A DNA stretch of 64,000 bases from Oceanomicrobium pacificus. Its GTDB lineage: Bacteria; Pseudomonadota; Alphaproteobacteria; Rhodobacterales; Rhodobacteraceae. The notes beneath the pieces are model-generated. The model was not told where the DNA came from and did no database searches. It saw nothing but the letters and a program-made list of their open reading frames with translations. Positions 1 through 64,000 of the stretch are shown one piece after another. Each line of letters begins with the position of its first letter. The stretch's first letter is position 1. The translations under genes and the position numbers were made by a program. The stretch covers positions 1-64,000 of the forward strand of contig NZ_WUWG01000003.1 in NCBI RefSeq assembly GCF_009833495.1, in the 5' to 3' direction.

Positions 1-42
1 CGGGCAGGGCTGGCGGCTTGAAATGCCAAGATGTTCGCAGGT

Positions 43-1257
43 TCAGGCCGCGTTGCGCACCTGGTTCAGAAGTTCAGTAAATTCCGCGTCGCTCAGCAGA
101 TCGCGCTTCTCGATGCCCTTCTGTTTCACGAGGTTCAGCAGCGCCGCGCTCTGGTCGTCGGTCAGTTCGCCAAGACCAAGCTCATCCATTTTGTAGGCGA
201 TGGACTGTTTGCCGCTTTTCTTGCCCAGCACAACCTCGCCCTGCCGACCGGTCAGCGCAGGGTGCGTCCCGAACATGACCAGCGGATCATGCATGACATA
301 CTGGATGCCGATCCCGCTTTCGCGAATGAAATTGCCACGCCCGAGCACCGGTTTGTTCCGTGCGATCGGCACATTCGCCAGTTCGGCCATCAGGTCTCCG
401 AGCTCCGGCAGCTTGTCGAGCTTGTAATGCGTGTCGTAGCCATAGAGGAGATGCAGGCCCAGCATCAGTTCTTCGAGCGCGGCATTGCCAGTGCGCTCAC
501 CAAGCCCGTTGGCGCAGCTGTGCACCACTTCCGCCCCTGCCGCAACGGCCGCCATCTCGGTCGCGACACCCATGCCGAAGTCATTGTGCGTATGAATCTC
601 GATCGGCAATCCGGTCATGCCCTTTACCCAACCGACCATATACTTGATCGCTTCAGGGGTGGCGCAGCCCATCGTGTCGACAATGCCGATGGAATCCGGC
701 GGCGACTCGTTCATGATGCCCTTGCAGAGATTTTCCAGATCCTCGGCCCGTGCACGTGTCGTGTCATACGGGAAAAAGACGGCATAAAGCCCTTGTTCGC
801 GTGCATAGTTGATGACGTCGCGGCTCTTGCGGAACACGTCCTCCCACGTCCAGCCGAATTGCGTTTTCAACTTCGGATAGCCAATCGGCACTTCGATGAT
901 AACGCCGTCCGCGCCGCATTCGAGTGCCATGTCGATATCCTGCTTCATGGCGCGGGCGAAGGTGAAAATCTTGGCTTTCAGGCCCAGTTTCGAAATTTCG
1001 CTGATGGCCTGGGCGTCCTGCGGGGACACGGCGGGCATGCCGGCTTCGATCCGGTCCACGCCGATTTCATCCATTTTCGATGCGATGCGGATCTTGTCAT
1101 CGATCGAGAACACAACGCCGGGCGTCTGCTCCCCGTCCCGCAGCGTGGCGTCATGGATCTGCACCTGCGGCGGCAGGGTCATGCTGTCGCGCACCTCGGG
1201 CACGAAATTGTAGGGACTGACCCACCATTTGCCGTCTTCGAAATGGGTATTGCGCAT
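43..1257 (-). CDS. DRE-TIM metallolyase (isopropylmalate/homocitrate/citramalate synthase-like)
   Basis: A 404-residue TIM-barrel enzyme of the HMGL-like family, which makes or breaks C-C bonds between an acyl-CoA and a keto acid using a divalent metal. Visible motifs are DATLRDGEQTPG (catalytic Arg-Asp at the barrel mouth), HTHNDFGMG (metal-binding His-x-His) and CANGLGERTGNA (flavour typical of the synthase subgroup). It lacks the C-terminal LeuA allosteric domain, so it is shorter than LeuA and nearer homocitrate or citramalate synthase size. It is divergent from the GntR regulator at 1604 and near a malonyl-CoA decarboxylase, so I infer a role in the local catabolic pathway rather than leucine synthesis. 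Substrate not assignable. Start ATG at 1257. Confidence 0.85.
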   Translation of the reverse strand: MRNTHFEDGKWWVSPYNFVPEVRDSMTLPPQVQIHDATLRDGEQTPGVVFSIDDKIRIASKMDEIGVDRIEAGMPAVSPQDAQAISEISKLGLKAKIFTFARAMKQDIDMALECGADGVIIEVPIGYPKLKTQFGWTWEDVFRKSRDVINYAREQGLYAVFFPYDTTRARAEDLENLCKGIMNESPPDSIGIVDTMGCATPEAIKYMVGWVKGMTGLPIEIHTHNDFGMGVATEMAAVAAGAEVVHSCANGLGERTGNAALEELMLGLHLLYGYDTHYKLDKLPELGDLMAELANVPIARNKPVLGRGNFIRESGIGIQYVMHDPLVMFGTHPALTGRQGEVVLGKKSGKQSIAYKMDELGLGELTDDQSAALLNLVKQKGIEKRDLLSDAEFTELLNQVRNAA

Positions 1258-1603
1258 GAGGTTCCCTCTGAATCATAGGTGGATTGGTGTCGAGAATGAT
1301 TTTATTCGCCATTTTTTGTCAAAACAATAAAAAAACGAGATTTTGGTATTTTCTCGGATTGCAGTGCCCACCCCGGAGTTGATTGGGGAAGCCGGGTTCG
1401 GTTCGAAAGCGCGGCCCACCGTGCCGCGTCCGTGGGCGTTTTCCGAAAGTATCTGACTTCCTTCTGTTTTCTTTCGAGCAAGACCATGCGCATACCGACA
1501 TTTGCCGAAAGCATTGTGGGTCCCGGGTTAGGGCGCGTTCAAAACTTCGCCAAAAATATCGATAAAAATTGCCCGCACTCGATTTTTTTTCTATGTCGGA
1601 ACG
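1258..1603. promoter_or_regulatory. Divergent control region between DRE-TIM enzyme and GntR regulator
   Basis: This 346-bp gap holds no convincing gene and has AT-rich blocks at both ends. Three short elements stand out. GATTTTATTCG at 1298-1308 lies about 40 bp upstream of the DRE-TIM start. TTGTCAAAACAA at 1316-1327 is a small TTGT/ACAA dyad. AAAATATCGAT at 1553-1563 lies about 40 bp upstream of the regulator start. The first and last recur almost or exactly in the second divergent promoter of this cluster (4940-4958), which suggests common control by the regulator at 1604. Binding is inference. Confidence 0.5.
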
Positions 1604-2287
1604 ATGAGCACGACAGATTTGCAAAACCAGCCGAACCAATCTTCCACACAGCGCACATATCTGAAGCTGCGCAACGAGATCATTACCGGCAAGCTAGTTC
1701 CCGGTGAGCGCCTGAAGGTCGAAACGCTGAAGGACAGCTACGGGACAGGTGCCTCGCCGATCCGCGAAGCGCTTAGTCTGCTGACATCGGACCAACTGGT
1801 CGAACGGCTGGACCAGCGCGGCTTCCGCGTGGCGCAGACGAGCCGCAAGCAATTTGGCGAGATACTGGACCTTCGGTGTACGCTTGACGATAAGGCCCTG
1901 CGCCAGAGCGTGCAGAACGGCGGGCGCGACTGGGAAGAGAATCTTGTGCTGGTCCACCACTATCTCAGCCGGACAGACAGATCGGACGCGGAGGTTTTCG
2001 AGGAGCGGCACAAGAGATTCCACATGGCCCTTCTGGAAGCCTGCGAGTCGCCCATTCTGCTGCGGTTCTGCAGCCAGCTCTACGATCTGAACGTGCGCTA
2101 CCGCTTCCTGGCCGGTCGGTCGAAATCCTACAGCAGCCGCGATGTCGAAGCGGAGCATCTGGCCATTCTGGATGCGGCCGTGAGCCGCGACGTGGAAGCC
2201 ACGTCGGCATACCTGATGGCGCATTACCGCAATACAGGCGGGTTTCTGGCGGAGCTTATGGACGCTCCGGCAAAAACCGGCACCTGA
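1604..2287 (+). CDS. GntR family transcriptional regulator (FCD domain)
   Basis: A 227-residue regulator. The N-terminal winged helix-turn-helix (about residues 16-80) is recognisable from RTYLKLRNEIITGKLVPGE and ASPIREALSLL. An FCD-type helical effector domain follows, with ERHKRFHMALLEAC and a late EHLAILDA His motif that in this family helps coordinate a metal and ligand. It is divergent from the DRE-TIM gene and 21 bp upstream of a GST, with which it is probably co-transcribed. It is the natural candidate to control the whole 43-10120 cluster. The ligand is unknown but is probably the TRAP substrate or a carboxylate intermediate. ATG at 1604; the ribosome-binding site is weak. Confidence 0.85.
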   Translation: MSTTDLQNQPNQSSTQRTYLKLRNEIITGKLVPGERLKVETLKDSYGTGASPIREALSLLTSDQLVERLDQRGFRVAQTSRKQFGEILDLRCTLDDKALRQSVQNGGRDWEENLVLVHHYLSRTDRSDAEVFEERHKRFHMALLEACESPILLRFCSQLYDLNVRYRFLAGRSKSYSSRDVEAEHLAILDAAVSRDVEATSAYLMAHYRNTGGFLAELMDAPAKTGT

Positions 2288-2308
2288 TCGAAGAGAACAG
2301 GCATTCCA

Positions 2309-3142
2309 TTGAAACTTTATCACGGCAGCACGAGCGTTTGCTCGGCCAAGGTCCGGTTGGGGCTGGCAGAGCGCGGGCTCGACTGGGACGGGCAGATCCT
2401 CGATCTGGGCAAGGGTGAGCAGTCGTCCGATTGGTATCTGGCGCTCAATCCGAACGGCGTGGTGCCGACCCTCGTCGATGGCGACCTGACGGTTGTAGAA
2501 TCCAGCGTCATCCTGGAACATCTGGACAGTGTCGGCGCAGCGACCACGCTGATGCCCGACAACCCTGCGGCGCGGACCCGCGCGCGCATGTGGCTTGCGG
2601 CCTGCATCGACATTCATGCGGCCATAAATACGATGACGTTCGCCACCTCCAAGCGTGACGAGCTTCTGGCCTCCAGGACACCGGAGCAGTTGTCGGCGTC
2701 GATTGCCCGCATGGCCCACCCCGCAAATGCCGCCAAACGGCGGGATATCCTCGACAATGGCCTGCAGTCCACGCATGTCACGACGGCCTTCTTCACCTTG
2801 CGGGACATGTTCGACCGGATGGATCGTGCCCTGTCAGAGTGTGATTGGCTCTTGGGGCAGGAGTACAGCATCGCGGACACAGCGATTCTTGCCTATGTAG
2901 ACCGGCTGGACCGTTTGGGGCTTGCCGTCATGTTCGAAGCGCGCACGCCGTCCATCGCTGGCTGGCTGGACCGGTCGCGCGAACGGCCGAGCTACCGGAC
3001 GGCCGTCGAAGCCTATGCAGGACCGGCCGAGCACGACCGCGCCCTTCCGGCGGCCGCTGCCAACCGGGCGATGATCGAACCCCTCTGGTCTGAATTTGTC
3101 GGTCGCCCGACCGGTCAAGGGCAATGCCGCGACGCCAACTGA
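2309..3142 (+). CDS. Glutathione S-transferase family protein
   Basis: A 277-residue GST. The N-terminal thioredoxin-like domain runs from MKLYHGSTSVCSAKVR (Ser/Cys in the active-site position) through LNPNGVVPTLVDG (cis-Pro) and VVESSVILEHLD (glutathione gamma-glutamyl contact Glu-Ser). A longer all-helical C-terminal domain of about 180 residues follows. The start is TTG at 2309; the next in-frame alternatives would cut into the first beta strand. It lies between the GntR gene and a convergent malonyl-CoA decarboxylase gene (6 bp apart). In aromatic pathways such GSTs act as isomerases, ether-cleaving enzymes or dehalogenases, so participation in this catabolic cluster is likely but not proven. 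Confidence 0.85.
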   Translation: MKLYHGSTSVCSAKVRLGLAERGLDWDGQILDLGKGEQSSDWYLALNPNGVVPTLVDGDLTVVESSVILEHLDSVGAATTLMPDNPAARTRARMWLAACIDIHAAINTMTFATSKRDELLASRTPEQLSASIARMAHPANAAKRRDILDNGLQSTHVTTAFFTLRDMFDRMDRALSECDWLLGQEYSIADTAILAYVDRLDRLGLAVMFEARTPSIAGWLDRSRERPSYRTAVEAYAGPAEHDRALPAAAANRAMIEPLWSEFVGRPTGQGQCRDAN

Positions 3143-3148
3143 TGCGCC

Positions 3149-4510
3149 TTAGCTGGCGTCCTGAGCTGCCGGCGGGGCGGCCTCTTCATCCCAACCCGCA
3201 TCAGGTACATCCGGTGACGGGCGATCCGTTTCCCTGTGTACCTTTGGTCTACCGCTGATCGCATTCCGGTTCTTTGCGGCCTGACGGGCCAGCGCGCGCA
3301 ATGCGGTGGTGGCAGCGATCTCGTTTTTCTGGCCGAATGCCTCCGAATTCTGGGCGATTTTCGACAGGTCATAGAGATAGTTCACCATCGCGCCACCGGA
3401 CAGGGCGATGCCTTTGTCCGACACGTCTGCTTCGCTGTGTATCTGGTGAACCGTCGCGCCGTTGGCGAGGTGGAACCGCGCGACGGGGTCGAGCGGGCGG
3501 CCGTCCTTTTTCTTGGCGTCGAGCAAATAGAGCGCAGCCATCCTGCGCAGCTGCGTCGGGTCGTTCTGCGCCGCCTCGAGCCCTTCGGCTGCCAGCCAAC
3601 GGGACAGGCCGGGGATCGGCGAAAGGGTCACGAACTTCTTTAGGCCCGGTAAGTCGCGGGACAGGTCGCGCACCACCTGCTTGATGAGCGAATTGCCAAA
3701 GGAAATGCCCGCCAGTCCTGCCTGGCAATTGGAAATTGAGTAGAAAACTGCCGTGTTGACAGCTTCTTCCGGCAAAGCTGTTCGATTGTCGGACAGAACG
3801 CCCTGGATCGATCCCGGCACACCATCTGTCAGCGCGACCTCGACAAAGATAAGCGGATCGTCCGGCATGGCAGGGTGGAAAAAGGCAAAGCACCGCCGGT
3901 CCGCGGGCTGCAAGCGACGGCGGAGGTCGTCCCATGTGTGGATCTCGTGGACGGCCTCATACGCAATGATGCGCTCTAGGATCGACGCAGGCGTATCCCA
4001 TGTGATCTGCCGCAGGACCAGAAAGCCGCGGTTGAACCAGCTGCGCAGCAGATGGACCAGATCGTGGTCCGTCCGCCCCAGTTCCGGCGCATGCGCGAGC
4101 TGCGACAGCAGGTCCGCCCGCATCGCAACCAATTCCGCCGTCGCGCCGGGCGCCTGGTTGAGCCGCCGGAACAGATCCTGCCGTTTCGGTTCCGATGCAC
4201 GGGACAGATTGCGAAAATTTTCCGGGCACGGATCCTCGGCGTAGATCGACGCCAGCCGTGCGACCTCGTTGGCGTCGATATCGAGATCGTCGTTCAGGAA
4301 CCGGTAGAAGGCGATGCGTCCTTCCGCCGGCAACTGGCGGTATGTTTCAAGGATGGAGGCGGCCAGTTGAAGGCCCGACGCCTCAGACGTTTCTGCAAGC
4401 AGCTTGCGGCACAGGTCGGGCAAGTGCCCTTCGCGCCCGCCGCGTCGCGGAAAGAGTTTCCTGTCCAGCAGGGTGGACAGGAGGTCGCCAAGCGCAGTTG
4501 CATTGGCCAT
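3149..4510 (-). CDS. Malonyl-CoA decarboxylase
   Basis: A 453-residue enzyme converting malonyl-CoA to acetyl-CoA and CO2. The N-terminal helical domain (about 1-170) is followed by the GNAT-like catalytic domain. Family motifs are HTWDDLRRRL, CFAFFHPAMPDDPLIFVEVALT, SISNCQAGLAGISFGN, VTLSPIPGLSRWL and, near the C-terminus, RFHLANGA and GGAMVNYLYDLSKIAQN, which carry the catalytic His and the conserved Asn/Tyr. Length matches bacterial MatA-like decarboxylases, but no matB or matC is adjacent. Its partner here is the YciI-like gene 12 bp upstream in the same operon. With the RutE-like reductase nearby it suggests that a C3 malonyl or malonic-semialdehyde fragment is produced by the cluster. 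Confidence 0.93.
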   Translation of the reverse strand: MANATALGDLLSTLLDRKLFPRRGGREGHLPDLCRKLLAETSEASGLQLAASILETYRQLPAEGRIAFYRFLNDDLDIDANEVARLASIYAEDPCPENFRNLSRASEPKRQDLFRRLNQAPGATAELVAMRADLLSQLAHAPELGRTDHDLVHLLRSWFNRGFLVLRQITWDTPASILERIIAYEAVHEIHTWDDLRRRLQPADRRCFAFFHPAMPDDPLIFVEVALTDGVPGSIQGVLSDNRTALPEEAVNTAVFYSISNCQAGLAGISFGNSLIKQVVRDLSRDLPGLKKFVTLSPIPGLSRWLAAEGLEAAQNDPTQLRRMAALYLLDAKKKDGRPLDPVARFHLANGATVHQIHSEADVSDKGIALSGGAMVNYLYDLSKIAQNSEAFGQKNEIAATTALRALARQAAKNRNAISGRPKVHRETDRPSPDVPDAGWDEEAAPPAAQDAS

Positions 4511-4522
4511 GGGTGCCTCCGT

Positions 4523-4909
4523 TCAGGACAGGCGCGCAAGGCCGGTGGACAGTCCGACCGACAGGTTCAGCGCGCCTTCGTTGACCAGCCATTTGCGCAA
4601 GGAAAATTGGCGGGCGCCCGCTTTGTGCATCGGGTCGGCCTCGGCCAGAGCGCGGGCGGTTTCCAGCGAGTCCGCCCTGTAGAGTATCATGCCGGCTCCG
4701 GTCATGATTTCGCCGCTGGGGTCGGAGAGGGGGCCGGCCATCACCAACACACCCTTTTCCTCCAACTCGCGCTGATAGCCGAGGTGGTCGGGCAGCGCGT
4801 CCTTGACCGCACTTCCATCACCCACCGGCGTGGATTCCACCATGTAAAGCTCTAGTGCGAGGGCGCCACGACTCCGCGCCATCTCCTTATATTCAGACCA
4901 TGCAACCAT
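4523..4909 (-). CDS. YciI-like protein
   Basis: A 128-residue ferredoxin-fold protein of the YciI/YCGL-type family. The conserved His sits in LPDHLGYQ, followed by VLVMAGPLSDPSG and the late ADPMHKAGA Asp/His pair, the proposed catalytic residues in this family (relatives include chloromuconolactone dehalogenase and muconolactone-isomerase-like enzymes). It is the first gene of a two-gene operon with malonyl-CoA decarboxylase, divergent from the nitroreductase at 5107. A role in rearranging a ring-cleavage product is plausible given the dioxygenase at the end of the neighbouring operon. An internal ATG at 4882 is an alternative start. Confidence 0.75.
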   Translation of the reverse strand: MVAWSEYKEMARSRGALALELYMVESTPVGDGSAVKDALPDHLGYQRELEEKGVLVMAGPLSDPSGEIMTGAGMILYRADSLETARALAEADPMHKAGARQFSLRKWLVNEGALNLSVGLSTGLARLS

Positions 4910-4939
4910 CTCTTGGACTCCATTTTTCCTGACAATATT

Positions 4940-4958
4940 AAAATATCGATTTTATTTG
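4940..4958. promoter_or_regulatory. Shared AT-rich element in divergent promoter
   Basis: In the 197-bp gap between the YciI-like gene and the nitroreductase gene, AAAATATCGAT (4940-4950) exactly repeats the 11-mer at 1553-1563, and GATTTTATTTG (4948-4958) matches 10 of 11 bases of the element at 1298-1308. These are the AT-richest stretches of an otherwise GC-rich region, and all lie just upstream of genes of the same cluster. I infer an operator, probably for the GntR regulator at 1604. A TTGACA hexamer at 4956-4961 could be a -35 box. Confidence 0.5.
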
Positions 4959-5106
4959 ACAAGGAATAATATCATCGGCAAAAATGAGGTTCCTGGGGAG
5001 GAGTCGAGTCTGCTGAAAAGCGGGTCGGACGGTCGACGCAACGGCGTTTGGAGATACGCTTCATCCCCAAAGGACAAGATACAAGCCGACGGGCAAGGGA
5101 GCGAAG

Positions 5107-5772
5107 ATGACGGCACTGACTGGCGAGGCACTGGATCGGGCAAGGGCGGAAGCCCAGAAGGCCGTCCGCGACTTGCGTAACAAGAAAACATGCCTCGACG
5201 AAGCATCCATTGATGTCATTCTGACAGATGCGCGGTCTCATTACGCCTGGCAGGACAAACCTGTCCCGACGGAACTGCTTCACCAGATTTACGACATTAC
5301 AGCGGCCGGACCGACCAGCATGAACAGCTGTCCGGCGCGGTTCATCTTCGTCACATCGGATGCGGGCAAGGAGCGCCTGGCCAAGTCCCTCAAGGCCAAG
5401 AATATCGACAAGATGATGGCCGCGCCGGTGACCGCGATCATTGCCCATGACCTGGATTTCTGGACGGAATTGCCCTTCTTGTTCCCTCACGAAGACCGCC
5501 GGCCGCATTTCGAGGGCAAACCGGCCCATGCGGAGACAACGGCCTTCCGCAATGGAACCCTTCAGGGGGCCTATTTCATGATTGCGGCACGGGCGCTCGG
5601 GCTCGATGTCGGCGCAATGAGCGGCTTTTCCAACGAGATCGTGGACAAGGAGTTTTTCGCCGGCACGAGCTTGCGCTCCAATTTCCTGTGCAACATCGGC
5701 TATGCGGATGAGAGCGCCCTGTTTCAGAAACTGCCGCGCTTCCCCTTCGACAAAGCCTGCAGTTTCGTGTGA
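5107..5772 (+). CDS. Nitroreductase family protein, RutE/malonic semialdehyde reductase-like
   Basis: A 221-residue FMN-dependent oxidoreductase. The family signature AAGPTSMNSCPARFIFV, the LKAKNIDKMMAAPVTAIIAHD stretch, and ALGLDVGAMSGFSN with the late FLCNIGYAD are as in RutE-type proteins, which reduce malonic semialdehyde to 3-hydroxypropionate in pyrimidine breakdown. There is no other rut gene here, so the reductase is probably recruited to a different pathway that yields malonic semialdehyde or a similar aldehyde or enone. It is the first gene of an operon running through OsmC and the TRAP genes to the dioxygenase at 10120. ATG at 5107; upstream AAGGGAGCGAAG provides a ribosome-binding site. 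Confidence 0.85.
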   Translation: MTALTGEALDRARAEAQKAVRDLRNKKTCLDEASIDVILTDARSHYAWQDKPVPTELLHQIYDITAAGPTSMNSCPARFIFVTSDAGKERLAKSLKAKNIDKMMAAPVTAIIAHDLDFWTELPFLFPHEDRRPHFEGKPAHAETTAFRNGTLQGAYFMIAARALGLDVGAMSGFSNEIVDKEFFAGTSLRSNFLCNIGYADESALFQKLPRFPFDKACSFV

Positions 5773-5779
5773 TCCGCAG

Positions 5780-6235
5780 ATGGCCGTTCGGATGAAAACC
5801 GACGTCACCTTGATGGCCCACGCTGAATGCCCGACGCATTCGCGCGCTGATGTGGCAATCCGGAACCTCGACTTCACAATTGACGAACCGGAGGCGCGCG
5901 GTGGTACGAATCTCGGCCCCGCACCGACGGATGCGGCGCTGGCGGCCTTGATCGGTTGCATCAACGTGATCGGTCACAAGTGCGCCGCTGAGCTTGGCGC
6001 CGATATCGGCCATCTGACGATAGATGCACGATGCGCGTTCGACCGGCGCGGCGTGACCTTGCAGGAAGAAATCGACACGCCGTTCAAGGCTGTCTCGGTC
6101 GATGTTATGGCCGACGGCCGCGCCGATCAGGCGGCGCTCGACCGAGTCGCGGAAGAAACAGAGAAATACTGTCCGCTGTCCAAACTGTTCCGGGCGGCAG
6201 GCACAAAAGTGGAGATCAGGTGGCAGAAAGTCTGA
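5780..6235 (+). CDS. OsmC family protein
   Basis: A 151-residue OsmC/Ohr-type protein. GPAPTDAALAALIGCINVIGHKCAAELG carries the first conserved Cys on the central helix and CPLSKLFRAAG the second, the pair used for thiol peroxidase chemistry in OsmC proteins. I chose the ATG at 5780, seven bases after the nitroreductase stop; the reading frame is open further upstream but that part overlaps the nitroreductase and is not conserved-looking. In such clusters OsmC-like proteins may protect against peroxides or quinones formed from catechols, or act on a thioester. The specific role is unknown. Confidence 0.8.
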   Translation: MAVRMKTDVTLMAHAECPTHSRADVAIRNLDFTIDEPEARGGTNLGPAPTDAALAALIGCINVIGHKCAAELGADIGHLTIDARCAFDRRGVTLQEEIDTPFKAVSVDVMADGRADQAALDRVAEETEKYCPLSKLFRAAGTKVEIRWQKV

Positions 6236-6262
6236 TCCCAACAACTATCCAGGGAGGATATC

Positions 6263-7336
6263 ATGTCTAAAGGAACCAAGGGCCTGGTGCTGGCGGCACT
6301 GATGGCAGGAATGGCGGCGACACCGGCATTGTCTGCTGAAAAGATCAAGGCGGTCGTCATCGACGGCTATCCGGCACGGTCCATGTGGGTGCAGGAGTTC
6401 ACCAACTTCTTCATCCCCGAAATGGACAAGAAGCTGGCTGAAACCGGCAACTACGAAATGGAGTGGCAGGAAAGCTATGGCGGCTCCATCGTCAAGCCCA
6501 AGGGGGTGCTGGAAGGTATCAAGCTGGGTCTGGGCGATATCGGCATCGTGACCACGATCTTCCACTCGTCCAAACTGCCGAGCCAGGCGATCGCAGCCGT
6601 CACACCTTTCGTGTCGCCGGACGCCCGCGCCGTTGCAAAAGCTGTCGACGAGATCGCCCGCGAGTTCCCCACGATGCAGAATGAGTTCGCGGAAGAGAAC
6701 CAGGTCTATCTGGCGACTGGCGTCGTTCTCGATACCTATCAGGTGTTCTCGGTCGATCCGGTCACCTCGCCCAAAGACCTCGAAGGGTCCAAAGTGGCGG
6801 GCGCCGGTATGAACCTGCGCTACCTTGAGGGCATCGAAGGCGCTGCCGGGGTGCGCGGCGGTCTGACCGACTTCTACAACATGCTGCAGACCGGTCTGGT
6901 CGAACAGGCGCTGTTGTGGCCGGAAGCTGCGGCGACCTTCAAGATTTCCGAAGTGGCTCCGCACATGCTGGCCGCTGACCTCGGCGCCGTGAATTCCAAG
7001 ACGGTGACAGTGAACAAGGACTATTGGGACAGCCTGCCCGACGAGGTGAAGGAAGCCCTGCAGGAAGTGGCCATCCTCTATCGCGACCATGTTGCCAATG
7101 TCGCCATGGAACGTGCATCGGAAAGCCGAGACGCTTATGTCGCCGCGGGCGGGACCATCACCGAAGCCACTGCGGAAGACCGTGCAGCATGGGCAGCAGC
7201 CATGCCCAATATCGCACGCGAATGGGCCGAGGGTCTGGACGCGAAGGGAGAGCCGGGCACCGAGATGCTGAAGGCCTATCTCGGCAAGCTCGAAGCGGCC
7301 GGTTTCACCGGCGTGCGTGACTGGACGGCCGAGTAA
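6263..7336 (+). CDS. dctP: TRAP transporter substrate-binding protein (DctP family)
   Basis: A 357-residue periplasmic binding protein with a signal peptide (about residues 1-25, cleavage after ALSA). DctP-family features are the GGSIVKPKGVLEGIKLGLGDIGIV stretch, LEGSKVAGAG and the AVNSKTVTVNKDYWDSLPDEVKEAL segment. The usual Arg that binds the ligand carboxylate falls in the MNLRYLEG region. It captures a small organic acid or aromatic acid for the DctQM channel encoded directly downstream. The start has a strong AGGGAGGATATC ribosome-binding site at 6250-6261. Position in an operon with an intradiol dioxygenase suggests an aromatic or ring-derived carboxylate ligand, which is inference. Confidence 0.9.
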   Translation: MSKGTKGLVLAALMAGMAATPALSAEKIKAVVIDGYPARSMWVQEFTNFFIPEMDKKLAETGNYEMEWQESYGGSIVKPKGVLEGIKLGLGDIGIVTTIFHSSKLPSQAIAAVTPFVSPDARAVAKAVDEIAREFPTMQNEFAEENQVYLATGVVLDTYQVFSVDPVTSPKDLEGSKVAGAGMNLRYLEGIEGAAGVRGGLTDFYNMLQTGLVEQALLWPEAAATFKISEVAPHMLAADLGAVNSKTVTVNKDYWDSLPDEVKEALQEVAILYRDHVANVAMERASESRDAYVAAGGTITEATAEDRAAWAAAMPNIAREWAEGLDAKGEPGTEMLKAYLGKLEAAGFTGVRDWTAE

Positions 7337-7370
7337 TCAGGCCCAAGACGAACAGGAAAGGGCCAAGATC

Positions 7371-7931
7371 TTGGTACCTGCTGCCCTCAAGAAAACGGTC
7401 ACGGTCCTTTCCACACTTGGCAATGGGGTTGCCATCGGCGCGAATGTCGTTGGCACCCTCGTCGTCCTCGGACTGGTCCTGATCGTCAATTACGATGTCG
7501 TCGCGCGCGGCGTGTTCAATGCGCCGTTCCACGGTGCTGTCGAGCTGGTGCAATTCTCGATGGTGCTCGTTGTTTTCCTGCAATTGCCCGATGTGGTGCG
7601 GGTCAACCGGCTCACGCGGTCCGACGGGTTTCTTGCCGTGATCGGCCATAGCCGCCCGAAACTGGCCGCCGCCATCCGGCATGTGATCGATACGGTCTCC
7701 GCCATTTTCATGACTCTGATCGCCGTAGCCATCTGGCCCGAGTTCACCGACATGTGGGAGAGCAAGGATTATTTCGGCGTGCCGGGCGTTTTCACCGCGC
7801 CATGGTGGCCGATCAAGCTGGTCATATTCCTCAGCGCGACATTGTGCGCCGTCATTTTTGCCCTGAAGGTGCTGAGCCCGGCTCCGCGTCCCGAACGGGT
7901 CCGACTTCCCGAACATGAGGACACAGAATGA
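7371..7931 (+). CDS. dctQ: TRAP transporter small permease (DctQ family)
   Basis: A four-helix membrane subunit. Hydrophobic spans are VVGTLVVLGLVLIVNYDVVARGVF, AVELVQFSMVLVVFLQLP, IDTVSAIFMTLIAVAIWPEFT and LVIFLSATLCAVIFALKVL. The family's conserved NYDVVARGVFNAPFHGAVEL motif lies at the end of the first helix. I prefer a TTG start at 7371 (186 aa), 9-10 bases after AGGAAAGG, over the upstream GTG at 7317, which would overlap dctP by 20 bases and add a polar tail. The stop overlaps the dctM start (ATGA). It bridges the binding protein and the DctM channel in the inner membrane. Confidence 0.85.
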   Translation: MVPAALKKTVTVLSTLGNGVAIGANVVGTLVVLGLVLIVNYDVVARGVFNAPFHGAVELVQFSMVLVVFLQLPDVVRVNRLTRSDGFLAVIGHSRPKLAAAIRHVIDTVSAIFMTLIAVAIWPEFTDMWESKDYFGVPGVFTAPWWPIKLVIFLSATLCAVIFALKVLSPAPRPERVRLPEHEDTE

Positions 7932-9235
7932 GTCCCGTAGAAATCGGCGTGGCTTCCGTCATCGCCATCGTCATCCTGATCTATATGGGTGTCTATATTC
8001 CCATCGCGCTCGGGGTGGTGTCCTTCGTGTCCATCTGGCTGATGCGGGACAATTTCGACCTTGCCATGAACTTGTTGAAGATCGCGGTTGGCGACAGTGT
8101 CATGGAGTATACTTTTGCGACCGTGCCGCTCTTCACCTTCATGGGGCTGGTGGTGTCAAAAGCTGGACTAGGCAGCGACATTTACGGCGTGATGAGCTCG
8201 GGCTTCCGGCGCGTGAAGGGCGGGATCGGCATGGCCACTGTCGGCGCAAATGCCGTGTTCGCAGCCGTCACCGGATCTTCCATCGCCTCGGCTTCGGTTT
8301 TCTCCAAAGTCTCGGTGCCGCAGATGCTGCACTACGACTACAATCCGCGCTTTGCAGTGGGCGTGGTTGCGGGGTCCTCGGTGCTGGGCATGATCATTCC
8401 GCCATCGGCCATGCTGATCATCTACAGTTTCGTGGCCGAACAATCGGTCGGGGACATGTTCCTTGCCGGCGTCGTGCCGGGCCTGATGCTGGCCGCAGCC
8501 TATGTCGCCGCGATTTGGTTCATGGGACGGTTCTTTCCCGATTTCGTCGGAGGGCGGCCGGCCGAAGGATACGAGCGGATGCCCTGGCGTGAAATCGCGT
8601 CCAAGACCTTGCCGACGCTGGGGTTGATCGTGGTCGTGCTCGGCGGGATCTACACTGGCTGGCTGACCCCGGTCGAGGCCGGCGCGACCGGTTCGCTTGT
8701 CGCGCTCCTGATTGCCGCTGTGCGTCGCAGAATGACCTCCCGCGGACTGTGGGAAGCGCTTCTGGAGACCGGACATATCACCGCGTCCATTCTGTTCCTT
8801 GTGACGGCGGCATCGATCTACAGCCGGATGCTTGGTCTGGCCGGACTTCCCAACGAGCTGGGGGATATGCTGGCGGGATCGAATGCCAGCTTCTTCATGA
8901 TCATGCTGCTCTATGTGCTTCTGATGCTCTTTCTGGGGACGCTGCTCGATACCGCGTCGATCATCCTGATCGTCGTGCCGCTCTTCCTGCCCTTGGTGGA
9001 GCCGATGGGCCTGAGTCTCGTCTGGTTCGGCATCATCACTGTCGTCGGCGCGGAGATCGGCCTTCTGACACCGCCGCTCGGGATTTCCTGTTTCGTGATC
9101 AAGGCAACGCTGAACGATGACCGGATTTCTCTCAAGGACGTGTTTCTCGGCGCGCTGCCCTTCGCGGGTGTGATGCTCATCATTCTCATCCTGCTGATCC
9201 GCTACCCCGCGCTCAGCCTGTACATTCTGAACTAG
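7928..9235 (+). CDS. dctM: TRAP transporter large permease (DctM family)
   Basis: A 435-residue multi-spanning channel subunit that couples sodium-driven import to the DctP-bound ligand. It has around a dozen hydrophobic segments. Family hallmarks are TGSSIASASVFSKVSVPQMLHYDYNPRFAVGVVAGSSVLGMIIPPS near residues 115-160 and the C-terminal repeat counterpart IITVVGAEIGLLTPPLGISCFVIKA. It starts by ATGA overlap with dctQ and is followed 12 bases later by the dioxygenase gene, so the transporter and the ring-cleavage enzyme are almost certainly co-transcribed. Confidence 0.92.
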   Translation: MSPVEIGVASVIAIVILIYMGVYIPIALGVVSFVSIWLMRDNFDLAMNLLKIAVGDSVMEYTFATVPLFTFMGLVVSKAGLGSDIYGVMSSGFRRVKGGIGMATVGANAVFAAVTGSSIASASVFSKVSVPQMLHYDYNPRFAVGVVAGSSVLGMIIPPSAMLIIYSFVAEQSVGDMFLAGVVPGLMLAAAYVAAIWFMGRFFPDFVGGRPAEGYERMPWREIASKTLPTLGLIVVVLGGIYTGWLTPVEAGATGSLVALLIAAVRRRMTSRGLWEALLETGHITASILFLVTAASIYSRMLGLAGLPNELGDMLAGSNASFFMIMLLYVLLMLFLGTLLDTASIILIVVPLFLPLVEPMGLSLVWFGIITVVGAEIGLLTPPLGISCFVIKATLNDDRISLKDVFLGALPFAGVMLIILILLIRYPALSLYILN

Positions 9236-9247
9236 GAGGCGACACCT

Positions 9248-10120
9248 GTGCGCTCTGTTACCAAAGACAATATCACCGAGGTGTTCGCGGCCTATTTCGG
9301 GGACGATACCGATCCGCGCACGCGTGAACTCCTGATCGCGCTTGCGCAGCACGTCCATGATTTCTGCCGCGAGACCAACCTGACCCATGACGAATGGCGC
9401 AAGGGGCTGGAGTTCCTCGAATGGGCCGGCCGGATCACGTCGCCGGAACGCAACGAGTTTGTTCTCCTGTCGGATGTGCTCGGCATGTCCTCGCTGGTCG
9501 ATATGCAACATTCGGTTGACGGCGCGACCAGTTCATCCGTGCTCGGACCGTTCCACGTTTCCAACCCACCGCCGCTCGCGGTCGGCGGTGACATGAAGCG
9601 GGACTTCGAGGGCGAGGTGCTGCTGGTCGAGGGCACCGTGAGGGACATGGACGGCAATCCGATTCCGCACGCCAAGATCGACATCTGGCAGACGGCGCCG
9701 AATGGCATGTATTCCAGTCAGGATCCTGATCAGGACCTGCACAGTTTCCACGGGCTGATGACGGCGGATGCTGACGGGCGCTACGCGTTCACGACCGTGC
9801 GTCCCGTGAGCTACACGGTGCCCGACGATGGTCCGGTCGGCGAAATTCTCCGCGCGGCGGGCCGGCATCCGTGGCGGCCATCGCACCTGCACTATATCGT
9901 GTCTTCGCCGGGCTACCGGACTCTCGTGACCGAAGTGTTCCCCGATGATGATCCCTATCTCGACCAGGACACGGTTTTCGGTGTGAGGGACGATCTGGTC
10001 ATGCATTACGTGCCGCAACCGGCGGGCAGCTTTCCCGACGGGTTTGCTTTGTCTGGGCAGGTCACGGAAGCCTATAGCCGCGTTGATTTCGATCTTGTGC
10101 TGGCGCCGGAGGAAACCTGA
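9248..10120 (+). CDS. Intradiol ring-cleavage dioxygenase (catechol/hydroxyquinol 1,2-dioxygenase-like)
   Basis: A 290-residue non-haem Fe(III) dioxygenase. The N-terminal helical dimerisation domain (about 1-110) precedes the beta-sandwich catalytic domain. The four iron ligands are visible: Tyr155 in NGMYSSQDPD, Tyr189 in SYTVPDDGPVG, and His213 and His215 in RPSHLHYIVS. The two-domain layout fits catechol or hydroxyquinol 1,2-dioxygenases rather than single-domain protocatechuate subunits. The start is GTG at 9248 with GGAGGCGAC before it. It is the last gene of the nitroreductase-OsmC-TRAP operon. No muconate cycloisomerase or maleylacetate reductase is present, so the cleavage product must be handled by unusual enzymes or elsewhere in the genome. 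Confidence 0.9.
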   Translation: MRSVTKDNITEVFAAYFGDDTDPRTRELLIALAQHVHDFCRETNLTHDEWRKGLEFLEWAGRITSPERNEFVLLSDVLGMSSLVDMQHSVDGATSSSVLGPFHVSNPPPLAVGGDMKRDFEGEVLLVEGTVRDMDGNPIPHAKIDIWQTAPNGMYSSQDPDQDLHSFHGLMTADADGRYAFTTVRPVSYTVPDDGPVGEILRAAGRHPWRPSHLHYIVSSPGYRTLVTEVFPDDDPYLDQDTVFGVRDDLVMHYVPQPAGSFPDGFALSGQVTEAYSRVDFDLVLAPEET

Positions 10121-10132
10121 GGCCGTATCGCA

Positions 10133-10159
10133 GCGGGCAGCCGCTTCGCGGTCGCCCGC
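10133..10159. terminator. Hairpin between convergent genes
   Basis: GCGGGC (10133-10138) pairs with GCCCGC (10154-10159), and an inner CCGC/GCGG stem closes on a TTC loop. It sits exactly between the convergent dioxygenase and GntR genes. There is no T-tract, so intrinsic termination is uncertain; it may act bidirectionally or protect the 3' end. Confidence 0.5.
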
Positions 10160-10162
10160 GCC

Positions 10163-10846
10163 TCAATCCTCGAAATATTCGCGGCGGGTGTTGTAGATCT
10201 TCTCGACCGTCGGATCGAGCCGCATCAGGTGGCGGCGGATGACCTCTTCGGTCCGCAGCACATCGCCGCCGCGCAGCGCCGCGACAAGGTCCTCATGGTC
10301 CACGATCAGCTCTTCCATGCTTTCCTTGCTGGTCAGCGACAGGATGCAGAGCCGATCGATCTGGGTCTTGTTGGCCGCGATCGTGCGGAAGGCGAAAGCG
10401 GCGCCTGACGCTTCGCAAAGCAGTTCGTGGAACCGGTAGTCGAGCCCGTGGAACCGGTCTACATCGCCGACCGCCACCGCTTCCCGCTGGGCGTCGAGAT
10501 TCTCGTCGATCCGGTCGTCATGGCGGCCGGTCCAGTTGCGGGCGCCCTTGCGCAGGACCTCAACCTCGACCGCGGTGCGGATGAAGCGCGCATTCTCGAT
10601 CCCCTCGCGGGAGAACTGGCGCACCTCGGTTGCCTTCTGCGGGCGGATCAGGAGCAGGTTCTGGAGGCCGAGCCTGTTGAACGCGTCGCGCACGGGCTGG
10701 CGGGACACGCCGAACCTCTTGGCGACTTCCGCTTCGGAAATCTTGTCGCCCGGCAAGAGCGACAGAGACACGATTTCCTCATACAGGTGGTCGTAGACGA
10801 TATCCGCGCTCGTGCGGCGTTCCCCTACCTCGTTCAAAACGGCCAT
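10163..10846 (-). CDS. GntR family regulator (FCD domain), probable alginate-regulon regulator
   Basis: A 227-residue regulator. The winged helix (about 10-75) includes IVYDHLYEEIVSLSLLPGDKI, AEVAKRFGVSRQPVRDAFNRL and the FSREGIE linker. The FCD effector domain has the metal-site motifs GLDYRFHELLCEAS and late VDHEDLVAAL. I place the start at ATG 10846, preceded by GAGGAGAGG, rather than at the upstream TTG. A strong palindrome lies 22 bases upstream (10868-10885), and its core recurs before the alginate uptake operon (13056-13069). It therefore probably represses itself and the alginate genes, with an unsaturated uronate or KDG-like ligand as inducer. The gene order resembles the Agrobacterium alginate locus, which also carries a GntR regulator as I recall. 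Confidence 0.87.
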   Translation of the reverse strand: MAVLNEVGERRTSADIVYDHLYEEIVSLSLLPGDKISEAEVAKRFGVSRQPVRDAFNRLGLQNLLLIRPQKATEVRQFSREGIENARFIRTAVEVEVLRKGARNWTGRHDDRIDENLDAQREAVAVGDVDRFHGLDYRFHELLCEASGAAFAFRTIAANKTQIDRLCILSLTSKESMEELIVDHEDLVAALRGGDVLRTEEVIRRHLMRLDPTVEKIYNTRREYFED

Positions 10847-10867
10847 AAACCTCTCCTCGACCGGCAA

Positions 10868-10885
10868 TGGTATACTAGTCTACCA
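10868..10885. promoter_or_regulatory. GntR-type operator palindrome (autoregulatory)
   Basis: TGGTATACTAGTCTACCA reads nearly the same on both strands (only one base pair per half breaks symmetry). TGGT/ACCA ends with a central CTAG are typical for uronate-type FCD regulators. It is placed just upstream of the regulator's ribosome-binding site. The 10-mer ATACTAGTCT is shared with the site at 13056-13069. Confidence 0.7.
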
Positions 10886-11073
10886 ATCCCGTCCATCCCC
10901 TAGCGCTCTCCGGCCCGACAGCGGGTGCAAACGGGAGTATGCGGGGCATGAAAGAGCGGCAGATGGGCCGACACAGGGCATTGCAAGCGAATGCTGACCC
11001 GTGGTCTATGGCACAGGAGGGGCTCCTCTTCTAGAGTGAAGCCGGATCAAAGCGGTGCCGGAGGATCGATAGG

Positions 11074-11391
11074 ATGGCAAAGGACGGACATTCGGACTGG
11101 GTGGTCACCGGACCCGGCGCGCGGCGGCGGGTGCTGTCGGACAGCCCCGACCTGATGCTCGTGCTCTTCGATTTCGAGGAAGGGGCGGTCGGCCCGATCC
11201 ACCAGCATCCGCATGTGCAGGGCACCTACGTGGCGTCCGGCCGGTTCCTGTTCGAAGTAGACGGCGAAGAGCGGGAACTGAATCCCGGCGACAGCCTCGT
11301 CATCCCGGGTGACACGCCGCACGGCTGCACCGCGCTGGAAGCCGGGCAGCTAGTCGACAGTTTTACACCGCGCCGCGACGATTTCCTCTGA
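11074..11391 (+). CDS. kdgF: KdgF-like cupin, unsaturated uronate linearisation
   Basis: A 105-residue single cupin. The metal site is HQHPHVQ (His43, His45, Gln49) with His83 in DTPHGC. The rest follows KdgF closely: TYVASGRFLFEVDGEE, NPGDSLVIPGD and the C-terminal LVDSFTPRRDDFL, which carries the Asp/Arg residues required in KdgF. KdgF converts 4,5-unsaturated uronate monomers from pectin or alginate into their linear ketone form (DEH/DKI), feeding the SDR reductase. Located between the regulator and the alginate uptake operon, it completes the pathway between the PL15 lyase and the DEH reductase. Start ATG 11074 after GAGGATCGATAGG. Confidence 0.88.
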   Translation: MAKDGHSDWVVTGPGARRRVLSDSPDLMLVLFDFEEGAVGPIHQHPHVQGTYVASGRFLFEVDGEERELNPGDSLVIPGDTPHGCTALEAGQLVDSFTPRRDDFL

Positions 11392-11406
11392 CCGCGGCCG
11401 CGGTGC

Positions 11407-12720
11407 TCAATCCTCCGGTATGCCCCGCGCGATGGCCGCGCCTGCTGCAATGGCCAGCGTTACGATCAGGAGTGTCAGCGCGCGGAAGAGGTCCATCTCC
11501 AGCGGACCGAACCGGATCACGCCGCCGCCTGCATTGAACGACAGCACGAGCCCGCCGAGCGCGGTCAGCCCCGCCATGAACAGCTGGTTTGCGGCGGTCA
11601 GGATGTTGATCGCGTGGAACCCGTCCTCGTCATTCACATAGCGCGCCTGATACATGGACCCGGCCATCATCTGCCCGGCATCGAGAATGCCGGCGAGGAA
11701 GTTGAACCCCAGGATCGCGCCGACACCGATGAACCAGGCCCGGCCATGGTCCGGCACGGTGGCGAAATCGGGCACCAGCAGCAGGATCGGGTAGAGGCCC
11801 AGCACACAGGTGAAATAGAGCAGGAAGATCCGCCGCTCGCCATGCCGGTCCGCCTGACGGCCCCAGATGAACACACTGAAGATCGGGCCAAGCATGTTGG
11901 CCACCACACTCAGCATCAGGATCGAGGCCGGCATGTTCAGCGTTCCGACCAGATAGAGCGTGAGGATCGGCCAGTGCAGGATGCCGATGATGAAGGCAAG
12001 CGCGAGCGGCCGGCGCAGAAGGCGGCTGTGCCGCAGGGTCGACCAGAAATGCCCTTTGCCGGAAAATGCCTGCAACTGTCCGGGTGGCGGCTGCGAAGGG
12101 ATGCGGAAGAGCCAGTAGAGCGAGTTCAGAAGCAGCAGGATCACGACGACGAGCAGGATGCTGTGTTCCGTCCGGTCCAGAAGGTCGCCCACCAGCAACC
12201 AGCCGAACAGCGCGAAGGCGAGATTGGTAAACTGCTTGCCGGTCCGCAACCGGCCGAGAAATGCGCCTCGGTCACCGCGCGCTGTCACTTCGGCCACGAA
12301 ATTCGTCCAGACGGCGTTCTGCAGGAACTCGTTGCCGAAGACGAAGAGCGCCGCGATGCCGAAGAGCACCGGCAGGCTGATCCAGTCTGTGGGAAGGCAG
12401 AGCAGCAGGAGCAGGCAGGCCAACTGGATGAACCGCGCGGCAATGGTCACGTCGCGGCGCGGGTAGCTTCGGATCCGGTCGAGGAACGGGTAGCGCAGGA
12501 GCACCACGAGCGGCAGCAGCGCCAGCATGGTGCTGATCTGACCGTCGCTGAACTGCATGACCTGCACGGCGAAGGCGACGAAGAACGGACCGGTCAGCAT
12601 GTCCTTCGACAGCGAGCCGAGAAATGTGGAGCGGATGAGCTTTGTCTGCGCATCACGCTGGGCCGGCGTTGACGTGGCGCGGCGGGGCAGGGGGCGCGGT
12701 TCGGTCACGGGTGCATGCAC
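11407..12720 (-). CDS. MFS transporter
   Basis: A 437-residue major facilitator with about twelve hydrophobic helices. The N-terminal half contains KDMLTGPFFVAFAVQVMQFSDGQISTMLALLPL and the loop 2-3-like RIRSYPRRD; the C-terminal half contains FIWGRQADRHGERR, the equivalent charged loop. It is convergent with kdgF and divergent from the alginate ABC operon, whose operator region it shares. Import of unsaturated monouronate/DEH or export of a pathway product is plausible; no substrate can be read from sequence. Start is GTG at 12720. The convergent 3' ends are separated by the perfect 14-base palindrome ACCGCGGCCGCGGT (11391-11404). Confidence 0.8.
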   Translation of the reverse strand: MHAPVTEPRPLPRRATSTPAQRDAQTKLIRSTFLGSLSKDMLTGPFFVAFAVQVMQFSDGQISTMLALLPLVVLLRYPFLDRIRSYPRRDVTIAARFIQLACLLLLLCLPTDWISLPVLFGIAALFVFGNEFLQNAVWTNFVAEVTARGDRGAFLGRLRTGKQFTNLAFALFGWLLVGDLLDRTEHSILLVVVILLLLNSLYWLFRIPSQPPPGQLQAFSGKGHFWSTLRHSRLLRRPLALAFIIGILHWPILTLYLVGTLNMPASILMLSVVANMLGPIFSVFIWGRQADRHGERRIFLLYFTCVLGLYPILLLVPDFATVPDHGRAWFIGVGAILGFNFLAGILDAGQMMAGSMYQARYVNDEDGFHAINILTAANQLFMAGLTALGGLVLSFNAGGGVIRFGPLEMDLFRALTLLIVTLAIAAGAAIARGIPED

Positions 12721-13009
12721 CTGCCAGCGGTTCGAGCCGAATCACGCTGGACTGCCGTCATCGGTCTGATCGCGGCGTGACATGACGGCTTCTTGTCCGC
12801 TGACTGGCACTGGTGCCGAATAGATTTCCGCATCGATTCAGGCGCTTCGGTTCCGCTCAGGAAAAGCGCCGGGCGCAAGGCGGAAAGATTGCTTTTGCGC
12901 GTGCAGCGGCCTTGCCCCGCGCGCGATAGCCACCGCTTTCGGCCCGCGCGTGAAATTTTCTTTGACCCTAACATAATGTTTTCAGAACGATTTTCTTCCA
13001 CTTGCCATG

Positions 13010-13069
13010 TTGTAATGACCAATTTTACAAATCCTGTCTTGCCACATGACTACTAGGATACTAGTCTCC
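13010..13069 (+). promoter_or_regulatory. Control region of the alginate uptake operon with GntR operator
   Basis: GGATACTAGTCTCC at 13056-13069 is an imperfect dyad with the same ATACTAGTCT core, centre and asymmetry as the site before the regulator gene at 10868. A possible promoter TTGCCA-N17-TAGTCT (13039-13067) would place the operator over the -10 box, fitting repression. Just upstream, TTGTAA (13010-13015) and TTACAA (13025-13030) form a second perfect 6-bp inverted repeat, possibly for another regulator. The whole gap from 12721 to 13136 otherwise holds nothing recognisable. Confidence 0.62.
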
Positions 13070-13136
13070 ATTTCAAGCTGGATCGCCCCGTCTGTCGGCA
13101 GAGATGATCCGCACCAAAACAGGTTTGGGAGGACCA

Positions 13137-14243
13137 ATGTCGGGTGTCACGCTTGACCGTGTAGTCAAGGAATACGGAAATCTTCAGGTTGTCCATGGCG
13201 TCGACCTGCATGTCGCACCGCAGGAATTCGTGGTGCTCGTCGGTCCTTCCGGATGCGGAAAATCCACCACCTTGCGGATGATCGCGGGGCTCGAGGAAAT
13301 CTCGGGCGGCACCGTCACGATCGATGGCCGCGTGGTCAACCGGGTCGCGCCGAAAGACCGCGATGTGGCGATGGTGTTCCAGAACTATGCGCTCTATCCG
13401 CATCTGAACGTGGCGGACAATATCGCCTTCGGTCTGCGCATCCGCCGCACGCCCAAGGCGCAGATTGCCTCCACGGTGGAGGAAGTCGCGGGCATTCTCG
13501 GCCTGACGGACTATCTGGAACGCCGTCCGGCCGACCTGTCGGGCGGCCAGCGCCAGCGGGTGGCCATGGGCCGCGCGATCGTGCGCAATCCCAAAGTGTT
13601 CCTGTTCGACGAGCCGCTCTCGAACCTCGATGCGAAGCTGCGCACCCAGATGCGGGCCGAGATCAAGCGGCTGCACAAGCGGCTTGGCGCGACCAGCATC
13701 TACGTGACCCATGACCAGGTGGAGGCGATGACGCTGGCCGACCGGATCGTGGTGATGAGCGACGGGCGGATCGAACAGGTCGGCACGCCGATGGACCTGT
13801 TCCTCAATCCTGCCAACACGTTCGTTGCGGCCTTCCTCGGCTCGCCTCCGATGAACATGATCGACGCGACTGTGCGCGGCGGTGACGCCGGCCCGGTGGC
13901 CGAGTTCCACGGCCAGTCGATCCGGCTCGGCAACATCCCCGAACTGGCACAGGCCGACGGGCGCAAGATCACGATCGGCATCCGCCCCGAATATGTGACC
14001 CTGTCCGAGGCCGAGGCCCAGAACCCTGTTGATATCTCGCTCGACCTGATCGAGACGCTCGGATCCGAGGCGCTCCTGCATGCCACGCTCGGGGACAAGC
14101 CCTTCGTGATGCGCGCGCCCACCGAGGGCGATATCGACCGGCTGAACGGCGTGTCGAAATTCCATATCGACCCGTCGCTCGTCCATGTGTTCGACGGCGA
14201 GACCGGGCGTGCGATGCCCGCGGCGCAGGACGCCGCGGCATGA
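13137..14243 (+). CDS. ABC transporter ATP-binding protein (AlgS/MsmX/UgpC type)
   Basis: A 368-residue ATPase of the carbohydrate CUT1 type. Walker A GPSGCGKSTT, Q-loop FQNYALYPHL, signature LSGGQRQRVAMGRA, Walker B VFLFDEPLSNLD and switch His in YVTHDQVEA are all intact, followed by a TOBE-type C-terminal domain of about 120 residues. Start is ATG 13137, directly after GGGAGGACCA; the frame is open 11 codons further. It overlaps the next permease gene by ATGA. In context it energises import of alginate oligosaccharides through the two downstream permeases, as AlgS does in Sphingomonas. Confidence 0.92.
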   Translation: MSGVTLDRVVKEYGNLQVVHGVDLHVAPQEFVVLVGPSGCGKSTTLRMIAGLEEISGGTVTIDGRVVNRVAPKDRDVAMVFQNYALYPHLNVADNIAFGLRIRRTPKAQIASTVEEVAGILGLTDYLERRPADLSGGQRQRVAMGRAIVRNPKVFLFDEPLSNLDAKLRTQMRAEIKRLHKRLGATSIYVTHDQVEAMTLADRIVVMSDGRIEQVGTPMDLFLNPANTFVAAFLGSPPMNMIDATVRGGDAGPVAEFHGQSIRLGNIPELAQADGRKITIGIRPEYVTLSEAEAQNPVDISLDLIETLGSEALLHATLGDKPFVMRAPTEGDIDRLNGVSKFHIDPSLVHVFDGETGRAMPAAQDAAA

Positions 14244-15235
14244 GCATCTTCAACCCCAAGATGGGCGGCCCGGTGGAGGAGCGGATTGCCCTCGCCGAGG
14301 AAGCCCTGCATGACACCGAGCGCGGGCGCATCACCAAGGTGGGCGACCATCTGAAACGCGAGTGGCAGCTATACCTGATGCTGCTGCCGCTCCTGATCTG
14401 GCTGCTCGTCTTCCTCTACAAGCCGATGTACGGGCTCCAGATCGCTTTCAAGGACTATTCGATCTTCCGCGGCGTCGCAGCGAGCCCGTGGATCGGGTTC
14501 GAACATTTCGAGACCCTTTTCGGCAACGAGCAGTTCCTGCGGGCGGTGAAGAACACCGTCATCATCAGTTTCTACGGATTGCTGTTCGGATTTCCGGTGC
14601 CGATCATCCTTGCGCTGATGTTCAACGAGATCCTGAACAAGACGTTCAAGAAATCGGCCCAGACCATCGTCTATCTGCCGCATTTCATCTCGTCGGTGAT
14701 CATCGCGGGGATCGTCATCACCGCATTCTCGCCCTCGGCCGGCATCGTGAACACGGCGCTTGGCTGGTTCGGGATCGACCCGATCTACTTCCTGACCAAA
14801 CCCGAATGGTTCCGCCCGATCTTCATCGGCACGGGCATCTGGCAGGAGGCGGGCTTCCAGTCGATTGTCTATCTGGCCGCCATCGCCGGCGTGTCACCCA
14901 CGCTCTACGAGAGCGCGGTGGTCGACGGTGCCTCGCGCTGGCAAATGATGTGGAAGATCACGCTGCCCTCGATCCTGCCGACGATCATCATCATGCTGAT
15001 CATCCGGATCGGGAACATCCTCGAAGTGAGCTTCGAGATGGTGATCCTGCTCTACCAGCCGGCCACCTACGAGACGGCCGACGTGGTCAACACCTTCATC
15101 TATCGCCAGGGCATCCAGGGCGGCCAGTATGACATGGCCGCCGCGGCAGGGCTCTTCAACGCCGTGGTCGCCTTCGTCCTCGTGATGACCGCGAACACGA
15201 TCTCCAAGCGCTACTCGCGCACGTCGCTCTGGTGA
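14240..15235 (+). CDS. ABC transporter permease (AlgM1/LplB type)
   Basis: A 331-residue inner-membrane subunit. A cytoplasmic N-tail of about 45 residues precedes six helices. The EAA loop reads ESAVVDGASRWQMMWKITLPSI, the contact site for the ATPase. Similarity in layout is to the LplB/YtcP-associated permeases that import large oligosaccharides, including AlgM1. ATGA overlap with the ATPase gene; the next permease begins 13 bases downstream. Confidence 0.9.
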   Translation: MSIFNPKMGGPVEERIALAEEALHDTERGRITKVGDHLKREWQLYLMLLPLLIWLLVFLYKPMYGLQIAFKDYSIFRGVAASPWIGFEHFETLFGNEQFLRAVKNTVIISFYGLLFGFPVPIILALMFNEILNKTFKKSAQTIVYLPHFISSVIIAGIVITAFSPSAGIVNTALGWFGIDPIYFLTKPEWFRPIFIGTGIWQEAGFQSIVYLAAIAGVSPTLYESAVVDGASRWQMMWKITLPSILPTIIIMLIIRIGNILEVSFEMVILLYQPATYETADVVNTFIYRQGIQGGQYDMAAAAGLFNAVVAFVLVMTANTISKRYSRTSLW

Positions 15236-15248
15236 GGGGGAACAACCG

Positions 15249-16130
15249 ATGTTCAACATGAGCCTCTATTCCCGCGGGGACCGGATCTTCGTTATCGTCA
15301 ACATGGTGCTGATCGGCCTGTTCGCCATCTCCACGCTCTATCCGTTCATCTACATTGCCGCCCTGTCGCTGAGCTCCGGCTTCGAGGCGCGGGCCGGCAA
15401 CGTGGTGCTGACCCCGGTCGAGTTCACCATCGAGGCCTACAAATACGTGCTCTCGGACAGCCAGTTCTGGATCTCCTACAAGAACACGTTCATCTACACG
15501 ATCGGCGGCACGCTGATGAGCCTCGCGTTCATCATCCCCGGTGCCTATGCGCTGTCGCGGCCGCAGCTTTACGGGCGGCGGTTCTGGAACCTCACGGTGG
15601 CATTCACCATGTGGTTCAACGCGGGCCTGATCCCCTTCTTCCTCAACATGCGCGACCTCGGGCTGCTCGACAGCTATTTCGGGATCATCATCGGCTTTGC
15701 GGTGAACGGGTTCAACGTGATCCTGCTGCGCAACTTCTTCGAGAGCGTTCCGAAGAGTTTCGAGGAAGCGGCGCGGATGGATGGTGCCAACGAGTTCCAG
15801 GTGCTGTGGAAAGTCTATGTGCCGCTTTCCAAACCGGCCATCGCGACGGTCGCGCTCTTCTGCATCGTCTCGCGCTGGAACGGCTTCTTCTGGGCGATGG
15901 TGCTTCTGCAGGACGAGGACAAGATTCCGCTTCAGGTCTTCCTGCGGCACACGATCGCGACCCTGTCCGACGATCAGGAATTCGGCACGACCCTGATCGA
16001 TGCGGCCTATTCGTTCGAGACCGTGTCGGGCGCGATCATCGTCTGCTCGATCATCCCGGTCCTGATCGTCTACCCGTTCATCCAGAAATACTTCGAGAAG
16101 GGCATCCTTCTCGGGGGTGTCAAAGAATAA
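15249..16130 (+). CDS. ABC transporter permease (AlgM2/YtcP type)
   Basis: A 293-residue partner permease with six helices. The EAA loop is EEAARMDGANEFQVLWKVYVPLSKPAI. It ends with the IIPVLIVYPFIQKYFEKGILLGGVKE tail that is characteristic of the YtcP/LplC group. The start follows GAGGGGGAACAACCG. Together with the preceding permease it forms the translocation pore for oligosaccharides delivered by the binding protein at 16156. Confidence 0.9.
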   Translation: MFNMSLYSRGDRIFVIVNMVLIGLFAISTLYPFIYIAALSLSSGFEARAGNVVLTPVEFTIEAYKYVLSDSQFWISYKNTFIYTIGGTLMSLAFIIPGAYALSRPQLYGRRFWNLTVAFTMWFNAGLIPFFLNMRDLGLLDSYFGIIIGFAVNGFNVILLRNFFESVPKSFEEAARMDGANEFQVLWKVYVPLSKPAIATVALFCIVSRWNGFFWAMVLLQDEDKIPLQVFLRHTIATLSDDQEFGTTLIDAAYSFETVSGAIIVCSIIPVLIVYPFIQKYFEKGILLGGVKE

Positions 16131-16155
16131 TCGATAAACGCAACAGGAGGAAAAT

Positions 16156-17721
16156 ATGCGGAAATCGACACTGATCGGCGCTCTGCTCGCCGGATCGACA
16201 CTGGGGGGAGGCGCGGCATATGCCGACGACCATCTCCGGATCGTCGACGAGCCCCTGGAACTGACCATCCAGATGAACCACGCCCGCTACCCGGTCTATG
16301 AGGAAAGCTGGCCGGTCGAGCAGGCCGCGCGCGAACTGACCGGCATCCACCTGAAGGACGCGACCGTCGGCGCCAACATGCGCACCGACGAGAATACCGG
16401 CAAGACCGAGGCGCTGAACCTGATGCTGGCGACGGGCAACATCCCCGATATCGTCGGGTCGAGCCGCCTGAAAGACTTCGTGAACCAGTACGGTCCCGAA
16501 GGCGCTTTCGTGCCGCTCAACGATCTGATCGAAGAGCATGCGCCGAACCTGAAAGCCTATTTCGCGGAGCGCCCGGAAATCGCCGCGGCCATCTCGGCGG
16601 CTGACGGGAACATGTACTACATCCCCTACCTGCCGGACGGCAAATACGGCCGCGCCTACTTCATCCGCTACGACTGGCTGGAGAAACTGGGCCTCGAAGT
16701 GCCGGAGACCGTGGAAGAGGTCGAAGAGGTGCTGCGCGCCTTCAAGACCCAGGATCCGAACGGCAATGGCATGCAGGACGAAGTGCCCTTCTTCGCCCGC
16801 CAGTGGCCGGAGCTGATCCGTCTCGTGACGCTCTGGGACGGCCGGTCCTCGGGCTCCGACACCTATCACGATTTCTACGTCGACAATGGCGAGCTGAAGC
16901 ACCCCTATGCGGGCGAAGGCTATCGCGACGGGATCTCCAACCTCGCGCGCTGGTATGCCGAAGGTCTGGTGGATGCCGAAGTGTTCACCCGCGGCTCCTC
17001 CGCGCGTGAATATCTCCTGTCCGAAGATCTGGGCGGCATGACCCACGACTGGTTTGCGTCCACTTCGGGCTATAACCGCCTGTCGGAAAGCATCGAGGGC
17101 TTCGAGTTCAAGGCCTTCGCCCCGCCGGCATCCGTGTCCGGCAAGCGGATCGAGGAACATCGCCGCATTCCGATCAAGCCCGACGGATGGGCCATCGGCG
17201 GCATGAACGAGCATCCGGTCGAGACGATCAAGTATTTCGACTTCTGGTTCACCGAGGAAGGCCGCCGTCTGGCCAACTTCGGCGTCGAGGGCCAGCAGTA
17301 TGAAATGGTCGACGGCAAGCCGAAGTTCACTGACGCGGTGCTGAACAGCGACCAGCCGGTGAACAACCAGCTCTACGGTGTCGGCGCGCAGCTTCAGGCG
17401 CGTGGCTACTTCCAGGACTATGCCTACGAAGAGCAGTGGTCGAACGAGTTCGCGCTCGAGGGCATCGCGCTCTATGACCAGGGCGACTACCTGATCGACC
17501 AGTTCCTGGGCGTGGCGTTCGATGCCGAGGAGCAGAAGGTCTACGACCGCTACTGGCCGACCATCCGCGACTATATGCTGGAGCGCCAGCAGGGCTGGAT
17601 CCTGGGCAATGGCGATGTCATGGCCGAGTGGGACGACTATCTCGCGACGCTCGATGACATGGGCTACCAGGACGTGCTCAAAGTCATGAACTCGGCCTAC
17701 AAACGCCAGTATGGCGGCTGA
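16156..17721 (+). CDS. Alginate-oligosaccharide-type ABC substrate-binding protein (AlgQ-like)
   Basis: A 521-residue periplasmic binding protein with a signal peptide (about 1-23, AAYA/DD). The size is that of AlgQ1/AlgQ2 rather than the usual 420 residues. A calcium-loop motif, DPNGNGMQDE at residues 200-209, matches the EF-hand-like site seen in AlgQ proteins. LATGNIPDIV and the aromatic-rich C-terminal lobe support oligosaccharide binding. It is followed by a perfect 11-bp-stem hairpin before the lyase gene, so high relative abundance of this mRNA segment is likely. Alginate specificity rests on the neighbouring PL15, KdgF and SDR genes. Confidence 0.88.
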   Translation: MRKSTLIGALLAGSTLGGGAAYADDHLRIVDEPLELTIQMNHARYPVYEESWPVEQAARELTGIHLKDATVGANMRTDENTGKTEALNLMLATGNIPDIVGSSRLKDFVNQYGPEGAFVPLNDLIEEHAPNLKAYFAERPEIAAAISAADGNMYYIPYLPDGKYGRAYFIRYDWLEKLGLEVPETVEEVEEVLRAFKTQDPNGNGMQDEVPFFARQWPELIRLVTLWDGRSSGSDTYHDFYVDNGELKHPYAGEGYRDGISNLARWYAEGLVDAEVFTRGSSAREYLLSEDLGGMTHDWFASTSGYNRLSESIEGFEFKAFAPPASVSGKRIEEHRRIPIKPDGWAIGGMNEHPVETIKYFDFWFTEEGRRLANFGVEGQQYEMVDGKPKFTDAVLNSDQPVNNQLYGVGAQLQARGYFQDYAYEEQWSNEFALEGIALYDQGDYLIDQFLGVAFDAEEQKVYDRYWPTIRDYMLERQQGWILGNGDVMAEWDDYLATLDDMGYQDVLKVMNSAYKRQYGG

Positions 17722-17739
17722 ATAGCTGACTTGAAAACC

Positions 17740-17770
17740 GGGACGCGCGCAACCCGACCGCGCGCGTCCC
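17740..17770 (+). terminator. Intercistronic GC hairpin after the binding-protein gene
   Basis: GGGACGCGCGC (17740-17750) pairs perfectly with GCGCGCGTCCC (17760-17770) around a 9-base loop, 18 bases after the binding-protein stop and 33 before the lyase start. There is no T-tract. It is probably a partial terminator or 3'-end stabiliser that keeps binding-protein mRNA in excess of lyase mRNA. Confidence 0.72.
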
Positions 17771-17803
17771 ACTCAACCTTCCCGCATTTCGGAGATCAAT
17801 TGC

Positions 17804-20188
17804 ATGTCAACGGACGCACCTTCTTTGTCCAATGTGACCCTCGACGAACCCGCTGCCGGCCGGCTGAACATCCAGTATGCGCCGACCGAAACCAGCGTGC
17901 TTGCCGAGAACCCGCCGCGCTTCACGTGGTTGCCGGTCATCGAGGACGAGGCGCGCTACATGCTCCGCCTGTCAGCCGATCCGGCCTTCCCGGATGCAGA
18001 CACGACGGTGATCACCGATCTGCCGCTCAATTTTCATACGCCCGACACGGCGCTGGCCCCGGGCAGCTATCACTGGTCCTACGCCGTCTGGGACCCAGCC
18101 GGAGGGGCGCGTGCCTCGGACTGGAGCAGCACGCGCAGCTTCACCGTCGCGGATGGCCTGCCCGAGACGCCGCTGCCCGGACGCGCGGCGCGCTACGCCA
18201 AGGCCGGCAAGGCGCATCCGCGCCTCTGGCTCGATGCCAAGGCGCTCAAAAGCTTCTCTGCTGCGGTGGCCGCCGACGCGGATCATTGCAACTGGCAGAC
18301 CTTTTTCGACAAATCCGTCCAGCCGTGGATGGACCGCGAGATCATGGAAGAGCCGGCCGGCTATCCCGGCCACAAGCGCACGGCAGATGTCTGGCGCGCG
18401 ACCTATATCGCCTGTCAGGAATTGATCTACGCGATCCGCCATCTGGCCATCGCGGGCAAGGTCACCGGCGATGCCGCCCTGACGGCGCGGGCCAAGGACT
18501 GGCTGCTGGCCGTGGCCGAATGGGACCCGGCGGGCACGACATCGCGCGGATATACCGACGAATGGGCGTTCCGCGTGAACGTGGCGCTCGCATGGGGCTA
18601 TGACTGGCTGCATGACGACCTGTCGGACGACGAACGGGACCGCGTGCGCGACGCGCTGCTCGCCCGCACACGCGAGACCGCCGACCATGTGATCCGGCAT
18701 GCGACCATCCATGTCTTTCCCTATGACAGCCACGCGGTGCGCGCCGTCTCCGCCGTGCTGGTGCCGGCCTCGATCGCGCTCCTTCACGATGCCGAGGAGG
18801 CGCGGGACTGGCTCGACTATTCGATCGAGTTCCTGTCGACCGTCTATTCGCCCTGGGGCGACAGCGACGGCGGCTGGGCCGAGGGGCCGCATTACTGGAT
18901 GACCGGCATGGCCTATCTGACGGAGGCAGCCAACCTTTTGCGCGCCTATGTCGGCATCGACCTCTACAAACGGCCCTTCTTCCAGAAGACGGGCGATTTC
19001 CCGCTTTACACCAAGGCGCCTGATACGCGCCGCGCGACCTTCGGCGACGACAGCACCATGGGCGACCTGCCCTGCCTCAAGATCGGCTACCTTCTGCGCC
19101 AGTTCGCGGGCGTCACCGGCAACCGTGCCTATCAATGGTATTTCGAGGAGATCTGCCGCAACGATCCGGGCACCGAGGGCGCCTTCTACAATTACGGCTG
19201 GTGGGACCTTAATTTCGACGATCTGGTCTATCGCCACGATTTCCCCGAAGTGGACGCTGCGGCCCCGCCGGCCGAGGAAGCGCTGCGCTGGTTCCGCGGG
19301 ATCGGCTGGGTCGCCATTCAGGAGCGGATGGACGATCCAGACGGTCATATACAGTTCGTGATGAAGGCTAGCCCCTACGGGTCGATCAGCCACAGCCACG
19401 GCGATCAAGGGGCCTTCTGTCTGGCCGCTTTCGGGGAGGATCTGGCGATCCAGTCCGGCCATTACGTCGCCTTCAACTCCACCATGCATCAGGGCTGGCG
19501 GCGCCAGACCCGGTCGAAGAACATGCTGCTGATCGACGGGCAGGGGCAATATGCCGACAAGGACAAGGCGCGCGCCCTGCGGGCCACGGGCCGCATTCTG
19601 GAGGCGACGGAACATCCCGACCATGTCTGCATCCGGGCGGACGCAACTGCCGCCTATGCCGAGGTCGACCCTGACATCACGCGGGTCGAGCGCGATGTCT
19701 ATTTCGTCAACAAGAGCTATTTCGTCATCGTCGACCGGGTGGATGCCGAACGGCCGGTGACGCTCGATTTCCTTCTGCATGCCAACGGGCCGATGCAGCT
19801 TGGCGAGACGACCTTCCGCTATACCGGCGAACGGGCCGGCTTCTACGGCAAGCTCCTCTGGTCGGAGGCCGGTGCCGCCACGCTCACGCAGGAAACAGGT
19901 TTTCCGGGCGTCGACCCGGCGGAATATGAGGGGCTGCCCGTCAGCACCTGCCTGAAGGCGCAGTTCCCCAAAGCCCGCCACCACCGGATCGCGACGCTGC
20001 TCGTGCCCTATCCGCTGGCGGCACCGCGGCGCGTCTTCTCCTTCCTCGATGACCAGGGATACGACTGCGACCTCTATTTCACCGACGCCGAGGAGCGCAG
20101 CTTCAAGGTCGTCGTGCCAAAGACTTTCGACATCGGTCGCCGGCTGGAGGCCGGTGATCCGAGCAACAGCAAAGGGACAAAATCATGA
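17804..20188 (+). CDS. Exo-oligoalginate lyase (PL15, heparinase II/III-like)
   Basis: A 794-residue polysaccharide lyase. It has an N-terminal beta domain (PPRFTWLP, DUF4962-like), a central alpha/alpha toroid and a C-terminal heparinase II/III-like beta sandwich with SISHSHGDQGAF. His310 (YDSHAVR), Tyr364 (GPHYWMTGM) and His530 (SHSHGD) fall one position from His311, Tyr365 and His531, which I recall as the active-site residues of Agrobacterium Atu3025, a PL15 exotype alginate lyase of similar length. No signal peptide is evident, fitting intracellular release of unsaturated monouronate from imported oligomers. Start ATG 17804 after GGAGA; ATGA overlap with the SDR gene. Confidence 0.88.
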   Translation: MSTDAPSLSNVTLDEPAAGRLNIQYAPTETSVLAENPPRFTWLPVIEDEARYMLRLSADPAFPDADTTVITDLPLNFHTPDTALAPGSYHWSYAVWDPAGGARASDWSSTRSFTVADGLPETPLPGRAARYAKAGKAHPRLWLDAKALKSFSAAVAADADHCNWQTFFDKSVQPWMDREIMEEPAGYPGHKRTADVWRATYIACQELIYAIRHLAIAGKVTGDAALTARAKDWLLAVAEWDPAGTTSRGYTDEWAFRVNVALAWGYDWLHDDLSDDERDRVRDALLARTRETADHVIRHATIHVFPYDSHAVRAVSAVLVPASIALLHDAEEARDWLDYSIEFLSTVYSPWGDSDGGWAEGPHYWMTGMAYLTEAANLLRAYVGIDLYKRPFFQKTGDFPLYTKAPDTRRATFGDDSTMGDLPCLKIGYLLRQFAGVTGNRAYQWYFEEICRNDPGTEGAFYNYGWWDLNFDDLVYRHDFPEVDAAAPPAEEALRWFRGIGWVAIQERMDDPDGHIQFVMKASPYGSISHSHGDQGAFCLAAFGEDLAIQSGHYVAFNSTMHQGWRRQTRSKNMLLIDGQGQYADKDKARALRATGRILEATEHPDHVCIRADATAAYAEVDPDITRVERDVYFVNKSYFVIVDRVDAERPVTLDFLLHANGPMQLGETTFRYTGERAGFYGKLLWSEAGAATLTQETGFPGVDPAEYEGLPVSTCLKAQFPKARHHRIATLLVPYPLAAPRRVFSFLDDQGYDCDLYFTDAEERSFKVVVPKTFDIGRRLEAGDPSNSKGTKS

Positions 20189-20931
20189 ATCTCAAGGGCA
20201 AGACAGCCATCGTCACCGGCGGTGGCCGCGATATCGGGCGGGCATGCGTCATGGCGCTGGCGGAAGCCGGGGCAAATGTCGCCATCAACTATCATTCGAG
20301 CGCCGAGGGCGCCGAGAGCGCGGTGGCCGAGATCACGGCCAAGGGCGGCAAGGCCTTCGCGATGAAGGGCGACATGACGAACCCCGATGATGTGAACGCG
20401 CTTGTCGACCGGGCCGCGTCCGAACTGGGGGGCGTGGACATTCTGGTCAATAACACGGGCGGTCTCATCGGCCGGAAATCCATCCTCGAGATGGATCTCG
20501 ACCATTGGCAGAAGGTAATGGACCTGAACCTCACCTCCATCTTCCACGCCGTGAAAGCGGCCGTACCGCGGATGAAGAACGGCGGCGCGATCGTGAACAT
20601 CGCCAGCCAGGCCGGTCGCGACGGCGGTGGCCCGGGCGCCGCGGCCTATGCCACCTCGAAGGGCGCGGTCATCACGCTGACACGCGCGCTGGCCAAGGAG
20701 CTCGGCCCCGATATCCGGGTCAATTCCATCAACCCCGGCATGATCGACACGGATTTCCACAACATCTTCACCAAGGATGCCGTGCGCACCGCCGTGGCCA
20801 ATGCCACGCCGCTCAAGCGCGAAGGCCGCCCCGAGGAAGTGGGCGATCTGGTCGCCTATCTGGCGTCGGACAAGGCCAGCTTCATGACCGGCGCGTCGGT
20901 GGATCTGAACGGCGGTACCGTCTTCTCCTGA
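20185..20931 (+). CDS. SDR oxidoreductase, probable DEH reductase
   Basis: A 248-residue short-chain dehydrogenase. The cofactor loop is TGGGRDIGRA (TGxxxGxG form), NNTGG replaces the usual NNAG, the catalytic Ser lies in NIASQAG, and AYATSKGA gives Tyr-x3-Lys. Family-level sequence alone would only say FabG-like. The ATGA coupling to a PL15 lyase, as in the Agrobacterium Atu3025-Atu3026 pair, makes reduction of 4-deoxy-L-erythro-5-hexoseulose uronate (DEH) to 2-keto-3-deoxygluconate the best call. KDG kinase and KDPG aldolase are not in this window. Confidence 0.82.
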   Translation: MNLKGKTAIVTGGGRDIGRACVMALAEAGANVAINYHSSAEGAESAVAEITAKGGKAFAMKGDMTNPDDVNALVDRAASELGGVDILVNNTGGLIGRKSILEMDLDHWQKVMDLNLTSIFHAVKAAVPRMKNGGAIVNIASQAGRDGGGPGAAAYATSKGAVITLTRALAKELGPDIRVNSINPGMIDTDFHNIFTKDAVRTAVANATPLKREGRPEEVGDLVAYLASDKASFMTGASVDLNGGTVFS

Positions 20932-20949
20932 CCGTTTCCTGACCGCAGG

Positions 20950-21042
20950 CCTGCTCGGCCGAAGAGCAGGTCTCCGGTCTCGCGCCCCGGTTGGTCCTCC
21001 CTTCCGGGGCGCGGCCCTGTGCACGGCGCCAATGGTGCCGTG
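20950..21042 (+). terminator. Cluster of three hairpins after the alginate operon
   Basis: Three stems lie in tandem within the 178-bp gap after the SDR gene. CCTGCTC/GAGCAGG spans 20950-20970. A perfect 10-bp CGCGCCCCGG/CCGGGGCGCG spans 20981-21013. CACGGCGCC/GGTGCCGTG, with one G-U pair, spans 21022-21042. No T-tract follows. Likely the operon end, by pausing or a Rho-assisted mechanism. Confidence 0.5.
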
Positions 21043-21109
21043 CCGCCCCTTGCACTCGCGCACCGATCCATGCCCATCTGTCGACGGACCCTGACGGCAG
21101 GAGGCGGCT

Positions 21110-21937
21110 GTGCCGACATTCGATTATCAAGGGCGGGAGATCAGCTACCGCACGGCCGGCACGGCCGGACCGCTGGTTCTGTTCCTGCATTGCTCCAGCA
21201 GTCATAGCGGCCAGTGGAAGGGCCTGATGGAGACGCTGTCGCCGCGGTTCCGCATTGTCGCGCCGGACCTGCACGGCTACGGGCGCAGCGCCCCGCTGCC
21301 CCGCGACGGAAGCTCTTTCCGGATCCACGATGCGGGTGCCGTCGCGGCGCTGGTCGAGGATGCCGGAGCAGGGCCTGCGCATCTGGTCGGCCATTCCATG
21401 GGCGCGACGGTGGCAGTGCAGACCGCGCTCGACCACCCCGCGCAGGTTGCGAGCGTGACCCTCATCGAGCCGGTCCTGTTCGGCCTTCTGGAAGTGGCCG
21501 GCGATCCGCTCCGTCTCGACTATCTGCAGATCGCCCATGACATGATGGTTCTGATGGACCGCGATGCGCGGGCCGACGCCGCGCAACGGTTCATGGATTT
21601 CTGGATGGGGGCAGGGGCGTTCGATATGCTCGACGCCCACACACGCGACTATGTGGTCGCCACTATCGACCGGGTGATCGACGACTGGCGCGGCATTTCG
21701 CATATGGCGCCCGATGCGCTCGGGATCGCGGATATCGCGGCGCTCGACCGTCCTGTCGAACTGATCTGGTCGGATGCGACCCATGCCTCGGTGCAGGCGA
21801 TCATGGCCCGCCTGGCCGACAGTCTGCCGCAGGCGCGATGCAGGCAATTCGCGGGCGGCGGTCATATGGCGCCCGTCACCCGGCCCGATCTGGTGGAGCC
21901 GCATATCCGCGCGGCCCTCGACAGGTTCACCGGGTAA
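21110..21937 (+). CDS. Alpha/beta hydrolase
   Basis: A 275-residue alpha/beta-fold hydrolase. LFLHCSSSHSGQWKG carries the oxyanion-hole region after the first strand (HC in place of HG). GHSMGA holds the Ser nucleophile; candidate acid and base are in LIWSDATH and the final FAGGGHMAP. A cap region around VLFGLLEVAGDPLRLDYLQ separates the halves. The start is GTG 21110 preceded by CAGGAGGCG. It lies downstream of the alginate operon but beyond its terminal hairpins, and is convergent with the glycine betaine genes (9 bases apart). Substrate unknown; an esterase or C-C hydrolase. Confidence 0.8.
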   Translation: MPTFDYQGREISYRTAGTAGPLVLFLHCSSSHSGQWKGLMETLSPRFRIVAPDLHGYGRSAPLPRDGSSFRIHDAGAVAALVEDAGAGPAHLVGHSMGATVAVQTALDHPAQVASVTLIEPVLFGLLEVAGDPLRLDYLQIAHDMMVLMDRDARADAAQRFMDFWMGAGAFDMLDAHTRDYVVATIDRVIDDWRGISHMAPDALGIADIAALDRPVELIWSDATHASVQAIMARLADSLPQARCRQFAGGGHMAPVTRPDLVEPHIRAALDRFTG

Positions 21938-21946
21938 GGCCGAAAG

Positions 21947-23011
21947 TCAGGCGCTGTAGCGCTGGCTTTCGGCGGCTTCCGCATCGGCGGGCGGCGCAGG
22001 CGCGACGGCTGCGAGCGCCCCCTGCAGCGACACGGTGCCGAGCGTTTCCCCTTCGGGTCCGACCACGGCGCAGACCCCGTCAGGAGCGGCGGCGAGCGTC
22101 GTCAGCGCCTGTTCGATCGTCATGCTGGCGGGGATCGCGGCACCGGAGGTCAGCTTGCGCCCCGGCTCCATGATCGCGGCCACTTTCAGAACCCGCGCAC
22201 GGTTAATGTCCTTGGTGAAGTCGGCAATGTAGCTGTCCGCCGGGCGCAGCACGATGTCCTGCACCTCACCCTTCTGGATCACTTCCCCGTCACGCAGGAT
22301 GGCGATCTGGTCGCCCAGCCGCAGCGCCTCGTCCAGATCATGGGTGATGAAGACGATGGTCTTGTGCAACTCTTCCTGCAGGTCGAGCAGGATGTTCTGC
22401 ATCTCGGTCCGGATGAGCGGATCGAGCGCGGAGAAGGCCTCGTCCATCAGCAGGATCTCCGCATCGGTTGCCAGCGCGCGGGCAAGGCCGACGCGCTGCT
22501 GCATCCCGCCCGACAGCTGGCCGGGATAGCGGTCCTCATATCCCGCAAGGCCCACCCGTTCGATCCAGTGACCGGCGCGGTTCGCCGCATCGGCCCCTTC
22601 GATCCCCTGGATCGTCAGCCCGTATTCGACATTCTGCTGGACGGTCCGGTGCGGCAGCAGCCCGAAATGCTGGAACACCATAGAGGCGGTGAACCGGCGC
22701 AGGTCGCGCAATTCGCCCGCATCCATCTGGGTGACATTCTGGCCGTTGATCAGGATGTCGCCTGCCGTCGGCTCGATCAGCCGGTTGATATGGCGGATCA
22801 GAGTCGACTTGCCGGAGCCGGACAGGCCCATGATGACCTGGATGCGGCGTTCGGGAATGTCGATGTTGATGTCCCGCAGGCCCAGAACATGGCCGTGCTT
22901 GTCCAGAAGCTCGGCCTTCGACATGCCGTCCTTCACCAGCGGCAGCACCTTTTGCGGCGTGTCGCCGAAAATCTTGTAAAGCTCGCGGATCCTCAGTTTC
23001 GGCTCAGCCAT
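21947..23011 (-). CDS. proV: Glycine betaine/proline-type ABC transporter ATP-binding protein (ProV)
   Basis: A 354-residue ATPase of the OpuA/ProV family. The N-terminal LYKIFGDTP lead is typical, then Walker A GLSGSGKST, Q-loop FQHFGLLPHR, signature LSGGMQQRVGLARAL, Walker B ILLMDEAFSALD and switch His FITHDLDEAL. A C-terminal CBS-like region of about 90 residues (ASMTIEQALTTLAAAPDGVCAVVGPEGETLGTV) could sense ionic strength. I chose ATG 23011, which overlaps the permease stop by 8 bases; the frame is open 13 codons further upstream. Third gene of a proX-proW-proV operon for osmolyte uptake. Confidence 0.92.
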   Translation of the reverse strand: MAEPKLRIRELYKIFGDTPQKVLPLVKDGMSKAELLDKHGHVLGLRDINIDIPERRIQVIMGLSGSGKSTLIRHINRLIEPTAGDILINGQNVTQMDAGELRDLRRFTASMVFQHFGLLPHRTVQQNVEYGLTIQGIEGADAANRAGHWIERVGLAGYEDRYPGQLSGGMQQRVGLARALATDAEILLMDEAFSALDPLIRTEMQNILLDLQEELHKTIVFITHDLDEALRLGDQIAILRDGEVIQKGEVQDIVLRPADSYIADFTKDINRARVLKVAAIMEPGRKLTSGAAIPASMTIEQALTTLAAAPDGVCAVVGPEGETLGTVSLQGALAAVAPAPPADAEAAESQRYSA

Positions 23012-23894
23012 TTTTTCCATCCATTCGGTGGGCCTGAAGGCGCTTGCCATAGGTCTGCGAGACGCGGTCGAAGATGATGGCGAGCGCCACGATGGCCAGC
23101 CCGTTCATCAACCCCAGCGCCAGATACTGGTTCGAGATCGCGCGCAGCACCGGCACGCCCAGCCCTTTCACGCCGATCATGGAGGCGATCACCACCATGC
23201 CGAGCGCCATCATGATCGTCTGGTTCACACCGGCGAAAATATTGGGCAGCGCGAGCGGGATCTGCACCCCGAAGAGCCGCTGGCGGTAATTGGCGCCAAA
23301 CGCATCTGCGGCTTCCAGCACCTCCTTGTCGACGAGCCGGATGCCTAGGTTGGTCAGCCGGACGATCGGCGGGATCGCGTAGATGCAGACCGCGATCAGG
23401 CCTGGCACCTTGCCGATGCCCAGAAGCATGACGACCGGGATCAGGTAGACGAAGCTCGGGATGGTCTGCATCACGTCGAGCACCGGCGTGATCGCGGCCT
23501 GTGCGCGGTCGTAGCGGGCCATCAGGACCCCGATCGGGATGCCGACAACGATGCACAGGATGGTCGCGACCGAGATGATCGCGAGCGTCGCCATTGTGTC
23601 CTCCCACATCCCCAGATAGCCGATCACGAGGAAGGCGATGACGCTGCCCAGCGTGATTTTCCAGCTGCGCGCACCGAACCATGTCAGTGCGGCGATCACG
23701 CCGATGACGATCGGCCAGGGCGTGGCCAGCAGGAGTTTTTCGAACCAGATCAGGAATTGCAGGAGTGGGTTAAAGAAATCTTCCATCCCCTCCCCATATG
23801 TGCGGGAGAAGTCGCGGAACCCGGCATCGATCGCCTTTTTCAGGTCGCGGAGCTGTTCCCGTCCCATTTCGGGGAACTCGGTGAAAAATTCCAT
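23004..23894 (-). CDS. proW: Glycine betaine/proline-type ABC transporter permease (ProW)
   Basis: A 296-residue permease. A long cytoplasmic N-tail (MEFFTEFPEMGREQLRDLKKAIDAG) precedes hydrophobic helices beginning near residue 55. The EAA-like loop is EAADAFGANYRQRLFGVQIPLALPNIFAGVNQTIMMAL, with MVVIASMIGVKGLG after it as in ProW. It is separated from proX by 99 bp containing a strong hairpin and overlaps proV. Confidence 0.93.
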   Translation of the reverse strand: MEFFTEFPEMGREQLRDLKKAIDAGFRDFSRTYGEGMEDFFNPLLQFLIWFEKLLLATPWPIVIGVIAALTWFGARSWKITLGSVIAFLVIGYLGMWEDTMATLAIISVATILCIVVGIPIGVLMARYDRAQAAITPVLDVMQTIPSFVYLIPVVMLLGIGKVPGLIAVCIYAIPPIVRLTNLGIRLVDKEVLEAADAFGANYRQRLFGVQIPLALPNIFAGVNQTIMMALGMVVIASMIGVKGLGVPVLRAISNQYLALGLMNGLAIVALAIIFDRVSQTYGKRLQAHRMDGKNG

Positions 23895-23940
23895 GCTTCG
23901 TCCTTCAGTTTCGTCTTCGGTCTGGCGTCCGATATGCGAA

Positions 23941-23971
23941 GGGCGCGGGCGGATCCGTCCGCCGCGCGCCC
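23941..23971 (-). terminator. Intercistronic GC hairpin between proX and proW
   Basis: GGGCGCGGGCGGA (23941-23953) pairs with TCCGCCGCGCGCCC (23958-23971) with one bulged base and a 4-base loop. It follows the proX stop by about 20 bases on the transcribed strand. No U-tract is present. It is the same arrangement as after the two sugar binding-protein genes at 17740 and 51384, suggesting differential expression of binding protein over permease. Confidence 0.7.
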
Positions 23972-23993
23972 CACGATCTTTCCGCGGTCAGGC

Positions 23994-25004
23994 TCAGAGC
24001 GCTGCCTTGACCTTTTCGGCCACGTCAGCCGGCACCCACTCCGACCAGACCTCTTCGTGGTTGAGCAGGAATTCGAAAGCCGCATCTTCACCGCCGGCCT
24101 GATTGTCCTGCATGTAGACGAGCATGCCGTTCATCACCTCGCCGGGGAAGATCCGCTTCTTGAGATAGTCGATCGCGGGACCGCCCTCGTTCATGAACTT
24201 GTCGGTGATGACCGTGTGCACCTCGGACTTGGTCCAGGCCGAGGGTTTCGGGTCGGCACATTCCTGTTCCGGCTTCACGAGGCAGCCGTCCCAATTGTCC
24301 TTGCCGGCAAACTCCACCTCGAAGGGGATCAGCTGCATATTGTGCTTGCCGATCATCGCGGTGGGCGACCAGTAGTAGCCGAACCAGTATTCGTCACGCT
24401 CCACGGCCTTGGTCATGGAGCCGTCAAGTCCGGCGGCCGAACCGGGATCGACCAGCACCCAGCCCTTGTCTTCCATCTCGAAGGCGCGGAACAGGTTGGC
24501 ATTCACCAACTGGCAGCCCCAGCCTGCGGGGCAGCCGACAAAGGCCCCCTTTGACGGGTCTTCGGCATAGGGGAAGAGGTCGGGGCGTTCGAGGATCTTC
24601 TCGACCGTGTCGAGGTCGGGATGGTCGGCCACGAATTTCGGGGTCACCCACCAGCCTTCGCCCAGATCGGTGATCGGCCCGTCGACCGTGCTGTGCAGGC
24701 GCCCTTCGGAGAAGGCGACCTCCAGCGGTTCGCGGACCGCGTTGATCCAAAGCTCGCCGGCCACGCCGGGCTCACCCTTTTCATTCATGGAAGCGAAAGT
24801 GGTCTGGGTTGCGCCGGGCACCAGTTCCACGTCGCAGCCATATCCTTCCTCGAGGATGATCTTGTCGACATTGGCCATCAGCTCGCCCGAGGCCCAGTTC
24901 CATTCGGCCATGCTGACCGAACCGCACTCGTCAGCCTGTGCCAGACCCGGCAGCGCCATCATTCCGCCTGCGCAGCCCAGTACCAGAAGTTTCTTGAGAG
25001 TCAT
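23994..25004 (-). CDS. proX: Glycine betaine-type ABC substrate-binding protein (ProX family)
   Basis: A 336-residue OpuAC-family binding protein with a signal peptide (about 1-24, LAQA/DE). GSVSMAEWNWASGELMANVDKIILEEGYGCDVELVPG is the family's N-terminal strand and helix. Several Trp/Tyr residues (YWFGYYWSPTAM, WGCQLVN) could form an aromatic cage for a quaternary amine. Paired Cys residues (GCPAGWGC, CLVKPEQEC) may form disulfides. Start ATG 25004 with a G-rich run 8 bases upstream. An inverted repeat GCGGCAA/TTGCCGC (25035-25056) lies in the leader. Confidence 0.9.
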   Translation of the reverse strand: MTLKKLLVLGCAGGMMALPGLAQADECGSVSMAEWNWASGELMANVDKIILEEGYGCDVELVPGATQTTFASMNEKGEPGVAGELWINAVREPLEVAFSEGRLHSTVDGPITDLGEGWWVTPKFVADHPDLDTVEKILERPDLFPYAEDPSKGAFVGCPAGWGCQLVNANLFRAFEMEDKGWVLVDPGSAAGLDGSMTKAVERDEYWFGYYWSPTAMIGKHNMQLIPFEVEFAGKDNWDGCLVKPEQECADPKPSAWTKSEVHTVITDKFMNEGGPAIDYLKKRIFPGEVMNGMLVYMQDNQAGGEDAAFEFLLNHEEVWSEWVPADVAEKVKAAL

Positions 25005-25654
25005 TGGGGTCCCCCCGTCTCATCATCAGATCCAGCGGCAAAATCCCTGTTGCCGCCGCGACCGCCCCGGATGGGCGATTTCCCCCCGCACCGATACCGG
25101 CAGGTTGGGGAGCAAGCCTTAGCGAAACATGTATGCTGCTGCATATCAACCCCGCTGCCCGAGTCCGTTCCCGCTTTGGACCCGCCCGGTTCGCCCTGTC
25201 GCCGAACCCGCACAATCCGTTGCAAGAATTTGAAAAAGAAGCCGAAATCTGAACTGTAGGGATGCGATCTCTCCGGTCATTCTCGGCTGACGCCAGGTCA
25301 CCTGAAGACCGCGACGGGAACGGGCTGTTCACGCTTGCTCACATTCCGGGAATGGCGGGCCGTGTTGGCAGTCTGGATCAACAGCGAAGTCCGGAAATGC
25401 GGGAGGGGTCGTTGCCGCGCCTATTGTGCCCCCACAGCAGCGGCATGCAGAGTGCTCCGAGCCGCATTTCCGGGTTCTCCACCAGAGCCTTACGATACCG
25501 CACCACCAACGCCCTGTCATTCGGGGCGCTTGGCATGGGCGGATGATTGCCTAAAATCCAAACAAATTGGGAAATGTTTCGGTCCCGGTCACCGGAAAAC
25601 GCAGTCGTGCAGGTGTGCGCCTGAACCGCTTGGACGGCTGACGTCAGCGCAGGT
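25005..25654. other. 650-bp intergenic region, no gene recognised
   Basis: The stretch upstream of proX and downstream of the exported protein gene contains only short overlapping open frames on both strands, none with a recognisable motif or ribosome-binding site. The part nearest proX presumably carries its promoter. An AT-richer patch around 25549-25580 is visible. A decayed gene or mobile-element remnant is possible but not supported by any motif I can name. Confidence 0.4.
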
Positions 25655-26581
25655 TCACATCCGCCCGATCCGTTCCAACCCGTCGACAAGGCAGGCTTGT
25701 CCGTCCGCTTCCAGCTTCGCCTTCAGCCCGTTGCGATCGCCGGTGGTGGCGGCCAGTTTTCGCAGGAGCGCGTCACGGCCCACCGGGCTGTCGATGAAGG
25801 TGCGGGTCGGGATCAGTGCCTCGACCGGACTGCCGAGGGTGAGGATCGAGCGGTAGCCCCCCAGTGCCTCGAAGAGCGTGGCCGTGCAGGCCGCACTGTC
25901 CTCGGCACAGAGCGCATCGCAGGCGGCACGGAGCGGCGCGGCGAGGTCGGCTTCCGCGAGCCAGCCAGCACCTACTTTCCCCTTCAGGGGATGCCCGTCG
26001 GGCAGGGCTGCACGCGCGGTTGCCGCATCATCACTGTCAGCCCCGGTTTCGTCCCAGACGAGCATCTCCATCGTGTCGGGATAGCGCGGATCACCTGCCG
26101 CTGCGGCAAACCCGCTGCGTTCGCGTGCCGCGAGCGCAATCAGTGCCATCCGCGCGGCGCGCGGCTCGCCCAGGTCGACGAATGCGAGCGCATCATCGAA
26201 CGATGCATCGACGGACCAGATCGCCTGCCAGGCGCGCGCTAGCGGATCATCGGAGGCCGCGATCCAGACTGTGCCCGACAAGCCGCCCGGCTGGCGCAAA
26301 AGCGCGATCCGCGCATCCCGGTCAAGGCTTTCCAGCCAGGGGCCCTGCAAGTCTGCGGTCTTGTCGATGACCGAGATCAGGACCTGTGCCGCGTCGCTCT
26401 CTTGACGCGCCAGATCTGCCAGCGCGGGCAGTGCGGTCTCCTCTTCTCCGGCGAGCCAGGCCGAGACCGCATCGACAAAGGCGGGATCAACTGCGCCGTC
26501 CGGCGCGGCGCGGGCCGAGGTCGCGGCAAAAGCTGCCACGGCGATGGCACCGCCAAGAAGATAGGTCAGAAAACGGGTCAT
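25655..26581 (-). CDS. Exported protein of unknown function
   Basis: A 308-residue protein with a clear signal peptide (MTRFLTYLLGGAIAVAAFAATSARA). The mature part is Ala/Asp-rich and helical-looking, with repeated short helices (WLAGEEETALPALADLARQ, ARMALIALAARERSG) reminiscent of HEAT or TPR-type solenoids, and two close Cys residues (CDALCAEDSAAC). The start is placed at ATG 26581; the frame continues open far upstream, but that part is antisense to PPK2 and the methyltransferase. It is divergent from ppk2, sharing the promoter region with the FNR-type box. I do not recognise the family. Confidence 0.7.
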   Translation of the reverse strand: MTRFLTYLLGGAIAVAAFAATSARAAPDGAVDPAFVDAVSAWLAGEEETALPALADLARQESDAAQVLISVIDKTADLQGPWLESLDRDARIALLRQPGGLSGTVWIAASDDPLARAWQAIWSVDASFDDALAFVDLGEPRAARMALIALAARERSGFAAAAGDPRYPDTMEMLVWDETGADSDDAATARAALPDGHPLKGKVGAGWLAEADLAAPLRAACDALCAEDSAACTATLFEALGGYRSILTLGSPVEALIPTRTFIDSPVGRDALLRKLAATTGDRNGLKAKLEADGQACLVDGLERIGRM

Positions 26582-26656
26582 GCGGGGCACTCCGATCGCA
26601 GGCAAGTCCTTGCCAACTCTAGGCAAACAGGATCGACGCTTGCAAGCATCGCGGCC

Positions 26657-26670
26657 TTGACCCCGATCAA
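26657..26670. promoter_or_regulatory. FNR/CRP-type box upstream of ppk2
   Basis: TTGACCCCGATCAA matches the FNR consensus TTGAT-N4-ATCAA with one substitution and sits inside a longer palindrome CCTTGA/TCAAGG (26655-26672). Its centre (26663.5) would place a class II start site near 26705, 15 bases before the ppk2 ATG and compatible with its AAAGGAGCC ribosome-binding site. Suggests oxygen- or nitric-oxide-responsive expression by an FnrL or Dnr regulator. Confidence 0.65.
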
Positions 26671-26719
26671 GGCAGCCCTGTGGCGAGGTGCCTATCCTGC
26701 GCATCGAAAGGAGCCTGCC

Positions 26720-27661
26720 ATGACCCTTGCCGAACCGAAAACCGCCCGCAAATCCCGAAGCGGCGCAGACAAGCCCCGCCCGAAGCCGGACGCTTCCGCA
26801 CTCTTCGAGACCGGGACTTATCCCTATCCGGACAAGATGGACCGGGGGACGTACGAGAAGGAAAAAGCAGCGCTTCAGGCGGAACTCCTGAAGGTGCAGC
26901 TCTGGGCGGAGGAGGCAGGCGAGAAATTCGTCCTGCTCTTCGAGGGCCGCGACGCGGCCGGCAAGGGCGGCACGATCAAACGGTTCATGGAACATCTGAA
27001 CCCGCGCGCGGCGCGGGTCGTCGCCCTCAACAAACCCACATGGGAGGAAAACGGCCAATGGTATTTCCAGCGCTATCTGGAACATCTGCCGACCGTGGGT
27101 GAAATGGTCTTCTATGATCGGTCCTGGTACAACCGCGCCGGGGTCGAGCGGGTGATGGGATTCTGCGCACCCAATGACTATCTCGAATTCATGCGGCAGG
27201 CGCCGTCGCTGGAGCGGATGCTGGTCCGGTCGGGCATCCGGCTTCACAAATACTGGTTCTCGGTCACGCGGGAAGAACAGCAGGCGCGGTTTCGGTCCCG
27301 CCAGACCGACCCGCTGAAGCGCTGGAAGCTGAGCGCCATCGACGTGGCCTCGCTCGACCGGTGGGACGACTATACCGAGGCCAAGGAGGCGATGTTCTTC
27401 TACACCGACACGGCCGATGCGCCCTGGACGGTGATCAAGTCGAACTGCAAGAAACGCGCGCGGCTCAACTGCATGCGGCACTTCCTGTCGACGGTCGACT
27501 ATCCGGACAAGGACCATGCGATTGCGACCCCGCCGGACCCGCTCATTGTCGGGCGGGCCGAGCAGGTCATCAGTCGCGCGGACCATATCCTGGCCACGTC
27601 GCTCCACCCGGCGACACGCAAGAATGGCGGCGAGCCGCCGGCGGACCTTCGGCGTACCTGA
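26720..27661 (+). CDS. ppk2: Polyphosphate kinase 2
   Basis: A 313-residue PPK2-family kinase that transfers phosphate between polyphosphate and nucleotides. Walker A is GRDAAGKGG at residues 76-84, followed by the family-specific TIKRFMEHLNPRAARVVAL. The Walker B region is MVFYDRSWYNRAGVERVMGFC, and the lid includes RFRSRQTDPLKRWKLS. A single PPK2 domain of this length groups with the short class I-type enzymes. Start ATG 26720 with AAAGGAGCC upstream; longer upstream frame rejected because it overlaps the divergent promoter. The FNR-type box suggests a role in energy or polyphosphate balance under low oxygen. Confidence 0.93.
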   Translation: MTLAEPKTARKSRSGADKPRPKPDASALFETGTYPYPDKMDRGTYEKEKAALQAELLKVQLWAEEAGEKFVLLFEGRDAAGKGGTIKRFMEHLNPRAARVVALNKPTWEENGQWYFQRYLEHLPTVGEMVFYDRSWYNRAGVERVMGFCAPNDYLEFMRQAPSLERMLVRSGIRLHKYWFSVTREEQQARFRSRQTDPLKRWKLSAIDVASLDRWDDYTEAKEAMFFYTDTADAPWTVIKSNCKKRARLNCMRHFLSTVDYPDKDHAIATPPDPLIVGRAEQVISRADHILATSLHPATRKNGGEPPADLRRT

Positions 27662-27721
27662 ATTTCTTTCCAGGCAGGCTGTTTGCACGCTAGGCTGACC
27701 CCAAAACAGCGGGAGCAGCGC

Positions 27722-28459
27722 GTGGACGAGCAGATTTTCCAACGGTTTGCCCGGCGGGAAGCGGAACATTGGTGGTGTATCGGCCGACGCGCGATCCTGC
27801 GGGACACGGTCGCCGCCGAGATCCCGAAGCCCGATGGCCGGCCCTTGCGGATTCTGGATGCCGGTTGCGGCACCGGCGGCAACCTGCCCGTTCTGGCCGA
27901 ATTCGGAGACGTGGACGGGTTCGAGTTCAATGACGGCGCGGCCGCGCTCGCATCGGAACGGCTCGGCAAGCCCGTTCCCTTCGGCGCCTTGCCGGACGGC
28001 ATTCCCGACTATCCCGACCCGTTCGACCTGATCGTGTTGCTCGACGTGCTCGAACATATCGAGGATGACCGCGCCACGCTTCGAAATCTGGCTGCCAAAC
28101 TGGCGCCCGACGGGCGTTTGCTCGTGACCGTGCCGGCTTTCCAGTTCCTATGGTCGCGACATGACGAGTTGCACCACCATTTCCGGCGGTACACGAAGGC
28201 GACGCTGTCCGCTGTTGCGCAGGATGCCGGCCTGACGGTCGAGAAGAAGTTCTACTTCAACAGCACGCTTTTTCCGGCGGCCGTTGCGCAACGCATGGCG
28301 ATGCGGCTGAAGCAGAGCGATGCTCCGGACGCCGATGTGCCACGACCGGTGATCAACGAGACGTTCAAGCGGATCTTCCTTGCCGAACGCCACATCGTGC
28401 GACATGTGCCGATGCCGGTCGGGCTGTCGCTCGGGGCAGTTTTGACGCTGAAGGATTGA
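27722..28459 (+). CDS. Class I SAM-dependent methyltransferase
   Basis: A 245-residue methyltransferase. Motif I is ILDAGCGTGGNLPVL, the acidic residue at the end of strand 2 is in DGFEFN, motif II is FDLIVLLDVLEHIEDD and post-motif LAPDGRLLVTVPAFQFLWSRHDELHHHFRRYT is typical of methyltransferases that act on lipids or glycans. I prefer the GTG at 27722 (after GGGAGCAGC) to the TTG at 27683. A C-terminal extension with LAERHIVRHVPMPVGLSLGAVL may be a membrane-proximal helix. First gene of the glycan island on the + strand. Confidence 0.85.
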   Translation: MDEQIFQRFARREAEHWWCIGRRAILRDTVAAEIPKPDGRPLRILDAGCGTGGNLPVLAEFGDVDGFEFNDGAAALASERLGKPVPFGALPDGIPDYPDPFDLIVLLDVLEHIEDDRATLRNLAAKLAPDGRLLVTVPAFQFLWSRHDELHHHFRRYTKATLSAVAQDAGLTVEKKFYFNSTLFPAAVAQRMAMRLKQSDAPDADVPRPVINETFKRIFLAERHIVRHVPMPVGLSLGAVLTLKD

Positions 28460-28487
28460 ACACACGGTTTACCTATTCCGTTCAGCT

Positions 28488-29213
28488 TCATCCGGTCGCT
28501 TGCCATCGCGAGACATAGTCGCCCTGTAGCGCCTTACCGGTCCCATGCGACGCTGACTTGCGCACCGCGTAGAAAAGGTAGCTGCGTTGCGGCGTGAGTT
28601 TGCCACGCGCTCGAACGCGGTTTCCTGTTCCGGTCGGGTCCTCGATGCGCCAAGGCTTGTCGCGCGGGCGCTCCGGGATCAGCATGCAATCGATAAGTTC
28701 GCAGTTGCAAGCGCGGACCCAGAAGGCAAACACCAGTTCCGGACTGAACTGGTAGAAGCCATGCCCGAACCAGTTGTTGCCGGGTGCCATGGACATGAAT
28801 ATGCCGCCGTCTTTCAGGAGCCGATATGCGTTCGTCATGGATGTCTTTACATCGAAGACATGCTCCAATGTGCCGCCATCGAAAACGAAGTCGTATGTGC
28901 CTTCCAAAGAGTCCGGGATCGGGTCGTTCAGGTCGTGCACATGGGTTGCGCCTTCGAAGTCCGAAAAGTCGAGGCTGTCGACTTGCCCGGCGCCGAGTGC
29001 GCGAAACAACGGCTCGGTGTATCCCTCTGGATCGGAGAGTTGGCTTAAAGGCGTTCGCTGACCTATTTGTCGTAAGCGCTGTTCCGCAAGCGTCTTGAAA
29101 TGCGGCCGGGTGATATGCAGCTTTTGACGGCCAAGCATCACCATCGTGAAGTTCGGCTCGAGATGAGGCGTGATACTCAGGAGTTGCGTCAGAACTGCAA
29201 TATCTATTCCCAT
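28488..29213 (-). CDS. Methyltransferase-like protein, glycan island
   Basis: A 241-residue protein. The core YDFVFDGGTLEHVFDVKTSMTNAYRLLKDGGIFMSMAPGNNW matches the motif II to post-III region of class I SAM methyltransferases, but the glycine-rich motif I is not recognisable in its expected place (RALGAGQVDSLDFSDF), so SAM binding may be altered. A Cys/Glu-rich segment follows. Last gene of a minus-strand run beginning near 33600. Probably modifies a surface sugar, or is a scaffold derived from such an enzyme. Confidence 0.65.
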   Translation of the reverse strand: MGIDIAVLTQLLSITPHLEPNFTMVMLGRQKLHITRPHFKTLAEQRLRQIGQRTPLSQLSDPEGYTEPLFRALGAGQVDSLDFSDFEGATHVHDLNDPIPDSLEGTYDFVFDGGTLEHVFDVKTSMTNAYRLLKDGGIFMSMAPGNNWFGHGFYQFSPELVFAFWVRACNCELIDCMLIPERPRDKPWRIEDPTGTGNRVRARGKLTPQRSYLFYAVRKSASHGTGKALQGDYVSRWQATG

Positions 29214-29222
29214 CGGATGTTC

Positions 29223-29894
29223 CTAAACTTTGTGCACCACAAGAACCTGGTCCTTTCGGCGCTTCAGGAATTTAGCCTGGAACAAAAAACACCCACTAAA
29301 TGTATTGGATATTTCGTTGAACGCTTCTTGCAGTCCGGAAACAGGATGCGTGAATGAATTGGTCTCCAGATACTCGCCGAAGAGCGCAGCAGTTTTTGGA
29401 TAACCGCGTGTTTCATAGACAGGGGGCTGCCAACGAAGATCTTCAATAATGTAGAGGCCGCCGGACTTAAGCTTTGGAAAAAGATGGACAAATGCATGTT
29501 GCTGATGATGCGACGCATGACTGGCATCATCGATGATGATGTCAAAAGCCTCTTGCTCGGCCGCAACCTCTGCGATCTCGACCTCGTTGTCCATGTTGCA
29601 CCTGATGAAGGTGAAGCGCGGATCCGAGAACCATGAAAAGTCCGATACATCCAATCCGGTGATATGCGCTTTTCTGAAATACTCCAGCCACATACGCACC
29701 GAAGGAAGATCCGTCGTCTGCCGGTCGACGGACCGTTCGTGTTCAGGACCTCCGATCTGAAGGCCCATCTCCAGAAACCTGATGTCCCTGTCGCGAAATG
29801 GGGCAAAGAGCATGTGATAGAGTTCAGTATATCTGTGCTTTCCCGGTCCCTTGTCAGACCCGAACTTTTCGGCCAGTGCGGATAGGTCATTCAT
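29223..29894 (-). CDS. Class I SAM-dependent methyltransferase (macrocin/mycinamicin O-methyltransferase-like)
   Basis: A 223-residue enzyme. ALAEKFGSDKGPGKHRYTELYHMLF is the characteristic N-terminal signature of sugar O-methyltransferases resembling macrocin and mycinamicin methylases. IRFLEMGLQIGGPE is motif I, ITGLDVSDFSWF the acidic strand-2 end, and FDIIIDDASHASHHQQHAFVHLFPKLKSGGLYIIEDL carries the paired Asp metal site and the His. The gene is visibly AT-richer than its surroundings (for example 29281-29340). Overlaps the upstream glycosyltransferase stop by 8 bases. Likely O-methylates a surface-glycan sugar. Confidence 0.82.
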   Translation of the reverse strand: MNDLSALAEKFGSDKGPGKHRYTELYHMLFAPFRDRDIRFLEMGLQIGGPEHERSVDRQTTDLPSVRMWLEYFRKAHITGLDVSDFSWFSDPRFTFIRCNMDNEVEIAEVAAEQEAFDIIIDDASHASHHQQHAFVHLFPKLKSGGLYIIEDLRWQPPVYETRGYPKTAALFGEYLETNSFTHPVSGLQEAFNEISNTFSGCFLFQAKFLKRRKDQVLVVHKV

Positions 29895-30744
29895 CTTGGG
29901 TCTCAGTGTCTTTCGTCGGAATGGGCGCTTGCTCGGGATCTATGCCATGCTTTTCAAGCAGGACATCCATGTAACTGCCCGGCTCCGGTCGCCCGCCGAT
30001 ATGGCTCAAACGAGCTCTGATACGGCGTCCATAGAAATGCACGGAATAGGTTGAATCGAGAACCCGACGGGCAACGCGTTCTAGCGCTTTGGATTTGGTC
30101 AGCATCCGGCGGCGTTGGAACGGGATAGGATAGAGACCGCTCGTCGGCTGGGCAAATCTGTCTTCGCCGGTTTGTTTCAGGTGCCATGTGATGGCGTGGG
30201 GTCCCCAGACGCCCCAGGGCATCTCGCTGACATGTGTCGGTTCACCCGCGGCGGCGCGCGCGCGCATCCGCTCTTTCACCGGCTCTGAAAACCACGGCGG
30301 AATACCGTACTCGTCATTGGTCATATCCATGAGCGCTTGAAGTGCAGGACTGTTCTGCGGCAGTCCCAAAACGCCACCGTTGATATGGTGATCGGACTCC
30401 CAGCCGAAAAAATGACCTGTCTCAGTCTCGAACGGGCGAACGCAATAGGCGTCTGTGTCGGCCCAGATCACGTTGTTGGACTGGGCAAGCAGCCGGTATC
30501 GGAACACGTCGGAGAATAGTGCCAGGCTTCCGGTCCGGCCATGGGTGATGAACTGGTCGATATCGAGAACCGCGCGCCCGTCGCGCAACTCGGCAGCTTT
30601 GGGCACATTTTCTACCGGTCCGTAGTGATAGAGGATGGTCCGGTGCCCCGCGTCGATGAACGACTGGATGCAGAGTTGTTCGACATAGCTGAGTGGGCCT
30701 TCAACCCACAGCATGCAGATCGTTGGCAAGCTGCTATTTATCAT
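29887..30744 (-). CDS. Glycosyltransferase with DXD motif (capsular polysaccharide/GT32-like)
   Basis: A 285-residue putative transferase. LPTICMLWVEGPLSYVEQLCIQSFIDAGHRTILYHY is the start of a nucleotide-sugar fold, and NVIWADTDAYCVRPFE gives the metal-binding Asp-x-Asp followed by the YCVRP segment common in GT32-type and capsule enzymes. DHHINGGVLGLPQNSPAL is the acceptor-side loop. Start by ATGA overlap with the sulfotransferase-like gene upstream. No transmembrane segments, so cytoplasmic assembly of a repeat unit is likely. Confidence 0.75.
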   Translation of the reverse strand: MINSSLPTICMLWVEGPLSYVEQLCIQSFIDAGHRTILYHYGPVENVPKAAELRDGRAVLDIDQFITHGRTGSLALFSDVFRYRLLAQSNNVIWADTDAYCVRPFETETGHFFGWESDHHINGGVLGLPQNSPALQALMDMTNDEYGIPPWFSEPVKERMRARAAAGEPTHVSEMPWGVWGPHAITWHLKQTGEDRFAQPTSGLYPIPFQRRRMLTKSKALERVARRVLDSTYSVHFYGRRIRARLSHIGGRPEPGSYMDVLLEKHGIDPEQAPIPTKDTETQDE

Positions 30745-31727
30745 AGGATTTCATCCGCCAAATCTGTTGTGCCACTCGTGTTCAAGATCCGACTCCAGTC
30801 CTTTTCATACAATCGTCTGAGATGGTCCCGCTCATGTTGTTTCCAGGGGTCGAAACGTTCAAATGTCTCTCCGCGCGGGTACTTGTCCTGAAATTCCTGC
30901 CGTCGCTCAATTGCGGCATCGGCACCGTGGGCTGCTGCGTATTCTTCGATAGCGTCGATTGCCCGCTGGGATGCGGACGGGCGGGACGATTTCCCCGTCG
31001 GGACCTTGATCCGATCAGGCGGCATTTGACCCTCGGTCATATGCTCGAAAATCTTCATGAACCGGTCTTTCATATCCTCATAGCGCCAGACGAAAAGCTG
31101 TGCATCGGGTGCTCGCTTTCGTAATAGCGCAAGGCAATCGGACCAATTAGGTGGGTGCTCCAGCACATTCTGGCACATCCGACGGTAGGGTATGTATTTG
31201 TATCCGTTCGCAGACCGGACAAATTCGACATAGGCCGAGGCAAAAAAATCGGGGTAGGAGCGGATACAAAAGTAAATCCGGTCGGCCCGGACCGGCAGGT
31301 GGTCGAAGAAGATTTCCGAAAAAATCTCGCGCCGCGGATACAGGGTTCCCTGTCGCGCGCACTGACCGCAATGTCCGAACAGGTTTTCTTCCGAAATCAG
31401 AATCCTTTCGCCCGTTTCAATTGGCAGAAGATGCGAAAACGTATCTATACGGGCGGTCAAGTCTGCCTCCGTTACGGTCGGATCATAGTCGAGCCCCAAG
31501 ATGTCATAGGCGCGATACTGGCAGGGCACCGTGTAGCCTTTGCGGACGTGGCGGTGATGGATGTAGTGCAGGCCACGCTTGGCGAGCGCGCCACTGTTGC
31601 GGCGCAGCAGTCGTTGCAGAGAGGTTGTGCCGGTTTTGTGCGCACCGGCATGAAGCGTCAACCGGGTCCCGTTTGAGAATTCAGGCAACCTCCGCGATCC
31701 TTTCGGCAAAAGCCGACCAGTCAGCAT
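30741..31727 (-). CDS. Sulfotransferase-like protein
   Basis: A 328-residue protein. RLTLHAGAHKTGTTSLQRLL carries a P-loop-like 5'-phosphosulfate-binding motif (HKTGTT) at the N-terminus, and IYFCIRSYPDFFASAYVEFVRS matches the 3'-phosphate-binding Arg/Ser region. This is the layout of PAPS-dependent sulfotransferases, though non-canonical. A glycan or lipid would be the acceptor, using cytoplasmic PAPS. The ATG at 31727 makes it overlap the upstream fusion gene by 47 bases; a shorter start near the HAGAHKTG strand cannot be excluded. A sulfated surface glycan would suit a marine organism. Confidence 0.65.
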   Translation of the reverse strand: MLTGRLLPKGSRRLPEFSNGTRLTLHAGAHKTGTTSLQRLLRRNSGALAKRGLHYIHHRHVRKGYTVPCQYRAYDILGLDYDPTVTEADLTARIDTFSHLLPIETGERILISEENLFGHCGQCARQGTLYPRREIFSEIFFDHLPVRADRIYFCIRSYPDFFASAYVEFVRSANGYKYIPYRRMCQNVLEHPPNWSDCLALLRKRAPDAQLFVWRYEDMKDRFMKIFEHMTEGQMPPDRIKVPTGKSSRPSASQRAIDAIEEYAAAHGADAAIERRQEFQDKYPRGETFERFDPWKQHERDHLRRLYEKDWSRILNTSGTTDLADEIL

Positions 31728-33585
31728 CGTCGACCAATCCGGCGATGCGGCTGCGGTGCCAGTCGCACGCCTTTGCGTGAAAGTCTCGCAATGCGCGATC
31801 CTCCATCAGCGGACCGATGGCGTGCTCGATCTCTGGACTCCGCTCCCGCAATGCCGTGTCGCGTTCTGTATTGATGTTCATGTCCGTCCAGTAGTCGAGT
31901 CCCTGATCCTGGTCGAAATGGTTCGTCCGCCCGCGATCACGCTTCACGAGGAAGCTTTCTACGGAACGGACCGCGTAATGATGGAGCCGGGCCAGATCAT
32001 GGCGGAAGCCCGAATAGGCGCTCCACCCCCGCGTGAAATAGCCCTCCGGCATTGGTTGCCCGCCCGCGTCCACCCATTTCGGCATCGGCGCGGTCGGCGT
32101 CAGCGCTGGCCGGTGCACGCGCAGGCGCTCGAGCGCAGTCGTATTGCGCGCCAGCGTCTTCAATCCGGTCGACTTGTAGGTTTTGAACTCCAACTCCCCC
32201 GCGCACGCGGTGAACTGGCTGGTGATCGGGCGGTCCTCGTAGGCAACGATTCCGTCATTGCCGAAGAGTTTCCAGCAGAAGGAAAAAATGTCCGCATCCG
32301 GTACCGCAGCAAACAGGGCATCGAGCGTGCCGTCGCCTGTGCGGATGTTCAGGAACTCGTCACAATCCATACAGGTCAGCCAACCGGATCGCTGGTATTG
32401 CGGGTGCTGGGGCACGCGGCGCAGTGCCACCCTTTGGGGTCCGAGATGTTTCGGAACTTCGTTCCGCACATGATGGACGAGGCCCATCTCCTGAAGCCTG
32501 TCGGCGATCAGATCGGTGCCGTCGGCGCAGTCATTCGTGAAGATGATGAAATCGGTGAACCCGATCATCCGGTTGAAGGCAATCCATTCGAGCATGAACG
32601 GACCTTCGTTTTTCATCGTGGTCACGATCGTGCGGACGTTCGGATCGGCGCCTTCGCGCAAGGCGAGTGCAGGCAGGGCCGTGTCGGACACGGCCGTCGG
32701 CGCCACGGCGGACGGCTCTGCCCGTTTGAGCGCGCGGAAGGCACGGGTCGCGCGGTTGGCCATCTCCTTGCGGTCGCGGTCGTTGAAATATTTCGACAGA
32801 CCGCCCCGGTACCAGGGCAGGCGCCGTCGCGCACGATAAAGCCCGTAGAAATCGCGCTCGGTCAGATCGCCGTGTAGCATTGCATGCATGACCGGTTTCA
32901 GAGCATCGATCTTGCGCAGGAAAACAGCCGATTTGTGGTTCGAGAACCAGCATTTGTAGCCTGTGACATTCGGGCCTTCGAGCCGTTCAAAGTGACGCCG
33001 GTCAGGTTCGAAGAACGGGTCGTAGAAGATGGCTGCATGCCCGAGCGCGCCGATGCCCTCGGCCGCATCCGACAGGGGCAAGGTCCAGTCCTGCCGCCGG
33101 CCGTTGAGGTAGCGTTCCTCCCACGGAACGAGCTCCTCGTCGAGCGTCGACTGCGGATTGAATGCGGCGACATGCGCCCCTGGAATGAGGCTGCCGAAGG
33201 CCAGCGCCGCATAGGCACCCATCGAGGATCCCGCCAGCAGCACACGGTCATATCCGTCAAAGAACCCGTCCGCTGCCAGAGCCTCGAACCGAGCGATCAG
33301 TTCGGGGTTGCGAAACCAGTCGGCAATATGGGCCATCACGCCCAGATGCGCGACATTCTCGTCCGAAGCGAACTTGTAGGCCCAAGGCGCCCGGTCAAGC
33401 GCGGTGTCTCCGACATTCGACAGATTGTCGAACGTGATGAGCAGCCGGTTCACGGGGCGCTTGACGAAGACCAGCGAATACCGCTCCTGCTTCTCAAAAA
33501 AACCTTCCCCCTGGCTGCGCGGATGCAGGTCGAGAAACCACTGTGGCAAGCTATCGCTGGAGGGCTCTGTGGAGGTTTTCGTCAT
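31681..33585 (-). CDS. Fusion of alpha/beta-hydrolase-like domain and glycosyltransferase family 2-like domain
   Basis: With the start at ATG 33585 the protein has 634 residues; the frame is open to 33720 and no start has a good ribosome-binding site. The N-terminal half (about 1-290) looks like an alpha/beta hydrolase: LLITFDNLSNVGD, then VLLAGSSMGAYAAL with the Ser nucleophile at about 121. The C-terminal half (about 315-634) is a GT2/GT92-like domain starting RTIVTTMKNEGPFMLEWIAFN, with metal motif MDCDEFLNI near 407-411 and an HHYAVRSVESFLVKRDRGR tail. First gene of the minus-strand glycan run. May deacylate and glycosylate the same substrate. Confidence 0.75.
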   Translation of the reverse strand: MTKTSTEPSSDSLPQWFLDLHPRSQGEGFFEKQERYSLVFVKRPVNRLLITFDNLSNVGDTALDRAPWAYKFASDENVAHLGVMAHIADWFRNPELIARFEALAADGFFDGYDRVLLAGSSMGAYAALAFGSLIPGAHVAAFNPQSTLDEELVPWEERYLNGRRQDWTLPLSDAAEGIGALGHAAIFYDPFFEPDRRHFERLEGPNVTGYKCWFSNHKSAVFLRKIDALKPVMHAMLHGDLTERDFYGLYRARRRLPWYRGGLSKYFNDRDRKEMANRATRAFRALKRAEPSAVAPTAVSDTALPALALREGADPNVRTIVTTMKNEGPFMLEWIAFNRMIGFTDFIIFTNDCADGTDLIADRLQEMGLVHHVRNEVPKHLGPQRVALRRVPQHPQYQRSGWLTCMDCDEFLNIRTGDGTLDALFAAVPDADIFSFCWKLFGNDGIVAYEDRPITSQFTACAGELEFKTYKSTGLKTLARNTTALERLRVHRPALTPTAPMPKWVDAGGQPMPEGYFTRGWSAYSGFRHDLARLHHYAVRSVESFLVKRDRGRTNHFDQDQGLDYWTDMNINTERDTALRERSPEIEHAIGPLMEDRALRDFHAKACDWHRSRIAGLVDDADWSAFAERIAEVA

Positions 33586-33804
33586 GGTCTTCGATTGTTG
33601 CGCCATCTGGTCGGGACAGTAGGGCAGGCACAGCATCGGGGCAACGGGCAATGGTTCGCCGTTGATGCTGGACATGACAGAAACTGTTGTCGCCAAGACA
33701 TGCTGAAGAGACCTTAACATCCGGATGCTTGCCCGGACGGCTGGTTTCGATCAGAAAAGGCTGTGCCCGCGACCGGCCGGGTCAGTTAAACAAGGCGCAG
33801 CCCC

Positions 33805-34065
33805 GTGAACTGGATCATCGATTACGAAATATTTGGACTGACAGGCGGGGCATTGTTTCTCTTCTCCTGGCTATTGCAGGCATGGGAGTCGAAACGGGCA
33901 GGCAGTCCAACGGTCTCGGTCCGGTTCTTCGTCATTCGCGCACTGGCGTCCGCGCTTCTCGCCGTCGAGGCGGCCTTCCTTGGGTCGGTGAGCCTGCTCT
34001 TCGTGATGCTCCTGACGCTCGCAATGATGCTCTATAATATTCACCTGGCGCGGCGTCAGGCCTAG
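33805..34065 (+). CDS. Small membrane protein (LABN-like)
   Basis: An 86-residue protein with three hydrophobic segments (GLTGGALFLFSWLLQAWESK, FFVIRALASALLAVEAAFL, SLLFVMLLTLAMMLYNIHLA). The WLLQAWESKRAGSPTVSVRFFVIRALAS stretch resembles the small lipid-A-biosynthesis N-terminal (LABN) membrane proteins that often accompany DPM1-like glycosyltransferases. GTG start at 33805. It lies between minus-strand glycan genes but on the opposite strand, ending 4 bases into the methyltransferase gene. Function unproven. Confidence 0.6.
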   Translation: MNWIIDYEIFGLTGGALFLFSWLLQAWESKRAGSPTVSVRFFVIRALASALLAVEAAFLGSVSLLFVMLLTLAMMLYNIHLARRQA

Positions 34066-34754
34066 TGGGGGACGGTCAACAGGCTGGTGCAGTCCGCATA
34101 GGGCAGGCTGGGCGTCAGGCCTTTCAGGCGGTCTTCGACCAGTCCACTCCCGTCGATCGCGGCGCGGTACCGCTCGCGACAGGAATTGTCGAACAGGATG
34201 ATCCCGCCGTCCGACAGGTGGTTTACTGCAACGTCTAGACAGGCTGCGCGCGCGCGCCCGTCGATGATGATCAGATCGAACCTGCTGTCCGTTCGTTCGA
34301 TCGCGTGGACGTAACTGTCGAAAAACACGTCCCTGAACCCGTCGCGGCCCGAACGGATCTGGCCGCTTTCGTCCGGGGGCACCAGTGATAGATCTACATT
34401 TTCCAGCGCGGCGGTCCTCTTCTCGATGACCGTAACCCACTCCGTGTCATGTTCGACCGAGGTCACATGCGCGACGCGTTTCGACAGCCAGAGCGTGCTT
34501 GCGCCGCTGCCCCACTCGAACACCCGCGCGTCCGGCCTGTCGGCCAGCCATGTCTCGACCTTGTCCATCGCATCGAAGGTCCACCAGGCGAGGTCGAGAT
34601 GCGCAAGATCATCGACGTCAAAGATCGAGAAAAGCGACCGGAACCACCTTGCCCGTAGAGACGGGTTCCGCTCCAGCAAACCGAGCACACCGATCGTTCT
34701 GAGGCCAGCGCCAGCGGCATGCATTGACGATACGTAGGCCCCACGCAGATTCAA
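34062..34754 (-). CDS. Class I SAM-dependent methyltransferase-like protein
   Basis: A 230-residue protein with a helical N-terminus and a Rossmann core: ARVFEWGSGASTLWLSKRVAHVTSVEHDTEWV (motif I and the acidic strand-2 end), FDLIIIDGRARAACLDVAVNHLSDGGIILFDNS. It resembles FkbM/class I methyltransferases attached to glycan clusters. The start is TTG 34754, overlapping the stop of the upstream GT2 gene and preceded by GGGGGGAACCGGA; ATG 34724 is an alternative. Co-transcribed with the DPM1-like gene. Confidence 0.75.
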   Translation of the reverse strand: MNLRGAYVSSMHAAGAGLRTIGVLGLLERNPSLRARWFRSLFSIFDVDDLAHLDLAWWTFDAMDKVETWLADRPDARVFEWGSGASTLWLSKRVAHVTSVEHDTEWVTVIEKRTAALENVDLSLVPPDESGQIRSGRDGFRDVFFDSYVHAIERTDSRFDLIIIDGRARAACLDVAVNHLSDGGIILFDNSCRERYRAAIDGSGLVEDRLKGLTPSLPYADCTSLLTVPH

Positions 34755-35725
34755 TCCGGTTCCCCCCGCCCGATATCTGACGTGTTGATAACATATTTCT
34801 TGCGTTCGCTCATGCCCGATGATTGCACCAGCTCAGCCACCAGCCCCGTGCCGAGGAACTGGGTTCCCGTAACGATCAGCAGAACGCCGATGAGCAGAAG
34901 CGGGCGGTCGCCGATGGGACCGAGTCCGAACAGCCAGAGAATGCAAAGATAGGCAACCGCCAGCGTGCCGACGAGCAGGAGCGGCAATCCGATCATCGCG
35001 AAGAAATGCAAGGGGCGGGCGCCGTAGCTGGTCATCATCTTGACCGTCACCATATCGAGGAAGCCCTTGATCATCCGCTTGGACCCGTATTTCGAATGGC
35101 CGTGCTTCCGCGCCTGATGGCGGACGGGCAGCTCTGTCACCTTGAACCCCTGAGCGTGCAGAAGCGCCGGCGTGAACCGGTGCAGTTCGCCGTAAAGGTT
35201 GAGCGCATCGGCCGCCCGCCGCGAATAGGCTTTGAACCCGCAATTGATGTCATGCAGGTCCAGGCCGAACATCCGCGATGTCATGGCGTTGAAGAAACGG
35301 GACGGGATGGTCTTGTCGATCGGGTCGTCGCGGTTCTGCTTCCAGCCGCTGACCACGTCATATCTGGCATCGATCTGTTCCAGAAAACGCGGAATCTCAT
35401 CCGGGTCATCCTGCAGGTCGGCATCCATTGTGATGATCGTTCTGCCGCGTGCAGCCGCAAGTCCGGCAGAGAGCGCCGCTGCCTTGCCGAAATTCCGGGT
35501 GAAACTGATATAGCGGCGCAGTTCTTCAGGTCCGCCGAGCGCTTTCAGGCGCGCCAGCCCTTCGTCCGTGCTGCCGTCGTCGACCCAGATGATCTCATGG
35601 CTGCGCTCCGTCGCGTTTAGAACCCGCTCGAGGCGTTCGTGCAGTTCCGCGAGACTGGCCTCCTCGTTCAGGAAAGGGACGACGACCGTCAGGTCGACCG
35701 GATCGGCGGGGGAAGTTTTCGTCAT
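34751..35725 (-). CDS. Glycosyltransferase family 2, DPM1/ArnC-like, with C-terminal membrane helices
   Basis: A 324-residue enzyme. The GT2 domain has LTVVVPFLNEE, IIWVDDGSTDEG, SFTRNFGKAAALSAGL and the metal motif TMDADLQDDPDE, then INCGFKAYSRRA. Two C-terminal membrane helices (FFAMIGLPLLLVGTLAVAYLCILWLFG and LLLIGVLLIVTGTQFLGTGLVAEL) place it among polyprenyl-phosphate sugar synthases. It would charge a lipid carrier with a sugar for the GT39-like enzyme encoded divergently at 35819. Start ATG 35725; the longer frame upstream has no ribosome-binding site and overlaps the divergent gene. Confidence 0.9.
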   Translation of the reverse strand: MTKTSPADPVDLTVVVPFLNEEASLAELHERLERVLNATERSHEIIWVDDGSTDEGLARLKALGGPEELRRYISFTRNFGKAAALSAGLAAARGRTIITMDADLQDDPDEIPRFLEQIDARYDVVSGWKQNRDDPIDKTIPSRFFNAMTSRMFGLDLHDINCGFKAYSRRAADALNLYGELHRFTPALLHAQGFKVTELPVRHQARKHGHSKYGSKRMIKGFLDMVTVKMMTSYGARPLHFFAMIGLPLLLVGTLAVAYLCILWLFGLGPIGDRPLLLIGVLLIVTGTQFLGTGLVAELVQSSGMSERKKYVINTSDIGRGEPD

Positions 35726-35818
35726 GCGGGCGCCTCGGCTGCTCAAAAACTTTCCCTTCCTTTCAACCACAATATGATGCCAGTGTATATCACAGACAAC
35801 ACAAGATACGGGCAGGCG

Positions 35819-37411
35819 ATGCATCATAGAGAAGCGCACCGGACCGGATTCGATCCCTACCTTTTGCTTGTCGCGCTCGCGCCGCTTTTGACCGGCTTTG
35901 CAATCATCTTTGCGCCATTCGGTCTCGATCAGTCTATACATGCAACGATCGGCGACGGGTTGCGCGAAGGGCTGTTGCCTTATCGCGACGTCTACAATGT
36001 GAAGCCGCCCTTGACCACTTTGGTGCATTGGATGGCCATTGTCCTGTTCGGCCATGAAATGCACGCGATCCGACTGCTGGACATGTTGCTGCTGTCGGCG
36101 TCATCTCTCCTGCTGGCATTGATGCTGCGCAGGCTCGGCCGCCCCCGTCTCGAAGGCTATATCGCGCCCTTCTGTCTTTGTATCTTCTACTACACCAATA
36201 CCTATTGGCATACGGCGCAAACTGACGGGTGGGGGCTCTATTGCATAATTCTGTCGACCTACCTGCTCTCGCGCGCCTGGACCTTGCCTGACGGTGCGTC
36301 GCCCGATCGCTATTTCATGGCTGCAGGGGCCTTGGTCGCTGCTGCTTTCTTCTTCAAATACACCGTAGCGGCGCTGGGGCTGATTTTCTTCGCGCCCCTG
36401 TTTGACCGTGATGTGCGCAATGGCCCTGGTCTTCGGAACCTCGGTGTCTTCTTGGCTGGCGGCATCGCGGCGGGTGTCGCGCTTTTTACTGTCATGGCGC
36501 TGACAGGCATGCTGACGCCCTACCTCGAAATTCAGCTCTATGTGCTCGGTTACACCGAATTGTCCGGTGAAGGCGGATCGTTGATCGACTACGGGTACAA
36601 GGTTTTGGCGCGCGCTCCAGAGCTGTTCTACTTCATCTTATTCGGGTCCTTTTTCTGGCTTCGAGATGTGCTGCTCGGGGCGCGATCGACCTTCTACGGG
36701 CTTGTGCTGTTGAGTTTCGTCGGGGGGCTCATCTCCAACTATGCCCAAGGAAAAGCCTTTGCCTATCACGGGCTGCCCCTCCTGATGTCCTATGCCATGA
36801 TTGCGGCCTTCGGCATTACACGGTTGGCCGCGGGCCTGCAGTTGATGCTGAAAAGCAAATGGATACACGTCGTCGTTGCGGTGGCGCTGGTCATCTGGGT
36901 CGCGTCGTTTTCCTATATGTGGAAATCAAACCAACTCGCGTTGAAGCGCATCGCTGACTACGGGGGCATCACGCGGGAGTTCCTCGATTACAACTATCGA
37001 ACATACAAGATGCCCTACGGGTTCAATACCCATGACACGCGGGACTTCATCGCAGAGGTGAAAGAACTCTCCGAACCGGATGATGAACTCTTCGTTTTCG
37101 GTTTCACGACAGATGTCTATTGGCACTACGGGGTGCCGCCACGCTATCGCTACACCTACTCTTGGCCGTTCATGACGCACTATTATGATGGCCGATATGA
37201 TGACGACCTGCGCCAGAGGCTGTTGGAGAAGCCGCCCGAAAATTTCGTGGTCGCCAAGCACGACGCGGCATCCCATACAACTGGACTTCCCGATGATTCA
37301 GACGACACGCTGGCGAAAATGCCTTGGCTGACCGCGTATGTGGAAAACAATTACACCAAAGTGATCGAAACCAAGCGGTTCGAACTCTGGCGTCTCAAGA
37401 CCAGCCCTTGA
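35819..37411 (+). CDS. GT39-like integral membrane glycosyltransferase (ArnT/PMT type)
   Basis: A 530-residue membrane protein with about ten hydrophobic spans. After the first helix, FGLDQSIHATIGDGLREGLLPYRDVYNVKPPLTTLVHW corresponds to the acidic periplasmic loop and the YRDxxxxKPP motif of GT39 enzymes that use polyprenyl-phosphate sugars. The soluble C-terminus (EVKELSEPDDELFVFG onwards) is periplasmic. I chose ATG 35819 (after GGGCAGGCG); ATG 35774 is possible. The pairing with the divergent DPM1-like synthase suggests that they make and use the same lipid-linked sugar. Base composition is somewhat lower in GC than neighbours. Confidence 0.82.
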   Translation: MHHREAHRTGFDPYLLLVALAPLLTGFAIIFAPFGLDQSIHATIGDGLREGLLPYRDVYNVKPPLTTLVHWMAIVLFGHEMHAIRLLDMLLLSASSLLLALMLRRLGRPRLEGYIAPFCLCIFYYTNTYWHTAQTDGWGLYCIILSTYLLSRAWTLPDGASPDRYFMAAGALVAAAFFFKYTVAALGLIFFAPLFDRDVRNGPGLRNLGVFLAGGIAAGVALFTVMALTGMLTPYLEIQLYVLGYTELSGEGGSLIDYGYKVLARAPELFYFILFGSFFWLRDVLLGARSTFYGLVLLSFVGGLISNYAQGKAFAYHGLPLLMSYAMIAAFGITRLAAGLQLMLKSKWIHVVVAVALVIWVASFSYMWKSNQLALKRIADYGGITREFLDYNYRTYKMPYGFNTHDTRDFIAEVKELSEPDDELFVFGFTTDVYWHYGVPPRYRYTYSWPFMTHYYDGRYDDDLRQRLLEKPPENFVVAKHDAASHTTGLPDDSDDTLAKMPWLTAYVENNYTKVIETKRFELWRLKTSP

Positions 37412-37442
37412 AACTTTTCACCCGCGCTGCAGGTTGGTCGGC

Positions 37443-38528
37443 ATGAGTGACAAAGACAGCCCGCCGGTTCTGGTCGACCTCGCCTTGCAGGGCGGGGGGA
37501 GCCACGGGGCGTTCACATGGGGCGTGCTTGACCGACTGCTGGAAGAGCCCGGCATACGCATCAATGCGCTGAGCGGCACCAGCGCGGGCGCTATGAATGC
37601 CTGCGCGGTTGTCGAGGGGCTCGCCAATGGCGGGCCGGAAGCCGCGCGCGACAATTTGCAGGCCTATTGGGAGGCGGTGGGGCAGGCGGCGCGGTTCAGC
37701 CCTTACCGGCGCTCGGCATTCGAGCGGATGACAGGCGGGTGGAGCCTTGCCAACTCGCCCGCCTTCGCCTGGGCCCGGACGATGCTGCGCTCCGTCTCGC
37801 CCTATGAATTCAATCCTTTCGACATCAATCCGTTACGTCCGATTGTCGAGGCGCAGTTCGATTTCGATGCCATCAACGATTGCCGCTCGGCCGATCTGTT
37901 CCTCTGCGCCACCAATGTGCGCACCGGTCGCCCGAAGATATTTCGGCAGGGCGAGATCACGGCCGATGCGGTGTTGGCCAGCGCCTGCCTGCCCTTTCTC
38001 AGCCAAGCGGTGGAGATCGACGGGGAGGCCTATTGGGACGGGGGCTATATGGGCAATCCGCCGCTCTTCCCGCTGATCGACGAGTCAGAAGCGCGTGACC
38101 TGATCATCGTCCAGATCAACCCCGTGGAGCGCGCCGGCGTGCCGCGAACCGCATGGGAGATCGACGACCGGCTGAACGAGATCACCTTCAATTCCAGCCT
38201 GATCAAGGAGTTGCGGGCGCTCTTCCTCCTGTCGGAGACCATCCGCGAAGGCGGACTGGAACGCGAGGCCTATCGCGATGCGCGGCTGCACCTGATCGCC
38301 GACACCGACGAACTGCCATCGCTCGGCGCGTCGACAAAAATGAACGCGGAGCCCGAATTTCTCGACCATCTGCATGATCTGGGGCGGCGCACGGCAGACA
38401 AATGGCTGGCCGACCACGGGGCCAAGCTCGGGCGGAACTCGAGCTACACGCCCGATTTCGTCTTCGAGGAAAGCCTAATGCCTGCGCATCTCGAAAACGG
38501 CTTGCGGAAGAAAATGCGTCGGGGTTGA
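37443..38528 (+). CDS. Patatin-like phospholipase
   Basis: A 361-residue lipid acyl hydrolase. The oxyanion hole LQGGGSHGAFTWG, the Ser nucleophile in LSGTSAGAMNA and the catalytic Asp in YWDGGYMGNPPLFPL give the Ser-Asp dyad of patatins. The domain spans roughly residues 10-215; the C-terminal 130 residues are helical without a known motif. No signal peptide, so a cytoplasmic or membrane-associated lipase. Start ATG 37443. Confidence 0.9.
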   Translation: MSDKDSPPVLVDLALQGGGSHGAFTWGVLDRLLEEPGIRINALSGTSAGAMNACAVVEGLANGGPEAARDNLQAYWEAVGQAARFSPYRRSAFERMTGGWSLANSPAFAWARTMLRSVSPYEFNPFDINPLRPIVEAQFDFDAINDCRSADLFLCATNVRTGRPKIFRQGEITADAVLASACLPFLSQAVEIDGEAYWDGGYMGNPPLFPLIDESEARDLIIVQINPVERAGVPRTAWEIDDRLNEITFNSSLIKELRALFLLSETIREGGLEREAYRDARLHLIADTDELPSLGASTKMNAEPEFLDHLHDLGRRTADKWLADHGAKLGRNSSYTPDFVFEESLMPAHLENGLRKKMRRG

Positions 38529-38664
38529 CCCGCGCGGCCGCAGACCTCCCGCCACCACGCTTACCCAAAATTTACCTCTTCAGTCTGAATTGGTCCGGTC
38601 GCGCCGCGGTGCGGTTGCGCTGCGAAAGGGGGGGCGTGTGGGACTGTCAGCGGGATCAGAAACA

Positions 38665-39759
38665 ATGTTGGTGGCGGCCTGCGCGCTGGGCTTCTTCCTG
38701 TCCGCGGCACTGGCGGTTCTATTGGTGGTGACGGCACGGTTCCATTTGTCCGCGACGAGCGACCCGACGGTTGGCGCGCAGAAACTGCATACGGTTCCCA
38801 CGCCGCGGATCGGCGGGCTCGGCCTCTGTCTGGCGCTCTGGGCGGGCGCCGCGCTTCTTTCTCCGGACATTTTTCCAGTTGAGCTGGTTTTTCTCGCCTG
38901 CGCGATGCCGGTCTTCCTTTTGGGGCTGGCAGAAGATCTGACGGGCGCGCTTCCGGTCGCGTTCAGGTTCGCGGCCACAATATGTGCCGGCGTCCTTTTC
39001 AGCATGGTCACCGGTTTCGCGGTCACATCTGTCGGACTGCCGGGGGTCGACGCGGTTCTTGCCACCACCTTGGGCGCGGCTCTTTTTACGGCTTTTGCCA
39101 TGGCGGGCATCGTCAATGCGGTGAACATCATCGACGGCTGCAATGGCCTTGCGTCGGGAACGATGATCCTCATGAGCCTGTCGGTCGCGCTGGTGGCGTG
39201 GCGGGTCGGGGACATGCCGCTGGCCGGTACGGCGATGCTGCTTGCCTCCGTGCTGCTGGGATTCCTGATCGTCAATTTCCCGTTCGGGCGGCTGTTTCTC
39301 GGAGATGGTGGGGCCTATCTCGCCGGTTTTTTGGTTGGGGCGATGTGCGTGGCCCTGCCGGCGCGCAATGCAGACCTGTCGCCGTGGCTGTCGCTTCTGA
39401 TCCTTGCCTATCCGGTGACGGAAACGCTCCTGTCCGCACTCCGGCGGATGCTTGTGCGTGGCGGCCGGCCCGGACAGCCTGACAGGCGGCACATGCATTC
39501 GCTCGTCTACCGCCGGTTCGGACGACGCGTCGGTGAGCAGTTGCAAGACGGCCGTCTGGGCAATGCCGCGGCGGGTGGGCTGATGTGGGTCTGGCCGATG
39601 CTGACGTTCCTCTGGGCCGCACTCGGGCCACTGACAACCGCATGGGCCGTCTCAGGGCTTGCTCTTTTCGCAGCGGCCTATCTGATCGCCTATTTCCGGA
39701 TCATCCGCCACTGGCGGCAACGACGGGCAGGCGCTTTTTCGGCCGTTCCAGCGGAGTAG
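38665..39759 (+). CDS. WecA/TagO-like undecaprenyl-phosphate sugar-1-phosphate transferase
   Basis: A polytopic MraY/WecA-family enzyme, 364 residues from ATG 38665. GTG 38638, preceded by a G-run, is an alternative start. Motifs are KLHTVPTPRIGGLGL, NAVNIIDGCNGLASG (Mg-binding Asp pair region), FLGDGGAYLAGFLVG and the cytoplasmic DRRHMHSLVYRRFG loop. It transfers HexNAc-1-phosphate from UDP-sugar to undecaprenyl phosphate, starting a surface polysaccharide. It is 4 bases upstream of yjbH, so the initiating enzyme and export-associated proteins form one operon. Confidence 0.9.
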   Translation: MLVAACALGFFLSAALAVLLVVTARFHLSATSDPTVGAQKLHTVPTPRIGGLGLCLALWAGAALLSPDIFPVELVFLACAMPVFLLGLAEDLTGALPVAFRFAATICAGVLFSMVTGFAVTSVGLPGVDAVLATTLGAALFTAFAMAGIVNAVNIIDGCNGLASGTMILMSLSVALVAWRVGDMPLAGTAMLLASVLLGFLIVNFPFGRLFLGDGGAYLAGFLVGAMCVALPARNADLSPWLSLLILAYPVTETLLSALRRMLVRGGRPGQPDRRHMHSLVYRRFGRRVGEQLQDGRLGNAAAGGLMWVWPMLTFLWAALGPLTTAWAVSGLALFAAAYLIAYFRIIRHWRQRRAGAFSAVPAE

Positions 39760-39763
39760 GTCC

Positions 39764-41941
39764 ATGCAGACGGGCGCGCTGTGTGCAGGGCCTATCCACC
39801 GGACGGCGCGGGACCCGTTGTGCCGCGTTATTCGGTTGTCGGTCCTGCTCTGCTGTCTCGCGGTCATTGCGGCCTATCCTGCGCGTGCGCAGAAAAGCCC
39901 CGTGCGGAACCTCTATGGCAACAGCGGCATCATCGATATGCCGTCGGCCGAGGTGCAGCCCGACGCAGAAATCGCGGTAAGTTTTTCCGGCTTCGAGGGC
40001 TATCGCCGCTCCACGTTGAGCTTCCAGATCCTGCCCCGCATCGAAGGCGCGCTGCGCTACGCGGTCCTGCCCGGGTTTGGCGCTGACGGCTCCGCGCTCT
40101 ATGACCGTAGCATGGACCTCAAGTTCCAGTTGCTGCGGGAGGGTCCGAACCAGCCTGCCGTCGCGCTCGGCTTCCGTGACCTGCTCGGCACCGGCGTCGG
40201 GTCAGGCGAGTATCTGGTGGCGACCAAGCATCTGCGCCCCGATCTGGCGGTCAGCGCGGGCATCGGTTGGGGGCGGCTTGGCTCGGCCAATGGATTTGCC
40301 AACCCGTTCGCCCACCTGTCCCCGGGATGGGATGAACGGCCGGCGGGAGCGACCACTGGCGGGACGTTCAACACCGGCCAGTATTTCAAGGGCGAGACAG
40401 CCGCGCTCTTTGGCGGCGTCACCTGGGACACGCCGGTGCGCGGTCTGCGTCTGATGGCGGAACTGTCGTCGGATGCCTACGCGCCCGAGGGCCGCAATGG
40501 CGGGTTCACGCCGGATCATCCGGTCAATTTCGGGCTCGACTACCAACCGAGCAACGGGATCAATTTCGGGCTCTATGCGCTCTATGGCCGCGCGGTCGCG
40601 GCACGGCTGTCGCTCTCGGCCAATCCGAGACGCAGCCTGTCGACCGGCGCCGGTCCGGCACCGGTTCCGGTGCGCGCGCGGGGCGATCCGAACGGTCCGC
40701 CGGCGGCTGGCCCGGGCACCAACGCGACCGCGCTCTGGGCGGCTTCGATCGCGGCCCTATCGACCGCGCTGGCGGAGGAGGCGCTGGAACTCGACGGGAT
40801 CGGTCTGTCGGGTGACACGGCCGAGATCCGCGTGGTCAACCGGTCCTACACACTGATCAGCCAGGCCTACGGGCGGGCGCTGCGCGCGGCGCAGAACAGC
40901 CTGCCGGCAGAGATAGGCAAGATTGTTGTCACCATGATGGAAGGCGGAGTGCCCGTCTCCAGCCTGTCTGTCCCGCGCGCCGATTTCGAGCGGATTGCCG
41001 GCACGCCGGAAGCCGAGGCAAAGCTGGCGGATGCCGTAACGCTGACCGACGCCGCGCCAGATCCGCCGGGCCTGATCCAGATGCCCGAACGCCTGCCGCG
41101 CTTTCGCTGGTCGGTGGCGCCGGTTCTGGCCATCAACGCCTTCGATCCTGACAATCCGGTCCGCGCCGACCTCGGGCTGCAAGCCGAAGGGCAGGCCGTG
41201 CTCGCGCATGGGTTCAGCGTCAGCGGCGCGGTGACCAAGAAACTCGTCGGCAATCTGGACCAGATCACGCGCCAGTCGGACAGCAGCCTTCCGCGCGTGC
41301 GCTCCGACATCGCGCTCTACCTGCGGGAGGGGGATCCGGCCATCAACAGGCTGACGGCCGACTATCTGTTCAAGCCGTCACCGCAGCTCTATGGCCGTTT
41401 GTCGGCGGGCTATCTGGAACGGATGTTTGCTGGCGTTTCGGCCGAGCTCCTGTGGAAACCGGTCAATTCCGGTATCGGTTTGGGGCTGGAGCTGAACTAT
41501 GTCGGCCAGCGCGCTTTCGACCAGCTGTTCGGACTGCGGGACTATCGTGTCGCAACCGGCCATGCTTCCCTCTATTGGGACACCGGCTGGCAACAGGTCG
41601 AGGCGCAGCTCGACATCGGGCGCTATCTGGCCGGCGACTGGGGCGGGACACTGACCCTGTCGCGCCACTTCGCAAATGGCTGGCGGGTCGGGGCATTCGC
41701 AACCCTCACAGACGTGCCGTTCGACGCGTACGGCGAAGGGAGTTTCGACAAGGGTATCCTGCTCGAAATCCCCCTGTCCTGGGCGAGCAACCTGCGCACC
41801 CGCAAACGCTATGACGGTGTGATCAAGCCGCTCGCGCGGGACGGGGGTGCGCGGCTCAACGTGGAAAACCGGCTCTATCCGCTGGTGCAGGATGCACATG
41901 CCGGCCAGCTGCGCGCCAACTGGGCGAGCGTCTGGAGGTGA
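39764..41941 (+). CDS. yjbH: YjbH-family exopolysaccharide outer-membrane protein
   Basis: A 725-residue exported protein with a long signal peptide (hydrophobic core LSVLLCCLAVIAAYPARA near 30-45). The YjbH domain begins NLYGNSGIIDMPSAEVQPDAEIAVSF, a family hallmark. Alternating hydrophobic strands through the C-terminus (LYGRLSAGYLERMFAGVSAELLWKP) support an outer-membrane beta barrel. A central Pro/Ala/Gly-rich insert (around 295-325) looks like a linker. In enterobacteria yjbEFGH is an Rcs-controlled exopolysaccharide operon. Start after GCGGAGTAGG; overlaps yjbF. Confidence 0.9.
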   Translation: MQTGALCAGPIHRTARDPLCRVIRLSVLLCCLAVIAAYPARAQKSPVRNLYGNSGIIDMPSAEVQPDAEIAVSFSGFEGYRRSTLSFQILPRIEGALRYAVLPGFGADGSALYDRSMDLKFQLLREGPNQPAVALGFRDLLGTGVGSGEYLVATKHLRPDLAVSAGIGWGRLGSANGFANPFAHLSPGWDERPAGATTGGTFNTGQYFKGETAALFGGVTWDTPVRGLRLMAELSSDAYAPEGRNGGFTPDHPVNFGLDYQPSNGINFGLYALYGRAVAARLSLSANPRRSLSTGAGPAPVPVRARGDPNGPPAAGPGTNATALWAASIAALSTALAEEALELDGIGLSGDTAEIRVVNRSYTLISQAYGRALRAAQNSLPAEIGKIVVTMMEGGVPVSSLSVPRADFERIAGTPEAEAKLADAVTLTDAAPDPPGLIQMPERLPRFRWSVAPVLAINAFDPDNPVRADLGLQAEGQAVLAHGFSVSGAVTKKLVGNLDQITRQSDSSLPRVRSDIALYLREGDPAINRLTADYLFKPSPQLYGRLSAGYLERMFAGVSAELLWKPVNSGIGLGLELNYVGQRAFDQLFGLRDYRVATGHASLYWDTGWQQVEAQLDIGRYLAGDWGGTLTLSRHFANGWRVGAFATLTDVPFDAYGEGSFDKGILLEIPLSWASNLRTRKRYDGVIKPLARDGGARLNVENRLYPLVQDAHAGQLRANWASVWR

Positions 41942-41943
41942 TG

Positions 41944-42606
41944 ATGCGCGCAGCCCTCCTGTTCCTGGCCGTGACGCTTGGGGCCTGCAGTTCCGACGGA
42001 ACAGATGCGTTCGGACCGCTGGCCAGCGGGTTGAGGGACCAGGTGATGCCGCAGGCACCAGAAGCCCCCGTCGTCACCCGCGCGGCGGTCGAGGCATCGC
42101 CCTTCGCGCTCATCCGCGTCCGCATGCCGGAGGGCGGCGCGGCGGTGATGACCCCGCTCGCGGATCGCGGCGGGGTGCTCACATATATGTCGGCCAACCG
42201 CAAATCGCTGGCGGTCACAGGCGCGGCCGTGACCGGCAGCCACGGGCTGGGCGGTGACCTGCTCTGGATGGACCTGCCAGCGCGGTCGCCCCTGCGGCAC
42301 GCGACGCCGGTGCAGGGGTGGGCGGGGACAGAGGCGCGGACCTATGCCCATCTGGGCAACAATCTGGCAATCGCCCGACAAAGGGTGACCTGCCAGCGAC
42401 GGCTGGGCCCCGCCGGGTCGATCGAAATTGTTGGCCGGCGCCATGCGGTCCGGCGCGTGGACGAGCAGTGCGCAGGCGGCGCTTTGACGTTCCGGAACCG
42501 CTATTGGGTCGGGCCGGCCGACGGGCGTGTCTGGCGATCCGAACAATGGGTATCGCCCCTGATCGGGACATTGCAGATCGAGGTTCTGAAGCCGTTCGAG
42601 CGCTGA
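41944..42606 (+). CDS. yjbF: YjbF/GfcB-family lipoprotein
   Basis: A 220-residue lipoprotein. The signal sequence ends in LTLGACSS, a lipobox with Cys15. The mature region contains RAAVEASPFALIRVRMPEGGAAVMTPLADRGGVLTYMSANRKSLAV, similar to the YjbF/GfcB group 4 capsule lipoproteins, and a C-terminal CQRR...EQCAGGALTF segment with a possible disulfide. GTG 41938 and ATG 41941 are alternative starts; ATG 41944 has the best spacing from GGAGG at 41934. Expected to sit in the outer membrane next to YjbH. Confidence 0.85.
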   Translation: MRAALLFLAVTLGACSSDGTDAFGPLASGLRDQVMPQAPEAPVVTRAAVEASPFALIRVRMPEGGAAVMTPLADRGGVLTYMSANRKSLAVTGAAVTGSHGLGGDLLWMDLPARSPLRHATPVQGWAGTEARTYAHLGNNLAIARQRVTCQRRLGPAGSIEIVGRRHAVRRVDEQCAGGALTFRNRYWVGPADGRVWRSEQWVSPLIGTLQIEVLKPFER

Positions 42607-42680
42607 TCCCGCGCGCCCGCGGGAGGGAATTGTTAACTTCCGTAACCTATCAGGAGCGCATGTGGATCGGAGGAAGAGCC

Positions 42681-42914
42681 ATGACGTTCAGAACCATCAC
42701 GCTTGCCGTTGCTCTGGCCTGCGGGTTGCCGGGGCTGGCCACCGCGCAGGACGCAAATCCGGAGGCCGAGGGCAAGACCCCCGTCGCGGTCAGTGCCCAG
42801 AACCTGCCGGGCAGCCTCAATGAAAGTGCGCTCGCGGGCCTGTCGATCATCGCGGCCATTGTCCTGTTGGCGGCCAGCCAGTCGAACAGCGATTCCACGT
42901 CTGGCACGAACTGA
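42681..42914 (+). CDS. Small exported protein, YjbE/GfcA-like
   Basis: A 77-residue protein with a signal peptide (cleavage after LATA) and a mature part of about 55 residues: an acidic stretch, a hydrophobic segment ALAGLSIIAAIVLLAAS and a Ser/Thr/Asn-rich end. Size and layout match YjbE/GfcA, the tiny protein of yjbEFGH operons, although sequence identity cannot be judged here. A good ribosome-binding site GGAGGAAGAGCC precedes ATG 42681. It lies 74 bp after yjbF on the same strand, so it may have its own promoter. Confidence 0.65.
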   Translation: MTFRTITLAVALACGLPGLATAQDANPEAEGKTPVAVSAQNLPGSLNESALAGLSIIAAIVLLAASQSNSDSTSGTN

Positions 42915-43455
42915 CAGGCAGGCCTGGGCGCAGGAAGACGTGCGAGCCCGGTTTCTTCGGGACGTCGGCTTTCGCGGCGGTTGGCGCGGTTTGATGATTG
43001 CTCATCGGCGAGGCGGACCGGTGGTCTGTTCGGTGAAGTGCGGTAACAGCGACGCGATGGTTCTGCTCCGCTGAAAACCGGCGCCGACAGCGCAGTGGGG
43101 CCGCGTTCCGGTTTGTGCATCCTGTCATCCTAACGGACAGCGCAAACGAGCCGTTTCCTGCGGTCCGTTCGTCACCGTTCCAGTTGACCTTTCTCTGATG
43201 TTAGCCTGAAGCGTGTAGCTTCTTTGCAGCTGGAATCGACTGCACAGCGACCGCACTCCACCAACACGGCGCGCCCGCAATTCCGCGCCTGCATCATCTG
43301 CACCTTGCCCTCCGTCCCGAATTGCGGCCCTATACTCAGGGCTATCGTCGGTCCTGACGATGGTTCCAAGCCCTGACATGCGCCTATCGCCTGCCGGTCC
43401 GGTCTGACCGGCGCGGAAACGGCCATAGCAACGGCATCGCGTTGAGGAGAGGCCC
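42915..43455. other. 541-bp intergenic region
   Basis: Between the small YjbE-like gene and the phosphatase gene I see only short unsupported frames on both strands. TATACT at 43331-43336 could be a -10 box for the phosphatase but lacks a well-spaced -35. No terminator with a T-tract was found. Confidence 0.4.
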
Positions 43456-44220
43456 ATGCTGTCCTGGTTTCGCAAGCGCCCGGCGCCTGCGCATGCCACT
43501 TTCGATCCGCCGGCGCCGGCGCATCCGCATTACGCCATCGGCGACGTGCACGGCTGCGCGACGTTGCTCGACGACCTGCTCGGCCAGATCGCGGAGGTGC
43601 AGGCGTCCCGCGGCGGCGGGCCACACACGGTCGTGGCCATGGGGGATTATGTCGACCGCGGCGAGGACAGCCGCGCCGTGCTCGACCGGCTGATGGCGGA
43701 ACAGGCGGCCGATACGGCGGACCGACGGACCGTCTGCCTGATGGGAAATCACGAGGCAATGCTGCTTGATTTCCTCGAAGATCCGGACGACGGCGCGCTC
43801 TGGCTCCGCAACGGGGGGTTGCAGACGCTTGCGAGTTTCGGCGTCGCCCTGCCGCCGGCGAGCCCCGAGGGGATGGCCGCGGCCTCTGACGCGCTGCGCG
43901 AAGCGGTGGGACCGGCGCGGCTGGCCTTCCTGCGCGCCCTCGATCTGACCTACCGGTCGGGCAATCTCGTCTTTTCCCACGCGGGCCTTGATCCCGACCT
44001 GCCAGCGGACGAGCAGTCGGAACGCGCCTGCCTCTGGGGCACCAGCCGGTCCCTGTCACAGCCCCGCGGGGACGGGATCTGGGTCGTTCATGGCCACTAT
44101 GCGATGGATGAGCCGCATGCGCGGGACGGGCGCATCGCCACCGACACCGGCGCCGTCCATAGCGGACGGCTCACCTGTGCACAAATCACGGACGGGACGG
44201 TCGGGTTCCTGTCGACCTGA
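43456..44220 (+). CDS. Metallophosphoesterase, PP2A-like serine/threonine protein phosphatase
   Basis: A 254-residue phosphoesterase with the three metal-binding motifs of the PPP family: YAIGDVHGC (GDxHG), VVAMGDYVDRGEDS (GDxVDRG) and CLMGNHEAM (GNHE). Two further His residues are in LVFSHAGLDPDLP and WVVHGHYAMDEP. Close to PrpA-type bacterial phosphatases; could equally be a symmetrical diadenosine tetraphosphatase relative. Start ATG 43456 after AGGAGAGGCCC. Convergent with the DUF2177 gene 6 bases away. Confidence 0.9.
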   Translation: MLSWFRKRPAPAHATFDPPAPAHPHYAIGDVHGCATLLDDLLGQIAEVQASRGGGPHTVVAMGDYVDRGEDSRAVLDRLMAEQAADTADRRTVCLMGNHEAMLLDFLEDPDDGALWLRNGGLQTLASFGVALPPASPEGMAAASDALREAVGPARLAFLRALDLTYRSGNLVFSHAGLDPDLPADEQSERACLWGTSRSLSQPRGDGIWVVHGHYAMDEPHARDGRIATDTGAVHSGRLTCAQITDGTVGFLST

Positions 44221-44226
44221 CGGATA

Positions 44227-44625
44227 TCAGGCAAAGGCGCGGATGATGGCCACGCCGCTCATCGCGGCAATCGCCGTGATGGCCGTGCCCCAGATCAGGT
44301 CCGTGGCGACCATGGCCGGGCTCCAGCCCTTGAGCGTCGCGTAGTTGGTGAACTCGTAGGTCCCGTATGCGACGGCCCCGAAGAAGGCACCGTTCAGGCC
44401 GGCCTGCAGGATCGTGCCCTCGCGCAGCGCCGGCCAGGACACGAACCAGACCAGTCCGGCAATGTAGAACAGGTAGAAGATCAGCGCCGGCACATAGGCG
44501 ATCTGGTCGCGCAGCATGTCCCCGACATACCGGTCGAACACCGGCTTGACGATCAGCGGCAGGCCGATCGCATCGAGACCGAGAAAGATCACCACGCTCA
44601 CCAGATAGAGCCAGACTGCCGTCAT
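44227..44625 (-). CDS. DUF2177 family membrane protein
   Basis: A 132-residue protein with four hydrophobic helices. The family pattern is visible: LGLDAIGLPLIVKPVFDRYVGDML, ALIFYLFYIAGLVWFVSWPAL, NGAFFGAVAYGTYEFTNYATLKGWSPAMVATDLIWGTAITA. Function unknown in the family. Divergent from creatinase by about 260 bp. Start ATG 44625. Confidence 0.88.
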   Translation of the reverse strand: MTAVWLYLVSVVIFLGLDAIGLPLIVKPVFDRYVGDMLRDQIAYVPALIFYLFYIAGLVWFVSWPALREGTILQAGLNGAFFGAVAYGTYEFTNYATLKGWSPAMVATDLIWGTAITAIAAMSGVAIIRAFA

Positions 44626-44708
44626 GCCGCGTTCCTATATCTTGATTGCTTTGCATTCCTTTACGCACAGGCATGCGGTGCGGATCAACCGCCCCGTCCG
44701 ACGGGAGC

Positions 44709-44884
44709 GATTGACAGGGGGCACCCGGCCTCGCTAGCGATAGGTCAGGACCAGACCGGCGATGGCGTCGCCGGACCCCGCCCGCGGGGCGGTCCGGCCG
44801 GTTTCCGGTCCCCGTCCTGCACGCCGGGCACGTTTCCGGCGGGCGCCGGCTGCGCCCTCCGGTCCGAAGACAGGATCGACACGC
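44709..44884 (+). promoter_or_regulatory. Promoter-like site and GC-rich structured leader of creatinase
   Basis: TTGACA lies at about 44714 and TAGCGA roughly 18 bases further, a possible sigma-70 promoter. The following 130-140 nt before the creatinase ATG are strongly GC-rich and self-complementary: CCGGAC...GTCCGG with CGCCC/GGGCG inner pairing spans about 44773-44799, and a GCCGG/CCGGC pair follows near 44820-44850. No upstream frame has a convincing start. It could be an attenuator or simply a stable leader; no known riboswitch consensus was recognised. Confidence 0.4.
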
Positions 44885-46102
44885 ATGTCCGACCAGACCC
44901 GTCCCGACTTTTTCATCTGCCACAATGGAGAGAAGGCGGCGCTGCCATTCTCGAAGGCCGAGTATGACCGGCGCCTGACGGCGCTTCGCGCCCTGATGGC
45001 TGAGCGCGACCTGCCGGCGGTGCTCCTCACCTCGATGCACAATATCGCCTATATGTCGGGCTTTCTCTATTGCAGCTTCGGGCGCCCCTATGGCTGCCTC
45101 GTGACGCAGGAGCGCTGTGTGACAGTTTCGGCCAATATCGATGCGGGCCAGCCGTGGCGGCGTTCCGTGGCGGAGAACGTTATCTATACCGACTGGCGGC
45201 GCGACAATTTCTGGCGTGCGGTGCGCGACATTGCCGGCACACCCGGCCGGATCGGGATCGAGGGTGATCACCTGACACTGGCCGCCCGCAGCACGCTTGC
45301 CGATTTCCTCAACGACCCCGAACTGGTCGACATTGCGCCGGGCATGATGGCGGGCCGCATGGTCAAATCGGCCGAGGAAATCGCCCTCATCCGCGAGGGC
45401 GCACGGACTGCCGACCTTGGCGGCGCAGCCGTTCGCGATGCCATCGCACCGGGGGTGCGGGAAATCGACGTGGCCATAGCCGGGCGCGACGCGATGGAAC
45501 TGGAAATCGCCCGCGCCCATCCGGAGAGCGAATTGCGCGACACATGGGTCTGGTTCCAGTCCGGCCTCAACACGGACGGCGCGCATAATCCCGTCACCAC
45601 GCGGGCGCTGTCGGCGGGCGACCTGCTCAGCCTCAACTGCTTTCCGATGATCTCAGGCTATTACACGGCGCTGGAGCGGTCGCTTTTTCTGGGCGAGCCT
45701 GACGTCGACACGCTGCGCATATGGCGGGCCAATGTGGCGGCGCATGAACTCGGCCTGTCGCTCATCTGCCCCGGGATCAGCTGCGCGGAGATCTGTGCGG
45801 AGATCAACCGTCTGCTCTCGGATGCGGGGCTTCTGCACTACCGCTCCTTCGGCTACGGTCACAGTTTCGGCATCCTCAGCCACTATTACGGGCGCGAAGC
45901 CGGGCTCGAACTGCGGGAGGATATCGACACGGTGCTCGAACCCGGAATGGTGGTCTCCATCGAACCGATGCTCTGGGTGCCTGAAGGCCAGCCGGGCGCG
46001 GGCGGCTATCGCGAGCATGACATTCTTGTCGTCACGCAAGACGGGGCGGAGAACATCACCGGTTTCCCCTACGGCCCCGAGGCCAACACCATCGCCGCCT
46101 GA
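44885..46102 (+). CDS. Creatinase (creatine amidinohydrolase)
   Basis: A 405-residue metal-independent member of the M24 pita-bread fold that hydrolyses creatine to sarcosine and urea. Long stretches match Pseudomonas creatinase as I remember it: DFLYCSFGRPY-like (here SGFLYCSFGRPYG), SANIDAGQPWRR, NPVTTRALSAGDLLSLNCFPM, SFGYGHSFG and LSHYYGREAGLELRE. The catalytic His is in TDGAHNPV (His234 here, His232 in the Pseudomonas enzyme). Length is almost identical (about 403). Start ATG 44885 after ACAGGATCG. No creatininase, sarcosine oxidase or urease is adjacent, so the downstream steps must be elsewhere. Confidence 0.92.
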   Translation: MSDQTRPDFFICHNGEKAALPFSKAEYDRRLTALRALMAERDLPAVLLTSMHNIAYMSGFLYCSFGRPYGCLVTQERCVTVSANIDAGQPWRRSVAENVIYTDWRRDNFWRAVRDIAGTPGRIGIEGDHLTLAARSTLADFLNDPELVDIAPGMMAGRMVKSAEEIALIREGARTADLGGAAVRDAIAPGVREIDVAIAGRDAMELEIARAHPESELRDTWVWFQSGLNTDGAHNPVTTRALSAGDLLSLNCFPMISGYYTALERSLFLGEPDVDTLRIWRANVAAHELGLSLICPGISCAEICAEINRLLSDAGLLHYRSFGYGHSFGILSHYYGREAGLELREDIDTVLEPGMVVSIEPMLWVPEGQPGAGGYREHDILVVTQDGAENITGFPYGPEANTIAA

Positions 46103-46174
46103 CCGGGCGCGGCAAAAGCGCAACAGCAGGATCCTTCATCTTGCGGTTGCGCAGACGCGGGCCGCTCTATCCTG

Positions 46175-46381
46175 TATGGTGTTTCCATTGTTTGATTGAA
46201 TTTGCCTGCCGCGGACCCGTCCCGGCCTACGCGTCCGACGCCAGTTTTCAGGTGGGGTGGCGCGGGACCAGCAAAAGATCCGGGACCGGCGCGACCGGCA
46301 CGTGGCGTGCGTATCGACGGCCATCACTGCGGCGTAGCGTTCCCCTTGGGGCCGGGCACCTCCCGTCCGGCCCCTTTTTTT
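46175..46381 (+). ncRNA. Possible small RNA or long creatinase 3' UTR ending at the intrinsic terminator
   Basis: Between the creatinase stop and the terminator lies about 240 bp with no plausible gene. The left part is AT-rich with -10-like hexamers (TATCCT at 46168, TATGGT at 46175); the right part is GC-rich and self-complementary, for example around GATCCGGGACCGGCGCGACCGG at 46278-46299, before the terminator hairpin. Either an independent sRNA of roughly 150-200 nt or an unusually long 3' UTR. It does not match SRP RNA, tmRNA or 6S features that I could check by eye. Confidence 0.3.
46348..46381 (+). terminator. Strong intrinsic terminator
   Basis: GGGGCCGG (46348-46355) pairs perfectly with CCGGCCCC (46367-46374) around an 11-base loop and is followed by seven T residues. 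It reads on the + strand only; the reverse strand has A residues there. It lies 245 bases after the creatinase stop, an unusual distance, and faces the 3' end of the SDR gene. Confidence 0.85.
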
Positions 46382-46395
46382 GGCAAGGCGCTGTG

Positions 46396-47166
46396 TCAGC
46401 TCCGTTCCGGCATCATCTCGGCAAAGTACGGATCCCGCACATCCAGAAGCGACCCCGGCGCATCGGCGGCCGCATCGCTGCAAAGCCACGCCATGACCGA
46501 GGCCGGAACTTCCACCGGCACCAGATCTTCCCGCGGGATCTGGCTGATTGGGTTTAGGCCGGCATGGCGAATTTCCACCTGCATTTCCGTGTCGGTCGGC
46601 GGGATGCCGATGAAACAGGTCCGGATGCCGTCGGCCTTCAGTTCCAGTGCCATCATCTCGCTCATCATCCGGGCTGCCGCTTTCGAACTGCAATAGGCGG
46701 CCCAGCCCTCCATTGCGGTCGTCGCGGCACCCGTGCCGGCATTGACGATTGTGCCGCGCGTCTCGCGCAGCATGGGCAGGACGGCGCGGGTCATCCGGTG
46801 CAGGCCGATCACGTTCACCGCGAAGGCGGGCGACAGCGCATCGCTGTCGAGCCGCGCCAGATGGCCGATCGGCGTGATGATGCCGGCATTGTTCACCAGC
46901 ACGTCGAGCCGTCCGGCGGAGGTGCGCACCGTTTCCACTGCCGCCCGCACGGATGCATCCGATGTGACATCGAGCGCCAGCGTCGTCGCACCTGTCAGCC
47001 GTTCTGCATCGGCGCCTTCGGGCGCGTCATGAATGCCCGCAAACACCTGCGCGCCCGCATCAACCAGTTGCCGGACGAGATCGGCGCCGATTCCGCGCCC
47101 TGCGCCGGTCACGAGGATGGACTTTCCGCCAAGTGCCGGGACCGGCACGGGTGAAAGGTTGAACAT
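46396..47166 (-). CDS. SDR family oxidoreductase
   Basis: A 256-residue short-chain dehydrogenase: cofactor motif VTGAGRGIGADL, NNAG at about 92, catalytic region NAGTGAATTAMEGWAAYCSSKAA with Tyr-x3-Lys. It is divergent from the large sugar operon, and the two share a promoter region containing the palindrome at 47196-47216, so it is probably a pathway enzyme oxidising a sugar or a keto-deoxy sugar acid. In known non-phosphorylative deoxy-sugar routes an SDR oxidises the lactol form or the C4 hydroxyl of 2-keto-3-deoxy acids. Start ATG 47166. Confidence 0.85.
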   Translation of the reverse strand: MFNLSPVPVPALGGKSILVTGAGRGIGADLVRQLVDAGAQVFAGIHDAPEGADAERLTGATTLALDVTSDASVRAAVETVRTSAGRLDVLVNNAGIITPIGHLARLDSDALSPAFAVNVIGLHRMTRAVLPMLRETRGTIVNAGTGAATTAMEGWAAYCSSKAAARMMSEMMALELKADGIRTCFIGIPPTDTEMQVEIRHAGLNPISQIPREDLVPVEVPASVMAWLCSDAAADAPGSLLDVRDPYFAEMMPERS

Positions 47167-47195
47167 GAAGCTTGACTCCCGGAATGACAGCGTTG

Positions 47196-47216
47196 TTAAT
47201 TGGCCTTACCAATTAA
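47196..47216. promoter_or_regulatory. Perfect-arm palindrome, FadR/GntR-type operator
   Basis: TTAATTGG (47196-47203) and CCAATTAA (47209-47216) form perfect 8-bp arms around CCTTA in the 113-bp divergent promoter of the SDR gene and the sugar operon. On the reverse strand the centre reads TTGGTAAGGCCAA, the TGGT...-type core seen at FadR-subfamily operators. The obvious regulator is the FadR-type GntR protein encoded in the same operon at 55009. Confidence 0.75.
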
Positions 47217-47279
47217 ATAAGTAGCGTCCGACTGAAGCCCTGTCAAAGAAAAGGGCACCGGCCGCAAGGGAGGAGACGC

Positions 47280-48407
47280 ATGACCCGCATCGCGGCGATT
47301 GAACCGATACCGGTCGAGTATCCGGACCCGAATGATTTCAACACAATCCGCCGGACCGTGCTGGTGCGCGTCACGACGGATGACGGGATCGTCGGCTGGG
47401 GCGAATGCATCGCCATGTGGCCCGAGGCCTGCAAGGCTGTCTCCACCATCATCACCGAGGGGCTGCTGCCTGCCGTGAAGGGCATGGATGCGACCGACAC
47501 GGACACGGTCTGGACCACCATGCGCCGCCACGTCTGGTGGTATGGCGAGGGCGGCATCGCCTCGCTGGCGATCTCCGGCGTCGACATGGCGCTCTGGGAC
47601 ATTGCCGGCAAGGCGGCCGGCAAGCCGCTTTACGCGCTGTTTGGCGGTTTGAAACATGAGCGGCTGAAAGCCAATGCGTCGAGCCATGTGAACAAGAAGG
47701 GCGAGGCTGCCTGCGTGGCCGAAGTTGTCGGCTTCTTCGAGGCCGGCTTCACCTCCTGCAAGCTCGGCTTCGCGAAGAAGGGCGAATCCGATATCGGGGG
47801 CGATCCCGACACGGATGTCAGCTTCATCCGCGCATTGCGCGCGGCGCTCGGCGACGAGGCCGAGATCCTTGTCGATATCGGCAATGGCGTGCGCTGGGAC
47901 GTGGATACGGCCATCTCGGTCGCCAACCGCATGGCGGAATACCGGATCGGCTGGTACGAGGAGCCGCTCTATCCGACCGACGATGCGGGCTATGTGAAGC
48001 TGAAGCAGAACACGCGCGTCCGTATTGCGTCCGGCGAGCGGGAATTCACCGAAGCCGGATACCGCCGCCAGATGGAACTGGGCGCGGTCGATGTCTACGG
48101 GATCGACCCGGCCCGCGTGGAAGGGATCACCGGGTTCCGCCGCGTCGATGCGCTCGCCAGCCAGTATGGCAAGGTGATCAACGCCCATGCCTGGTCGACG
48201 GCGATCACGACAGCGGCGAGCCTGCACCTGTCGCTGGCCTCCCCGAATGCCGAGATTTTCGAATATAAACCCTTCGATGTGGTCGTGCAGAACGACCTCG
48301 TCGCGGACCGGCTCTGGCACCGCGACGGCTGGGCCTATCCGATCGAGGCGCCGGGGCTTGGCATCGAGGTTCAGGAAGATGTCGTGCGCCGGATCGCGAT
48401 GACATGA
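47280..48407 (+). CDS. Enolase-superfamily sugar acid dehydratase (mandelate racemase/MLE family)
   Basis: A 375-residue enolase-superfamily enzyme. An alpha+beta capping domain (about 1-125) precedes the barrel. Metal ligands are Asp199 (LVDIGNG), Glu227 (GWYEEPL) and Glu253 (ASGERE). Asp276 (GIDPAR) and His303 (NAHAWS) form the Asp-His dyad of the mandelate racemase subgroup. At the second strand, CKLGF has one Lys where many members have Lys-x-Lys. Given the rhamnose-type transporter and mutarotase, dehydration of an aldonate to a 2-keto-3-deoxy acid is most likely. First gene of an eleven-gene operon; ATGA overlap with the next gene. Confidence 0.87.
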   Translation: MTRIAAIEPIPVEYPDPNDFNTIRRTVLVRVTTDDGIVGWGECIAMWPEACKAVSTIITEGLLPAVKGMDATDTDTVWTTMRRHVWWYGEGGIASLAISGVDMALWDIAGKAAGKPLYALFGGLKHERLKANASSHVNKKGEAACVAEVVGFFEAGFTSCKLGFAKKGESDIGGDPDTDVSFIRALRAALGDEAEILVDIGNGVRWDVDTAISVANRMAEYRIGWYEEPLYPTDDAGYVKLKQNTRVRIASGEREFTEAGYRRQMELGAVDVYGIDPARVEGITGFRRVDALASQYGKVINAHAWSTAITTAASLHLSLASPNAEIFEYKPFDVVVQNDLVADRLWHRDGWAYPIEAPGLGIEVQEDVVRRIAMT

Positions 48408-49192
48408 GCGGGCGGCCGACACGCTTCGGGCTGACACGCCCCACCGAGACCGAGATTGCGGCGGGCGGCTTCTCGACGCCGTGGGACGCGCCGATGATCC
48501 CGCCCTTTCCGTTCCGGTTCCGCAATGCCGAGATCCTGACGCTCTACTGGCGCACCGACCCTGACGCGATTGCCTTCCTGCTGCCACCGCCTCTGGAACC
48601 GCTCGGCGATGTGGCCTGCGTCCATATCTACCGGATGAACGACCCCGACTGGCTCGGTCCCTACGGGGAGGCCAACGTGATGGTGGGGGCACGGCTTCCG
48701 GGTGTGGCAGAGGGCGCCTTTTCGCCGTGGCTGGTCCTGTCGTCGGATGCCGGCGTCGCTCACGGGCGGGAGATTCACGGCCAGCCCAAGAAGCTCGGGA
48801 CGCCCGCGATCGAAATGCGCGGCGATCTCATTGTCGGCACGGTGGAGCGCAACGGCATCGACGTGATCACCGGCACGATGCCCTACAAGCAGCAGCCCGC
48901 AGAGGCAGCCGATCTGAAGCCCTTTTTCGATTTCGGCACCAATATCAACCTCAAGGCGGTCGACCATATCGACGGCCGTCCCGCGATCCGGCAACTGACC
49001 TCGCGCGCGCTGACGGATGTGACCGTGCATGAAGCATGGTCCGGCCCCTGCACGGTGGATCTGCGCGGCAATGCGCAGTTGCCCGTGTCGCGCCTGCCGG
49101 TGCTGGAGCCGCTGCGGGCCTTTTTCTGGCGCGCCGATTTCACGCTCGTCGCCGGAGAGATTATTCACGACTATCTGGAGGGCGGGGCATGA
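48404..49192 (+). CDS. Acetoacetate decarboxylase family protein
   Basis: A 262-residue ADC-superfamily protein. The family's Schiff-base lysine motif is intact: HGREIHGQPKKLGTP, with Lys129-Lys130 aligned by motif with the Lys115-Lys116 pair of clostridial acetoacetate decarboxylase. The pocket strands WLVLSSDAGVAHGRE and VERNGIDVITGTM are also typical. Members of this superfamily include decarboxylases, but also aldolase-dehydratases and hydrolases of beta-keto acids. In this operon it sits between a dehydratase and a 2-hydroxyacid dehydrogenase, where classical pathways would have a KDR aldolase or FAH-type diketo-acid hydrolase. Overlaps both neighbours by ATGA. Confidence 0.85.
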   Translation: MSGRPTRFGLTRPTETEIAAGGFSTPWDAPMIPPFPFRFRNAEILTLYWRTDPDAIAFLLPPPLEPLGDVACVHIYRMNDPDWLGPYGEANVMVGARLPGVAEGAFSPWLVLSSDAGVAHGREIHGQPKKLGTPAIEMRGDLIVGTVERNGIDVITGTMPYKQQPAEAADLKPFFDFGTNINLKAVDHIDGRPAIRQLTSRALTDVTVHEAWSGPCTVDLRGNAQLPVSRLPVLEPLRAFFWRADFTLVAGEIIHDYLEGGA

Positions 49193-50157
49193 CAGCGAAA
49201 GTGGTCGTCACCGATTACACGTTTCCCGACCTGAAGCAGGAGGAAGCCGCTTCGCGCACCGCCGGCGCGGATTTCGCTGCCCATCAGGCCGGAACGGGCG
49301 AGGAGGTTGCGGCCGCTGTCGCCGGCGCGCAGGTGGCGCTCGTGCAATTCGCCCCCTTCACCGCAGCCGCCGCTCAGGCCATGGAGCCCGGCGGCACGGT
49401 CATCCGATACGGGGTCGGTTACGACAATATCGACCTCGACGCCGCCGCCGCAGCGGGGCTGAGCGTGGGCTATGTGCCGGACTATTGCGCCGAGGAGGTC
49501 GCCGACCACACGGCCGCCGCGGCGCTGACGCTCCTGCGCAAACTCGTGCCGCTCGACGCCTCGCTGCGCGGCGGCGACTGGGCCGCCGTCGCCGTGGCGC
49601 GCCCGATGAAACCCTTTTCGCAAACCGTGATCGGCTTTTTCGGCTTGGGCCAGATCGGGCAGGCGGTGATGGCACGGCTCCGGGGGTTCGGCTTCACCTT
49701 CATCGCCCATGATCCGGGCCTCGATGCGTCGGATGCGGCCCAACTCGGCGTGGAGCTTGTCGATGTGGACCGGCTGCTGGCGGACGCGGATCTTCTGTCG
49801 CTTCACGCGCCCGCGACCCCGCAGACGATCGGGTTCCTGAACGCGGAACGGTTGGCCCGGATGAAGCCCGAGGCGATGATTGTCAACAGCGCGCGCGGGC
49901 AGCTGATCGTGGAGGAAGATCTGGCCGCCGCGCTCGGCGCGGGCGGGATCGGCGGGGCGGCACTCGACGTGTTCCGGACCGAGCCCTTGCCCGCGGATTC
50001 GCCCCTGCGCGCCGCGCCGAACCTGATCCTGACACCCCATGCCGCCTGGTATTCCGAAGCCGCCATCGCGAACCTGCAAAGGCTCGTGGCCGAGGATGTG
50101 ACGCGGGCGCTCGCCGGTCAGCCGCCACGTCGGCCGGTGCCGGGCACGGGCGGGTGA
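49189..50157 (+). CDS. D-2-hydroxyacid dehydrogenase family protein
   Basis: A 322-residue NAD-dependent dehydrogenase. The Rossmann motif is IGFFGLGQIGQAVMARL; catalytic residues are Arg in VNSARGQLI, Glu in DVFRTEPLP and His in LTPHAAWYS. Family members reduce 2-keto acids or oxidise 2-hydroxy acids such as phosphoglycerate, lactate and glyoxylate. The start is ATG 49189, overlapping the ADC-family stop; the frame runs further upstream but only over that gene. It could reduce the 2-keto acid fragment released by the preceding enzymes. Confidence 0.88.
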   Translation: MTAKVVVTDYTFPDLKQEEAASRTAGADFAAHQAGTGEEVAAAVAGAQVALVQFAPFTAAAAQAMEPGGTVIRYGVGYDNIDLDAAAAAGLSVGYVPDYCAEEVADHTAAAALTLLRKLVPLDASLRGGDWAAVAVARPMKPFSQTVIGFFGLGQIGQAVMARLRGFGFTFIAHDPGLDASDAAQLGVELVDVDRLLADADLLSLHAPATPQTIGFLNAERLARMKPEAMIVNSARGQLIVEEDLAAALGAGGIGGAALDVFRTEPLPADSPLRAAPNLILTPHAAWYSEAAIANLQRLVAEDVTRALAGQPPRRPVPGTGG

Positions 50158-50322
50158 CGGCGGAGGGGAATGATACGGGAGCCGGTTCGCCGGCGGTGAC
50201 GGGAGACATAACGGGGGCCAAGGCCCCGCAAGGGTTTCCAGCGCCTTCGCACCCGAAAACGGGGCGGGGCGGCGGAAAATAGGCAGCGCGACCAGCGCAG
50301 CACCACAAATGGGAGGAAGACA

Positions 50323-51360
50323 ATGAAGATGACGAAACTGATGGGCACGGCCGCCGCACTGGCGATGCTCGGCTCCGGACTGGCACAGGCGCAGACCGCG
50401 CTCGAAGGCGGGCAGGAGGTCGACATGGTGCTCCTGCCGAAATTCCTCGGCATTCTGGTTTTCGATCAGGCCAATGAAGGCGCGCAGGAAGCCCATGCCG
50501 AGCTTGGCAATCCGGGCGAGTTGCTCTTCGTCGGCCCGACGCCGGAAAACTCGGTGGCCGGCCAGATCGAGATCATGACAACCTCGGCCACGCAGGGGCA
50601 GGGCGCCGTGATGCTCTCCAACAATGCGGGCGACCAGATCGCCCCCTCGGCCAAGGCCGCACAGGACGCCGGCACCAAGGTCGTGACATGGGACAGCCCG
50701 ATTCCGTCGGGCGAGGGTGAGGACGTGTTCGTCGCGCAGGTCGATTTCGGCTCGATCGGCACGGTGATGGCCGACATGGCCCATTCGATCCTTGGCGGGT
50801 CGGGCCAGATGGCGGTCCTGTCGGCCACGCCCGATGCGGCCAACCAGAATGCGTGGATCGCCTCCATGCAGGACGCGCTGAAGGGCGACAAATATTCCGG
50901 CATCGAACTGGTCGACATCGTCTATGGCGACGATCAGGCGGAGGTCAGCTATAACCGCGCGCTCGCTCTCGTGGACAAATATCCCGATCTCGGCGTGATC
51001 ATGTCGCCCACCACCGTCGGCATTCAGGCGTCGGCCAAGGCGATGCAGGACGAGGGCCTGTGCGATCAGGTGAAGGTTTCCGGCCTCGGCCTGCCCGCCG
51101 AGATGGTCTCCTACACGATGAACGGCTGCGCGCCGGAATTCGCGCTGTGGGATTTCCGCGACCTCGGCTACCTCACCTATTACACGGCCTATGGCATGGC
51201 GACGGGCCAGCTGACCGGCGAGTTGGGTGAGAGCTTCACCGCCGGCCGGATGGGCGATTACACGATCGAGGAAGATCCCGGCCGGCCGGGCTCGAAGCGC
51301 ATCCTGATGGGGCCGTTCACGGTCTACAACAAGGACAATGTCGAAGCCGCCGCCCAGTGA
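50323..51360 (+). CDS. rhaS: Sugar ABC transporter substrate-binding protein (RhaS-like)
   Basis: A 345-residue periplasmic binding protein with a signal peptide (about 1-23, LAQA). [52 protein letters not shown] and [11 protein letters not shown] match the rhamnose-binding RhaS family rather than general ribose-type proteins. A preceding gap of 165 bp suggests an internal promoter. A long GC hairpin follows at 51384. Rhamnose specificity is family-based; the enzyme set may indicate a related deoxy-sugar. Confidence 0.82.
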
Positions 51361-51383
51361 TCGCGGCCCGATAGACCCCCGGT

Positions 51384-51414
51384 GGCGGGCGGCGCTTTCC
51401 CCGCGCTGCCCGCC
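51384..51414 (+). terminator. Intercistronic GC hairpin after the rhaS-like gene
   Basis: GGCGGGCGGCGC (51384-51395) pairs with GCGCTGCCCGCC (51403-51414), 12 bp with one G-U pair and a 7-base loop, 24 bases after the binding-protein stop and 24 before the ATPase start. No T-tract. It matches the arrangement at 17740 and 23941. Confidence 0.7.
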
Positions 51415-51438
51415 CGAGCCTGCCCCTTGGAGTATCAG

Positions 51439-52968
51439 ATGCCCGAGCCCGTCCTCAGCCTCGATCATGTGTCGAAAAGCTTCGGAATGACCCACGCGCT
51501 CAGCGACGTGTCGATGGACCTTCATGCCGGCGAGGTCCATGCCATCGTGGGCGAGAATGGCGCCGGAAAATCCACCATGATCAAGATCATGACCGGAATC
51601 CACCAGCCGAGTTCCGGTGCCGTGCGGATCGACGGCGACGCCGTGACGCTGGCCGGACCGCAGACCGCGCGCGACCGCGGCGTGGTCGCGATCTATCAGG
51701 AACCGATGGTCTTTCCCGACCTCGACGTGGCGGAGAACATATTCATTTCCTCGACGAAGGAAGGCTGGTTCCAGAACCGCCGCGACCTGCGCCGCAAGGC
51801 CCATGCGCTGATCGACCGGATCGGCATGGCGCTTGATGTCGATCAGGTGGCGAGCGGCCTGACGCTGGCCGAACAGCAGGCGGTGGAGATCGCCCGCGCG
51901 CTCAGTCAGGATGTGCGCGTCCTGATCATGGATGAACCGACAGCCGCCCTGTCGGCGCACGAAGCCGCGCAATTGCGCCGCGTCGCGCGGACCCTTGCGG
52001 AGGAGGGCGTTTCGGTCGTCTACATCTCTCACCGGCTGGAAGAGGTGTTCGAGATTGCCGACCGCGTGACGGTCATCCGTGACGGGCAGCATATCTCCAC
52101 CCGTCCGATCGACGAGACGACGCCCGACGGGATGATCGCCGAGATGGTCGGCCGCGAGGTCGGCAACTATTTCGAAAAGGCCCCCACGACAGCGACGCCG
52201 GAGGTGCTGCTCGGCGTGCGCGACCTGACGCTGGACGGCACCTACGAGAATATCAGCTTCGACCTGCATCGCGGCGAGGTTCTGTGCATGGCCGGCCTGA
52301 TCGGCGCGCGGCGCACCGATGTGGCCCTGTCGCTTTTCGGGATCGCGCCCGCCACCGGCGGCACCGTTACCTACAAGGGTGCGGAGGTCCGTCTGACCAC
52401 GCCGCGGCAGGCAATGGACCTCGGCATCGCCTATGTCTCGGAGGACCGGCGCAAGCTCGGCCTCGCGATGGAGATGCCGATCCGCGACAATGTCACCCTC
52501 GCCACCCTGTCGCGCTACCAGTCGCGCGCCGGCATCATCGACCGGGCCGCCGAGGCCGAAACGGCGGAAGCCTATCGCCAGCGGCTCAACATCCGCACGC
52601 CGGATGTGGAGATTGACGTGGGCATGCTGTCAGGCGGAAACCAGCAGAAGGTGATGCTCGCCAAATGGCTCAACATGGAGCCGGAACTGCTCATTTTCGA
52701 CGAACCGACACGCGGTATCGATATTGGCGCCAAGGCGGAGGTCCATGACCTGATCCGTGACTTCGCCGCCAAGGGTGGTGCGGTTCTCGTCATCTCCTCC
52801 GACCTGCCCGAGGTGCTCGCGATGGGCGACCGGATACTTGTCATGCGCGAAGGGGTGCAGATGGGCATTCTCGACGCCGCCGACGCCGATCAGGAGAAGG
52901 TCATGGCGCTGGCCACTGGGCAGGTGAGATCCACCGCCCCCGACGCACGCGAAGGAGAACCGGCATGA
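51439..52968 (+). CDS. rhaT: Sugar ABC transporter ATP-binding protein, two ABC domains (RhaT-like)
   Basis: A 509-residue fused ATPase of the CUT2 type. The first domain has Walker A GENGAGKST, signature LTLAEQQAVEIARAL and Walker B VLIMDEPTAALS. The second has the usual degenerate Walker A GLIGARRTDVAL, signature LSGGNQQKVMLAKWL and Walker B LIFDEPTRGIDIG. Start ATG 51439 after TTGGAG. Overlaps the first permease gene by ATGA. Powers uptake with the two permeases downstream. Confidence 0.9.
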   Translation: MPEPVLSLDHVSKSFGMTHALSDVSMDLHAGEVHAIVGENGAGKSTMIKIMTGIHQPSSGAVRIDGDAVTLAGPQTARDRGVVAIYQEPMVFPDLDVAENIFISSTKEGWFQNRRDLRRKAHALIDRIGMALDVDQVASGLTLAEQQAVEIARALSQDVRVLIMDEPTAALSAHEAAQLRRVARTLAEEGVSVVYISHRLEEVFEIADRVTVIRDGQHISTRPIDETTPDGMIAEMVGREVGNYFEKAPTTATPEVLLGVRDLTLDGTYENISFDLHRGEVLCMAGLIGARRTDVALSLFGIAPATGGTVTYKGAEVRLTTPRQAMDLGIAYVSEDRRKLGLAMEMPIRDNVTLATLSRYQSRAGIIDRAAEAETAEAYRQRLNIRTPDVEIDVGMLSGGNQQKVMLAKWLNMEPELLIFDEPTRGIDIGAKAEVHDLIRDFAAKGGAVLVISSDLPEVLAMGDRILVMREGVQMGILDAADADQEKVMALATGQVRSTAPDAREGEPA

Positions 52969-54029
52969 CCCGTCTTTTCCTGCGCGTCAGCCCGCAGGCG
53001 CTGCGCATCACCGGGCTGCTCTTCGTGCTCTGCCTCGTAGTTCTCTTCTTCTCCACTCAGGTCGACAATTACCTGAACGGACGGCTTTTCAACCGGATTT
53101 CGAGCTCTGTCGCGATCATGGCGCTCATTGCCACCGGGCAGACCATCGTCATCCTGACCCGAAACATCGACCTGTCCGTGGGGTCTGTGGTCGGCTTCAC
53201 TGCCTTTGCCACCGGCAGCCTTGTGACCGCCTATCCCGATATGGGGCCGGTGCCGCTCGTGCTTTTCGCGATGGTCTGCGGGGCGGGGTTCGGCTGCATC
53301 AACGGGGCGCTCGTGGCCTATGCGCGGGTGCCGTCGATCATCGTGACGCTGGCGACCATGGCGCTTTTCCGCTCCGCGCTGGTCGAATTCTCCGACGCCA
53401 AGTCGATCACCTCGGGCAGCCTGCCGCAATGGCTGGTCAGCTTCCCCAACACCAAGCTCCTGACGATCGGCCAGTTCCAGCTGCGCGCGGGATTTGCCGT
53501 CGCGGTCGTGGTGGTGGTCCTCGTCCATATCCTTCTCTCGCGGTTCCGGCCTGCCCGCCGCTTCTATGCGGTCGGCTCCAGCCCCGAAGCGGCCGAAATG
53601 GCGGGGATCAACACCCGCGCCACGGTCTTCGCGGCCTTCGTGCTCGCGGGTGCGCTGGCGGGGCTGGCCGGGTTCATGTTCCTCGCCCGGTTCGGCAACA
53701 TCACCGTGGTGGCCGGGCTCGGGTTCGAACTGAAATCCGTCGCGGCCTCCGTCGTCGGCGGGGTCAACATCTTCGGCGGGTCGGGCACGGTGATCGGGGC
53801 GTTTCTGGGCGCGATCCTCGTCGATCTGATCGACACGAGCCTCGTGCGCTGGCAACTCGTCTCCGAATTCTGGCGGGAAGCCGTGCTCGGCGCGCTCATC
53901 CTCCTGTCGGTCACGGTCGACACGCTCCTGATGCGGCGGCTGTTCCGGCTCCGGCAGGCGCAGGAGCATGAGGCCGCAAAGCCGAAACCCGCCGCCGCCG
54001 GCAAGGTCACGAAGGAGGGCGCGGCATGA
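52965..54029 (+). CDS. rhaP: Sugar ABC transporter permease (RhaP-like)
   Basis: A 354-residue CUT2 permease with about nine hydrophobic helices. [24 protein letters not shown] is the family's second-helix motif, and [34 protein letters not shown] is the cytoplasmic coupling region. A charged C-terminal tail ([22 protein letters not shown]) follows the last helix. ATGA overlaps on both sides. Confidence 0.9.
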
Positions 54030-55012
54030 CCCGTCTATCGTCATTCGCAACGGGGTTGCGCAGTTGGGAAGGGTTCCTCTTCGCCGCGCTGCTTGTCATC
54101 CTTGCGGTCAATGCAGCGCTGACGCCCGAATTCCTGACTGTGGCGAACCAGATCAACCTGTTCCAGCTCTCGATCGAGAAGGTGATCGTGGCGCTGGTGA
54201 TGACCTTCATCATCATCAATGCCGAGATCGACCTGTCGGTGGGCGCGATGATGGGCCTGTCGGCCTGTGCCTTCGGCTGGATGTTCCAGAACGGCGTCGA
54301 CGCGCGTCTCGCCTGTCTGGTCTGCCTCGGGATCGGCATCGCGGGCGGGGCGCTCAACGGCTATTTCATTGCCGCCATGGCGCTGCCGTCTCTGGTGGTG
54401 ACGCTGGCCACGCTGATCGGGTTCCGCGGTCTGGCCCGCGTGCTGGTGGAGGATCGCGGCATCACCGATTTCCCCGACTGGTTCGACGCGCTCGGGCAGG
54501 CACCCATGCTGGGTCCCTTACCCTTTGCGCTCATCGCCTTCGGGGTCCTGTTCGTGTTCCTCTACGTGCTGTTGCAGAAGACGGGATTTGGCCGGCGGAC
54601 CTATGTGATCGGAACCAACCGCGACGTGGCCGATTTCGCGGGCATCGACAGCCGCCGCCACAAATTCATTCTCTTCGTCGCGTCCGGCCTGATCTCGGCC
54701 TTCGCGGGGCTGCTCTATGCCGCGCGTGTCGGTGCGGTGCGCGGCGACGTGGCGCTCGGGTTCGAGCTCGACATCATTACCATCGTCTTGCTGGGCGGTG
54801 TGTCGATCTTCGGCGGCAAGGGCTCGCTGACGGGCACGCTCCTGTCGATCCTGATCGTGCTGAACCTGCGCAACGGGATGGCGCTCATGAACATCACGGG
54901 GCATATCCAGACCGGGGTGATCGGCCTGCTGCTGATCGGCTCCGTCCTCGCGCCGCGGCTGCGACTGCCGCGGTTCAACCGTGCCGCCAAACCCAAGGAA
55001 GTCTCGCCATGA
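54026..55012 (+). CDS. rhaQ: Sugar ABC transporter permease (RhaQ-like)
   Basis: A 328-residue CUT2 permease. [23 protein letters not shown] and [40 protein letters not shown] are the helix 2 and coupling-helix motifs. [29 protein letters not shown] is the conserved C-terminal region. A second, distinct permease following RhaP is the arrangement of Rhizobium rhaSTPQ. ATGA overlap with the regulator gene. Confidence 0.9.
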
Positions 55013-55731
55013 GAGCGCCCGAGAACGAAACCGGCCTCGACACACCGATCAAGCGCGAATCCGTGGCCGAGATGGTGGCCCGACGGATCCTGCACCAGAT
55101 CACCACAGGCGCGCTGCAGCCCGGCGACCTGCTGCCGCCGGAGCGGGAACTGGCCGCATCGCTGAACGTGTCGCGCCCCTCGGTGCGCGAGGCGATCCGC
55201 GGATTGTCGATCCTCGGCGTGGTGCGGACGCGGCAGGGCGGCGGGGCGAACATTTCGGAACTGGATGCGGAGGCGCTGCTCGGCCCGATCCAGTTCTTCC
55301 TGTCGCTGCAGGCCGACAATGTGCGCGCGCTCTATGATGCCCGCTCGCTGATCGAGAGCGACGTGGCGCGGCGTGCGGCGGAGAATATGGACGATGCGGC
55401 GCTTGATGCGCTTGGGGATATTCTGGACCATCAGGCCGACACGATGGGTGATCCGACCGCCTTCCGCGCCTCCGACCTCGCCTTTCACGAGGCGCTCTGG
55501 AAAGGCTGCGGCAACGCCTATTTGCAACGGATCGGGGAGAGCCTGAACGTGATCGGACTGGAGGTGCGGCTGCGCGCCTCCGAAACGCCGGGCGTTCTGG
55601 CGCAGAGCCTGAAGGATCACCGCGTCCTGCTTGATGCGCTGCGCGCTCGTGATCCCGACGCGGCGGCCCGCGCGGCCGAGCAGCATATGCTCAACGTCTA
55701 TAAATCGACTGTCGGGGAGGACAGGGAATGA
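55009..55731 (+). CDS. FadR-subfamily GntR regulator of the sugar operon
   Basis: A 240-residue regulator. The winged helix (about 15-80) has [44 protein letters not shown] and the FadR-type [12 protein letters not shown] wing. The FCD domain has [26 protein letters not shown] and DHRVLLDAL, with the Asp/His metal-site pattern. Encoded inside the operon by ATGA overlaps, an arrangement that makes autoregulation certain if it binds the palindrome at 47196. The ligand is probably a sugar acid from the pathway. Confidence 0.9.
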
Positions 55732-56780
55732 CAGCACGGATCGGCATTGTCGGCACCGGATGGTGGGCCAATTTCAACCATATCCCGACAATCAACGAGA
55801 CCGACGGGGCGGAGGTGGTCGCGATTTGTGATCTCGACGCGGACAGGCTCGCACAGGTGGGCGACAAATGGGGCATTTCGGCCCGCTACACGGATGTGGC
55901 GGCGATGCTGGCGGCGGAGGCGCTCGACGGGGTGATGATCTCCACTCCCCATGTCGCGCATACCGGACCCGCTATCGCGGCGCTTCAGGCCGGGTGCCAT
56001 GTGCTGGTGGAAAAGCCGATGGCCACGACCGAGGCGGACGGGCGGGCCATCGCCGCCGCCGCCGCGCGGGCCGGGCGCGAAGTGCTGGTGCCTTGCGGGA
56101 TGAATTTTACCCCTTTCAGCCGCACGGCCGCGCAGATGGTGCGGGACGGCCGGATCGGAGAGGTCCGCCATGCCGTGTGCCAGATGGGCTCGGCGCTTGA
56201 AGACCTGTTCGCCGGACAGCCGATGCTGGAAACCGCCGACCATATGTTCCGGCCACCGGCCTCTACCTGGGCCGATCCGGAGAAAGCCGGCGGCTATGGC
56301 TGGGGCCAGATGAGCCACGCGCTGTCCTGGCTCGTTTATGTGGCCGATCTGCGGTTCGAGAGCATCTATTGCGCCTTCGGACGCTCGCCGACGGGCGTCG
56401 ATTACTATGATGCGGCGGTCGGGCGGGCGACAAACGGTGCCACGGTCTCCTTTTCCGGCGCTTCGACCGTGCCCAAACATGTGGGCATGCATATGGATAT
56501 GCGCATCTACGGAACCGAAGGCTGCCTGTTCTTCGACAATGAACGCGCGCGGCTGGAATTGCGCCGGCTCGACGGCAAGGATGAACTGGTGGAGATCGCG
56601 CAGCAGGAGGCCGAATATGACGGCACGCTGCCGGTGCGCGTCTTCGCGGCGCTCTGTGCCGGGGAGGATGTGAAAAACGCCGCCGACGCGGAAAACGGGG
56701 CCCGCGTGACGGAGGCACTGCACGCATTCTACCGCTCCGCCGACAGTGGCGAAGTGGCGCTGATCGGGGGTGCGGCATGA
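55728..56780 (+). CDS. Gfo/Idh/MocA family oxidoreductase
   Basis: A 350-residue NAD(P)-dependent dehydrogenase. The Rossmann motif is IGIVGTGWWANFNHIPTI, the strand-2 acidic end VVAICDLDADRL, and VEKPMATTEADGRAI carries the catalytic Glu-Lys-Pro. The C-terminal alpha/beta domain spans about 125-340 and includes GYGWGQMSHALSWLVYVADL, with the His commonly used in catalysis. Such enzymes oxidise a sugar C1 or a ring hydroxyl. Along with the TIM-barrel isomerase encoded next, it could form a keto-sugar/epimerase pair. ATGA overlaps with both neighbours. Confidence 0.9.
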   Translation: MTARIGIVGTGWWANFNHIPTINETDGAEVVAICDLDADRLAQVGDKWGISARYTDVAAMLAAEALDGVMISTPHVAHTGPAIAALQAGCHVLVEKPMATTEADGRAIAAAAARAGREVLVPCGMNFTPFSRTAAQMVRDGRIGEVRHAVCQMGSALEDLFAGQPMLETADHMFRPPASTWADPEKAGGYGWGQMSHALSWLVYVADLRFESIYCAFGRSPTGVDYYDAAVGRATNGATVSFSGASTVPKHVGMHMDMRIYGTEGCLFFDNERARLELRRLDGKDELVEIAQQEAEYDGTLPVRVFAALCAGEDVKNAADAENGARVTEALHAFYRSADSGEVALIGGAA

Positions 56781-57595
56781 AGCTTTCGCTCACATCCTGG
56801 TCGCTGCCTTCCTGCACGCTGCAGGAAGCCGCCGACATTTCCCGCGCGCTTGGCATTGGCGCGCTCGATGTCAGCCTGTTCTACCGCTCTGGTCTCGACA
56901 AGGCGCGTATCCTGAACGCGCCCGAAGAGGCGGCTCGGGATCTGGCCGGGCTCGGGGTCGATCTGCCCAACTATTACCACCTGTTCGGTGACGGGCTGGA
57001 TGGCCGCAACCTCGCGTTGCCAGGCACGCTGGACGACAATCTGCGGGATCTGGAGGCCGTTCTGACATTTGCGGATGCGGCCGGGATCGCGACGGTTTTC
57101 ATCCTGCCCGGCATGGTCAACCCCGGCCAGTCGCGCGCGCAGGCTGCGGACCAGTCGAAGCGCAGCCTCTCGGCCTTCATGCGACTTTCCGAGCGGTTCG
57201 AGGCAAAGCTCTGCATCGAGCCGCATGTGCACAGTTTCGCCGAAAGCCCTGCCATCGTGCAGGATCTGGTGGACGCAACCGGCATCGGGCTGGCGCTTGA
57301 CTACTCGCATTTCGCCTGCCTCGGCTACCGGCAGGAGGAGGTCGACCCGCTCGCGCCCCATGCCGTCCATGTGCACCTTCGGCAAGCCAAGATGGGCGCG
57401 CTGCAGACGAAATTCGCGCATGGCACGCTCAATTTTCCGGCCATGTTCGCGACGTTGCGCGATGCCGGCTATGGCGGGGCGCTGTCCATCGAGCCGGTCC
57501 ATCAGGACTATATGAACACGCTCTTTGAGGATGTTCTGACCGAGATCATCGCGCTACGCGACTGTTTTAACGACTGGAAAGGGGGAGCGGCATGA
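56777..57595 (+). CDS. Sugar phosphate isomerase/epimerase-like TIM barrel protein
   Basis: A 272-residue AP-endonuclease-2/xylose-isomerase-like barrel. Probable metal ligands are Glu in LCIEPHVHSF, Asp in GLALDYSHFACLG, His in AVHVHLRQAK and Glu in LSIEPVHQDY. The family contains keto-sugar epimerases, inosose dehydratases and hydroxypyruvate isomerases. Pairing with a Gfo/Idh/MocA enzyme is a recurrent sugar-catabolism motif. Overlaps both neighbours by ATGA. Confidence 0.85.
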   Translation: MKLSLTSWSLPSCTLQEAADISRALGIGALDVSLFYRSGLDKARILNAPEEAARDLAGLGVDLPNYYHLFGDGLDGRNLALPGTLDDNLRDLEAVLTFADAAGIATVFILPGMVNPGQSRAQAADQSKRSLSAFMRLSERFEAKLCIEPHVHSFAESPAIVQDLVDATGIGLALDYSHFACLGYRQEEVDPLAPHAVHVHLRQAKMGALQTKFAHGTLNFPAMFATLRDAGYGGALSIEPVHQDYMNTLFEDVLTEIIALRDCFNDWKGGAA

Positions 57596-57906
57596 CATCC
57601 TATGCTTGGGTGCTGGAGGTCCGGCCCGGATATGAAGAGGAGTATCTGCGCCGGCATGACGAGATCTGGCCGGAAATGCTCGACACGCTGCGCGCGGCGG
57701 GCATCCGCAACTACAATATCTTCCGCCATGGGCTGACGCTGTTCGGCTATTTCGAGACCGATGATCTGGAAGCCACGAAAGCGCATCTGGCAGATTGCCC
57801 GGTCAATGCGAAATGGGCCGAATGGATGGCGCCGATCATGAAGATCGAAACCGATCCGACGACGGATTTCCCCTATCTGCTGCCGCGCCAGTTCCACATG
57901 GACTGA
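57592..57906 (+). CDS. rhaM: L-rhamnose mutarotase family protein
   Basis: A 104-residue protein, exactly the length of E. coli RhaM. YEEEYLRRHDEIWPEMLDTLRAAGIRNYNIF contains the conserved His-x3-Trp-Pro motif, and GYFETDD and WAEWMAP follow as in the family (RhaU in Rhizobium). It interconverts alpha and beta anomers of L-rhamnose or a close 6-deoxy sugar. Last gene of the operon by ATGA overlap; convergent with the DUF302 gene 12 bases away. Confidence 0.9.
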   Translation: MTSYAWVLEVRPGYEEEYLRRHDEIWPEMLDTLRAAGIRNYNIFRHGLTLFGYFETDDLEATKAHLADCPVNAKWAEWMAPIMKIETDPTTDFPYLLPRQFHMD

Positions 57907-57918
57907 CGCGACAGGCGC

Positions 57919-58794
57919 CTATTCCAGTGCCTTGGCAAATGTGGCGGTCAGCCGGTCGTTGAGCGCGGCATGGGGCGGGGCGGAGCGGCCGTAGTGAAGT
58001 TCCGCCAACCCGGCAATGTCATTGTAGATGACCTGCGTGGCGCCGTTCCCGTCCGAATAGACGAGCAGTTTCTGGCAAAAGGCGTCGAGGCCGATCGCCG
58101 TGAATTCCGCCATGGCGACGCCGCCCGGAGCCGGCCCGCCAAAGAGCAGGAGCGCGGCGGGCGGCAGGGTCACGCCGAGCGCGGCGGCCTCTGCCTGAAA
58201 GTCAATCCGGCCAAACCAGACCGTATCTGCCTGCGCGCGGACGATCGCTTCGAGACGCCGCACGCTCTCGGCCACATCATAGGGGCTCGGCAAACGCAGG
58301 ATAGCGGCGCCTTCCGTCAGACCGGCCACAGGCGCGCGGGCGACATCCCGCCCGCCCAGTGCCTCAGTCAACCGCCGGTCGAATGCTTCGAGCGCATTCC
58401 TGTCCGTCAGCCCGTGGCGGATTTCCAGAAAATCGCTGCCCGTCGTCAAAAGGGCGGCCCCATCCCCCGGCGCATGGGCCAGCACGCGGTAGGGCAGGTC
58501 GAGCCCCGCCGTGATCCGGTCGGCCATCAGGGCCGTGTTCACCACCGGATCGGAAAAGATCTGCACCCGGGAGGGCGGCATGTCCACGCCTTCGGCGGCC
58601 GCTAGCCGGGCATGGTCGATCTCCACAACCGGATCAAGACCAGCGGCGGCGACGGTGTCCAAGACGGCTTCGGTCGCTTGGTCGACCTCTGCCTGCGGGT
58701 CGGCCAGAACGGCCGCGGGCGGAAATGTCAGAAGTGCCAGCACGGCCAGAAGGCCGCGTCTTCGATTGCTGGAGAAAGCCATTCCACGTCCCAT
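57919..58794 (-). CDS. Exported protein with two DUF302 domains
   Basis: A 291-residue protein. A basic n-region and hydrophobic core (SSNRRRGLLAVLALLTFPPAAVLA) form a signal peptide. Two DUF302-like units are visible: EIDHARLAAAEGVDMPPSRVQIFSDP...LDLPYRVLAH and RIDFQAEAAALGVTLPPAALLLFGGP...LDAFCQKLLVYSD. The tandem copy probably arose by internal duplication. Function of DUF302 is unclear. Start at ATG 58794 after TTGGAGGATCGG; the frame opens at a TTG four codons earlier. Divergent from the exported ureohydrolase by 104 bp. Confidence 0.8.
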   Translation of the reverse strand: MGRGMAFSSNRRRGLLAVLALLTFPPAAVLADPQAEVDQATEAVLDTVAAAGLDPVVEIDHARLAAAEGVDMPPSRVQIFSDPVVNTALMADRITAGLDLPYRVLAHAPGDGAALLTTGSDFLEIRHGLTDRNALEAFDRRLTEALGGRDVARAPVAGLTEGAAILRLPSPYDVAESVRRLEAIVRAQADTVWFGRIDFQAEAAALGVTLPPAALLLFGGPAPGGVAMAEFTAIGLDAFCQKLLVYSDGNGATQVIYNDIAGLAELHYGRSAPPHAALNDRLTATFAKALE

Positions 58795-58898
58795 CCGATC
58801 CTCCAAGCTGATCCCGCCTCAAGAAAAAAAGTCGACCCGATAGGCCGAATCCCTATCATGGTGCCTGATTTGGAACGGTAAGTCTCGGGGAGGGTGTG

Positions 58899-60179
58899 AT
58901 GACGGGTCAAAAATATCAGGGCGCCGGATGGTTTGCATCTGCCTGTCTGGTTGCGCTTGTGGGCGCGTCGCCGCTCGCTGCGCAGGTCTACGGCCATGCC
59001 TATGAGCAGGAGGCCGCGCCGATCCGGCCGGGTGAACAGGCCACGATCCCCCTCGACACAGAGGATCCGGGTTTCAACATTTGGCGCACGCCGCGGGACG
59101 ATCTGCAGGCGGGCCGTGACCCGGGCGGTTTCAATCCCAACCGGTTCCCCTTCGGCTTCTCCTATGCCGCGATCCCGACATTTTTCAATTCCGATCTGGC
59201 TCTGACGCAGGATGATTTGCGCGCGGCAGACGTGGATGTCGCCGTGATCGGCGGGTTCACCGACATGGGCACGGGCATGCGCGGGGCAGCACATGGGCCC
59301 AACGCGTTTCGCAACAGTCAGGTCTATGGCGGCTATGGCGCGTCGCAGCCGCATATGATGACCATGGTCGATCCGCTGGAAGCGTTGAAGGTGGTCGATT
59401 ACGGCAACGCGCCGGTCGATATCATGAGCACCGAACGCACCATGGCGCCGATGCGCGAGATCGTGCGCGAGATTGCCGAGGTCCAGCACGAGGACGGGCG
59501 CCATGTGTTCCCGATGATCATCGGGGGCGACCATTCGCTCATGTATCCGGACGTGGCCGCGCTGGTGGATGTCTATGGCAAGGGCAATGTCGGGGTGATC
59601 CATTTCGACGCTCACTACGATGCCGGCAAATACATGATGGGGCATCTGATCAGCCACGGCATGCCGATCTACCGGCTGATCGAGGAAGGGCTTGTGGAGG
59701 GCAAGAACTTCATCCAGGTCGGACTGCGCGGTTACTATCCCGACCGCAAGGCGTTCGAATGGATGAAGGAAAACGGGTTCCGCTATCACACGATGGCCGA
59801 GATCGAGGCGCGCGGCTTCGATGCGGTGATGGAGGATGTGATCCGCGAGGCGCAGGAAGGGCCGGAATATCTGTTTGTCTCCTTCGATATCGACACGCTC
59901 GATCCGGCCTTCGTGCCGGGCACCGGAACGCCGGAACCGGGCGGGCTGACCCCGCGCGAGGCTTTCCCGATCGTGCGCCGCCTCTGTGCGGAAACCAATG
60001 TCGTGGGGTTCGAACTGGTGGAACTCGCGCCGATGCTCGACCCGACTTACGTGTCCGCGCTCAATGCCAACCGGCTGGCGCGCGAATGCCTGACCGGTAT
60101 GGCGCTGCGCAAGCTCGGCATCACGGAACCGGATTTCAAGGACCCGCTGACGGTCTCTCACGGGCAGGGTGCAAACTGA
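58899..60179 (+). CDS. Exported arginase/agmatinase family (ureohydrolase) protein
   Basis: A 426-residue ureohydrolase. The binuclear Mn site is intact: GGDHSL, HFDAHYDAG (Asp-x-His-x-Asp) and SFDIDTLDPAFVPGTGTPEPGGL. An extra N-terminal region of about 100 residues precedes the catalytic domain and begins with an apparent signal peptide (FASACLVALVGASPLAAQ), unlike ordinary cytoplasmic agmatinases of about 310 residues. It would hydrolyse a guanidino compound to urea and an amine, possibly in the periplasm. Start ATG 58899 after GGGGAGGGTG. Monocistronic in appearance. Confidence 0.88.
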   Translation: MTGQKYQGAGWFASACLVALVGASPLAAQVYGHAYEQEAAPIRPGEQATIPLDTEDPGFNIWRTPRDDLQAGRDPGGFNPNRFPFGFSYAAIPTFFNSDLALTQDDLRAADVDVAVIGGFTDMGTGMRGAAHGPNAFRNSQVYGGYGASQPHMMTMVDPLEALKVVDYGNAPVDIMSTERTMAPMREIVREIAEVQHEDGRHVFPMIIGGDHSLMYPDVAALVDVYGKGNVGVIHFDAHYDAGKYMMGHLISHGMPIYRLIEEGLVEGKNFIQVGLRGYYPDRKAFEWMKENGFRYHTMAEIEARGFDAVMEDVIREAQEGPEYLFVSFDIDTLDPAFVPGTGTPEPGGLTPREAFPIVRRLCAETNVVGFELVELAPMLDPTYVSALNANRLARECLTGMALRKLGITEPDFKDPLTVSHGQGAN

Positions 60180-60266
60180 ACCGGTCGCGCGCGTTTTCGC
60201 GGGCTTGTCATGCAACTGTCATGAGGATTGGATAGGCACGGACCGACCCTATCTTCGGAGACTGAC

Positions 60267-61265
60267 GTGACCACCTATGCCCTCAACGGTCTTGGCCGGA
60301 TCGGCAAGCTTGCACTGCGCCCGCTGCTCGAGCGCGGCGCCGACATCGCCTTCATCAACGATGCGGTCGGCGATCCGGCCATGCATGCCCATCTGCTCGA
60401 ATTCGACACGGTGCACGGGCGCTGGGCTGCGGATTTCGCCCATGATGCGGACAGTCTGACCATAGACGGCACGCGGCTGCCCTTCATCGGCACACGCAGT
60501 CTGTCGGACCTGCCGCTCGGCGGGGTGGATGTGGTCATCGACTGCACAGGCGTTTTCAAATCCGAAGCGGCGCTGGCGCCCTATTTCGAGGCCGGCGTGA
60601 AAAAGGTGATTGTCTCGGCCCCGGTGAAGGACGGGCCGACGGCCAATATCGTCTTCGGGGTCAATGACGCGACCTATGATCCGGAGGCGCACCGGATCGT
60701 GACCGCCGCCAGCTGCACGACCAACTGCCTCGCCCCTGTGGTCAAGGTGGTGCACGAAAATCTCGGCATCCGGCACGGGTCGATCACCACGATCCACGAT
60801 GTGACGAACACGCAGACCATCGTCGACCGTCCGGCCAAGGATTTGCGGCGCGCGCGCTCCGCGCTCAATTCGCTCATCCCGACGACGACCGGCAGCGCCA
60901 CCGCGATCACGCTCATCTATCCCGAACTGACGGGCCGGCTGAACGGCCATGCGGTGCGGGTGCCGCTTCTCAACGCCTCGCTCACCGATTGCGTGTTCGA
61001 ACTGGCGCGTGAAACCACCGCCGAGGAGGTGAACGCGCTCTTCAAGGCCGCCGCCGAAGGACCGCTTGCGGGCATTCTCGGCTACGAGACGCGGCCGCTC
61101 GTGTCCGCCGACTATGTGAACGACACGCGGTCTTCGATCGTCGACGGGCCGTCGACGATGGTCGTCGCGGGCACGCAGCTGAAAGTCTATGCCTGGTATG
61201 ACAATGAAATGGGCTATGCGCACCGGCTCGTGGATGTGGCCCTGATGGTGGGCGGCGGCTTGTGA
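60267..61265 (+). CDS. ArsJ-associated glyceraldehyde-3-phosphate dehydrogenase
   Basis: A 332-residue [18 protein letters not shown] is the cofactor motif, Cys150 in [11 protein letters not shown] the nucleophile, His in TIHDVTNTQ the general base, and the C-terminal [16 protein letters not shown] closes the fold. Start GTG 60267 with CGGAG upstream. It overlaps the arsJ-type gene by GTGA. In GAPDH-ArsJ pairs the enzyme uses arsenate in place of phosphate to make 1-arseno-3-phosphoglycerate, which ArsJ exports. NAFNPDR-like housekeeping features cannot be judged, but context fixes the role. Confidence 0.92.
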
Positions 61266-62521
61266 CCGCAACCGGTCACAGGCCCGAGGGGCAGTCGGCC
61301 TATATCGCCGTGACGGCGGCCTACTGGGCCTTCATGCTGACGGACGGGGCGCTGCGGATGCTGGTGCTCCTGCATTTCCACACACTCGGCTTTTCGCCGG
61401 TGCAACTGGCCTACCTGTTCCTGCTTTACGAATTTGCCGGGATGGTCACCAACCTGTCCGCAGGCTGGATAGCCGCGCGGTTCGGCCTGACCTCGACGCT
61501 CTATGCGGGGCTCGCGATCCAGATCGTCGCGCTGATGGCGCTGACGCGGCTCGACCCGGCCTGGACCACGGGTGTCTCGGTCGCCTTCGTCATGCTGGTG
61601 CAGGGCGCGAGCGGAGTGGCGAAGGACCTGGCGAAAATGTCCTCCAAATCGGCGGTGAAGCTGCTGGCGCCATCGAGCGAAGGCGGGCTGTTCCGGTGGG
61701 TGGCGGTGCTGACGGGGTCAAAAAACGCGGTGAAGGGGGTCGGCTTCTTGACCGGCGCATTAATGCTGGCGACGATCGGATTCACGGCCGCGCTATGGAT
61801 GATGGCCGCGATCCTTGCGACCATCCTTGCGGCGATCATCATTGCCATGCCGCCCGGGCTGCCGCGCGGGCGCAAAGGCGTGCCCTTCTCCGACCTTCTG
61901 TCGCGGTCCCCCAACGTCAACTGGCTGTCAGCGGCACGGGTTTTCCTCTTTGGCGCGCGCGACGTCTGGTTCGTGGTCGGCATCCCGATCTATTTCTACG
62001 CGGTCCTGTCCGACGGGTCGGAAGCCGGCAACCGGACGGCCTTCTTCCTGATCGGCAGTTTCATGGCGGTCTGGATCATCCTCTATGGTGCGGTACAGGC
62101 CGCTGCCCCGACCATCCTGAAGGCGCGGTCGCGGCCCGAGCGCGACCTGATCGCCGCCGCGCCGCACTGGACCTGGGGGCTGGCCGCGGTGCCGCTGGTC
62201 CTGACGGGCGCGGCGCTTGCTGCCGGAGGACCCGCCCCGTGGCTGACGGTGACACTCGTGCTGGGGCTGCTGGCTTTCGGCTGGCTGTTTGCGGTCAATT
62301 CCGCGCTCCATTCCTACCTGATCCTCGCCTTCACGCGGGCCGAGCGGGTCACGATGGATGTGGGCTTCTACTATATGGCCAATGCGGCCGGGCGGCTTCT
62401 GGGCACGCTTCTGTCCGGCCTGACCTACCAGTGGGGCGGGCTGCCGCTGATGCTCGGCACGGCGGCGCTCATGGTCGGTCTGAGCGCAATGGCAAGCGGG
62501 CGGCTGACGGCGGACGAATAG
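61262..62521 (+). CDS. arsJ: Organoarsenical efflux MFS transporter ArsJ
   Basis: A 419-residue major facilitator with about twelve helices. [51 protein letters not shown] and [54 protein letters not shown] are strongly characteristic of ArsJ as I know it. It exports 1-arseno-3-phosphoglycerate, which then decays to arsenate outside, giving arsenate resistance. GTG start at 61262 overlaps the GAPDH stop. No arsR, arsC or acr3 is seen within the window. Confidence 0.92.
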
Positions 62522-62621
62522 TCGGGCTGGCGTGCGACGGGCCAGATCGGCCCTCGCACCCGCGCCGCCGCCGCGCTAGGATCGGACCCGCGGAATCGAA
62601 CAGACGACAGGCCCATACCCC

Positions 62622-63137
62622 ATGTCAGACAGCGACACGAACATCACCATGATCGGCAAATCGGCAGAGCCGGAGGATGCGGTTCTGCGGCTCGATCCGC
62701 GCAGCCGGGCGGAACTGATCGAATGTCTGGAACTGCGGCTCGGCATCGAGGTGGAGGCCGCAGGCCATGCGGCGGGCCGCGCGACCCGGAGCCAGATCGA
62801 CCGGATCGCGGAATGCCTTGACGATATGCAGGGCCGGATTGATGCGGGCGAACTGGGCGGATCGGTCGATTTCGCCTTCCACATGGCGGTCGCGGATGCG
62901 GCGTCGAACCGCTACATGGTCAAGTTCCTGATGGCGCTGGGCCTGCCCGCCGTGCCGCGCGCGCGGCAGGGATCGGGCGGCGGTGCAAGCGCCGCGGCGC
63001 TCGACCGGGAGCGCGAACTCCTGGCCGAGCACAAGGCCGTCCATGCGGCGATCGCGGCGGGCGACGCAATGGCCGCCCGCGCCGCGATGCGCACCCATCT
63101 GGAAAACGCGTTGCGCCGCTACCGCGCGCAAGCCTAG
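62622..63137 (+). CDS. FCD-domain protein lacking the GntR DNA-binding domain
   Basis: A 171-residue protein consisting of a FadR-type FCD effector domain only: ELIECLELRLGIEVEAAGHAAGRAT, VDFAFHMAVADAASNRYMV and LAEHKAVHAAIAAGDAMAARAAMRTHLENAL give the Asp/His metal-site pattern and typical helices. The first 25 residues are not a winged helix, and no helix-turn-helix frame is visible in the 100 bp upstream. Either a remnant of a truncated regulator or a stand-alone ligand-binding protein. Start ATG 62622; weak ribosome-binding site. Convergent with the MFS gene 11 bases away. Confidence 0.7.
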   Translation: MSDSDTNITMIGKSAEPEDAVLRLDPRSRAELIECLELRLGIEVEAAGHAAGRATRSQIDRIAECLDDMQGRIDAGELGGSVDFAFHMAVADAASNRYMVKFLMALGLPAVPRARQGSGGGASAAALDRERELLAEHKAVHAAIAAGDAMAARAAMRTHLENALRRYRAQA

Positions 63138-63148
63138 GCCGGACCGCC

Positions 63149-64000
63149 TCAGATTTCGGGATGCAGCCGGACCGGCGGGTCGGGCATGTTCGGATCGGGC
63201 TGGCGCTCGATCCAGCGGTGGACCTCGGGCGGCGCGTCGCCCCGGTGCAGCGCGCGGATCTCGTCCGCAACCGGCCCGTCGGACCGGGTCCGCCGCTGGT
63301 TGTGGCGCAAATATTCCGTCCATGTCGGCACCTGATAGCTCTCCGTCCAGCATTCGGGCGCCTGCAGGTCGCGCAGAAGCGCCCAGCGTTGCGCCCCGTC
63401 GCGCATCCGGATGCGCCGCCGCTGGGCCATCAGGGTCAGGAAGGTGATCCGGTCCGCTTCGGCGATCCGGTAGGTGACCTGCACCCGCACCGGCCCGCTG
63501 CGCCCCGAGATGCCGAGCGCCAGTTCGGGCTCGCGGAACCGGTCGAGCGGGGCCAGATCCTCCGTGTTGAAATCTGGCAGGGGCAACAGGAACCCGACCG
63601 CGATGGCGGAAAGCATCAGCACGCCCGCGCAGACGAGGGCTGTGTCGAGCGAGGCGCCCTCGGCCACCGTTCCCCAGAGCCAGCTGCCAAGCGCCATGCC
63701 GCCAAAGGCCCCCATCTGGTGCATGCCGAGCGTCCGGCCCACGACCCAGCGCGGCGAGGCCAGCTGCACCGACACGTTCAGGAGCGACATGGTCTGCACC
63801 CAGCAGGCGCCGGACACCATCAGGCACAGGCCGGTCATCCAGACCGTGTCCGCCAGCCCCATGGTGACCAGCGCCAGCCCGTTCAGGGCAAAGGTGCCCC
63901 GCACGATATATTCGTTGCGGAGCGCCTCGCGCAGCGACACGCTGGTCAGGGCGCCCGCCACGGCACCCACGCCGAAAGCGCCGAGCATTAGCCCGTAGAC
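63149..64000 (-). CDS. MFS transporter with soluble C-terminal domain (partial at window edge)
   Basis: The frame stays open to the window edge, so the N-terminus is missing; 284 residues are visible. Helices LMLGAFGVGAVAGALTS, FALNGLALVTMGLADTVW, GLCLMVSGACWVQTMSLLNVSVQL and ALVCAGVLMLSAIAVGFLLPLPDF belong to the second half of an EntS-like (MFS_3, transmembrane secretion effector) transporter. A C-terminal cytoplasmic domain of about 110 residues (VRVQVTYRIAEADRITFLTLMAQRRRIRMRDGA onwards) resembles the antibiotic-monooxygenase-like fold fused to some members of this family. Probably an exporter; substrate unknown. Confidence 0.8.
   Translation of the reverse strand, partial: VYGLMLGAFGVGAVAGALTSVSLREALRNEYIVRGTFALNGLALVTMGLADTVWMTGLCLMVSGACWVQTMSLLNVSVQLASPRWVVGRTLGMHQMGAFGGMALGSWLWGTVAEGASLDTALVCAGVLMLSAIAVGFLLPLPDFNTEDLAPLDRFREPELALGISGRSGPVRVQVTYRIAEADRITFLTLMAQRRRIRMRDGAQRWALLRDLQAPECWTESYQVPTWTEYLRHNQRRTRSDGPVADEIRALHRGDAPPEVHRWIERQPDPNMPDPPVRLHPEI

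Follow-up and report, generated by a model that had tools for sequence, protein, structure and literature searches.

An ACTAGT-centred candidate operator connecting a GntR/FCD regulator with an alginate importer operon and an unlinked hexuronate-type TRAP operon in Oceanomicrobium pacificus

Alginate is a major marine carbon store. According to a 2021 survey of polar alginate degraders, the transcriptional control of alginate use is still poorly known (PMC7874173). The window analysed here, namely the first 64,000 nucleotides of contig NZ_WUWG01000003.1 of Oceanomicrobium pacificus (assembly GCF_009833495.1), poses this question in a specific form. A GntR-type regulator gene and an alginate uptake operon are each preceded by a short palindrome, and a preliminary description proposed that both serve as operators for a single regulon governed by this protein. 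Are they, and which genes would they place under its control?

The regulator gene occupies 10163..10846 on the minus strand, and its assignment as GntR/FCD draws on Pfam PF00392 and PF07729, conservation, and a structural model with its structural matches. Divergent from it, across the first palindrome, runs a gene for a KdgF-like cupin (11074..11391, plus strand; PDB 5fq0 KdgF, E 4e-25), and an MFS transporter gene follows at 11407..12720 on the minus strand (Pfam PF07690). The alginate operon extends from 13137 to 20931 on the plus strand. Its first gene encodes an AlgS-like ABC ATPase (13137..14243; Pfam and NCBIfam, orthologues 68-76% identical), after which come an AlgM1-like permease (14240..15235; PDB 4tqu chain M, AlgM1, E 6e-132), an AlgM2-like permease (15249..16130; Pfam, with orthologues and the operon order kept), an AlgQ-like alginate-binding protein (16156..17721; PDB 3vlu AlgQ1, E 1e-166, and 4tqu AlgQ2, E 2e-162), a PL15-type oligoalginate lyase (17804..20188; PDB 3a0o oligo alginate lyase, 1097 bits), and a short-chain dehydrogenase (SDR; 20185..20931; Pfam and PDB 4yqy), whose position suggests a DEH reductase role. 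The operon is thus as the preliminary description had it when it named the ABC-lyase-reductase genes as a target, and the site before it is conserved in relatives. Adjoining the regulator, a DctM-type TRAP gene and then a catechol 1,2-dioxygenase-like gene span 7928-10120. These two genes are without an operator of the kind described below, and the window's own TRAP DctM gene (7928-9235) is left out of the regulon.

Putative operator 1 (10868..10885, TGGTATACTAGTCTACCA) is an 18-bp dyad with one unmatched pair, located in the divergent gntR/kdgF region and starting 22 bp 5' of the gntR ATG. Putative operator 2 (13056..13069, GGATACTAGTCTCC) is a 14-bp dyad, also with one unmatched pair, set in the 22-bp frame ACTAGGATACTAGTCTCCATTT (13052-13073); its core lies 78 bp before the start of the algS-like gene, for which we use 13137. 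Both imperfect dyads are centred on ACTAGT and hold ATACTAGTCT in common, so that the core, centre and T/C asymmetry are identical, as had been claimed. Within the window these two places are the only matches to ATACTAGTCT, also when one mismatch is allowed; the mean for shuffled windows is 0.30 matches, and two matches arise in 2 of 100 shuffles. A scan of the genome (3.26 Mb, 10 contigs), which the preliminary description had proposed, turns up no crowd of unrelated copies: there are three exact matches to ATACTAGTCT against none for the reversed control, and the sole extra copy precedes a uronate TRAP operon. ACTAGT itself occurs at 15 places in the genome, versus 871 for its reversed control, and the flanks are present only at operators 1 and 2 and the TRAP site.

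A weight matrix built from 81 sites of relatives, picked for their ACTAGT core, scores operator 1 at 25.3, operator 2 at 23.2 and the TRAP site at 22.9, while the other 12 genomic cores, with poor flanks, score at most 10.9 and the best unrelated position of the window 5.1. A de novo motif search of the relatives' upstream regions, with the core not fixed and the window left out, returns the same motif (ATACTAGTATACCA from AlgS upstream regions and a motif containing ATACTAGT from TRAP upstream regions) and ranks operators 1 and 2 first and second in the window. The looser pattern GGWNACTAGTNWCC, with one mismatch allowed, yields three further places only, no more than its reversed control. 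Each palindrome is short by itself, and a chance likeness of two AT-rich palindromes was considered; we rejected it on the genome counts, shuffles and matrix scores. The three genomic copies all lie before genes of the regulon, none of 19 million shuffled positions matches the scores of the three sites, and conservation in relatives reaches two Granulosicoccaceae MAGs, all of which leave chance with a negligible probability. The shared palindrome is confirmed as real and well beyond chance.

The third copy of ATACTAGTCT (contig C3, 956611-956620) falls within TTGACAGGACTGGTATACTAGTCTTCTACA, 944 kb from the window sites. The corresponding putative operator, C3:956607-956624, lies approximately 140 bp before a TRAP operon encoding DctP, DctQ and DctM, whose DctP is the only close protein of its kind in the genome. 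It matches known hexuronate binders, namely 4ovq (558 bits, and 70% identity in structural alignment), 4pf8, 4p1l, 4n15 (E 3e-69) and 4mhf (E 1e-66), the last of which is described as binding D-glucuronate and D-galacturonate (PMC7660916). These matches place DctP inside the hexuronate-binding cluster, with its ligand predicted from sequence. Residues R148, R169 and N210 are invariant in five sequences, and their positions are comparable, on a comparison made without formal alignment, to Arg150, Arg170 and Asn210 of STM3169 (PMC7660916). The DctP model is poor (pLDDT 60), and hence we used only sequence matches and entry titles. Taken in this way, the data support a predicted regulon larger than the one first proposed, one that takes in an unlinked hexuronate-type TRAP transporter. 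Approximately 1.1 kb 3' of this TRAP operon lies a gene for a mandelate racemase/enolase-superfamily protein (L063:12735-14027, contig C3), possibly a sugar-acid dehydratase.

Two further genes had been put forward as regulon members. The KdgF-like gene shares the divergent region of operator 1 but lies 201 bp from it, and its control by the regulator is possible and no more than that. The start of the MFS gene is 339 bp from operator 2, and because of this distance its proposed membership is unsupported.

Judged from its domains and its model, the regulator is a VanR-type member of the GntR family, FCD subfamily. An N-terminal GntR winged helix-turn-helix domain (PF00392, 55.5 bits) and a C-terminal FCD domain (PF07729, 76.9 bits) both score above cut-off, and the model (pLDDT 89.6) finds its best full-length structural match in 7u5q (Z 27.4, rmsd 2.6, 217 aligned residues), with further matches to AlkR/VanR (Z 22.9, rmsd 2.3, 206 aligned), PmiR (20.5) and McbR (20.1). 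Residues D136, H140, H184 and H206, the Asp/His/His/His set of FCD domains, are conserved in 61 of 61 clade members. The FCD pocket probably contains a metal, and since this invariant set fits the FCD metal site, an acidic effector would be expected.

To ask how far the sites follow this protein, we searched for the regulator in 295 genomes of the family and in GTDB contigs, and fetched the neighbourhoods of approximately 60 relatives (40-58% identity). Most of these carry an ACTAGT palindrome 5' of the AlgS operon, of the same TRAP operon, or of an SDR-TRAP operon, the SDR gene being the first gene of the TRAP operon in many relatives. Often the palindrome sits between the target operon and the regulator, and in some relatives (e.g. 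L056 and L061) regulator, alginate operon and TRAP operon stand side by side. Either ATACTAGT or ACTAGTAT is present in 22 of 24 AlgS upstream regions, whereas each control palindromic hexamer occurs in 0-3 of these regions; the exception, GTATAC (19 of 24), overlaps the motif. ACTAGT is likewise carried by 47 of the 67 upstream regions of clade regulator genes. In the regulator tree, 61 sequences form one clade (support 99) that holds the window protein and nearly all sites; the outgroup comprises six rows, of which L103 alone has a core close by. A TRAP-linked subclade (18 rows) and a mostly alginate-linked subclade (25 rows) are found within the clade, and the window protein falls into neither with support.

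The comparison across genomes bears on whether another regulator with an overlapping ACTAGT motif controls these promoters, the neighbouring GntR protein being a passenger. Among 29 genomes with an AlgM1 gene, 25 have a clade regulator and four lack one; the 350 bp next to AlgS contain an ACTAGT core in 23 of the 25 and in none of the four. The hypergeometric probability for zero of four is about 6e-4, an approximate figure because the sampled genomes share descent and the counts are not fully independent. In two genomes (G200 and G225) the clade regulator is present and the core before AlgS is absent. In three of the four genomes without the clade, the alginate region that we fetched is free of ACTAGT; in the fourth (G256), a similar site precedes that genome's own, different GntR gene (30% identity) and does not lie directly before AlgS. 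The site in G256 speaks for a separate regulator to the extent that the motif may not be exclusive to this clade. Against this, the sites track the clade, they also lie 5' of the clade's own genes, and the source genome contains only one protein of this clade; we regard a passenger role as very improbable. Our computation demonstrates the sites, the membership of the regulon and its tie to this regulator clade. Conservation and the clade link accordingly support the earlier view that both sites act as operators within a single regulon, and the co-occurrence of clade and sites makes it likely that this GntR protein is the one that regulates.

Several neighbouring cases were seen in the same survey. 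In L056, L061 and others, the alginate operon and the TRAP operon each have a clade paralogue as neighbour, and the operators of the two are nearly identical; in the source genome a single regulator has to serve both. In L121, L122 and L124, which lack a clade regulator, a different GntR gene (~30% identity) lies directly before algS, which suggests regulator replacement at the same operon. A separate regulator group (L045, L047, L049, L050 and L054; support 100) has an ACTAGT operator and is linked to another TRAP transporter; with just 27-30% identity, the DctP of this system possibly serves another uronate.

How would binding at these sites act on transcription? Of 42 TRAP/SDR sites, 22 have a TTGACA hexamer (at most one mismatch) at a distance of exactly 10 bp before the core. 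This is the only enriched offset, and the genome's own TRAP site shares it. At TRAP-type sites the operator therefore fills the -35/-10 spacer, the classic position of a repressor, and it is at these sites alone that the promoter geometry is clear. At the AlgS promoters of relatives the better half-site faces the gene and the TTGACA spacing is absent. Sites doubled 20 bp apart amount to nine pairs over all loci, mostly at these AlgS promoters, and operator 2 has no second site at this distance. Promoter scans find no overlapping consensus sigma-70 promoter at operators 1 and 2, and the suggestion that operator 2 covers a possible -10 box is left unsupported. Since operator 2 is single and lacks a consensus promoter, occlusion there is something that we infer. 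Operator 1 lies 22 bp 5' of the regulator ATG, and the ribosome-binding site GAGGAGAGG, directly before the ATG, lies between the two, an arrangement that suggests autoregulation.

The explanation that we favour, and consider highly probable as a whole, is that the palindromes are operators of the 10163-10846 repressor and that a breakdown product releases the alginate and TRAP operons. Without substrate, the repressor would sit 22 bp before its own start codon in an autoregulatory position, some 70 bp ahead of the alginate operon, and in the -35/-10 spacer of the unlinked hexuronate TRAP operon, where it would stand in the way of RNA polymerase. Growth on alginate or uronates would supply an acidic intermediate that enters the FCD pocket and releases the repressor. 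This intermediate would most likely be KDG or DEH, the meeting point of the alginate and hexuronate pathways. Because the two routes converge at KDG, KDG itself, or DEH if the TRAP transporter carries alginate monomers, would be the most economical effector. That the protein physically binds, that it represses and does not activate, and which effector it senses are points that we infer. The same protein at the same sites might instead activate the alginate operon, or both activate and repress it. The missing TTGACA spacing at AlgS sites and the lack of a consensus promoter at operator 2 would suit activation, and tandem sites 20 bp apart at the relatives' AlgS promoters could recruit polymerase. 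The TRAP-type sites, however, fall inside the promoter spacer, and AusR (PMC8286568) and NanR (PMC8012715) are both described as repressors, so that activation appears improbable, though less so than a passenger role.

The form of the operator departs in part from that of known relatives. The published FadR-subfamily consensus consists of TKGT/ACMA boxes at a GT-to-AC spacing of 2-3 nt (PMC4494728), whereas the invariant centre of the sites described here is AC-TA-GT, and for this reason the canonical FCD consensus fits only partly. Operator 1 holds the overlapping pairs TGGT-AT-ACTA and TAGT-CT-ACCA, whereas operator 2 has no GGT box, and the earlier claim of FCD-type operators holds only in part. 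In one reading, the core could serve two dimers at once, with TGGT-AT-ACTA overlapping TAGT-AT-ACCA. E. coli NanR, an FCD GntR repressor, recognizes an operator of closely spaced GGTATA units (PMC8012715). GGTATA occurs once in operator 1 and the regulator weakly matches the NanR model (NCBIfam NF003011, 55.4 bits, below the cut-off of 260); NanR, in contrast, uses direct GGTATA repeats where the arrangement here, as seen in the consensus of relatives, is inverted around ACTAGT, and operator 2 has no GGTATA. UxuR/ExuR and the UxuPQM TRAP system resemble the present case in the FadR-subfamily GntR control of hexuronate use, and DctP matches hexuronate binders (4mhf; PMC7660916). UxuR sites, however, are single palindromes in which 2 nt separate GT from AC, rather than having an AC-TA-GT centre, and, in distinction to the UxuR/ExuR regulons, one main target here is the alginate importer-lyase operon. 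Elsewhere in the Rhodobacteraceae, a GntR protein named UxuR is the predicted regulator of an ABC operon for glucuronate (PMC5507952).

A more elaborate model, which we offer as speculation and hold to be somewhat unlikely in its entirety, is a composite operator at which two FCD dimers would share ACTAGT, with inverted TRGTATAC-like units every 8 bp and a 20-bp doubling before alginate operons. One KDG/DEH-sensing repressor would in this way couple polysaccharide importers with unlinked monomer TRAP importers in marine-type Alphaproteobacteria and some Gammaproteobacteria.

Two regulators of alginate use offer the nearest analogues, each likened here by description only. AlgO occupies the DNA between algO and algS until alginate oligosaccharides release it. 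Its gene, algO, has the role of a transcriptional regulator in Sphingomonas sp. A1 (PMC8286568), encoded, as here, with an alginate ABC importer of the AlgS/M1/M2/Q kind; it differs in that the operator family described here extends to an unlinked uronate TRAP operon, and in that kdgF and the MFS gene separate operator 2 from the regulator. AusR of Zobellia galactanivorans is likewise a GntR-family regulator of alginate catabolism, which it represses until alginate-derived metabolites appear, with its operator in single to triple copies (PMC7874173, PMC8286568), but AusR serves a flavobacterial PUL. A literature search of incomplete coverage, without RegPrecise, found no published description of the motif or of a coupling between alginate and TRAP operons, and no TRAP-alginate-GntR link; for the operator letters this covers the 20 of 57 records listed, none of which is a regulatory paper on the motif. 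The regulon and operator appear to be undescribed so far, and would represent nutrient control of an ordinary kind with AlgO and AusR as analogues. A single operator motif across a bacterial family makes this a regulon ready to test, with exact DNA fragments and candidate effectors now named and with the prediction that alginate uptake and the hexuronate TRAP importer would be switched together. Where the ACTAGT core is rare, such regulons may be found by one DNA pattern.

The alginate leaders of relatives show one further feature. Within at most 130 bp, CGAATC or GATTCG occurs in 16 of 25 such leaders (e.g. L089, L090, L061 and L056) versus 0 of 30 TRAP leaders, against a background of 0.03 per 130 bp. 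Both hexamers contain GANTC, the CcrM-type methylation site. The window's own leader is without them, and in the alginate leaders of relatives they lie mostly 3' of the operator.

Follow-up and report, generated by a model that had tools for sequence, protein, structure and literature searches.

What is a hydrolase-type domain doing on the same polypeptide as a glycosyltransferase? The question is raised by a gene in the first 64,000 nucleotides of contig NZ_WUWG01000003.1 of Oceanomicrobium pacificus (assembly GCF_009833495.1), a stretch referred to here as the window. The gene (31681..33585, minus strand), present as a single copy in its own genome, encodes a protein of 634 aa in which an alpha/beta-hydrolase (acyltransferase-like) domain precedes a GT92/PF13704 glycosyltransferase. 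An earlier note on this DNA had described one continuous frame at these positions joining a GSSMG half to an MDCDEF half. The frame is real, and what has to be added is its strand: read on the minus strand from 33585 to 31681, a single open frame carries both GSSMG (residues 119–123) and MDCDEF (residues 406–411), whereas the plus strand is interrupted by a stop. An alternative in-frame ATG at 33720 would give a product of 679 aa; the start at 33585 is the position matched by most orthologues (alignment A1). The fused protein shares 51–57% overall identity with 28 orthologues. A frameshift joining two separate genes, which the note had named as one of the findings that would overturn its reading, is ruled out, as is a mis-join: among the 70 related loci in named genomes, 40 keep the fusion in the same order, as does the window, so it does not result from a sequencing join. 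Roseovarius nubinhibens (locus L066) is one of the carriers. In another of the 40, locus L061, the glycosyltransferase half is split into two ORFs. The note knew of no characterised enzyme in which a hydrolase-type domain is followed by a glycosyltransferase, and our literature and database searches found none either.

The C-terminal half (residues 317–630; 31696..32637, minus strand) is, by its sequence, a GT-A enzyme of the PF13704/GT92 type with a DCDE motif and a predicted glycosyltransferase activity. Residues 325–480 match both PF13704 (61.1 bits, cut-off 27.5) and PF01697 (23.9 bits, cut-off 23), the former being the better Pfam match and the latter barely exceeding its cut-off. The DCD motif (D407 and D409; 32359..32367, minus strand) would bind the metal and the nucleotide sugar, and D407, D409 and E410 are invariant in the 29 rows of A1. 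The predicted structure resembles GalS1, a GT92 enzyme of poplar (8d3t/8d3z), with a Z score of 18.0 over 231 aligned residues (3.2 A) at 11% identity. Between the two halves lies a linker (32638..32718, minus strand) that varies in length and sequence between orthologues and whose predicted confidence falls below a pLDDT of 50 at residues 293–302.

The N-terminal half receives no family name from Pfam or NCBIfam. Modelled alone, it is predicted to form a complete alpha/beta-hydrolase fold (mean pLDDT 92.7, pTM 0.90), and the domain takes in residues 14–289 (32719..33546, minus strand). The fusion of a hydrolase-type half to a GT92/GT2-like half, as originally proposed, is borne out. With the N-terminal domain alone, the first Foldseek match was CsaC (6yuo, E 6.9e-7), and the four CsaC entries took ranks 2, 3, 5 and 6 in the VIA comparison (Z 13.5–13.9, 197–205 aligned residues, 3.8–4.1 A). 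VIA rank 1 went to chain B of 6oyc, from the Gap123 complex (Z 14.7, 209 aligned residues, 3.5 A), which we take to be Gap2, a homologue of Asp2. The nearest functional match, on fold and residues, is CsaC, a capsule O-acetyltransferase and not a hydrolase.

The predicted catalytic residues can be followed through 106 copies of the domain, 53 of them fused and 53 stand-alone. To judge from sequence and the order of elements, the domain contains a Ser-Asp-His triad and a GXSXG elbow. The putative nucleophile, Ser121 of GSSMG (33223..33225, minus strand), is found in 53/53 fused and 37/53 stand-alone copies. The putative general base, His217 (32935..32937, minus strand), is present in 90/106 and is missing only where Ser121 is missing. 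Gln145, at Ser+24 (33151..33153, minus strand), recalls by its sequence position Gln138 in CsaC, as well as the NPQ motif in ORF5 of Escherichia coli K15, a proposed K15 capsule O-acetyltransferase (a prediction; PMC7387560); it occurs in all 90 copies with Ser and His and in 13 of the 16 without them. Asp195-x-x-His198 (32992..33003, minus strand) resembles Asp198/His201 of CsaC, with D195 kept in 106/106 copies and H198 in 100/106. Arg158 (33112..33114, minus strand), invariant in all 106, would by its order correspond to the acceptor-binding lid residue Arg148 of CsaC. D189 was also considered as the catalytic acid and is equally invariant (106/106), but D195, our presumptive choice, agrees better both with the 74 residues that separate Ser from Asp in K15 ORF5 and with the D-x-x-H motif in CsaC.

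These features lead us to read the protein, with a probability of roughly 0.6, as a glycosyltransferase with a tethered carbohydrate O-acyltransferase. An enzyme of the CsaC kind is preferred over a deacylase or esterase because of the fold, the Gln at Ser+24, the His at Asp+3 and the gene context. Catalysis, donor, acceptor, order of steps and cytoplasmic location, as we infer them for the fused protein, would be as follows. The protein would be a two-domain glycan-building enzyme of the cytoplasm, whose C-terminal GT-A domain would extend a surface glycan with sugar taken from a nucleotide donor. For the N-terminal domain we propose a serine O-acyltransferase activity, O-acetyl transfer being the likeliest form. 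With His217 and Asp195 to activate it and Gln145 and His198 to position it, Ser121 would accept an acyl group, probably from acetyl-CoA. That group would then move to one of the hydroxyls on the glycan being extended, with Arg158 possibly helping to hold the glycan.

The gene context is that of a putative glycan-decoration operon. The end of the fused gene is overlapped by a sulfotransferase-like gene (30741..31727, minus strand) with a weak PF00685 match under the cut-off, and the same family directly follows the fusion in 39/40 loci. Next comes, with a 4-base overlap, a DXD glycosyltransferase-like gene (29887..30744, minus strand), GT32-like on the strength of a weak Pfam match in a homologue; its family lies at most 6 kb away in 31/34 loci. 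A methyltransferase-like gene (29223..29894, minus strand) follows with an 8-base overlap and in many relatives is fused to the preceding gene. The probable fifth gene of the operon (28488..29213, minus strand) encodes a methyltransferase (PF08241, 23.9 bits, cut-off 21.2). The sulfotransferase-like, second glycosyltransferase and methyltransferase products may further decorate the same glycan.

The association extends to the relatives. A GT92/ST/GT32-type partner was found at 23/29 loci of the N-terminal domain, as compared with 1/100 control tiles. The domain also occurs stand-alone and fused in reverse order (at least three origins on the tree), so that glycosyltransferase fusions appear in both orders, and it is fused in addition to homologues of the sulfotransferase-like and DXD glycosyltransferase genes of the window's own operon. 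A reverse-order copy on a Loktanella plasmid adjoins rfbABCD and a GT61 gene; a connection with the rhamnose 'biofilm' plasmids of roseobacters was considered but not adopted. In numerous marine bacteria, relatives join the two domains in several arrangements, suggesting that both work on one surface sugar, building it and decorating it. Distant relatives in other classes have mixed neighbours (EarP, GT4, alpha-mannosidase, FAD synthetase) with no clear common theme. Two further regions gave no match: N-terminal parts of about 400–480 aa in large glycosyltransferase proteins (Pfam) and a 450–470 aa partner lying C-terminal to the hydrolase-type domain (Pfam and PDB). A literature search for a link to the Rhodobacter gene-transfer-agent capsule returned nothing useful, and an account of multi-domain capsule polymerases (PMC10299916) does not mention a hydrolase domain.

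The main rival, rather unlikely in our estimation, is that the N-terminal domain is a carbohydrate esterase or de-O-acylase, taking acyl groups off the sugar acceptor or proofreading them, whether ahead of glycosyl transfer or after it. The full triad with GXSXG speaks for such an enzyme. Most of the fold list consists of esterases within about 1 Z of CsaC, plain esterases (Z 12.6–13.8) being tied with it in VIA, and similarity of fold does not establish function. Esterases also head the sequence-profile matches in the PDB, in which CsaC was not found at E up to 10. The Esterase family PF00756 matches 35/61 members at E up to 1 (best E 3.7e-5), against 12/61 for the Asp2 family. Among members with tabled scores, however, no esterase family exceeds its Pfam cut-off (PF00756, 12.0–21.0 bits, cut-off 22; the best member lies outside the table and may pass), and the window's own domain has no PF00756 match. 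Against an esterase stands above all the Gln at Ser+24, described in PMC7501274 as unique to CsaC and needed for transfer: it accompanies Ser and His in every copy that has them, and the best esterase match, 4b6g, lacks it in the aligned stretch. The deacylase or esterase role suggested in the earlier note has some probability, but the CsaC-like features favour an O-acyltransferase.

The same note had offered, as its other option, an inactive recognition module, and a catalytically dead carbohydrate-binding or scaffolding domain would find some precedent in the family. Ser and His are both absent from 16/53 stand-alone copies, never one without the other (16/16), and these copies keep D189, D195, R158 and H198 in 16/16, so the fold must be useful without the triad. 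They form one separate clade, however (support 99), and all 53 fused copies, that of the window included, keep Ser121, Gln145, Asp195 and His217. On this conservation a dead module is very improbable for the window protein and was rejected; the idea does fit, as far as residues can tell, the sister clade of stand-alone copies.

Least probable of all is that the domain transfers another acyl group (succinyl or fatty acyl, for example) or has a glycolipid or protein glycan, and not a capsule-type polysaccharide, as its substrate: no result here fixes donor or acceptor, the operon contains no export genes (Kps- and Wza-type genes lie about 90–120 kb away on the same contig) and the other top fold match, the Gap123 complex, is part of a protein-glycan machinery, but CsaC and the K15-type relatives act on capsule (K15 by prediction) and no result points to a specific alternative donor.

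Returning to the tethered O-acyltransferase, the fused architecture is not rare in Rhodobacteraceae, in which annotated relatives are labelled merely 'glycosyltransferase family 2 protein'; the assignment would help to name many of these and would suggest that common marine bacteria make surface glycans bearing sulfate, methyl and acyl groups. A wider proposal, which we advance tentatively and hold somewhat short of even odds, is that a large unannotated Rhodobacteraceae family consists of Gln-extended serine O-acyltransferases that were fused several times independently, in both orders, to glycosyltransferases, sulfotransferases and a second glycosyltransferase type of one modular glycan-decoration operon. 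One branch would have lost Ser and His in a single step, kept the putative acceptor-binding residues and so turned into a glycan-binding pseudo-transferase.

Among known systems, the closest comparison is with the alpha/beta-hydrolase-type capsular O-acetyltransferases (CsaC, OatC and, by prediction, K15 ORF5), and first with CsaC (SacC/MynC), which O-acetylates the capsule of Neisseria meningitidis serogroup A (6yuo, 6yuq, 6yus, 6yuv). The two are alike in fold, in the order of Ser, Asp and His, in the Gln at Ser+24 (114 to 138 in CsaC, 121 to 145 here) and in the His at Asp+3 (198/201 and 195/198). CsaC differs in being stand-alone, and acetyl transfer has been demonstrated for CsaC alone, whereas for the fused domain it is predicted from sequence and fold. 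The CsaC paper (PMC7501274) asks whether extending the Ser-His-Asp triad by a Gln is a general route from alpha/beta-hydrolase esterase to transferase. The present family bears on this question: in its many members the Gln accompanies Ser and His without exception, and one natural branch has neither Ser nor His.

K15 ORF5 shares the segment GGSMGGYAAL...INPQTSL, the spacings from Ser to Gln (24) and to Asp (74), and a place beside glycosyltransferase genes. It is not fused, however, has Asp rather than His at Asp+3, and is similar over about 60–107 residues only. The profile match covers the elbow-to-NPQ segment only (hhalign probability 95.3, E 2.2e-8); in HMMER it scored 25.3 bits over 59 residues, whereas none of 177,635 PDB sequences scored above 19.6 bits.

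Asp2/Gap2, the O-acetyltransferase of streptococcal serine-rich repeat glycoproteins, likewise carries a Ser-Asp-His triad and works on the same glycan as glycosyltransferases do, and a chain of the Gap123 complex is the best VIA match. Asp2 itself has a further role in accessory Sec export, and its family, PF16929, does not reach its cut-off here (best E 0.014; tabled scores 10.6–12.9 bits, cut-off 28). For Asp2 and its glycosyltransferases, chain growth and acetylation are reported as coupled (PMC7948813); with an acyltransferase-like domain and a glycosyltransferase in one chain, such coupling could be tested in a single protein.

The fused gene, which runs from 33585 to 31681 on the minus strand, encodes 634 residues without an internal stop, so that its hydrolase-like (GSSMG) and glycosyltransferase (MDCDEF) halves lie in one continuous frame, as the earlier note had read them; on the plus strand the frame over 31681–33585 is interrupted. 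There is a longer alternative start at 33720, but in an alignment the starts of most orthologues fall at 33585 instead. Pfam matched the C-terminal half only, with PF13704 (61.1 bits) and PF01697 (GT92, 23.9 bits) each above cut-off, and an NCBIfam search of the protein, which is present in a single copy in its genome, gave no match. Plasmid-borne relatives carry no annotation beyond 'glycosyltransferase family 2 protein' or 'hypothetical protein', and no paper on this architecture was found in the open-licence literature of PubMed Central.

The whole-protein model (mean pLDDT 83.9) had a pTM of 0.56, and this low value, together with a linker of variable length whose pLDDT falls below 50 at residues 293–302, is consistent with two tethered domains. 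The glycosyltransferase half resembles the GT92 enzyme GalS1 in fold (Z 18.0, 231 aligned residues, 3.2 Å). For the N-terminal domain (N-domain, residues 14–289) modelled alone (mean pLDDT 92.7, pTM 0.90), Foldseek ranked the meningococcal serogroup A capsule O-acetyltransferase CsaC (6yuo) first, with an E-value of 6.9e-7. In VIA the top rank went to 6oyc_B, a chain of the Gap123 complex (Z 14.7), and ranks 2, 3, 5 and 6 to the four CsaC entries (Z 13.5–13.9), with esterases just below and Z still 12.6 at rank 50; by Z alone, these leaders are thus tied or nearly tied with esterases. The main rival reading, an esterase acting on the sugar, draws on fold similarity as well, and we regard it as rather unlikely. 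We favour, with a probability of about 0.6, an N-domain that acylates the glycan extended by the tethered glycosyltransferase. The latter half would extend the glycan and the N-domain would acylate that same glycan, a scheme in which we infer the donor, the acceptor and the order of steps.

The fused gene is the first of a tightly packed set on the minus strand, followed by a sulfotransferase-like gene (30741–31727), a DXD glycosyltransferase-like gene (29887–30744), a methyltransferase-like gene (29223–29894) and a methyltransferase gene (28488–29213). The sulfotransferase-like gene directly follows in 39 of the 40 fused loci (out of 41) that had room to show it, the sole exception being L061, and within 6 kb homologues of the DXD gene and of the methyltransferase occur in 31/34 and 29/34 fused loci, respectively. 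Among 29 N-domain loci drawn from the window's family (two of them fusions in the window's order, its own included), 23 had a GT92-, sulfotransferase- or DXD-type match no more than 1.5 kb away or inside the N-domain's own ORF, as compared with 1 of 100 control tiles (3.8 kb each, from 20 stretches of seven genomes of that family). Many Roseovarius loci are flanked by housekeeping genes (clpB, pyrF, glutamate-synthase-like, msrP), so that the set forms a small island. Kps-type and Wza-type export genes lie some 90–120 kb away on the same contig, making a capsule a possible acceptor. Elsewhere in the window, 37434–38528 carries GGGSHGAFTWG and GTSAG and resembles a patatin-type lipase. Outside the window, a distant N-domain relative (L180:5479-7613) adjoins earP, the EF-P rhamnosyltransferase gene.

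The earlier note had called for a search for the same architecture; when 84,980 species genomes were scanned, 70 related loci emerged, and 40 of them, mostly from Roseovarius and relatives, share the window's domain order, in addition to the window itself. One of the 40, L061 (5866–8022, Roseovarius gahaiensis), is an otherwise normal fusion with its glycosyltransferase half split into frames of 513 and 200 aa, reflecting either decay or sequence error. With a minimum of 170 aa and 25 bits, and with duplicates entered a single time, the loci gave 106 distinct N-domain segments: 41 in the window's order, 12 in the reverse order and 53 without a recognised glycosyltransferase half. In draws that each include the window's own genome, the N-domain was present in 151/198 genomes of its family, and the family profile matched 10/289 genomes of the class and 27/299 of the phylum, where matches below E 1e-60 were confined to the window's family. 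Roseobacter-type fusions or matches in records titled Blastopirellula MAG (L060) and Bacillus velezensis (plasmid NZ_CP061939.1) probably reflect mis-binning or mislabelling.

Six changes between fused and unfused states are needed on a quickly built tree of 59 domains (below 75% identity, at least 220 aa, remaining segments dropped; SH-aLRT support only), and its starred branches force three for the reverse order alone. The N-domain also occurs in long frames lacking a GT92 half. In 14 of these the partners resemble one another, and most of them match the DXD gene of the window (nine at 38–48% identity over 267–279 residues, the rest with short matches or none); in three the partner is sulfotransferase-like and weakly resembles the window's counterpart (E 3e-5 to 6e-7). 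In different species, therefore, the N-domain has been fused with relatives of its operon neighbours, the strongest sign that it acts on the same glycan as they do. In three further frames, two of them identical stretches, the partner is an unnamed region of 450–470 aa (L107:64-1479, L112:109-1464) without Pfam or PDB match. Separately, GT92-like proteins of about 750–850 aa (L008:2440-3714, L130:6971-8341 and similar) have N-terminal parts of 380–480 aa without Pfam match, and in the L130 type this part shows weak similarity to the partner found in L108, which is sulfotransferase-like (E 2e-6).

According to PMC7501274, CsaC acts by double displacement via an acyl-serine, its triad Ser114/Asp198/His228 being extended by Gln138 and His201, while Arg148 in the lid positions the acceptor. 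The N-domain presents the same order (Ser121, Gln145, Arg158, Asp195, His198, His217), with Gln at Ser+24 and His at Asp+3 as in CsaC. Ser121 and His217 are kept in 53/53 fused and 37/53 other copies, all 90 of which have Gln145; Asp195 and Arg158 are each present in 106/106 copies and His198 in 100/106. Ser and His were lost jointly in 16 copies and singly in none; these 16 retain Asp195, His198 and Arg158 throughout and Gln145 in 13. On the tree of 59 domains the triad-less copies form one clade (support 99, one change). The stand-alone copies lacking Ser and His at L130:10446-11432, L131:9361-10368, L133–L136, L146 and L149 read GAGPCGY where others have GXSMGGY and are a conserved pseudo-enzyme; two or three GT92-like genes precede them, and in many of these loci pyrC, pyrE and dnaB homologues come next.

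At the sequence level CsaC was absent among N-domain profile matches at E up to 10, and the best PDB sequence scored 19.6 bits with this profile (177,635 sequences). PMC7387560 places OatC and CsaC, and as a prediction also E. coli K15 ORF5, among the capsular O-acetyltransferases of an alpha/beta-hydrolase family; from place, length and motif we infer that ORF5 is the E. coli 536 gene annotated 'alpha/beta hydrolase' that adjoins the capsule genes. This gene matched the same N-domain profile with hhalign (probability 95.3, E 2.2e-8, 107 columns) and with HMMER (25.3 bits), alone among 13 capsule-region proteins in exceeding the inclusion threshold. The gene and the N-domain both carry the segment GGSMGGYAAL...INPQTSL and share the Ser-to-Gln and Ser-to-Asp distances of 24 and 74 residues; the match is limited to this elbow segment, and ORF5 has Asp at Asp+3 where the N-domain has His198. 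We rate the fused protein as a predicted acyltransferase domain resembling CsaC, set in a glycosyltransferase context that is new and modular.
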